Shown here piece after piece: positions 1 through 24,609 of a stretch of 24,609 nt of DNA. Each line of letters starts with the position of its first letter. The first letter of the stretch is position 1. Origin of the DNA: a virus; IMG/VR virus record IMGVR_UViG_3300046000_003288, positions 1 through 24,609 of that record. One strand, given 5' to 3'. Both the position numbers and the translations under genes were made by a program. Under the pieces are notes generated by a model. The model made no database searches. It was not told where the DNA came from and saw only the letters and a list, made by a program, of their open reading frames with translations.

Positions 1-133
1 AGGAACAGGGGCTCGGGGTATAAGTATCGAGGTTGCTAAAGAAAAGACCCACCCCCGGTAAATACCGGCAGGGGGGGTATAGGGGGGCATAGGAGGCCTG
101 TACAGGGGTTTTTATTTGATTTGTTTGATTTCC
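1..133. other. G-rich gene-free stretch, possible packaging/cos region
   Basis: No credible gene is seen here. The plus strand carries G runs followed by TATA or CATA: GGGGTATA near 15-22, a run of seven G then TATA near 73-83, and six G then CATA just after. There is also a CCGGTA-TT-TACCGG inverted repeat near 54-67 and a CCTGTACAGG palindrome near 98-107. In actinophages the gene order HNH - cos - terminase is common, and the HNH gene ends at 134, so this could flank the packaging site. That is inference; no cohesive end can be seen from sequence alone. Confidence 0.35.
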
Positions 134-475
134 TTAGCCAATGTACTTATTTCCTTTTCGAGCGTTACAGGTGCGGTGCGCAGCTGCTAAAGGACTTTCG
201 GGGTTGCCGGGTATTAGGTGGTCGGCCTGTATCTCCCCCCTGTCGGTAAATACTTTTTTACAGATGTGACAATGAGTTGCTAACTCTCTTACCACCCTAG
301 CTCTTTTGCGATAATCCCCCCCGTACAAATACGCCTTTCGTGCCTTTCTTTCTGCCGAATAAACCCGGGGTGCCTTCTCTCTTGGTTTCCTTTCTAGCCG
401 GCAAGTATCGCAGTATTCGGACCTAGCCTTGAATAGGGCCTTACACTTCAGGCAGGGCTTAGGGAATAGAATCAA
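134..475 (-). CDS. HNH endonuclease
   Basis: This 113-aa protein has an N-terminal zinc pair (CxxC near residues 8-11, CxxC near 22-25) and a C-terminal HNH fold: CHIC near 69-72, the ADHLIPG core near 84-90, and a CNARKG end. HNH nucleases of this kind lie next to terminase genes in many phages and act with terminase in cos cleavage and packaging. The product is therefore likely a packaging-linked nuclease. The start is TTG, overlapping the stop of the upstream zinc-ribbon gene (TTGA), which suggests translational coupling. Terminase itself would lie beyond the left edge. The fold is confident; the packaging role is inferred from position. Confidence 0.82.
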   Translation of the reverse strand: MILFPKPCLKCKALFKARSEYCDTCRLERKPREKAPRVYSAERKARKAYLYGGDYRKRARVVRELATHCHICKKVFTDRGEIQADHLIPGNPESPLAAAHRTCNARKGNKYIG

Positions 476-642
476 TCCTTACCCCAACCTGTACCCTTGA
501 ACGATACTGCTGGCGTGTCGTAGACCCTTATCAAATCCTTAACGCAGTTAGCGCATAGTGGGGTTCTGTCCGGCTCATCTATCTTTCTAATCACCGACAT
601 CCTAAGGTCGCAGGTCTTGCATTTGTAATCGTAGATAGGCAT
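472..642 (-). CDS. FmdB-like zinc-ribbon protein (56 aa)
   Basis: This small gene encodes MPIYDYKCKTC..., with CxxC at residues 8-11, a second CxxC at 30-33, and the C-terminal pattern PAVSFKGTGWGKD. That arrangement (PxYxYxC start, two CxxC knuckles, FKGxGW end) is the signature of the FmdB family of small zinc-ribbon proteins, found in bacteria and in many phages. The family was named for a putative regulator of formamidase genes, but its biochemical role is not settled. The ATG overlaps the metallophosphoesterase stop in a TAATG junction, and the stop overlaps the HNH start, so it belongs to the same operon. Confidence 0.8.
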   Translation of the reverse strand: MPIYDYKCKTCDLRMSVIRKIDEPDRTPLCANCVKDLIRVYDTPAVSFKGTGWGKD

Positions 643-1787
643 TAGAGTTTGTAAACAGTTCCGGTAAAGTCAACGCCCTTATCGAGTACAAAGGTTACAA
701 GGCCCGGGACACTATCCTCACCTGAGCGCAGCTTCCACCACCCTGAACCATTATCCATAGTTGATGCCTGAATCCAGAAGCGTGATGAGCCTCTCGAAGT
801 CGAGCCAAGCTCTAAGACTCGAAGATGATGGAAGTGTCCTGATACACCAATAGTGGCGTCACCTACAGGTTGCTTGCCAAAGGCTTGCTGTCTCCACCAT
901 GTCGGTACTTGGTCCGGTCTAGGGCTCTGGTGTCCGTGCCAGATACCGAGAATGTGGAACTGGTCATCAAAGATATCTATAGCTAGAGACTCATCGTGTT
1001 TCTGAGGCTCATAGAACTTGATAGGCATCTCGGTTTCTTTTGCGAGTCTGGCAAGCGTACGCCCGATGTGGATACCCCAGTCATCTGTCGGTGTTCCTTG
1101 TTGCTTACCCCTGACACGCCATTGGCAATGGTTCGAGCCAACCGAGGCATAAACAATGTCATCGCTGTATTGGGCTAGGAGCTTGAGGTGGTCCCAAGCT
1201 AGTGTGGTTGCGATATCTACCTGTTGCATCGGGCTTAGGTCGTTACTCTGAAGCTGGTTGCCTCCGGTGTTATCGAAGCCCTCGACAGTATCGCCTAAGT
1301 CTACAAATATAACCTTCGCTGGCTTTTCTCGCTTTAGTAGGGCAGTTAGTTTTTCCTTTGTTTCTTCAACCCGGGCAAGTAGGGCCTCGATACCTCCTCG
1401 GTGGTCTACCTTTCCAACTTGTAGGTCAGACCAGAGAATAACTAACGCCTTTTCAGAAGTCGTTCTGAATTCTTTTTTAGGCTTGTAGGTTTTCTTTGCC
1501 TGTGAATAAAGTAACGGCAGGTCAAGGTTCGCTACCTTGCGCCTAAAGGTAAACCGGTAACTAGATAGCCACTCACCGTCATAGCGTTGCCAGCGTGATG
1601 TGCGTGGAGTCCCTGTGACCTCGAACTCATCCGGGTCGAATCCCTGCTGGGTTAGGAAGTCATCAAAGCTTGGTACACCCGATGTTGCCGGTAGTTGCGC
1701 CCAACCTTCGTTGCCGTCAAACTCAAAAGCCGGTCTGTATTCCTTCGGTGTTTCTACCTTTGGTGCTGGCTGTAAGTTATCTAGCAC
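642..1787 (-). CDS. metallophosphoesterase (Mre11-like phage family)
   Basis: This 381-aa calcineurin-like phosphoesterase shows the family motifs in order: D121-L-Q123 (Gln in place of the usual His of DxH), GD at 165-166, SNH at 218-220, HGH at 284-286 and GHFH at 317-320. The first ~110 residues are a separate N-terminal part with no clear motif. The family cleaves phosphodiesters or phosphomonoesters with two metal ions; the phage versions are often called Mre11-like and may process DNA ends, but the substrate is not known here. It starts at GTG with a GGAAAGAG-like ribosome site and overlaps the preceding small gene by 11 bases. The DxQ variant appears in phage relatives, so I do not read it as inactivation. 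Confidence 0.85.
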   Translation of the reverse strand: MLDNLQPAPKVETPKEYRPAFEFDGNEGWAQLPATSGVPSFDDFLTQQGFDPDEFEVTGTPRTSRWQRYDGEWLSSYRFTFRRKVANLDLPLLYSQAKKTYKPKKEFRTTSEKALVILWSDLQVGKVDHRGGIEALLARVEETKEKLTALLKREKPAKVIFVDLGDTVEGFDNTGGNQLQSNDLSPMQQVDIATTLAWDHLKLLAQYSDDIVYASVGSNHCQWRVRGKQQGTPTDDWGIHIGRTLARLAKETEMPIKFYEPQKHDESLAIDIFDDQFHILGIWHGHQSPRPDQVPTWWRQQAFGKQPVGDATIGVSGHFHHLRVLELGSTSRGSSRFWIQASTMDNGSGWWKLRSGEDSVPGLVTFVLDKGVDFTGTVYKL

Positions 1788-1998
1788 AACTACACTCTTT
1801 CCTTCTATGAAGCAGAATAGGCTTCTCGCTTGTTGGAATACCTCTAGCTGTTAATTCTCGAGCTAGGGCTGGTGGTGTCCATTGTTCGTTAGCAATCGCA
1901 TTGACAAGAATTTCTTTGTCTTTCGCATCTAGCGAATTCAAAATTGTTCTTACTTTGCAGGTCGGTATCTTTACTACTGGTTTCATTCCCTCTAGCAT
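1777..1998 (-). CDS. small HTH-like protein with C-terminal Cys pair
   Basis: This 73-aa protein has the layout CKVRTIL - SLDAKDKEIL - helical block - LARELTARGI - HRRKECSCAR. That resembles a family of small phage and actinobacterial proteins with a predicted helix-turn-helix core and a short Cys-x-Cys tail. The middle (residues 24-55) reads like a DNA-binding domain; what it binds is unknown. An AAAGGGG ribosome site lies five bases before the ATG. It overlaps the upstream gene by 110 bases and the metallophosphoesterase by 11, so all three are likely co-translated. The family resemblance is from memory of the pattern and not tested. Confidence 0.65.
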   Translation of the reverse strand: MLEGMKPVVKIPTCKVRTILNSLDAKDKEILVNAIANEQWTPPALARELTARGIPTSEKPILLHRRKECSCAR

Positions 1999-2212
1999 CG
2001 CTGCCCCTTTCAGTTTCTCTTATCAAGTTTAGAGCTAGGTCACCGATTTCCGGCTCAAGGTAGTGCCATTCAACTTGCATTATTCTTTCCAATAATCTCG
2101 CAAGGTTACGCCTAATTGCCTCTAGGTCGCTTGACCAGACTAGGTTTTCATCCTTAAGTAGATTGATAGCCTCGAAGATTTCACGCTCATCAGCGTTTGT
2201 AAAGTGAGTCAT
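1889..2212 (-). CDS. hypothetical protein
   Basis: I do not recognise this 107-aa protein. The first ~68 residues are acidic and helical (MTHFTNADEREIFEAINL...) and look like a normal small helical phage protein. The last ~36 residues are rich in Arg, Asn and Cys and overlap the next gene in another frame, so that part is constrained by the neighbour's coding. The ATG overlaps the stop of the 40-aa gene upstream (CGATGA), which favours coupling. It could simply be a small regulatory or structural helper; no function is claimed. Confidence 0.6.
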   Translation of the reverse strand: MTHFTNADEREIFEAINLLKDENLVWSSDLEAIRRNLARLLERIMQVEWHYLEPEIGDLALNLIRETERGSDARGNETSSKDTDLQSKNNFEFARCERQRNSCQCDC

Positions 2213-2331
2213 CGTGACACCTTGTATAGGAATGTGTAAAAGGCACGCCGGATTCTTAGTGTCTTATAGGCCCAATGAACTCGCATAATGCGCCAGTTAA
2301 TCGGTTGCCTCTCAGCTCTATGCTTTCCCAA
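2209..2331 (-). CDS. very small basic protein (40 aa)
   Basis: A TTG-started frame preceded by a GAGGG ribosome site (GTGAGGGACATTG) encodes 40 residues rich in Arg, Lys, Trp and Tyr (for example NWRIMRVHWAYK and RRAFYTFLYKVSR). Its stop overlaps the next ATG in an ATGA junction and its start overlaps the end of the upstream gene, as the rest of the operon does. It otherwise fills a 105-base gap in a gene string that has almost no gaps. A basic, aromatic peptide could bind nucleic acid or a host enzyme, but this is only a suggestion. An internal ATG at residue 16 is an alternative start. Confidence 0.42.
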   Translation of the reverse strand: MGKHRAERQPINWRIMRVHWAYKTLRIRRAFYTFLYKVSR

Positions 2332-2566
2332 TGTCCCTCACCGCCTCGATAACTTCAACAACTCTCTCGAGCGTATCAATATCTGCCGTCATTCTCAAGA
2401 CTGCGTCCTGATTAATTGCGTAAATAACTTGCTGGGTAAGATACTCTGCCATATCTTTTGCGCCTTCCTCATAGCCTTTCGAGTAGCCTCTACCAAAGGC
2501 CATTGTAAGCTTCCGGGCTTTCTTTTCCTCCCGGTTAGGTCTCCATCCAATCATTTTTCTGGCCAC
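2318..2566 (-). CDS. hypothetical basic/helical protein
   Basis: This 82-aa protein has a basic N-terminus (residues 1-20, MARKMIGWRPNREEKKARKL), a G-rich turn GRGYSKGYEEG near 25-35, and a helical C-terminal half. I do not recognise the family. It overlaps the DUF1599-like gene upstream by 16 bases and the 40-aa gene downstream by 14, so it is part of the compact early operon. The amphipathic C-terminal helix could mediate self-assembly or binding to a partner. Confidence 0.68.
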   Translation of the reverse strand: MARKMIGWRPNREEKKARKLTMAFGRGYSKGYEEGAKDMAEYLTQQVIYAINQDAVLRMTADIDTLERVVEVIEAVRDIGKA

Positions 2567-2862
2567 TCTCCATCTAGGACTAGCAAACCAATAATTGCGT
2601 AGTTTGCTAAGTCAATAAAAGAATCCCTCAAGGCTTCGTGCTCAGGTGCGTTACCTGAGTCAGTTAGGTGATTGATTCTTGCTAGCTTGTCGTGCATCCG
2701 GACTCGTAGGCCGTTGATAGGCCCGCCGGGTGCGTTGCTAATGTTCGTTGGTCCGTAATCATTATGCTTTGACAAAAGTAGCTCTGCGTTCTCATTAAAG
2801 TATCGAAGAACTGTTGCGTCAAAGTTAGTGCTTAGGTGTACCCCTTTTATTGGTGACTTCAT
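2551..2862 (-). CDS. DUF1599-like (nucleotide-modification-associated) protein
   Basis: This 103-aa protein has the pattern LLSKHNDYGP (near 29-38), GGPINGLRVRMHDKLARINHL (near 47-67, written in part) and LRDSFIDLANYAIIGLLVL (near 80-98). The order KHxDYG - glxvRxxDKlxR - DxxxDlaNYaii matches the DUF1599 / nucleotide-modification-associated domain 1 family, which comparative genomics links to phage nucleotide or base modification. The fold is related in style to all-alpha NTP pyrophosphohydrolases, so a nucleotide-handling role is plausible. No other base-modification gene is visible here, so the pathway remains open. It overlaps the upstream gene by 4 bases. Confidence 0.68.
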   Translation of the reverse strand: MKSPIKGVHLSTNFDATVLRYFNENAELLLSKHNDYGPTNISNAPGGPINGLRVRMHDKLARINHLTDSGNAPEHEALRDSFIDLANYAIIGLLVLDGEWPEK

Positions 2863-3149
2863 GGTTTCTCTGTTACCTCCGCAATTAGGTCTTTCGCTTG
2901 CTTCTCGATTTTATTTATTGTGTAAGCAAGTTCATCGAGGTTTTCGATTAGCTTGTCAAGGGTGCCATCCATCATGGCATCGACTTGAAGGTTCATGTCC
3001 TTCTTGTCTGCGTAGTTGATTTCAAACACGATATCTTCCGCTGTAACTATGTAGCCTTGGTCAAGGTGGATAGAAACAAACTCGAGTATCTGGTCACGCT
3101 GGTAGCGAATCCCGGCATAAAAGCCTTCTGAGTATGGTGTCAGTTTCAT
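2859..3149 (-). CDS. hypothetical helical protein
   Basis: This 96-aa protein starts MKLTPYSEGFYAGIRYQRDQIL, followed by an acidic middle and a long amphipathic helix (residues ~55-92, with repeated Leu/Ile/Asp). I do not recognise a family. The start SEGFYAGIRYQRDQI recalls small phage proteins that open with a G-Y-A-G-x-x-x-x-R motif, but no function is known. It ends with an ATGA overlap into the DUF1599-like gene. Confidence 0.68.
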   Translation of the reverse strand: MKLTPYSEGFYAGIRYQRDQILEFVSIHLDQGYIVTAEDIVFEINYADKKDMNLQVDAMMDGTLDKLIENLDELAYTINKIEKQAKDLIAEVTEKP

Positions 3150-3151
3150 AG

Positions 3152-3394
3152 CTACCTCGATGAAATGTTGTACTCGGGGTCAACATAGATTTCGATGTTC
3201 TCGACAATCTCGATGACTCTAGCGATTGCTTTGGTTGGGATTGGGTAGGCAGCTTTGATAAGGCTTAGGACCTCATTCTTCATTAGCATCCTGCCCATGT
3301 AAATTCCGTCAGACTTAGCTACACCGAAGTTGTACTGGTGAGGCTGAAAGTCTTTGACTGCGAACTCTAATGGCTCCGGGTTATAGTTAGGCAT
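3152..3394 (-). CDS. hypothetical protein
   Basis: This 80-aa protein has no recognised domain. It has a polar N-terminal half (PNYNPEPLEFAVKDFQPHQ) with a YMGRMLMKNEVL segment, then a predicted helix (residues ~45-68). It overlaps the upstream gene by 8 bases and is separated from the next by two. The context is the small-gene string between the ArdA-like protein and the metallophosphoesterase. Confidence 0.65.
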   Translation of the reverse strand: MPNYNPEPLEFAVKDFQPHQYNFGVAKSDGIYMGRMLMKNEVLSLIKAAYPIPTKAIARVIEIVENIEIYVDPEYNISSR

Positions 3395-3569
3395 TTTCTC
3401 TCATTTCTTTGTAGGTGTTCTTAATGTGTTCGATTAGCTCAATGCGAGCCTTAGCTTCGTTGCGTGTCTGGGCTGTCATACCCGGTACACCTTCTTGAAG
3501 CGTGAACTGATTCTCGGTCCATCTCTGGGCCTCGGCGATGATTCGCTCTGCTAGTTCTTGTTCATTCAT
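3387..3569 (-). CDS. hypothetical small helical protein
   Basis: This 60-aa, mostly helical and charged protein (MNEQELAERIIAEAQRW...) has no recognised family. Its ATG overlaps the stop of the small membrane protein upstream in an ATGA junction, and its end overlaps the next gene by 8 bases. The close overlaps support it as a real member of the operon even though it is short. Confidence 0.62.
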   Translation of the reverse strand: MNEQELAERIIAEAQRWTENQFTLQEGVPGMTAQTRNEAKARIELIEHIKNTYKEMRENA

Positions 3570-3730
3570 TTACGAGTGTCCTTTGTTAGTGCGTTAACTG
3601 CTACAAAGAAGGCAAGAATCAAACCTGCGACTCCGAGCGTGTAACCCCAGCCGAGATGTATTTCTTGAATCTCCCAGCTCACAAGCATGATTCCGGTTAG
3701 AGCGAAGATATAAAGAATTATTGTCTTCAT
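3566..3730 (-). CDS. small two-TM membrane protein (54 aa)
   Basis: The frame starts at an ATG that shares one base with the upstream stop (TAATG) and ends in an ATGA overlap with the next gene, so it is locked into the operon. It encodes MKTIILYIFALTGIMLVSW..., a first hydrophobic segment at residues ~3-19, a short polar loop (EIQEIHLGWGY), a second segment at ~31-48, and a basic tail TKDTRK. This fits a small inner-membrane protein. Such early phage membrane proteins can act in superinfection exclusion or host take-over, but nothing here shows which. Confidence 0.68.
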   Translation of the reverse strand: MKTIILYIFALTGIMLVSWEIQEIHLGWGYTLGVAGLILAFFVAVNALTKDTRK

Positions 3731-3903
3731 TACTTCACCTCTACAAAATACCGGCGAATGACTTCAAACTCTTTCGAGCTGATTTCAACTTCGGTAAGGA
3801 TTTGACCGGCAACCTTGATTGACACGATGGCATTATCCATGTCATCGAACTCAACCGAGCCTGTAGCCTTGATGCTTCCTGTTTCTAGTTCAGTTGTGAA
3901 CAT
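3730..3903 (-). CDS. hypothetical small protein (57 aa)
   Basis: This 57-aa frame opens at an ATG preceded by GAGGA with about eight bases of spacing, overlaps the upstream gene by 14 bases, and runs into the membrane-protein start. The product alternates hydrophobic and polar residues (SIKATGSVEFDDMDNAIVSI; AGQILTEVEISSKEFEVI), which predicts a small beta-rich domain ending in a short helix. I do not recognise a family. Confidence 0.65.
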   Translation of the reverse strand: MFTTELETGSIKATGSVEFDDMDNAIVSIKVAGQILTEVEISSKEFEVIRRYFVEVK

Positions 3904-4078
3904 TTAGTGTTTCCTCTCTTTGGTCTTTTACATCTCTTTCGATTAGGTCGAGGATTAGCCCGAAGCCCAATCCTGTGTATCCATCTTTCAGAAGTCCCCA
4001 GAAAAGCTCAATCAGGTCTTCTGTTTTGTATACTCCTTGGTTGTCGTACTTGTTTTTGTTCTCGCATTTACAGCTCAT
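3890..4078 (-). CDS. hypothetical small protein with CxC start (62 aa)
   Basis: The chosen start is the ATG at 4078, because AAAGAGGAAAAG lies directly before it; a start further upstream would overlap the ArdA-like gene and has no such site. The product begins MSCKCENKNKYDN, then has a helical region EDLIELFWGLLKDG and a second one LGFGLILDLIERDV. A CxC start with hydrophobic helices could suggest metal or membrane contact, but the family is not recognised. Confidence 0.62.
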   Translation of the reverse strand: MSCKCENKNKYDNQGVYKTEDLIELFWGLLKDGYTGLGFGLILDLIERDVKDQREETLNVHN

Positions 4079-4100
4079 CTTTTCCTCTTTCTTTTTGTTG

Positions 4101-4517
4101 TTAGTAAGCCCACCAGAAAAACTGGCGGTAATTTCCGTCAATGTCTATGACCTTGTAATTAAAAAAGTCGTGCCTAAGATTCCGGTCCCAAGTAGCTTGG
4201 TAATCGATAACAATGTAGTTAGGCAAGTCTTTAGAAATGTCCCCGGTTTCTTCGAGTAGCTCCCGAGTAAATTCTTCCTCACTCTCGGCCTCACCCCGGT
4301 AACTGTCCTGCTCTTGTGAAATTAAATGCGGCAGGTCTTCGGGAACTAGGCTTGAGCAAGAGTTGTAGGCATACAAGGCAACTCGAATAAGTTCCTCATC
4401 GCTTAGGTCCTGAGTGAACTCTATGAACTCCGGGTCTGTCTTGAACTGGTTGTAAAAGTTCCCGGCACCGGTGTAGGTTTCGCCGTTCCAAGCAACTAAG
4501 TTAGTAATCGTTTCCAT
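4101..4517 (-). CDS. ArdA-like antirestriction protein (candidate)
   Basis: This 138-aa, very acidic protein has a helical first half with DLSDEELIRVALYAYNS, then the segment SYRGEAESEEEFTRELLEE (near 72-90), LPNYIVIDYQATWDRNLRHD (near 98-117) and a C-terminal GNYRQFFWW. ArdA proteins are DNA mimics that block type I restriction enzymes; their C-terminal parts carry a YxGxxxSxxxFA block, an IDxExxAR-type block and a final aromatic strand, in the same order as here. The strong negative charge also fits DNA mimicry. Identity is low by eye, so this is a candidate. The early-gene location suits an antirestriction role. Confidence 0.5.
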   Translation of the reverse strand: METITNLVAWNGETYTGAGNFYNQFKTDPEFIEFTQDLSDEELIRVALYAYNSCSSLVPEDLPHLISQEQDSYRGEAESEEEFTRELLEETGDISKDLPNYIVIDYQATWDRNLRHDFFNYKVIDIDGNYRQFFWWAY

Positions 4518-4519
4518 TT

Positions 4520-4726
4520 TTAAATCTCCTTTAGTTTCATAGTTAGGTATCTTTTGTGCAGTTCGATTCGTGAATCTAGTTCCTCGATAGTTTCGTAAAT
4601 CTGGTCAGCTTCCCAACCCTCACCCTTCTCAGTAGCTTCCTCGTGGAACTCTTGCTTCTCTTTTCGCTCATCGACTAACTCGGCAAGCTGGTCGACTAGG
4701 TCCTGAAGATATTCGATTTGAGTCAT
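4520..4726 (-). CDS. coiled-coil hypothetical protein (68 aa)
   Basis: This 68-aa protein is almost entirely charged heptads (YLQDLVDQLAELVDERKEKQ; ETIEELDSRIELHKRYL), so a two-helix coiled coil is expected. A GGGAAAAAG ribosome site precedes the ATG. It lies two bases from the ArdA-like gene and may be its partner, but this is only proximity. No family is recognised. Confidence 0.66.
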   Translation of the reverse strand: MTQIEYLQDLVDQLAELVDERKEKQEFHEEATEKGEGWEADQIYETIEELDSRIELHKRYLTMKLKEI

Positions 4727-4753
4727 TTTCTTTTTCCCTTTCCCGGGGGAGGC

Positions 4754-5110
4754 CTAAGCCTCCACCCTTTCTTTTCCTAGAACAAATAAATCTTTACCCT
4801 TGACCTCGGTAGTAAATCCGGCTGCGTCTAGGCAAGCCTTGTAATCGACTGAGCTAAGTTGACGGCTATTTATAAATGGGTTGTCGGATTTCGCCCACCT
4901 GCGGATTCTTAGTTTGGTCTGAGTGATTGAGCCATCGTGCCAGATTGTTCCCTCGATTAGCTCAAAGGTAAATCCGCCGTGGCAGTTCTGCCATCTACGA
5001 CCTGCGGTGTTATTCATGTTAGAAATTGTTGCGCTAGTAAATCCGGCCCAGCGAAGCCTTGCGGCAACCTCAGCCTTAAGAGTTTTTGTGTCTTCTGCGG
5101 TTAGTAACAT
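4754..5110 (-). CDS. hypothetical protein (118 aa)
   Basis: I do not recognise this protein. It has a helical N-terminus (LTAEDTKTLKAEVAARLRWAGF), a central part with Asn, Cys, His and Trp (NNTAGRRWQNCHGGF), a likely beta strand region with IWHDGSITQTKLRIRRW, and a C-terminal DYKACLDAAGFTTEV...LFVLGKE unit. The last unit resembles small alpha-beta phage proteins with a repeated AGF motif, also seen at WAGF near residue 22. It is the first gene after the 10-bp repeat array and has a GGAG site six bases before the ATG. Confidence 0.66.
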   Translation of the reverse strand: MLLTAEDTKTLKAEVAARLRWAGFTSATISNMNNTAGRRWQNCHGGFTFELIEGTIWHDGSITQTKLRIRRWAKSDNPFINSRQLSSVDYKACLDAAGFTTEVKGKDLFVLGKERVEA

Positions 5111-5160
5111 TTGGTGCTCCTATCTTCGACCCCCCTTGGGCCTTGTATCGAGCATACTAA

Positions 5161-5200
5161 AATTTCGGTGAATTTCGGGGAATTTCGGTAAATTTCGGGA
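5161..5200. repeat. four 10-bp direct repeats (iteron-like)
   Basis: Four consecutive units of AATTTCGG plus two variable bases (TG, GG, TA, GA) fill 5161-5200 without gaps, in the intergenic space between the RusA gene and the 118-aa gene. A 10-bp period places each unit on the same face of the helix, as in iterons and in activator or repressor arrays. A TATGCT box on the minus strand (5151-5156) lies right at its leftward end and could be a -10 box for the downstream gene, so the repeats would cover the -35 region. Origin or operator function is inferred. Confidence 0.75.
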
Positions 5201-5225
5201 AATGTTATAAAACCGTTACAAAGGC

Positions 5226-5624
5226 CTAAAACAGGGTTTTTACGGTGATTTGAGCCCCGGCCGGTATTCCTAAGGCGTAGAGCTTCCGGGCCGAAATTCG
5301 GACAATCCGGCTATCATCGGCCACTACCCCGGAATCGGTAAGGGAATCACCGACAGCTCTGATGAGCTTGTCTAAGTCCGGGGACACGCTCGGTAGCTCC
5401 CGGTTGACTGTCTTCGGTTTAGGTAAATAGAAGTTGACTATAAGTTCGCAGGGCTCATCTATCGGTTGCCAGTCGCTAGGTAATGTTGCTAACGCTTCCT
5501 CAGCTATAGCTTTGCGCCAAGCCTTGTGCTTAGAGCTATTGACTTGAACTATTCGGCCACGCATTATGGCGTGTGAGCCTTGGCTTACCGGGGTGCCAGT
5601 AACACTAAAGCTTACCTCTGCCAT
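5226..5624 (-). CDS. rusA: RusA-family Holliday junction resolvase
   Basis: This protein cuts four-way DNA junctions, resolving recombination intermediates or trimming branched DNA before packaging. Counting from a possible upstream TTG at 5642, it has VNFYLPKPK near 69-77, PDLDKLIR at 88-95 and DDSRIV at 109-114. D89, D91 and D110 keep the 2 and 19 residue spacing of the three catalytic Asp of E. coli RusA, and R95 sits where that enzyme has Lys76. I prefer the ATG at 5624 because MAEVSFSV matches the usual first beta strand and a GGAA lies just upstream. It overlaps the small membrane protein gene by 20 bases. Confidence 0.87.
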   Translation of the reverse strand: MAEVSFSVTGTPVSQGSHAIMRGRIVQVNSSKHKAWRKAIAEEALATLPSDWQPIDEPCELIVNFYLPKPKTVNRELPSVSPDLDKLIRAVGDSLTDSGVVADDSRIVRISARKLYALGIPAGAQITVKTLF

Positions 5625-5772
5625 AAAGATTCCATGCTCCAAGTATGGCAGCCCAGAGGTAGAGAATACCGAAGACTAGCCCCACACCATCAAGAACGCT
5701 TTTATCTTGAAGCGATAGGTTCAACAGTATGCCGGCGGTAATGGCAGGGACTAGCCAACGGAGATTTTTCAA
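5605..5772 (-). CDS. small two-TM membrane protein (55 aa)
   Basis: A TTG start overlaps the SSB-like gene stop as TTGA, with a GGAG site eleven bases upstream. The product, MKNLRWLVPAITAGILL..., has a first hydrophobic helix at ~5-20, a polar turn with LQDKSVLDG, and a second helix at ~29-49 (GLVFGILYLWAAILGAW), ending GRGKL. Its end overlaps the RusA start. A membrane protein inserted between SSB and resolvase genes is unexpected. It could have a host take-over role, but nothing shows this. The hydrophobic pattern and both overlaps argue against a chance frame. Confidence 0.66.
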   Translation of the reverse strand: MKNLRWLVPAITAGILLNLSLQDKSVLDGVGLVFGILYLWAAILGAWNLYGRGKL

Positions 5773-6101
5773 AAGGGACTTGGCTCCGAGTGAGTCGGCT
5801 CAAAGATTCCCTTGATTACTTGTAGAGGCTCTGCTGGTACAACCAAGGGGTTGTTAATGCTTACCTTGATTGACTGCTTTGCTTCGCCTTCCTTGTTAGT
5901 CCAGTTATCAATCTCTGATGAGTAGAGACCTTCAACCTGAACTGTGTCCCCAGCTTCTAGGGTGGTTGGCTGCTTTAGCCAAACTGTGTAACGCTTTTGA
6001 ATCGTGTCTCCGGTCTTAGTTTCGTAAGCCTCGACTACCTCGATGCCTTTGCCTTCATAGAAGACTCGACTGATACTGCCCTTTACTTTGATGATTGCCA
6101 T
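5769..6101 (-). CDS. SSB-like OB-fold protein
   Basis: This 110-aa protein has alternating beta strands: IIKVKGSISRVFYEGKGIEVVEAYET, KRYTVWLKQP near 36-45, AGDTVQVEGLYSSEI near 50-64, and SIKVSINNPLVV near 77-88. That is the layout of a small OB fold of the SSB type (KRYTVWxKxP... GDxVxVxGxYSSE). The C-terminus ends EPSPF, resembling the acidic-plus-PF tip that SSBs use to recruit partners. It likely coats single-stranded DNA in replication and recombination. AAAGGA before the ATG supports the start. It is short for a bacterial SSB (~150-180 aa), as phage SSBs often are. Confidence 0.72.
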   Translation of the reverse strand: MAIIKVKGSISRVFYEGKGIEVVEAYETKTGDTIQKRYTVWLKQPTTLEAGDTVQVEGLYSSEIDNWTNKEGEAKQSIKVSINNPLVVPAEPLQVIKGIFEPTHSEPSPF

Positions 6102-6134
6102 CTCTTTTTTTCCTTTCGGTTTTGTTTTTTTACT

Positions 6135-6410
6135 CTAGTGGTTACCAACGACATGATTGGGATTCGTGCAGTCGGTATGCCCACAAGACCTAACGCCGGG
6201 GAGAACCGGCTTGCCGTCAAAGATTGGAATTGTAAGGGTAGCCTTGTCGAAATCTCCCTGCCAAGGGATACACTTCTCGGACCCATACTTGATAACCAAG
6301 GCTCTGTGCATCCGGCAGGATTGGCACTTGAGGTCTTTTCGCTTCCGCTTCTGCGTGTTGACTTTCCAAGTCGCTCCGCATCGGCAGCATAAGGCCACAT
6401 TGTCATCCAT
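6135..6410 (-). CDS. zinc-binding HNH-like protein
   Basis: This 91-aa protein has two CxxC pairs (C9/C12 and C29/C32) and a C-terminal CGHTDCTNPNHVVG. The CxHxxCxNPxH end is typical of the HNH_3 group of HNH nucleases and of related zinc-finger proteins of phages. The central CIPWQGDFD segment is also part of that family look. The single-chain length is small and a classic catalytic HNH cannot be confirmed, so it may be a DNA-binding zinc protein. It lies between the DnaB-like helicase and the SSB-like gene. Confidence 0.65.
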   Translation of the reverse strand: MDDNVALCCRCGATWKVNTQKRKRKDLKCQSCRMHRALVIKYGSEKCIPWQGDFDKATLTIPIFDGKPVLPGVRSCGHTDCTNPNHVVGNH

Positions 6411-6419
6411 CCCATAATC

Positions 6420-7649
6420 TTAGCCAACTACTCTCGCAAGGTGGCCCTCGAACCTAAGCGCAACTTCTCCGAGTCCCCCGTGCCGATTCTTAGCGACCTT
6501 GATAATCATCTGGCTCTTTTGCCAATCAAATTCATCCTCATCAACTTGCTTACGGTGTAGCAGGATAACTACATCGGCATCTTGTTCGATACCACCTGAA
6601 TCTCTTAGGTCAGCCATGTCCGGTTCTGAATCTTTTCGTTGCTCCGGACCTCGGTTTAATTGAGCTAACGCAATAACCGGGACATTTAAATCTCTAGCTA
6701 GATTCTTAAGGCCAATGCTTATGTCGGTAATCATTTCGTAACGCTTCCGGCCCTTTTCGGTATCTTGAATTAAACCAAGGTAATCAACAACTATAGCCTT
6801 CAGGCTTCCATTACCCTTCACGCTATTCGCAGATGCTCGTATCTGTAAAAGGTTTTGACCGGACTTATCGTGAATAGCTAATTTGTGAGATTGAATTTCT
6901 GTCCGGGCCTTTAGAATCCTTTCCCACATCCACTCCTGAAGCTTTCCCTTTTCGATAGCACTCAATGGGACTTCGGCCTCGCTCGCAATAATTCGGTTAT
7001 AAAGTTCGCTCTTACCCATCTCAAGGCTATGGAAAGATACAGGGCCTTGCTTCGATAGCTCCCACGCAATCTGTAGGCCAACAATAGTTTTTCCGACTCC
7101 GGGCCTAGCTCCGATTATGTAAAGCGCACCCGGTCTAAATCCGCTAATCGTTTCATTAAGTAATGGCCAAGGACTCTGTGGATAGTCTTTTGGTTTATCT
7201 ATCTCATCCATGTAAGGCAAGAGTTCATCTGAAACATAACTTGGTTTGATAGCAAGATTGCGGTCTATCAGGTTATCAATTTCTTTTTTCGCCGTATCGA
7301 AGACTGTTGCTAAATCCTCGTGCTGGGCCTTGCTATGAATCATTGTTCCGGCGATAGCTAACCTGCGCCGGGTCGCTTCCTCGATTACTTTGCCGGCGTA
7401 GAACTTAACCGATGCGGCAGTTGGGGTCGCTGTAATTATGTCGTGAAGATAGTTAGCAAGCTTCGGTAGTGCCGCACCTACTGTAATCACATCAATCGGT
7501 TGCCGGGCCGATTTCATTTCTAAGAGGGTTTTGTAAATGCGTTCATTCTGTAGGTCATCAAAATCTGATGGGGTCAGGGTTAATTCTTCAAGTGCTTTTC
7601 CGTTTGTTAAAAGAATCGAACCGATTACTGATTGCTCGAACTGTGTCAT
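6420..7649 (-). CDS. dnaB: DnaB-like replicative helicase
   Basis: This 409-aa protein has the N-terminal DnaB domain (residues ~1-130) and a RecA-like motor: Walker A GARPGVGKT at 180-188, Walker B VVDY at 287-290, the ALAQLNRGPEQR sensor near 327-338, and DLRDSGGIEQDAD at 347-359. It unwinds DNA ahead of the host polymerase at the phage fork. Its start overlaps the replication initiator by 4 bases (ATGA), so both are co-translated. It is shorter than the E. coli protein (471 aa), as is usual for phage forms. No primase or polymerase is seen in the window, so the host's must be used. Confidence 0.95.
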   Translation of the reverse strand: MTQFEQSVIGSILLTNGKALEELTLTPSDFDDLQNERIYKTLLEMKSARQPIDVITVGAALPKLANYLHDIITATPTAASVKFYAGKVIEEATRRRLAIAGTMIHSKAQHEDLATVFDTAKKEIDNLIDRNLAIKPSYVSDELLPYMDEIDKPKDYPQSPWPLLNETISGFRPGALYIIGARPGVGKTIVGLQIAWELSKQGPVSFHSLEMGKSELYNRIIASEAEVPLSAIEKGKLQEWMWERILKARTEIQSHKLAIHDKSGQNLLQIRASANSVKGNGSLKAIVVDYLGLIQDTEKGRKRYEMITDISIGLKNLARDLNVPVIALAQLNRGPEQRKDSEPDMADLRDSGGIEQDADVVILLHRKQVDEDEFDWQKSQMIIKVAKNRHGGLGEVALRFEGHLARVVG

Positions 7650-8320
7650 TTAATCCTCCCCACAAATAACTTAGGCAAAGGTTGGGCCTCTGCTATCTCA
7701 ATACTTTCATAAAGTCCCTTGTTAAGCCAAGAGGCCGGGTAAGGAATATAAGTTGCTTCCGGTAGCCTTCCCTCGGCGTAGGCCTTAGTTAATTTTATTA
7801 GCTCATCCGGGTCTTCGGTCTTAGTTACTTTAGCCCAAGCCTTTAGGGCATCGGCCTTGCCAATCTTCCGGGGGTAAAGATTCCAAAAGGTTTCAAACTT
7901 ATTCGTTGTTTCTTTATCTTCTTTCTTTTTATTCTTAATTAAGTTGTTTTCTATAGCAGTCCGATTATCCAAAGTTGGATTTTCCAAAGTTGGATTTTCG
8001 GACTTTGGGTTTCCGGGGTCTTTTATGAAGTAGGCAAGCCCGGCGTTGTATCCCCTTTGGTCAGTAGTTCTCTTTGTTTCTAGGTAGCCAGCTTCGATTA
8101 GCTCCCCAAGTGCCGAGCGAACCGCTTGTTTGCCATCGTTACTCTCTCGGATTATTTGACCGATTGTAATTGTGTAGCCAATTTCATGACTAAGCAAATA
8201 GGTCAGTAAGCCTTTAGCTTTGTAGCTCAACTTAGAATCTCGAACCCACGCATTATGTATCTGCGTGAATTGGTTTTCAAACTCTAGCTTGCCTCTAAAA
8301 ATACCCGGTTGAACCTTCAT
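7646..8320 (-). CDS. replication initiator with winged-helix domain
   Basis: This 224-aa protein has a winged helix-turn-helix at ~25-95 (SYKAKGLLTYLLSHEI, IGQIIRESNDGKQAVRSALG, LIEAGYLETKR) and a C-terminal FETFWNLYPRKIGKADALKAW block followed by TYIPYPASWLNKG near 195-208. This combination is found in phage replisome organisers and helicase-loader proteins, the C-terminal part resembling DnaT/DnaD-linked modules. It is expected to bind the origin and load the downstream helicase. A Lys/Asn-rich linker (NNLIKNKKKEDKETTN) joins the two parts. The start is ATG with the upstream gene overlapping by 4 bases. Confidence 0.82.
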   Translation of the reverse strand: MKVQPGIFRGKLEFENQFTQIHNAWVRDSKLSYKAKGLLTYLLSHEIGYTITIGQIIRESNDGKQAVRSALGELIEAGYLETKRTTDQRGYNAGLAYFIKDPGNPKSENPTLENPTLDNRTAIENNLIKNKKKEDKETTNKFETFWNLYPRKIGKADALKAWAKVTKTEDPDELIKLTKAYAEGRLPEATYIPYPASWLNKGLYESIEIAEAQPLPKLFVGRIK

Positions 8321-8514
8321 GCCACGCTTGCTCTATCGAGCATTACCATTAATACAGTTGCGTTGACCACTCTAGACTCGAACGCTTCCTTGACTAGCAT
8401 CGCCCATTGTCCGGCATCAAGGCCCATAGCCTTGTAATCCATCTCAGCCATAAATATGTTATCTGCGTAGTGCGGCAGAATCTCTGCGAGAGTTTTATTG
8501 TCCCAGTTATCCAT
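8317..8514 (-). CDS. hypothetical small protein (65 aa)
   Basis: The chosen start is ATG at 8514, because AAAGGAAGG lies directly upstream; an extension to a Met at 8544 would cover that site. The product MDNWDNKTLAEILPHYADN... is helical and shows a WAMLVKEAFESR segment and a hydrophobic LMVMLDRA end. No family is recognised. It precedes the replication initiator by a 4-base overlap and follows the gene-free stretch holding a rightward terminator, so it may be the first gene of a replication sub-operon. Confidence 0.66.
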   Translation of the reverse strand: MDNWDNKTLAEILPHYADNIFMAEMDYKAMGLDAGQWAMLVKEAFESRVVNATVLMVMLDRASVA

Positions 8515-8544
8515 AATGTGCCTTCCTTTTTTTAAAGTCGGCAC

Positions 8545-8622
8545 TAAGATTGTCTTGATGCCAACAGTCTGATTGTTGGTGTTCGCCTCCTAGACCTTGA
8601 AAATCTAGGGGGCTTTTTATTT
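8545..8622 (+). ncRNA. candidate rightward small RNA with terminator
   Basis: In the 130-base gap between the 65-aa gene and the HNH gene, the plus strand has a CCAACA-7-TGTTGG hairpin at about 8561-8579 followed by a terminator hairpin (8585-8613). A TAAGAT box at 8545-8550 could be a -10 element, but no good -35 is visible. All nearby genes are on the minus strand, so such an RNA would be independent. It could instead be a structure left by an older gene. Confidence 0.35.
8585..8622 (+). terminator. intrinsic terminator, plus strand
   Basis: GCCTCCTAGA (8585-8594) pairs with TCTAGGGGGC (8604-8613) through nine Watson-Crick pairs and one G-T, with a nine-base loop, then TTTTTATTT on the plus strand. 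On the minus strand no T run follows, so it is directional. The oddity is that no rightward gene ends here; it would end an RNA starting in the same gap. Confidence 0.72.
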
Positions 8623-8644
8623 AGTTATTTTTTTACCCTAGCAC

Positions 8645-8986
8645 CTAATTCATCCCCGGCCCGGATTCAAGCAGGTCTTTCGTAAAATCATTATTTAGCA
8701 GCCACCAGCCCCCATGCCCGAAGATAGGCACCTCAGTCGGGCTCTCATAGCTACCTAGCTTCCACCCTAGCTTTCGGCCTAGCTCGGCAAAATCGGCATT
8801 TGACTCTAGTAATCCGTTCGCCTCGGAGCATAAGGCGATTATGTTGCTCGGTTGATTAGCAACTTGATTCTTACTTCCCATACCTCGATTCAGTCGGTGG
8901 TGAGGAATTAGGTCATCGCCTTGTGAGCCGCAATGCCAGCAACCTAAGTCACGCTGTAGGTATTTATCAAACTCTTTTTTAGTCAT
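8645..8986 (-). CDS. HNH-like protein
   Basis: This 113-aa protein has CWHC at residues 16-19, the DLIPHHRLNRGMGSKNQ core near 25-41, and NIIALCSEANGLLES near 48-62. The HH...N...H-like order and CxxC pair place it in the HNH nuclease group. Compared with the HNH gene at the far left it lacks a clear final zinc pair, so it could be a nickase or an inactive DNA-binding relative. It overlaps the upstream gene by 8 bases. Its place in the recombination/replication block is common for phage HNH genes. Confidence 0.72.
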   Translation of the reverse strand: MTKKEFDKYLQRDLGCWHCGSQGDDLIPHHRLNRGMGSKNQVANQPSNIIALCSEANGLLESNADFAELGRKLGWKLGSYESPTEVPIFGHGGWWLLNNDFTKDLLESGPGMN

Positions 8987-9203
8987 CCCAAGGGTCGTAT
9001 TCTTTTGCCGGTATTTCTCCGGGTTGAAACCCTATTGCGATTGTAGTGTCTGCCATTCCGCCATTAACCGCTTCGATTATGTCGGTGTTGTCGGTATTGT
9101 CGGTTAGACAAGTGTGCTTACGCCTCCACTCTCGGACAAGCTTGATTGCCTGAGCATCATCAGTCCTAATTTTGGCACCACAAGAGCAGGATTCGGCTAT
9201 CAC
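8979..9203 (-). CDS. small zinc-ribbon-like protein
   Basis: This 74-aa product from a GTG start has CSCGAKIRTDD at residues 6-16 and RKHTC at 28-32, so C6, C8, H30 and C32 could hold one zinc ion. The middle carries DNTDNTD from a 9-bp repeat, and the end is very acidic (EYDPWDD). Similar short zinc-ribbon proteins exist in actinophages without a known role. The start has no good ribosome site; an internal ATG before ADTTIAIGF is an alternative. Confidence 0.58.
   Translation of the reverse strand: MIAESCSCGAKIRTDDAQAIKLVREWRRKHTCLTDNTDNTDIIEAVNGGMADTTIAIGFQPGEIPAKEYDPWDD
9081..9107. repeat. three 9-bp tandem repeats in a coding region
   Basis: GTCGGTGTT, GTCGGTATT and GTCGGTTAG are consecutive on the plus strand and give the DNTDNTD peptide on the minus strand. 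The 9-bp unit keeps the frame, so it could expand or contract by slippage without breaking the gene. Confidence 0.75.
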
Positions 9204-9219
9204 CCGATAAGGCTACCAG

Positions 9220-9558
9220 CTAGGCGTGTCGCCATTGGAGTTCGACATTCTTACTCATTACAGCCATCATGGTTGCTTGGTCTGACAGGGTTTTCATCTT
9301 GGTCTTTATCCTGTTGTATTCAGCCCGGGCAAGGTCAGCCTTTAGCTTTTCCTCAATCGCTTGTAATTTAGCCACAGCTTGCCGGTCTGCTACTGTCCCA
9401 GAGTTGTTTAGGAAGGCTAGGGAGACAGCTCTGTCATAGGCCGAATCAGCATCGGCTAATTTACATTCAGAGTCATAGAGCGCACTAGCTCCCTTGTCCA
9501 TCTCCTTTGTTATCCTTTGTAACTCCTCCACTATGTGGCTCGGTGTAATAATCTCCAT
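9220..9558 (-). CDS. recombination-linked coiled-coil protein
   Basis: This 112-aa protein is an almost uninterrupted helix with coiled-coil heptads (LQRITKEMDKGASALYDSE; LQAIEEKLKADLARAEYN) and ends MSKNVELQWRHA. Proteins of this length and coil form, ending with a short polar motif, occur next to phage RecT/Erf genes in Lactococcus and actinobacterial phages. Function is unknown; bringing annealing protein and exonuclease together is a reasonable guess. AGAGAGG lies eight bases before the ATG, which fixes the start. Confidence 0.72.
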   Translation of the reverse strand: MEIITPSHIVEELQRITKEMDKGASALYDSECKLADADSAYDRAVSLAFLNNSGTVADRQAVAKLQAIEEKLKADLARAEYNRIKTKMKTLSDQATMMAVMSKNVELQWRHA

Positions 9559-9700
9559 GCTTTAGCCTCTCTGCTCTTTCTCTTTGTACTTTCCAAATAA
9601 CACTTACTGAATCGAGGTTGCCTAACTCAAACTGTTCCTTTAGACATTCTTGCGTTTCAAGAATTGAGGCTAGAAGAATCCTCTTTGCTTGTGAGTCCAT
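9485..9700 (-). CDS. hypothetical protein overlapping both neighbours
   Basis: This 71-aa frame starts inside the end of the annealing-protein gene (44-base overlap) and ends inside the coiled-coil gene (74-base overlap). Its first ~50 residues (MDSQAKRILLASIL..., VSVIWKVQRERAERL) look like a helical protein with an ERAERL end. The C-terminal HSGGVTKDNKGDG part is shaped by the neighbour frame. Such long overlaps on both sides are rare, so it may be translated only in part, but the unique middle section looks coding. Confidence 0.5.
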   Translation of the reverse strand: MDSQAKRILLASILETQECLKEQFELGNLDSVSVIWKVQRERAERLKHGDYYTEPHSGGVTKDNKGDGQGS

Positions 9701-10196
9701 TAGCTATTGCCTTTATTTTGTCAAGAGTGTCATCGGTTGCGCCAGCAGTTTTTGCTTGGCTGTATAACAATCGTAAACCCTCGATGTCATTCCCTAATGC
9801 CTCGGTCATCCCAAGCCAATCTTGCGCTGTAGCTTTTGGTCTGTTATCCCTCGCAACCTTTTCCATTTCTTCCCTGCTTGCTCTTTTGTTCCCGGAGTAA
9901 TTAGCATTTGCTAAGGCTCTGCCGATGCTACTTGTCTCACATACCTCGAGTGCCGATGTTGCTTGTGGACCTTTAGCTGAGTCAACCTCGAACGCTAGAC
10001 CGGTTGCCTTCGGTAGACAAAGCTCTTGGTCTGCCGCAGTTAGGTAGATGTAACTCTTAGTCACCCAAGTTCCAACCTGTCGGTCTTGAACTGTCGTAAT
10101 GTTATCGGTGATTATTCTCGCATCGGGCCAATCTTTGTATAGCCTTTTTATGCGTTGCTCTACTGTTTCATAATCGTTGAGATTAAATTGTGCCAT
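9657..10196 (-). CDS. single-strand annealing protein (Erf/Sak-like)
   Basis: This 179-aa protein has a beta-rich N-terminal part and the hallmark segment SALEVCETSSIGRALANANYSG (near 81-102), followed by SREEMEKV. The CETSxIGRALA block is shared by the Erf/Sak group of phage annealing proteins. It pairs complementary single strands left by the exonuclease, allowing recombination and end repair. The lower C-terminal part is helical and less constrained. AAAGGGA lies before the ATG. It directly follows the exonuclease gene (three-base gap), the usual order of the two-component phage system. Confidence 0.7.
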   Translation of the reverse strand: MAQFNLNDYETVEQRIKRLYKDWPDARIITDNITTVQDRQVGTWVTKSYIYLTAADQELCLPKATGLAFEVDSAKGPQATSALEVCETSSIGRALANANYSGNKRASREEMEKVARDNRPKATAQDWLGMTEALGNDIEGLRLLYSQAKTAGATDDTLDKIKAIANGLTSKEDSSSLNS

Positions 10197-10198
10197 TT

Positions 10199-11089
10199 TT
10201 ATTTCCCTTTCTCGTTGTGTAGGTACGGTGCGCCACCAGCTCTTGACCTAAGGCTAAGCATGTGCTCGCCGTAAATCAAACCTCGCTTTGCTCCATTCAT
10301 TGCTTTTATAACTCTAGCTTTTAGGTCCGTCATTTTAGCGTTAGCCTTCTCGAACTCCGTAACCGAATTTATGTAGTGCATCCCGAGGTCATCAAGGTCA
10401 ACTTCGGTATCCGAGATGCCCGGAGATAAGGCCCTAATTGTTTCTAGGGTCGAGTTGCTTCCATCCCAGTAAGGCATTTTCATTTCAAGACAAGCTTCTC
10501 TGAACCTTATAGCGGAATCCCAAAGTGTCTGGGCCTCGAACTCATCCCACTCGATATCGAACTCCATATAACTCGAACCGGCGAGCGCAACCAACTTAGC
10601 TTGCTTGATACCAAAAATTCTCATGTACCAAAGCACCTGCGCTCTGTAAGCTTGTGGGACTCCACTCCAGTAATCTCTCGAAAACTTCACCTCGATAATT
10701 CCCCAGTTGCCGTCAGCATCTTTATAAAGCCCATCCGGGTTAGACCTAGCCCAAGGGTTTTCTTTGTTTGCCCAAGTTCCTGTTTCAAAGATTTCTAACT
10801 CAGGATGCTCGTTAGCAAAAAGATTCAGGATTGGTGACTCGAGAATTGTCCCTAGCTTCATGCTCATATTTAGTGGGACTTCATCGGGTATCTGCCCGGT
10901 TTTTTTAGCCCACTTGGTTATTGCGGATTCCCAAGTGCTTAGTCCGGTAATCGCTGCGATGTCCGAACCACCGACTGCGCCCGGCTCATTCCGCAAATCG
11001 TGCCACTCTTGACTGCCGTTAGCAAAGTCCCCTAGTAGGACCGCATCGAGCAACTGATTTATTTCTGCTGGTAGTTTATTTACTGGCAA
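10199..11089 (-). CDS. YqaJ-family exonuclease
   Basis: This enzyme is a lambda-type exonuclease that resects one strand of duplex DNA. In numbering from a GTG at 11128, it has GGSDIAAITGLS (53-64), E97, PDG (131-133, D132), EVK (146-148) and the PQAYRAQVLWYM block (158-169), which form the metal-binding D/ExK core and the QxxxY-like motif of YqaJ nucleases. I choose TTG at 11089 because AGAGAGGG lies directly before it, whereas the upstream GTG has no ribosome site; the length is then 296 aa. It leads the recombination operon and faces whiB across a divergent control region. Confidence 0.88.
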   Translation of the reverse strand: MPVNKLPAEINQLLDAVLLGDFANGSQEWHDLRNEPGAVGGSDIAAITGLSTWESAITKWAKKTGQIPDEVPLNMSMKLGTILESPILNLFANEHPELEIFETGTWANKENPWARSNPDGLYKDADGNWGIIEVKFSRDYWSGVPQAYRAQVLWYMRIFGIKQAKLVALAGSSYMEFDIEWDEFEAQTLWDSAIRFREACLEMKMPYWDGSNSTLETIRALSPGISDTEVDLDDLGMHYINSVTEFEKANAKMTDLKARVIKAMNGAKRGLIYGEHMLSLRSRAGGAPYLHNEKGK

Positions 11090-11116
11090 GGTTTCCCTCT
11101 CTTTTCCTTGTCGCAG

Positions 11117-11144
11117 AACCACGCTCACTTTTGTCGGCGTGGTT
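11117..11144. promoter_or_regulatory. 8-bp inverted repeat, operator candidate
   Basis: AACCACGC (11117-11124) and GCGTGGTT (11137-11144) are perfect inverted copies with a 12-base spacer, giving a 20-bp centre-to-centre distance, about two helical turns. The right half ends directly before the TTGCTA -35 box of whiB, and the site lies upstream of the exonuclease start. That is the expected place for a dimeric regulator controlling both sides. It could also be only an RNA hairpin; there is no T run on either strand. Confidence 0.55.
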
Positions 11145-11174
11145 TTGCTATTTCCGATGGTTTCACTCTAGGGT
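11145..11174 (+). promoter_or_regulatory. whiB leaderless promoter
   Basis: TTGCTA (11145-11150), an 18-base spacer, then TAGGGT (11169-11174) and six bases to the ATG at 11181. The TAnnnT -10 and the absence of any Shine-Dalgarno sequence are what a leaderless actinobacterial gene would show. On the other strand TAGAGT overlaps the same CTAG, so a divergent start for the exonuclease operon is possible. Confidence 0.65.
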
Positions 11175-11180
11175 GTACCT

Positions 11181-11450
11181 ATGACATTACGCCAGATTGA
11201 ACGGAAATATATCGAATTACAGGAAGCTATAAGGGAAAATGATGGGGTCGAGTGCTCCCAGCTCCCGGATGTTTTCTTTCCCGAAGGGGATACCGGCTCA
11301 GCCGAGTATCGAGCAACAGTAAAGATAGCCAAGGCTGTTTGCGCAGATTGCCCTATCAGAAGGTTGTGCGAAGATTACGCTAGAGCCGCTAATATGCAGG
11401 GTATCTGGGGAGGCACTACTTACTTTGAAAGGCAAAAATATAAAGACTAG
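11181..11450 (+). CDS. whiB: WhiB-family regulator
   Basis: This 89-aa protein has the four Cys of the WhiB family (C25, C54, C57, C63, the CxxC-x5-C form) and GIWGG at 74-78, with a basic tail ERQKYKD. WhiB proteins hold a [4Fe-4S] cluster and bind the primary sigma factor to redirect transcription; phage copies can suppress host whiB-type genes and affect superinfection. This is the only rightward gene. The -10 box lies six bases before the ATG and there is no ribosome site, so it is probably leaderless. It ends on a CTAG shared with the holin-like gene, so both stops overlap by 3 bases on opposite strands. Confidence 0.93.
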   Translation: MTLRQIERKYIELQEAIRENDGVECSQLPDVFFPEGDTGSAEYRATVKIAKAVCADCPIRRLCEDYARAANMQGIWGGTTYFERQKYKD

Positions 11451-11692
11451 CCTTTTGAGTTAGGGGTTTTATCCGCAATCTTCCCGAAGCTCTTGTTGAG
11501 CTCATCCGGGTCAATCTTTCCATCTGCTAGGTATGCCCTCGATAGCTCTTGAGCTACATCAATAATTCCGGCAAAGGCAGCCATCGCAACAGCCTGAATA
11601 ACCTCAAGGCCGATAACAGCTCCACCGACAAAGATGCCGGTTACTTTTAGAATTATGACCGCTAGGGTTCTGCGAGCGATATCTAACCACAT
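11447..11692 (-). CDS. holin-like membrane protein
   Basis: This 81-aa protein has a hydrophobic segment at ~8-30 (LAVIILKVTGIFVGGAVIG), a second one at ~31-46 (VIQAVAMAAFAGI), and a soluble C-terminal part with DGKIDPDELNK, which resembles an EF-hand-like loop. The layout fits holins of actinophages of the type with a short loop and soluble tail. It would form membrane lesions or release endolysin. GGAAGG lies eight bases before the ATG. It is separated from the endolysin by 177 bases with its own likely promoter, so timing may differ from the rest of the lysis genes. Confidence 0.7.
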   Translation of the reverse strand: MWLDIARRTLAVIILKVTGIFVGGAVIGLEVIQAVAMAAFAGIIDVAQELSRAYLADGKIDPDELNKSFGKIADKTPNSKG

Positions 11693-11722
11693 AGGTTGTG
11701 CCTTCCGTCAAAGTTTGAGCGT

Positions 11723-11750
11723 AGGATATTTAAAGTTTACTGCCTAGCAA
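11723..11750 (-). promoter_or_regulatory. probable promoter of the holin-like gene
   Basis: On the minus strand, TTGCTA (plus 11745-11750) is followed by a 16-base spacer and TATCCT (plus 11723-11728). The -35 is identical to that of whiB. A transcript would have a short leader with GGAAGG before the holin-like ATG. Confidence 0.45.
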
Positions 11751-11783
11751 TTACGCTGGTTGATATAAAAATTGACACCCTAG

Positions 11784-11801
11784 AAGGCTTGTACAAGCCT
11801 T
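11784..11801. repeat. perfect 18-bp palindrome
   Basis: AAGGCTTGTACAAGCCTT reads the same on both strands. It lies in the 177-base gap between endolysin and holin-like genes, directly beside TTGACA (11772-11777) and the minus-strand copy of TAGGGTGT. No T run follows on either side, so a protein-binding site is more likely than a terminator. Confidence 0.7.
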
Positions 11802-11869
11802 GAAATGCTGTCCGGGTAGTCATTCCCCTGTTTAGGGTGTAAACCCCTCTATGAGCCTTATAGGGCTGT

Positions 11870-12529
11870 TTAGCCTAGTTTCGACCAAGTTAGGGGACCA
11901 ACAATGCCGTCTGCTAGTAGGCCGTGCTTCTTTTGGAAGGCAACTACAGCTTTGTGAGTTAGTGGGCCGAAGGGACCAGTTGGATTTACGCCTAGTTTGT
12001 TTTGTAGGTATGTAACATCCGGACTTGCTGGCTCTCCACGCTTTAGCTCTTTGCCTCGGTAAGCTCTTGACCCGGCTTGAGCAGGCTTCGGAGGTGTAAC
12101 ACCTGTAGGTGCTCCCCTGAAAGCTTCATAATCAATGTTGCCAGTTCCCATAGTTGGCTTGCCTCCGACTCGGAAGGATAGGTGAAGGTGTGCGCCATAG
12201 CCATTTTCTTTACCTAGACCTGAGCCACCGACAAGCCCGATGACTTGCCCTTGCTTTACTTGCTGGCCAGCAACGACATCAATGCGTGATAGGTGTAGAT
12301 AGTCTGCGTTGTGACCCGAGGGAAAGCTTTGGAAAATCATGCGACCACCAGCACCAGCAAAGGTTGGAACTATGCCGGTAATTATTCCGTCTGCTAGTGC
12401 CTTAATAGGTGTACCTGTCGCTACTGCGTAGTCTGTCCCGGGGTTTACTGAAGGCTTTGCTCTGTTTTTATGTCCATTAAAGCTGTCAGAAATACTTCCA
12501 CCATCTACCGGTCTAATCCAAGTTGTCAT
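11870..12529 (-). CDS. endolysin: M23 peptidase + PG-binding domain
   Basis: This 219-aa endolysin has an M23 (lysostaphin-type) domain at ~1-135 and a PG_binding_1 domain at ~168-217 (DVTYLQNKLG, GPFGPLTHKAVVAFQKKHGL, DGIVGPLTW). The active-site segments are NPGTD at 29-33, YLHLS at 77-81 and HLH at 114-116. The usual first motif is HxxxD, so the first zinc ligand is Asn29 here; D33 and H116 remain. M23 enzymes cut peptide cross-bridges in the cell wall. The start overlaps the XhlA-like gene by one base. The fold is confident; activity with Asn is uncertain. Confidence 0.88.
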   Translation of the reverse strand: MTTWIRPVDGGSISDSFNGHKNRAKPSVNPGTDYAVATGTPIKALADGIITGIVPTFAGAGGRMIFQSFPSGHNADYLHLSRIDVVAGQQVKQGQVIGLVGGSGLGKENGYGAHLHLSFRVGGKPTMGTGNIDYEAFRGAPTGVTPPKPAQAGSRAYRGKELKRGEPASPDVTYLQNKLGVNPTGPFGPLTHKAVVAFQKKHGLLADGIVGPLTWSKLG

Positions 12530-12774
12530 TACTTTCCTACTGTTGTGATTATTAATCCGATTATGGCGATTGCTGATGATGTTAGGCCTGTGTAAGCAAT
12601 ACGCTCAATCCAAGCAAGTCTAGCAAGGGTAAGTTCAACCTCTCTAATTCGGTCTGGCACATCATCAAGATGGTCAAGTTTCTGTAAAACCTTGACAAGA
12701 ATCTCGCCATGCTCAAGTTGCTTTTTGTAAATGTCAGCTTGTGTAATGCGAACTGAGGTCGTTTCCTCAGCCAT
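12529..12774 (-). CDS. XhlA-like membrane protein (holin/antiholin candidate)
   Basis: This 81-aa protein has a soluble, coiled-coil N-terminal part (EHGEILVKVLQKLDHLDDVP and DRIREVELTLARLAWIER) and one TM segment at ~60-78 (TGLTSSAIAIIGLIITTVG). That is the layout of the hemolysin XhlA-like proteins that accompany phage endolysins. It would anchor or time lysis. With a second membrane protein at 11447-11692, a holin/antiholin or holin/spanin-like pair is possible. It lies directly before the endolysin, with one-base overlaps on both sides. Confidence 0.74.
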   Translation of the reverse strand: MAEETTSVRITQADIYKKQLEHGEILVKVLQKLDHLDDVPDRIREVELTLARLAWIERIAYTGLTSSAIAIIGLIITTVGK

Positions 12775-13136
12775 TACTCTGCTTCTTCAGAAAAGTCCCG
12801 AAGCTCCCAATTTAGTTCTTCTTCATTCCAAGTGTATGTAAAGCCGTCAGTTGGGTAAGGCACAGGTGCTTCCCATTGGCAAGTTTGCTCATTAAGTGTC
12901 CAAGAGTCAAAAGGCTTAGGAGAGATAAAGGCATCGCGCTCAGCATCGTAGGTAAAACCAATGCCGGCGTAGTTTTTTCTAATGTTGTTGTTGTAGCTTG
13001 TTCTTTTACAGGTCTGGCCTCTAAAGTTGCCGTACCAAGTTTCAGGGTCAAGGCCCTCAATCAGCTGGCTTTCATCAATACCAGTAATGACCTCTGTGAC
13101 AATGTTGTCACTATCTAAAAAAGCGTAATGCGCCAT
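12774..13136 (-). CDS. small conserved tail-associated protein
   Basis: The chosen start is ATG at 13136 (MAHYAFLDSDNIVTEVITG), since it overlaps the adhesin stop as TAATG, rather than a TTG three codons upstream. The 120-aa product has GQTCKRTSYNNN near 38-49, RKNYAGIGFTYD near 51-62, RDAFISPKPFDSW near 66-78, and several Trp and Glu in the tail. This MAHYAFLD...RKNYAGIGxTYD... pattern is widespread in aquatic phages, usually beside tail-fibre genes, and is not characterised. It probably forms part of the tail tip or helps fold the adhesin. Confidence 0.78.
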   Translation of the reverse strand: MAHYAFLDSDNIVTEVITGIDESQLIEGLDPETWYGNFRGQTCKRTSYNNNIRKNYAGIGFTYDAERDAFISPKPFDSWTLNEQTCQWEAPVPYPTDGFTYTWNEEELNWELRDFSEEAE

Positions 13137-14785
13137 TATGTCCAACTCACATTTCCAGTTCCAGCGGTAATCGTGGTCACTTTATCACTTCCAACAGTTG
13201 TTGTAGAAGCAGTTAACCCAGCTCCTATTGTAATTGTATTAGCAGCAGGGTATTTGAAAATTACAACTCCAGAACCACCAGCACCAGCAGGACCTCTGCC
13301 AGAGAAACTGTCACCACCACCACCACCAGAACCAGTATTTGTACTACCAGCAGTTGGACCAGAAGTGTTTCGTTTAGCTCCTTGACCACCTCCACCAGTA
13401 CCACCAGAAGCAACCGCTAATGAAGAACCTCTCGCACCGCCACCTCCACCAGCTCTAGTAACAGATGTTCCAGTAATGCTAGAAGCTAAACCTGCTCCTC
13501 CAGTAGACCCAGAGGCTCCAGAAATTCCAGCACCACCAGCACCACCACCGCCACCACCAGCAAAACCTTCATTAGTAGCAACAAAGTTTCCAGCTCCACC
13601 ATTACTACCTTGACCAGATGGAGATGCTGAACCAGAAGCTCCATCATAAGGAGCACCACCGCCAGAGCCGCCATTTAGGGCGTTTAGACCGGCTCCACCG
13701 CCACCTCCACCACCAGTAGCAGTTATGGATGAAAAAACGCTGTTAGACCCAGAAGTACCATTGGAGCTGTTCCCAGAACCACCAGCACCACCAGCTCCAA
13801 CAGTGACAGTATAAGATTCAGTCAAAGTTAAGGTGACATTAGATGCTGTTAGGTATCCACCTGCACCACCACCACCAGAAGCGGAATCACCACCACCACC
13901 ACCGCCAGCGATAACCAAGTATTCCGCAATCATTCGCTGTGCTGCTAACCAACTCACATTTCCAGTTCCAGCGGTGATTGTAGCTATTTCGTCAGACCCA
14001 ACTAGAGATTTTGTACCAGTTAAGCCAGCTCCAAGAGTAATAGAAAAGGTATTTGGGTAGCGTAAAACTACAAGACCAGAAGCACCTGCTGCCGGGTTGT
14101 ATGAAGTTGGGGAACGGAAATATCTTCCAAAACCACCAGAGCCTGTATTAGCAGCTGGGTCAGTTCTAAGAGTTCCTGTGTCACCAGCACCAGCACCACC
14201 AACTGCTCGTGTAACGCTAGAGCCAGTTATAGATGAGGCTAAACCTGTTCCAGCAGCACCAGGAGTGTTACCAGAACTGTTGCCACCAGCACCACCAGCA
14301 CCACCACCACCTCCACCAGATTGACTAACGCCAACAACATAAGCTCCACTACCACCACCTAAACCTTGTAACGCAGTTCCAGAACCACCAGAGGCACCAC
14401 CACCACCAGTATTGTTACCACCACCACCACCAGAGCCACCAGTTAATCCTGCACCAAATGTGGTGTTGTTACCAGCTCCACCACCACCACCACCCAAAGA
14501 TGTAATAGTAGCAACTTGAGAATTTGAACCAGATGCACCTTGCGTTCCACCAAGGGCTCCACCTGCTCCAACAGTGACAACATAGTTTGTAGAAGAATTT
14601 AGCGACAGGGGAGTTTCGGCTGCAGAATTAGCACCAGATGACTCGCCAGTAACAGATAATCTGTAACCACCGGCTCCACCACCACCTTCAGAACCAGCAC
14701 CACCACCAGCTAGAACTAAAAAGTTAACTACTAGAGTTTGAAAAGCTGACCCTGCTGCTGAAAGAATCCCAAAAGGAATCAACAT
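13136..14785 (-). CDS. duplicated polyglycine tail adhesin
   Basis: This 549-aa protein is dominated by Gly/Ser runs with two tandem modules of 269 residues: residues ~19-279 and ~288-548. Both begin with NFLVLAGGG or EYLVIAGGG, contain YxVTVGAGGA and LASSITGxSVTRA, and end with TITAGTGNVSW. Such Gly-rich phage proteins can fold as polyglycine-II sandwiches and act as receptor-binding adhesins at the tail tip, as in the S16-type adhesin. The position downstream of hub and minor tail proteins fits. No TM or enzyme motif is seen. The start has no clear ribosome site; the gene begins three bases after the preceding stop. Confidence 0.72.
   Translation of the reverse strand: MLIPFGILSAAGSAFQTLVVNFLVLAGGGAGSEGGGGAGGYRLSVTGESSGANSAAETPLSLNSSTNYVVTVGAGGALGGTQGASGSNSQVATITSLGGGGGGAGNNTTFGAGLTGGSGGGGGNNTGGGGASGGSGTALQGLGGGSGAYVVGVSQSGGGGGGAGGAGGNSSGNTPGAAGTGLASSITGSSVTRAVGGAGAGDTGTLRTDPAANTGSGGFGRYFRSPTSYNPAAGASGLVVLRYPNTFSITLGAGLTGTKSLVGSDEIATITAGTGNVSWLAAQRMIAEYLVIAGGGGGGDSASGGGGAGGYLTASNVTLTLTESYTVTVGAGGAGGSGNSSNGTSGSNSVFSSITATGGGGGGGAGLNALNGGSGGGAPYDGASGSASPSGQGSNGGAGNFVATNEGFAGGGGGGAGGAGISGASGSTGGAGLASSITGTSVTRAGGGGGARGSSLAVASGGTGGGGQGAKRNTSGPTAGSTNTGSGGGGGDSFSGRGPAGAGGSGVVIFKYPAANTITIGAGLTASTTTVGSDKVTTITAGTGNVSWT
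13142..13975. repeat. direct DNA repeat marking the adhesin duplication
   Basis: A 27-base identical stretch ending CCAGCGGT occurs at 13142-13168 and at 13949-13975, 807 bases apart (exactly 269 codons). It marks the ends of the two adhesin modules. The identity is longer than the protein similarity would need, so a recent duplication or repeated gene conversion is likely, and recombination between the copies would delete one module in frame. Confidence 0.8.
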
Positions 14786-14787
14786 AG

Positions 14788-15174
14788 TTAGACCGCCGTA
14801 GCGTTACCGATAACTCGGTAGGAGTTTGTACCGACACAGACAACAGATACAGCATCGTACTGCTGAGCAATCTGATAAGACGCTGCTGCTGTGCCTCTAC
14901 CAGCTAAAGTTACTGCTGTGCCGTCACGAGTAATTGTGACTGTTCCAGCACCATCTCGAATGATGTCCATGCGCTCGCCAGCTTGAAAAGCCGTAGCCGT
15001 TCCAAAGGTAATAGTGACTGAACCGGCTGAGTTTACAAGTAAGGTTTCGTAACGGTCTGTTACGGCAACAGTTCCGGATGCAGTTGAGCTCGCAAAGACT
15101 ACTTCATTAGATAGATAAAGGTTGACATCGGCAGCCGCTAGGACCTCACCGGCAGTAAATACTTTTCTTGGCAT
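14788..15174 (-). CDS. small tail protein
   Basis: This 128-aa protein starts MPRKVFTAGEVLAAADVN, a beginning widely shared among actinophage minor tail or tail-tip proteins. The remainder is a beta-rich, Thr/Val/Ala-heavy domain (GSVTITFGTATAFQAG; GTVTITRDGTAV). It may be a distal tail or fibre-connecting unit. AAGGAAA lies before the ATG. The next gene, the polyglycine adhesin, follows three bases after its stop. Confidence 0.75.
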   Translation of the reverse strand: MPRKVFTAGEVLAAADVNLYLSNEVVFASSTASGTVAVTDRYETLLVNSAGSVTITFGTATAFQAGERMDIIRDGAGTVTITRDGTAVTLAGRGTAAASYQIAQQYDAVSVVCVGTNSYRVIGNATAV

Positions 15175-15209
15175 TGTTTTCCTTAGTTGTGTTGTTTAGA
15201 GTTTAGCAG

Positions 15210-16454
15210 TTAGTAAGTTAGTCGGTCATCATCAAGGACACCAAATACAGGGTCATCAAGGACAAACAAACCAAAGTCTAGTCTTTCAAGGGATAAGTTT
15301 ATGCGCTTCTCATTGTTAGACCAATCATGATTAATTCCAATTACCCGGACATACTGGTCAATGGCAGGTGGCAAACCTGAGGGTGTAAACCTGACCTGAA
15401 CAATGTCGCCAATTTCTAGGTCTAATACTTCATTTTGCTGTGACTCTGTAAGCACATCAAGCACTACAGATAAGCTATCAAAGCGATACTGAGGTTGTTT
15501 GAATCTAGATAGTAAAAAGTTAGCTAGTGATTGCAGGTCAGTCGCTGAGTCAGTTAGCAGCCCTGTAACGCTGTAAGACCTCGCTCCGTAAACCTCTTGT
15601 GAGGCTAAGTCCTCAGCAATAGCTTCATCGGGTACAACTTTATTATTACTTAGGACAATACGGTTATATAGTTGCTCGGAACCATAAACAACGCTTAGGT
15701 CAGCAAACGGTATCACCGTGAATCCCGGCACAGAGCTTTCATCGGTAAAGATAATATCGACAGCTCCGGGGGCAGCGTTTCTTTCCTTAAATACAAACTT
15801 GCCATCCTTAGAAATAAATACCTCACCTGCTTCGCTAGTACCAATTAGCTGAAGGTAGCTAACAGCTTGAGTTCCCTCGGTTATAGCGACATTACTGAGT
15901 GTTGTATCACCGATGTCAATACTTCTCTTATCACTAGGCCAAGCGACCTCTGGCAGGTCAAGGATGCGAGTGACTCTAGAACCCGATAGTTCTGATGAAA
16001 CGCTAGTTGCCGGCAGGTTGTTTGTTGTAATTGTTTTTAGAGCATCTGTGCTTTGTATGCTTACAATGGACCGGTTGTTTGGCTGGTAGGCAATGTCAAG
16101 GTCATCAATAAAGCCATAGATAACCGGATAGCCATTACAGCTAACTCTAACTTCTCGGCCCGGTATTAGCTGACCAAAATATGGACCAGCAGAATAAAGT
16201 GGGTCGAATACTCTGTCGGAGTTATCGACAACAAAATCAATAGTTCCAGCATCAATGCGGTCTAGTGCTTGAGACTTACCCCTTGTTGTTGAGGCAGACA
16301 TTAACCTATCGGTAATGTCAAAGAATCTGTCACCACTCAAGGTGTATTCGGTGTTATCTAGAACACCTCGGACTGAGTCATTTAGTAGAAAACTGTTTGG
16401 GTCTCTTGCCCCAAGGTTTAGACCAAGCTCAACCTTTACTGCTGGTGCTGCCAT
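15210..16454 (-). CDS. tail hub / minor tail protein
   Basis: This 414-aa protein follows the tape measure gene and has an Ig-like or distal-tail-like first part (residues ~1-130, with RVSCNGYPVIYGFIDDL) and a hub-like beta region. A short motif near the start (LNDSVRGVLDNTEYTL) and near the end (LDDPVFGVLDDDRLTY) is nearly repeated, which suggests matching edge strands at both ends. In siphophages this place belongs to the Dit/Tal baseplate hub, which opens the tail for DNA release. A single 414-aa hub is compact; no separate Dit gene is seen. Its ATG overlaps the tape-measure stop as TAATG. Confidence 0.76.
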   Translation of the reverse strand: MAAPAVKVELGLNLGARDPNSFLLNDSVRGVLDNTEYTLSGDRFFDITDRLMSASTTRGKSQALDRIDAGTIDFVVDNSDRVFDPLYSAGPYFGQLIPGREVRVSCNGYPVIYGFIDDLDIAYQPNNRSIVSIQSTDALKTITTNNLPATSVSSELSGSRVTRILDLPEVAWPSDKRSIDIGDTTLSNVAITEGTQAVSYLQLIGTSEAGEVFISKDGKFVFKERNAAPGAVDIIFTDESSVPGFTVIPFADLSVVYGSEQLYNRIVLSNNKVVPDEAIAEDLASQEVYGARSYSVTGLLTDSATDLQSLANFLLSRFKQPQYRFDSLSVVLDVLTESQQNEVLDLEIGDIVQVRFTPSGLPPAIDQYVRVIGINHDWSNNEKRINLSLERLDFGLFVLDDPVFGVLDDDRLTY

Positions 16455-17944
16455 TAGGCACCTTGCCAGACAGCCCCAGAGCTTCGCTCATAGGCTTTAA
16501 TTGCGTCAACGATTGACTTGCCGATGGTTGCGCCTGAGCCAACTCCACCATTGACAGTTATGTTATAAGTGTTTCCTGCTTTGCCGGTAAAGTCACCGAG
16601 TCTATTAAGAGGAATAACAGCTTCAGCCTGACCACCCTCAGCGATGTTGGCAAGGACTCCGCCGGGTCTAGGCATTACAATTCCACCCTCAGCAAGTCTT
16701 GGGATAGTGACTGTTGGTATCTTGCCTATTTGTAAGTTAATTCCGATAGCCTTGCCAGCACCTAGGACCGTGTTGATTAGGTCTATAAGACCATTGATGC
16801 CGGAAATAATAAAGTTTATATATCCCTCGACAAATCCAAGTATTCCGTTAAGTGCTCCCTTGGCAATTGCACCGATAGCTCCGAAAAGCTCACCAAAGAA
16901 TTGACCTATTTCAAACAAGGCTTTCTCAAAAGCAATAGAGAATCCCTTAATCCATTTACCAAGGTCTTCAAATAACTTATCCCAGCCACCGTATAAACCA
17001 ACGAGCCAGTCAATCAGCAAAACCACTCCGGCAACTAAGAAAGCAATAAGGGTTATAACCTTTACAATCGGGTTAGCGTTAAGGGCAAAGTTTACGAGCA
17101 AAATTGCTACAGCAAGAGCACCGAAGATACCAGCAAGAACTGTTATTACTCCGGAGTTAGCCGCAATATAATCAAAGAAATCAATAATCAAAGGTGTGAC
17201 AAATTCAAGTATCGGAAGCAAACCAGTACCGATTGCCTCAGCCATTTCACCAAAGGCAATAGACATCTTTGCTGAGTCGGTAGCTGTAGCCTCAGCGGCA
17301 CCACCACTCTGTGTTTCAACTTCTTTTAGAATAAGCTCTTGCGCCCCAAGCACATCGCCAGAAGCAACTAGAGTTTCAATCATCTTTTTCTGTTCTTCTG
17401 TGAACAAAATACCAACTCGGGTTAGGGCAGTTACACCCTCTACTGGATTACCTAACGCCTTACCAAGTTTGATAGCGTTGTCCTCGCCAGTTCCACCAAA
17501 TACTGCTGCCATGTCAAAGGCTGCTACTGTTGCCCTGTCAAAAGCTCCTCCGGTTGTTCCGGCAGTAATTGCTAAATCCTTAAAGCTCATCAACTGTGCT
17601 TGAGTTGAAAGAATTAGCTCATCGTCAACAGCAATCTTTTTACTTGTTTCATCGGCAAAAGCTTTTAGTCGGTCAGTAACAGTCTTAGTGTTAGTACCAA
17701 ATAAGCCCATTGAATCGGCAACGCTATCAAGTCTGTTGTTGGCAATCTGAGCTTCCTCAGCTGCCCTTACAGCTCCGACAGCCATACCTGACAGGGCTGT
17801 TAGTCCGATTATGGCGGCAGGCGCAAGCGTACGAGAAACAGCACCAATTTTTTCCATCGGTGTATTTAGCCGGTCAAGCTCTCTAGTTAGCTTGTCAAAT
17901 CCTGTGCCATTAAAATTGCTAAGGATATTAATATTGATTGACAT
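16454..17944 (-). CDS. tail tape measure protein (short)
   Basis: This 496-aa protein sets the tail length. It has the usual features: an N-terminal coil, an Ala-rich hydrophobic block (LAPAAIIGLTALSGMAVGAV), a long helical middle, two strong hydrophobic stretches in the region ~255-315 and around 340-400, and the typical C-terminal LAEGGIVMPRPGGVLANIAE motif followed by AEAVIPLNRL. At about 0.15 nm per residue a tail of roughly 75 nm would be expected, short for a siphophage. It overlaps the gp10-like gene by one base. It would be packed inside the tail tube by the chaperones encoded upstream. Confidence 0.9.
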   Translation of the reverse strand: MSININILSNFNGTGFDKLTRELDRLNTPMEKIGAVSRTLAPAAIIGLTALSGMAVGAVRAAEEAQIANNRLDSVADSMGLFGTNTKTVTDRLKAFADETSKKIAVDDELILSTQAQLMSFKDLAITAGTTGGAFDRATVAAFDMAAVFGGTGEDNAIKLGKALGNPVEGVTALTRVGILFTEEQKKMIETLVASGDVLGAQELILKEVETQSGGAAEATATDSAKMSIAFGEMAEAIGTGLLPILEFVTPLIIDFFDYIAANSGVITVLAGIFGALAVAILLVNFALNANPIVKVITLIAFLVAGVVLLIDWLVGLYGGWDKLFEDLGKWIKGFSIAFEKALFEIGQFFGELFGAIGAIAKGALNGILGFVEGYINFIISGINGLIDLINTVLGAGKAIGINLQIGKIPTVTIPRLAEGGIVMPRPGGVLANIAEGGQAEAVIPLNRLGDFTGKAGNTYNITVNGGVGSGATIGKSIVDAIKAYERSSGAVWQGA

Positions 17945-18504
17945 TATTTAGTCACCTGCACGATGTTGCGGTTTACGGTATCCATGTATTCCTGAACTCC
18001 AGAGAGAACGCTTTGCTGAATCATTGGCAACTGACCTTCAGCCTCTGACCAAATATACCGGGATGGTCTACGACCTAGTGCGCTAACCATCGACTTGCCT
18101 TGAGTAGTAACTGTGTGCTGTCTTCGAGTCCCACGCCAGTCATAGATTTCTGTTACTGGCTTTCTTACTTGGTTCTTTTTGCCTGCCATATCGGCGATGT
18201 TAAAAGCAGCACCACCAAACTTAACAGATAGCAAAGGGGTTGACCCGGTTGCTCCTCTGCGAGCATTACGACCTGAAACCTCAGTCTTAAAACTGCCGGG
18301 CTTCCAAGCTGTCCTGCCTCGGTGGTTTCTAAACCCTGAAATTGGTGCGGTCATAGGTGAGCTCATAATTACTCGATTACCTAGAATGTCACCGGTGCGC
18401 TTCATGTGCCCACGAATAGCAAAAAATAAGTCTTGGTCAACCTTGCGGATTTCGGCAAGGGTTTCCCTCACGCCGTACACCTCAACTGAGTGTTGCATCT
18501 TCAT
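17944..18504 (-). CDS. HK97 gp10-like neck/tail completion protein
   Basis: This 186-aa protein starts VEVYGVRETLAEIRKVDQDLF, followed by basic segments with GRNARRGATGS and a helical C-terminus (MIQQSVLSGVQEYMDTVNRN). The opening V.G...l...l...d and basic core match gp10-like neck proteins that complete the head-tail joint. Such genes usually lie before the tail terminator; here it is between chaperone and tape measure. A gp10-like role is the best reading, but a tail-tip helper is possible. Confidence 0.58.
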   Translation of the reverse strand: MKMQHSVEVYGVRETLAEIRKVDQDLFFAIRGHMKRTGDILGNRVIMSSPMTAPISGFRNHRGRTAWKPGSFKTEVSGRNARRGATGSTPLLSVKFGGAAFNIADMAGKKNQVRKPVTEIYDWRGTRRQHTVTTQGKSMVSALGRRPSRYIWSEAEGQLPMIQQSVLSGVQEYMDTVNRNIVQVTK

Positions 18505-18507
18505 TTT

Positions 18508-18926
18508 TTACCTACGCTTGTTCATGGCTTCTGATTTACCCTTCAGATACATCTGCATGGTAAACAGCATCCGTTCGGATTCATTCATTAGCACCGATGG
18601 CGCAATCCCGGTTTCACAAGCTAAGGCTGCAATAAAAAGGTGGGCACTTTTATCGCCCAGCCCCTTTATTCCTTTACTTTTGGGTTTGTGTCGTCACCCT
18701 CGATGTTCTCAAGAGTGTCGACAAATTCCTCAAAGCTCTTGTCAGTTTGCTTTCTCCGGCGTAGGGCGTTCCAAACAATGTAAGCAAGGTAAGTAAGGCG
18801 TGGGTCTTTTTGAATCGTTGTTACAGCTAGGTTGAACTTATCCTCGAAGGCGATGAAGTCCGGTGTAGCGCAAATAACTGATTCTTTAGAACCATCTACA
18901 AACTCAACTTTGAAAGGGATTTGCAT
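18508..18926 (-). CDS. tail assembly chaperone, frameshifted long form (G-T)
   Basis: The short chaperone (18666-18926, 86 aa) can be extended by a -1 frameshift to 139 aa. The slippery heptamer CCCAAAA lies at plus 18678-18684, in the zero frame reading AAC CCA AAA GTA. After slipping, the T frame reads through to the stop at 18508 and encodes GLGDKSAHLFIAALACETG... ERMLFTMQMYLKGKSEAMNKRR, a good match to the helical T extension of siphophage tail chaperones, which recruit the tape measure to the tube. Both products are needed in a fixed ratio. The T part has no start or ribosome site of its own. Confidence 0.85.
18666..18926 (-). CDS. tail assembly chaperone, short form (G)
   Basis: This 86-aa product, without frameshifting, starts MQIPFKVEFVDGSKESVICA and has a helical body LVTTIQ-like region (NLAVTTIQKDPRLTYLAYIVWNALRRR). 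Short siphophage chaperones of this size coat the tape measure protein before the tube is built. It lies between the tail tube and the gp10-like gene. Its Lys/Asp-rich end (NPKVKE) comes directly from the slippery region. Confidence 0.85.
   Translation of the reverse strand: MQIPFKVEFVDGSKESVICATPDFIAFEDKFNLAVTTIQKDPRLTYLAYIVWNALRRRKQTDKSFEEFVDTLENIEGDDTNPKVKE
18678..18684 (-). promoter_or_regulatory. -1 frameshift slippery site CCCAAAA
   Basis: TTTTGGG on the plus strand is CCCAAAA on the minus strand, in the form X XXY YYZ with the zero-frame codons AAC CCA AAA. It lies three codons before the chaperone stop and joins to the T frame, as in most siphophages. Confidence 0.85.
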
Positions 18927-18930
18927 GGTT

Positions 18931-19338
18931 CTACGCTGTTGCTCGGGTTAGTGCTCCACTTAGCGGCCACGACAGACTCACAGTTGCGAGGTCTCCCACC
19001 GTGGAAGCGTAGGGAGTATATTGTGTAACCAAAAATGAACCCGAGTAGCTAGGGTTGCTTGAGTTTACAGTTCCTGAAGTTGGGACAACAGTAACAGTTG
19101 CGTTAGTTCCGAGTAGTGGCCAAAGAATTGAGTCAAGTGCGCCAGCTGCGAAGTCCTGATGGAACTCTAGGGTGATTGAGCCAGATTTTAGGCCCGCAAT
19201 CCTAGTACGCCACTCAGACCCGAAGGCTGTTGTCTCCTGCTCATCAATTTCTATTGGAAGCTCAACCGAAGCAAGCGAGGTGCTTAGGTTAGTTCCGTTG
19301 ATGGTGACTTTATAGTCAGTTGCTACGAATTTTGCCAA
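18931..19338 (-). CDS. major tail tube protein
   Basis: This 135-aa protein has a beta-sandwich pattern: FVATDYKVTINGTNLSTSL, ELPIEIDEQETTAF, GSITLEFHQDFA, and an Ig-free C-terminus with DLATVSLSWPLSG. Small siphophage tube proteins of the gpV fold share this strand order and the GSEWRTRIAGLKSGSITLEF loop. It polymerises into hexamer rings around the tape measure. It is placed just before the chaperone gene, which is usual. Confidence 0.8.
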   Translation of the reverse strand: MAKFVATDYKVTINGTNLSTSLASVELPIEIDEQETTAFGSEWRTRIAGLKSGSITLEFHQDFAAGALDSILWPLLGTNATVTVVPTSGTVNSSNPSYSGSFLVTQYTPYASTVGDLATVSLSWPLSGALTRATA

Positions 19339-19350
19339 TTTATGTTTCTC

Positions 19351-19758
19351 CTAATCGGCAAATACATCAACAGCAAACTCTGCCGCTAAGTAAGTGCCAT
19401 CATTCATTTGGATGGGTGTGTAATTTGTCATTTCAGTCACTCGGCAGTCATAGGCTTTGCCACCAAGTGTCTTATCTGATTCTACTGCGTTCTTGATACT
19501 TGAGGTTCCTGTGCTAGAGCAGAAGGCATCAAGCGACCTTTGCGCATACTTTTCCGCTGCCCTGCCGACAACGACCACAACGGAAAATCGGTAAAGCGTA
19601 AGACCTTTATTGAAGGCTTGGTTATAGTCCACAGTTGTAGGTCTAACCAAGGCAATCGGTGGGTTCGGGTTATCAGGCATTTCTGCGCTCGTGCGTAATC
19701 CCGAAATAGTTCCAAGGTTGGTAGCTAGAGCTGTTCTAAGCTCGCTAATGAGTGCCAC
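19351..19758 (-). CDS. tail terminator protein
   Basis: This 135-aa protein (MALISELRTALATNLG...) has LVRPTTVDYNQAF near 38-50, a run of hydrophobic strand YRFSVVVVVGR, and a SLDAFCSSTG helix. This fits tail terminators, which cap the tube and join it to the neck. It overlaps the connector stop by one base. A tail completion (gpU-like) role is equally fitting; the order connector - terminator - tube supports it. Confidence 0.74.
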   Translation of the reverse strand: MALISELRTALATNLGTISGLRTSAEMPDNPNPPIALVRPTTVDYNQAFNKGLTLYRFSVVVVVGRAAEKYAQRSLDAFCSSTGTSSIKNAVESDKTLGGKAYDCRVTEMTNYTPIQMNDGTYLAAEFAVDVFAD

Positions 19759-20357
19759 TATGCGAACCTAATTCTGCGGTAGGGACTAACTAGCTGAGCG
19801 ACATCCGGGTCAAGCTGGTTACTTACTCGCATAATTCCGATGTCGGAGATACCTGCCACACCGAGTGGGCTATCTAGTCGCTTGTAAATTCGGCTCGACT
19901 GAATAACACAAGCTTGGGTTATAGCGATTGGAACTGCCGACCATCCCCAAGTGCCGGTAACTTGTACAGTTGCTTCACCCTCCCATTGAGTAAATAAGTA
20001 ATCACCAACAGCTCGTATGTGAGTGTATGAAGTCGGTAATCCGTCAACTCTGCCGTTTAGAGGTTCAAGCTGGTAATCATTAGCGGTCCAAGTTTGGTCA
20101 AAGCTTCCGTCATCATCTGATTTAGTTTTTAGTTCGGTCAGGCTAATTAGGTCATCAATCTCTGTGATTAGATAATCGTTAGGAGTAAAGATTCTAGTTG
20201 CTGTGCCAAGTGATGAGAAGCTGCGGTTAGTATATCCGTCAATAGCTCTTGAGCCTGACTCTATAGCCATCTCGAGCAAAGTGTCATCTACGGTGTCTGT
20301 GATTCTAAGTGCTGCCTTGACTTGAGTTAGTGAGGCATAGCCTTGAGTAATTGCCAT
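19758..20357 (-). CDS. head-tail connector (gp6-like)
   Basis: This 199-aa protein begins YASLTQVKAALRITDTVDDTLLEMAIESGSRAIDGYTNR (quoted in part: LRITDTVDDTLLEMAIESGS), the helical signature of the gp6/Phage_connect family. It has a beta-rich middle with GRVDGLPTSYTHIRAVGDYLF and a helical C-terminus (ITQACVIQSSRIYKRLDSPLG). It forms a ring below the portal that DNA passes through. Its place after the glycosyltransferases, and not directly after the capsid, is due to their insertion. Confidence 0.86.
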   Translation of the reverse strand: MAITQGYASLTQVKAALRITDTVDDTLLEMAIESGSRAIDGYTNRSFSSLGTATRIFTPNDYLITEIDDLISLTELKTKSDDDGSFDQTWTANDYQLEPLNGRVDGLPTSYTHIRAVGDYLFTQWEGEATVQVTGTWGWSAVPIAITQACVIQSSRIYKRLDSPLGVAGISDIGIMRVSNQLDPDVAQLVSPYRRIRFA

Positions 20358-20397
20358 AATGTTCTCTATTCTATCTAAATAAAAAGATACTAAAAAA

Positions 20398-21045
20398 CTA
20401 GTCCCAGCTATTCTCTCGGCGTATCTTTAGTGACCACTCGCCACTTCTAAGGTTATTTTCAGCTCGCCTTTGCTCGTAAAGTCTTTGGTTGATTGAAAAG
20501 GTGTGAGCATTTTTAGGACCATAGCCAGCGGCAATAGTGGAGCTGTTGTTATGGTGAATTGTGGCGTGGATACGCTTTTTAGGTATTCCATGTGCATCAA
20601 TAATTCTTTCATAGTCATTGTCATCAAAGTAAAGTGGATGAAACAACTCACTACATAATCCAGCCTTTAGAACTACACCCTCACCGATAGCAATAAAGGC
20701 CCAATCGGGAACAGCGTCCGTAAAGTTTAAAGCCTCAGTATCTACCTCGTTGTGTATCTTTTCTAAAGCACCGGGGGCACAATAAGTATCTTCGCTGGCA
20801 AAGACCCAATACTTAGAGTGAGGGGTTGATTTAATAACAAAGTTCATCGCTGCTGTTGGCCCTAAACCAAAAGGAACTTGTATAAGCCAAAGATTCTTTA
20901 CTGTGTCTGGCTTTATAGGCTTAAACTCCCGCTTGCCAGAATTGTCAACAATTACAAGATGCTCAACTGGGTAGTCAATAGAGTCAATCATTCTTTGGGC
21001 TAGGTCGTGCCTAGCGTAAGTTGGGAAAGCTAAGACCGGAATCAT
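20398..21045 (-). CDS. glycosyltransferase, GT-A fold (family 2-like)
   Basis: This 215-aa protein starts MIPVLAFPTYARHDLAQRMIDSI, has LVIVDNSG (residues 30-37) as nucleotide-binding strand, PFGLGPTAAMNFVI near 58-71 and the metal-binding ASEDTY at 83-88 in the place of the DxD motif. It transfers a sugar from a nucleotide sugar to an acceptor, in the cytoplasm. It is short for a family-2 enzyme, as phage versions often are, and ends with a basic KIRRENSWD. Its ATG overlaps the GT4 stop (ATGA), so both are made together. The acceptor is probably capsid or tail protein, from position only. Confidence 0.8.
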   Translation of the reverse strand: MIPVLAFPTYARHDLAQRMIDSIDYPVEHLVIVDNSGKREFKPIKPDTVKNLWLIQVPFGLGPTAAMNFVIKSTPHSKYWVFASEDTYCAPGALEKIHNEVDTEALNFTDAVPDWAFIAIGEGVVLKAGLCSELFHPLYFDDNDYERIIDAHGIPKKRIHATIHHNNSSTIAAGYGPKNAHTFSINQRLYEQRRAENNLRSGEWSLKIRRENSWD

Positions 21046-22232
21046 TTAAGTAACTTTCTTAGAATTGGCATCCAGTTATTCTCCCATACCTTTTCAACAT
21101 CGAACTGACTCGCAAAGTCTATGGCTACCTGTGATGGTCCACGCTCCGCTTTGTAAGACTCTTCAAGCGCATTTACTAAGCTAGATACATTGGGGGTCAT
21201 CCACCAAGCATCTTGTCCAGCATCCCAACTTAGCTGTCCATCGGTTAGCCAAGAGTCAGGGCTTACTAGGTCCGGGGTAGCTGCCCAGTTAGAACCGATT
21301 ACCCTAGTGCCACAAGCCTGAGCCTCAACGCTAGGAACGCCAAAGCCTTCACCAAAGCTAGGCGCAAGCAAGACATCCATTCGACTATAAAGAGCAGCAA
21401 GGTCAGCTTGAGCTAGTCCGAACCTGTAATCATTAGGGTTAGGAAAGATGACCTGCTCTTTAGGTATACCAACCGAGTTCAGGATGTTTAGTAAGTTCCA
21501 ACCACCGGCTTGACCCATACCATCTGTGTGTAGATACAAAACAGCATCAGAGTGTTTCTTAGCAAAGATACTAAAGGCAAGGATAAGTTCGCCGAAAGCT
21601 TTCCGGTGTACTAGGCCTGATGCCTTGTTAGCCGCAACAACTCCGACTAGGAACTGGTCTGGCTCTAGTCCCATATAAGCGTTTATCTCGTGTTTACCTA
21701 TTTTGCTTGTTGGCTTGTAAACCTTGGTATCTATTGCGTGAGGTGCGTACTCACAAGCAATACCCTTTTCGGTTAGCTGTCTTACTCCGTGTGGTGACAT
21801 CGCTATTGGGGTGACATTCTCTTTGCGTAAAAACTTTTCAACTCCCGGCGGTAAGGTTACATGGTCAAGCGGTGTCCAAGCTGCGATTGGAAAATCATCG
21901 TAAAGCTTTGACTTCATAACCCAGACATCGTAAAGACTTATAAAAAGATTTGGTTTGTCGTGCTGTGAGATAAAGGTCTTGTGGTCAACCGGACCCGAAT
22001 CATTTGAGTAAAGGTCAAGGCCTCTTGGGTAGTGTGGAACTTTTCCATAAGGGGTTGAGATTGTCCCGGGGATTCCCTCAAGCCCATAGTTAGAAAGCAT
22101 TGCGACATCAAGGCCAGAGCGTTTGAGTCGGTCAAGCAACATAGTCGCTTGTTGTCCGTATCCGGTTGGTGCGTTGTAGCTGTTAGACCAAAGGCTTACA
22201 GCTCCAGTCAGTTTCTCTTTATTTGTAGGCAT
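21042..22232 (-). CDS. glycosyltransferase, GT-B fold (family 4-like)
   Basis: This 396-aa enzyme has an N-terminal acceptor domain (SNSYNAPTGYGQQATMLLDR) and a C-terminal nucleotide-sugar domain with VGVVAANKASGLVHRKAF near 196-213 and the EX7E motif E295-GFGVPSV-E303. Such retaining GT4 enzymes add sugars to proteins, lipids or cell-wall acceptors. It starts six bases after a TATTGT box and without a ribosome site, right behind the capsid terminator. It probably glycosylates capsid or tail subunits; changing host envelope sugars is the alternative. Confidence 0.87.
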   Translation of the reverse strand: MPTNKEKLTGAVSLWSNSYNAPTGYGQQATMLLDRLKRSGLDVAMLSNYGLEGIPGTISTPYGKVPHYPRGLDLYSNDSGPVDHKTFISQHDKPNLFISLYDVWVMKSKLYDDFPIAAWTPLDHVTLPPGVEKFLRKENVTPIAMSPHGVRQLTEKGIACEYAPHAIDTKVYKPTSKIGKHEINAYMGLEPDQFLVGVVAANKASGLVHRKAFGELILAFSIFAKKHSDAVLYLHTDGMGQAGGWNLLNILNSVGIPKEQVIFPNPNDYRFGLAQADLAALYSRMDVLLAPSFGEGFGVPSVEAQACGTRVIGSNWAATPDLVSPDSWLTDGQLSWDAGQDAWWMTPNVSSLVNALEESYKAERGPSQVAIDFASQFDVEKVWENNWMPILRKLLK

Positions 22233-22238
22233 ACATAA

Positions 22239-22247
22239 ACAATAGCA
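22239..22247 (-). promoter_or_regulatory. extended -10 box before GT4 gene
   Basis: The minus strand reads TGCTATTGT at plus 22247-22239, an extended -10 (TGn TAnnnT), six bases before the ATG of the GT4 gene, with no Shine-Dalgarno site. The spacing equals that of whiB. It overlaps the T run of the capsid terminator. Confidence 0.4.
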
Positions 22248-22290
22248 AAAAAAGGCAGGGGCCGCAGTCCTACGCTCTGCGACCCCTGCC
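22247..22290 (-). terminator. strong intrinsic terminator after capsid gene
   Basis: On the minus strand GGCAGGGGTCGCAG pairs with CTGCGGCCCCTGCC over 14 positions (one G-T), with a nine-base loop, and is followed by seven T. It lies 25 bases after the capsid stop and 15 bases before the GT4 gene. Confidence 0.9.
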
Positions 22291-22314
22291 AGCTTTTTAC
22301 TGGAGAGCTAGGGT

Positions 22315-23466
22315 TTAGCTTGCTCCACCCTTGAAGTACCCAATGTGGGTAGCGTGTGTTAGTCCACCATCAAGTCTGATTAGACCTCTGTAAGTGACGG
22401 TGTCTGTGTTGAACGCAAAGTCTGCGCTCTGGTCAACACGGATTCCACCAGCAACACGAACCTTGAAGGAAGGCAAGTGTCCAAAGAGCACGCTCTTTGT
22501 TCCGGTGCCAACTGCGGCAACATTTGGGTTCTCAAATACTGGGTAGCCAAGCAAGGTTGCTGGCTGTCCTGGTACTGCTGAGTTGGTCCAGATATAGTTT
22601 CCTGCGCCATCCTTTAGCTTGCGAGCTGCTGCGATACCTGACTTGCTCATCTGGAAGCCTAGGCCTGGAAGTACGCGAGCGCCATCGGCGATTCCGTAAA
22701 CCAAGTCAATTAGGTTTTCGTATGAAGCAGCACCAGCAACACCAGTTCCACCAGTTACTACTGAGCCTGCGGCAGCAGATAGCTTTGTGGTTAGAACAGA
22801 GTTAGCCTGTAGACCCAAAGAGGTTCCAAGCTGCTGTGCGATGTAGCTAGTGATGTTGAATCCGGCATCAGTTACTAGTTCCTGAGCTACCTGTACAAGT
22901 GCGCCGTATTTCTCAGCACCAAGGGTGATGGATGAGAATGTTGGGTTGCTCTCGGAGATAGTTCCAGCAGCTGCTACTGAACCTGCGGATGAGGTAGCGG
23001 TTACTGTCGGGATTACTAGGTTCTCACCAGAGGTGGTGTTGAATACCTCAGACACGGTTAGCATAGGACCGACTAGCTGAGCGATTTCAAACACTTGGTC
23101 GAAGAAAGACTGACCAACGGTATTGCTGGATGGTACTAGAGTACGAGCTTCACGAGCAAAGTCGTATCCACGCATTTCGCCAGAAGCGATTGAGCGAAGA
23201 ATGTCAGCATCAGAGTTTGAAGCTGATGGTGCTGATGGTGCGAATGAAGCTGCTGCCTCAGAAGCGCGAGCTTCACGCTCTGCTAGGCTGCGAGCTGTGT
23301 TGATAGCTGTATCGGCTGAGTCAATGTCAGCTTCGATGCGAGCAATCTTTTGGTTTTCTTCAGCGGATAGTCCACGCTTTTCAGCCTGTGCAATGTCTAG
23401 AACTTCTCTAGCCTGTGCGATGAGGTTGTTGCGAGCATCCATCTGTGACTTAATAAAGTCAGACAT
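22315..23466 (-). CDS. major capsid protein (HK97 fold)
   Basis: This 383-aa protein has a charged, coiled N-terminal region (residues ~1-110, with RNNLIAQAREVLDIAQAEKR and NQKIARIEADIDSADT) that fits the delta domain serving as built-in scaffold, then the HK97 fold: FDQVFEIAQLVGPMLTV, SENPTFSSITLGAEKYGALVQ near 170-190, the A-domain and a C-terminal LRLDGGLTHATHIGYFKG. The prohead protease should remove the delta domain. AGGAG lies before the ATG. It is expressed between two terminators, so its dosage is probably set on its own. Confidence 0.93.
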   Translation of the reverse strand: MSDFIKSQMDARNNLIAQAREVLDIAQAEKRGLSAEENQKIARIEADIDSADTAINTARSLAEREARASEAAASFAPSAPSASNSDADILRSIASGEMRGYDFAREARTLVPSSNTVGQSFFDQVFEIAQLVGPMLTVSEVFNTTSGENLVIPTVTATSSAGSVAAAGTISESNPTFSSITLGAEKYGALVQVAQELVTDAGFNITSYIAQQLGTSLGLQANSVLTTKLSAAAGSVVTGGTGVAGAASYENLIDLVYGIADGARVLPGLGFQMSKSGIAAARKLKDGAGNYIWTNSAVPGQPATLLGYPVFENPNVAAVGTGTKSVLFGHLPSFKVRVAGGIRVDQSADFAFNTDTVTYRGLIRLDGGLTHATHIGYFKGGAS

Positions 23467-23502
23467 GTGTATCTCCTAAATAGATTGAATTGTGGGTTTC
23501 CT

Positions 23503-23545
23503 GCGGTGCTGACACTCAACAGAGACAGCGGTGCTTACACTCAAC
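23503..23545. repeat. two 18-bp direct repeats in the capsid leader
   Basis: GCGGTGCTGACACTCAAC (23503-23520) and GCGGTGCTTACACTCAAC (23528-23545) differ at one position and are 25 bases apart. They lie between the TATAAA-like box and the capsid ribosome site, so they may be a binding site in the leader DNA or RNA. Confidence 0.8.
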
Positions 23546-23567
23546 TGTTAGTCATAATTTTATAGGC

Positions 23568-23606
23568 AAAAGAAAACCCTAGCTCAGAAAGGGGGTTGAG
23601 CTAGGG
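23568..23606 (-). terminator. intrinsic terminator before capsid gene
   Basis: CCCTAGCTCA and TGAGCTAGGG form a perfect 10-bp stem with a ten-base loop. On the minus strand TTTTCTTTT follows. It lies directly after the 58-aa gene and before the capsid leader. A TATAAA/TAAAAT box just downstream on the minus strand (plus 23557-23564) may restart transcription, though no good -35 is seen. Confidence 0.82.
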
Positions 23607-23618
23607 CTAAAGAAAACT

Positions 23619-23795
23619 CTACCGGGTTTCTTTACTTTCAACAACCCTTGCTTCTTTGGCTGGGTTGTATGAGTTTGTATTGTCTAGTTCCCATACTGCT
23701 TTAGCTAGGTCATCAGCTAGGTCAGCGATTACGCCAACTGATGGGTTGCCAGCAGCTTTTAGGATAGCTCTCTTAATGTCATCTTTGCTTGCCAT
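23619..23795 (-). CDS. small head-region protein (58 aa)
   Basis: This short frame encodes MASKDDIKRAILKAAGNPSV..., with IADLADDLAKAVWELDN near 23-39 and a charged tail ending KEARVVESKETR. Actinophages often have a small protein of this type (IKxAILxAAGNP... LAdxxAxAVWxLd) between protease and capsid; its role is unknown. The ATG lies just three bases before the protease stop, and the product is too regular for a chance frame. It could help capsid assembly or protease timing, but neither is shown. Confidence 0.72.
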   Translation of the reverse strand: MASKDDIKRAILKAAGNPSVGVIADLADDLAKAVWELDNTNSYNPAKEARVVESKETR

Positions 23796-23797
23796 GT

Positions 23798-24556
23798 TTA
23801 GATTCTTTTCAGTAGTAGGTCAAACTGCTTTTTCTTTAGGTCTAGTAGGTCAAGGCCGTTGTCAATTACTTCATCAATCTCTGGCTGTGCCTTTAGCTTG
23901 TTAACCACATCGGTAATCAGGTTGGCATTAGCCTCATCTAATTCTTCGCCTGACTCTAGCTTTAGCAAGGCATCGGCTAACTGGTCAGGATTAATGGTTT
24001 GGTTGCCAGAGCGAACCTGAGCAGTCGTGTCTGGATAGGCGGCAAAACTAACCACGCTGACTTCAAATAATCTAACTGACTCTAGGGTGCGTGTCTTACC
24101 ATCGCTTGACCAAGAATCTCTAATGACATTGAATCCAAAAGACATGGTGTTGATTACATTAGTGCGAAGCAACTCAGCGACATCTCTACCTCGGGTGGTA
24201 TTCGGAAGCTGAGCAGTAACCTTTAGGCCTCGGTTATCCTCGACAAGTTGCATAGTGCCACCTCTAAGGGAAGCTAGTGGCTCACCTGAGTCGTGATTCC
24301 AAAGTAGCTTGACCTCGTTGCGAGATTGTAGGGAACGCTTGAAAGCACCCGGGGCAACATACTCGATAAAGCCACCAAGGTCCTCGGATGGGCTATTGAA
24401 TACAGAGGCATAGCCGGTAAAGGTCATACCGTCACCCTCAGCTCTAACCTCGAAGTCAACGCTGTTAGTGCGTACCTCTGGCTCTTTAGTCTGTGGGCCG
24501 TCAATCTTTAGTGCGATTGCTCTAGCGACCTTTAGCCACTTGTCTTTGTTATCCAT
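23798..24556 (-). CDS. prohead protease (HK97 family)
   Basis: This 252-aa protease cleaves capsid delta domains during head maturation. It has MTFTGYASVFNSPSEDLGGF near 44-63, the catalytic His in WNHDSG (H88) and Ser in NTMSFGFN (S139), the usual order of family U35/S78. The C-terminal part is acidic and helical. The chosen start has AGAGGA upstream at ten bases. The same frame stays open to the window edge (DYADSIVARIRAEETNS before the Met), so a longer start outside the window cannot be ruled out. The portal gene should lie just upstream, beyond the edge. Confidence 0.9.
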   Translation of the reverse strand: MDNKDKWLKVARAIALKIDGPQTKEPEVRTNSVDFEVRAEGDGMTFTGYASVFNSPSEDLGGFIEYVAPGAFKRSLQSRNEVKLLWNHDSGEPLASLRGGTMQLVEDNRGLKVTAQLPNTTRGRDVAELLRTNVINTMSFGFNVIRDSWSSDGKTRTLESVRLFEVSVVSFAAYPDTTAQVRSGNQTINPDQLADALLKLESGEELDEANANLITDVVNKLKAQPEIDEVIDNGLDLLDLKKKQFDLLLKRI

Positions 24557-24609
24557 GCTGTTAGTTTCCTCTGCTCTGATTCTAGCAACTATTGAATCAG
24601 CGTAGTCTT

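Follow-up and report, generated by a model that had tools for sequence, protein, structure and literature searches.

A stretch of viral DNA of 24,609 nucleotides (IMG/VR record IMGVR_UViG_3300046000_003288, positions 1 to 24,609; hereafter the window) contains a short acidic open reading frame whose product had been likened, on a sequence-only reading, to the ArdA DNA mimics. This raised the questions of whether the product is related to ArdA, which parts of ArdA it retains, and what it might do for the phage.

The gene and its acidic product

The coordinates given by that reading, 4101-4517, proved to be exact; the strand, which had been left unstated, is the minus strand. An intact frame of 138 codons runs from an ATG at 4517 to a stop codon at 4101, and the plus-strand reading of the same segment is closed by stop codons. 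A Shine-Dalgarno sequence, AAAGGAG (4526-4532, minus strand), is located 8 bases before the ATG. The dN/dS ratio, calculated with dS near saturation, was 0.054 against the homologue in locus L002 and 0.10 against that in L003. Because the ATG is preceded by a ribosome-binding sequence and the ratio against L002 is so low, it was concluded that the frame is a real gene, conserved under purifying selection. A copy encoding a 100% identical protein is present in L001, where the frame upstream of the gene contains no start codon; the protein is thus not an N-terminally clipped product of a longer reading frame.

The encoded protein of 138 residues (P0001) contains 28 acidic (D/E) and 9 basic (K/R) residues, which corresponds to a net charge of -19 and a pI of 4.09 and bears out the strong negative charge assigned to it beforehand. 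It is the second most acidic per residue among the 47 listed minus-strand proteins and, with -0.138 per residue, lies within the range of the classical ArdA set (mean -0.166, range -0.106 to -0.201). The three blocks on which the likeness had been founded were all recovered: YxGxxxSxxxF (Y73-R-G75-E-A-E-S79-E-E-E-F83), LPNYIVIDYxATW (residues 98-110 read LPNYIVIDYQATW) and the aromatic end, FFWWAY.

Relationship to ArdA and domain architecture

ArdA (PF07275) was the only Pfam family matched by the window protein at E≤10. The match (E 8.8e-6, 26.9 bits, profile positions 61-144 of 155) falls 0.1 bit short of the gathering cut-off of 27 bits; the profile search proposed with the original reading therefore pointed to ArdA but did not make the protein a full Pfam member. 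The best PHROG match was 36653, an anti-restriction protein (9.5e-7), and covered residues 55-118 only. NCBIfam and PADLOC returned nothing useful for the protein. A weak Nudix match (0.018, far below its cut-off) was rejected, and the resemblance of the ATW block to the thioredoxin segment VDFTATW (E 0.37) was set aside as a chance likeness.

Profile-profile comparisons by hhalign were carried out with four alignments: the six nearest relatives, window protein included (A2); nine classical ArdA proteins, R64 among them (A4); five cyanophage relatives, four of which are annotated as anti-restriction and one as hypothetical (A5); and a family of 46 members (A7). The six nearest relatives matched classical ArdA with a probability of 94% (E 1.5e-7) and the cyanophage set with 98.6%; against classical ArdA, the cyanophage set reached 97.8% and the 46-member family 98.5%. 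When the ArdA alignment was column-shuffled 60 times, the highest probability was 1.4% for the six relatives and 2.8% for the 46-member family, and reversal of the alignment gave 0.1-0.2%; both controls preserve composition.

Individual members behaved much as the window protein did. ArdA was matched at E≤1 by five of the eight members of one alignment. All eight of a second set matched it as well; these matches scored under the threshold and were located in the C-terminal portion of the profile. In a scan of seven more members, with R64, MyraDee and ProddE as positive controls, sub-threshold ArdA matches were obtained for S-PM2, L014 and L016 and none for S-TIM5, NATL2A-133, L022 and L023. 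ArdA was matched at E≤1 in eight of the 16 source records of the relatives, always short of the cut-off. A search of PDB sequences with family-only profiles gave no ArdA match, and a match to an ArdA crystal structure was discounted as not independent, since classical ArdA proteins had been included in the query. Taken at the level of sequence profiles, homology of the window protein to ArdA domains 2 and 3 appears well supported.

An AlphaFold2 model built from the 46 sequences (pLDDT 87.4, pTM 0.79) predicts four N-terminal helices followed by a strand-helix-helix-strand-strand arrangement. In a search of predicted viral structures, the best 18 matches comprised eight proteins named antirestriction, one cytochrome c-552 and nine unnamed or uncharacterised proteins, one of these nine being the NATL2A-133 protein already present in the cyanophage alignment; the query-normalised TM-scores of the best ten were moderate (0.31-0.54). 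A Foldseek search of the same model against the PDB gave nothing at E≤0.001, and VIA-align gave a best Z of 2.8, to an unrelated structure, among 323 chains; the ArdA structure 2W82 was listed in neither. An earlier model from six sequences was poor (pLDDT 68.6) and yielded only noise in fold searches. The predicted fold may thus be regarded as supportive of a kinship with ArdA through predicted viral relatives, and neither a fold unlike ArdA nor a match to an unrelated family, the two outcomes named in advance as counting against ArdA, was encountered.

The limits of the three ArdA domains are given as residues 1-61, 62-103 and 104-165 (PMC3906837). Two HMMs, one for domain 1 (Orf18 1-61, YxAxxxxYNxGxLxGxW) and one for domains 2-3 (Orf18 62-165), were built from eight classical ArdA proteins without the window protein; the ArdA of Tn916 (Orf18), identical to PDB 2W82, was held out of both and was recovered at 1.1e-14 and 6.7e-19, respectively. 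The domain 2-3 HMM matched the window protein at 7.5e-7, and 57 of the 58 targets at E≤10. With the domain-1 HMM, the window protein was not matched at E≤10, and the best score outside the classical ArdA proteins was 0.75. Since an Aeromonas phage PT2 protein (L056) annotated as antirestriction also showed a poor domain-1 match (E 2.4), loss of domain 1 is not unique to the family of the window protein. By these profile criteria, the window protein is a shortened, domain-1-less ArdA and not a full ArdA: the proposed relationship stands on sequence profiles and on the viral fold search, but not in the form of a standard ArdA.

The gene (4101-4517, minus strand) can accordingly be described in three parts. 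Residues 1-27 (4437-4517, minus strand), VAWNGETYTGAGNFYNQF, form a short N-terminal piece at the place of the 61-residue domain 1; the piece is kept in the six nearest relatives and gives no domain-1 profile match. Residues 28-72 (4302-4436, minus strand), a division of our own, are helical in the model (helices 29-35, 40-53 and 59-72) and align with domain 2, in agreement with the domain 2-3 HMM. Residues 73-138 (4104-4301, minus strand) align with domain 3, the dimer-interface and methylase-contacting domain, and comprise the strand-helix-helix-strand-strand part of the model. Seven acidic positions of Tn916 ArdA reported as mutated (PMC3906837), D109, D111, D112, D115, E122, E123 and E129, align with E76, E78, S79, E82, E89, E90 and D97, so that six of the seven are acidic in the window protein (D112 being replaced by S79), and the interface leucines L127 and L134 with I94 and I102; these correspondences were read from a low-identity MAFFT alignment (A8).

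Compared with Tn916 Orf18 and R64 ArdA, the window protein shares domains 2-3, the acidic helix start, the conserved PxxxxxID[YW]xA motif and a conserved L. In the domain-3 part it is identical to R64 ArdA at 23 of 55 aligned residues and to Tn916 ArdA at 14 of 60. In contrast, it is shorter (138 residues versus 165-166), its DYQATWDRNL block has one residue more than the Tn916 counterpart (DYQAYGRDL), and its C-terminal hairpin is longer than in either protein.

The aquatic-phage family, the probable host and the genome context

When IMG/VR was scanned with the cyanophage alignment, relatives were found to be encoded in 186 stretches; 80 of these were retained. Their C-terminal part is common, their N-termini differ, and the length class is the same across this large family. 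Judged by this similarity, the window protein belongs to a large, mostly unannotated ArdA-like family of aquatic phages. The cyanophage anti-restriction proteins (S-TIM5 YP_010419878, S-PM2 YP_195106; L024 and L054) fall in the same subfamily: they share with it a [VI]D[YW]xATWDxxLxxDF-like block and the lack of a domain-1 match, but differ in their N-terminus, their marine cyanobacterial hosts and their higher acidity (mean -0.181 per residue). In the cyanophage NATL2A-133 (L055), the gene for the ArdA-like "hypothetical protein" adjoins a DNA methyltransferase gene (360-722 and 788-1186).

The N-termini were compared in 67 distinct proteins, namely 53 of the 80 kept loci and 14 members of the 46-sequence alignment; L099 and 26 further loci, mostly with match scores equal to those of included loci, were left out. 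The N-terminal motif of the window protein, VAWNGETYxGxGxxY, is confined among these 67 to the six nearest relatives. A different module, LTGxxLL...CGY...FYxxLL, starts at least 21 of the 67, a lower bound because at least two proteins beginning with MLTG, L016 and L018, escaped the regular expression. In L071, L088, L098, L131, L014 and others, this module (LTGxxLLxKV..CGY..FYxxLL) replaces ArdA domain 1. It may resemble cyanobacterial AbrB-like regulators; Pfam gave no AbrB-like match in the four LTG-class members scanned (L071, L131, L098 and L114), a tblastn search of one LTG-type N-terminus against phages found nothing, and nothing relevant was found in the literature joining ArdA with AbrB in cyanobacteria or antirestriction with AbrB in phage. 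Among 84,980 bacterial and archaeal genomes, 18 pattern matches for the nearest group included no true relative. Three scans for family members overlapped to a large extent, and two further family scans added no new relatives. No description of the pattern of domain loss and N-terminal swap was found in the literature surveyed, largely by listing.

The phage resembles phiPsal1, isolated from Pontimonas salivibrio: 20 of the 47 phiPsal1 proteins tested (56 annotated) match the window at E≤1e-3, and the head and tail genes lie in corresponding order. Because of this resemblance, the host is probably an aquatic member of the Microbacteriaceae. Furthermore, a contig of an uncultured genome from the Microbacteriaceae encodes a capsid protein with 53% identity to that of the window. 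P. salivibrio is a coastal marine member of this family, and a restriction system located in genomic islands is mentioned in its genome description (PMC6106888). A match to HsdS, the type I specificity subunit (PF01420), was found in 64 of 199 genomes drawn from the family to which the uncultured genome belongs, a count that may be too low as genome completeness was not given. This count agrees with the claim that restriction systems must be present in the host group, but does not prove the "must".

The ArdA-like gene is located between the replication genes and a phosphoesterase, in a module at 1788-6419. At the equivalent module, phiPsal1 (L147) encodes an N6 DNA methylase (25118-26392). The methylase has no match in the window and the ArdA-like gene has no convincing match in phiPsal1, which hints, from a single genome pair, that the two genes may serve as alternative means against one and the same host defence. 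In L002, L005 and L010, unlike in the window, the ArdA-like gene is found beyond an HNH gene (at 3992-4414 in L002 and L005), and in L002 it lies about 0.7 kb from a homologue of the window neighbour at 3890-4078. This difference in position indicates that the gene moves between sites as a cassette.

Other genes of the window were recorded in passing. The product of 2551-2862 (minus strand) matches Pfam DUF1599, "Nucleotide modification associated domain 1", above the cut-off, with a possible link to modified bases in phage DNA; no literature joining antirestriction, phage and DUF1599 was found. A WhiB-family transcription factor (11181-11450, plus strand) is common to phiPsal1, as are two glycosyltransferase-like genes in the head cluster right after the capsid gene (20398-22232, minus strand). 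The tail region encodes a 549-residue, very glycine-rich and internally repetitive protein (13136-14785, minus strand).

Proposed function and alternative explanations

ArdA is described as an inhibitor of type I enzymes that acts as a mimic of about 42 bp of DNA (PMC3906837). We consider it likely, with fair though not full confidence, that the shortened, domain-1-less protein of the window protects phage DNA in a related manner, as a DNA mimic that binds the HsdS/HsdM core of a type I host enzyme. In this scheme, the acidic domain-3 equivalent, with the domain-2 equivalent in front, would dock in the DNA-binding groove of HsdS/HsdM, probably as a dimer, and would thereby block both modification and restriction. 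The window protein's mimicry of DNA and its dimerisation are inferred, as are its type I target and the time at which it is expressed. As to timing, an ArdA-like gene of the Rhodococcus phage WC1 is reported to be upregulated by five minutes after infection, while the host raises a type I RM system (PMC10986025), and such early expression fits what would be expected here.

In Tn916 ArdA, according to PMC3906837, domain-3 mutations abolished antimodification and mostly spared antirestriction, which was assigned to domains 1-2. As domain 1 is missing, antimodification would be expected of the window protein, with a narrower or weaker range of antirestriction. By analogy, domains 2-3 alone should be enough for binding to the methylase core and for preventing modification; relief of restriction is likely, with uncertain strength. 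The expected behaviour is like that of sArdC of Lactococcus, which consists of the C-terminal ArdA part only and is credited with antirestriction and antimethylation activity; sArdC is described as chromosomal, in Lactococcus and Actinomycetota, and about one-third or half the size of ArdA (PMC12548430). By this description, both proteins lack the N-terminal domain and retain the C-terminal part with the dimer interface, but the window protein is phage-borne, has 138 residues and keeps the domain-2 helices.

Several observations weigh against this assignment. Among the six nearest relatives, the net charge is as weak as -0.069 per residue in one, which weakens a strict DNA mimicry, HsdS was matched in a minority of host-family genomes, and more distant family members often score lower than the window protein with Pfam ArdA or are not matched. 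One may ask whether an ArdA-derived DNA mimic has been turned mainly against another DNA-binding protein, such as a different defence enzyme or a transcription regulator of host or phage, with the changed N-terminus setting the target. The variation of the N-terminal pieces between branches of the family, the constancy of the C-terminal part and the roughly two-thirds of host-family genomes without an HsdS match would suit this explanation, and R64 ArdA and sArdC are reported to open a promoter repressed by AllR in E. coli, so that regulators, too, can be affected by ArdA proteins (PMC13300388). On the other hand, antirestriction activity is reported for the ArdA relatives examined in the literature consulted (PMC3906837, PMC12548430) and nothing in our analysis indicates a specific alternative target; we therefore regard this explanation as unlikely. 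A broader proposal, in which domains 2-3 form a portable DNA-mimic core of aquatic phages that swapped N-terminal modules (the VAWNGETY piece or LTGxxLL..CGY) redirect to different DNA-binding defence or regulatory proteins and not only to type I restriction enzymes, is speculative and we consider it doubtful.

Two further explanations would deny the protein any such role. Alignments of acidic proteins at low identity can mislead, and 2W82 was recovered neither by family-only profiles nor by fold, as might be expected if the likeness to ArdA were fortuitous and the protein belonged to an unrelated family. The gap between the shuffled or reversed profiles and the real ones, the ordered agreement at P99, in the D-[YW]-x-A block and at L114, and the predominance of antirestriction among the named viral fold matches render this very improbable. 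The absence of an entire domain, together with a score below the family cut-off, would also be compatible with a decayed, inactive ArdA remnant; the signs of purifying selection, the intact frame with its ribosome-binding site and the common length class across a large family leave hardly any room for such decay.

Protection of phage DNA by a shortened ArdA is thus the explanation that we retain: the window protein appears ordinary in kind and its function probable. On sequence grounds, ArdA-type antirestriction in a shortened form would extend to phages of aquatic actinobacteria and to many aquatic phage contigs that lie below the Pfam cut-off. The N-terminal and C-terminal pieces of ArdA are each reported to work alone, which leaves open what parts are needed (PMC12548430); if active, the window protein would reveal which portions of ArdA are indispensable.
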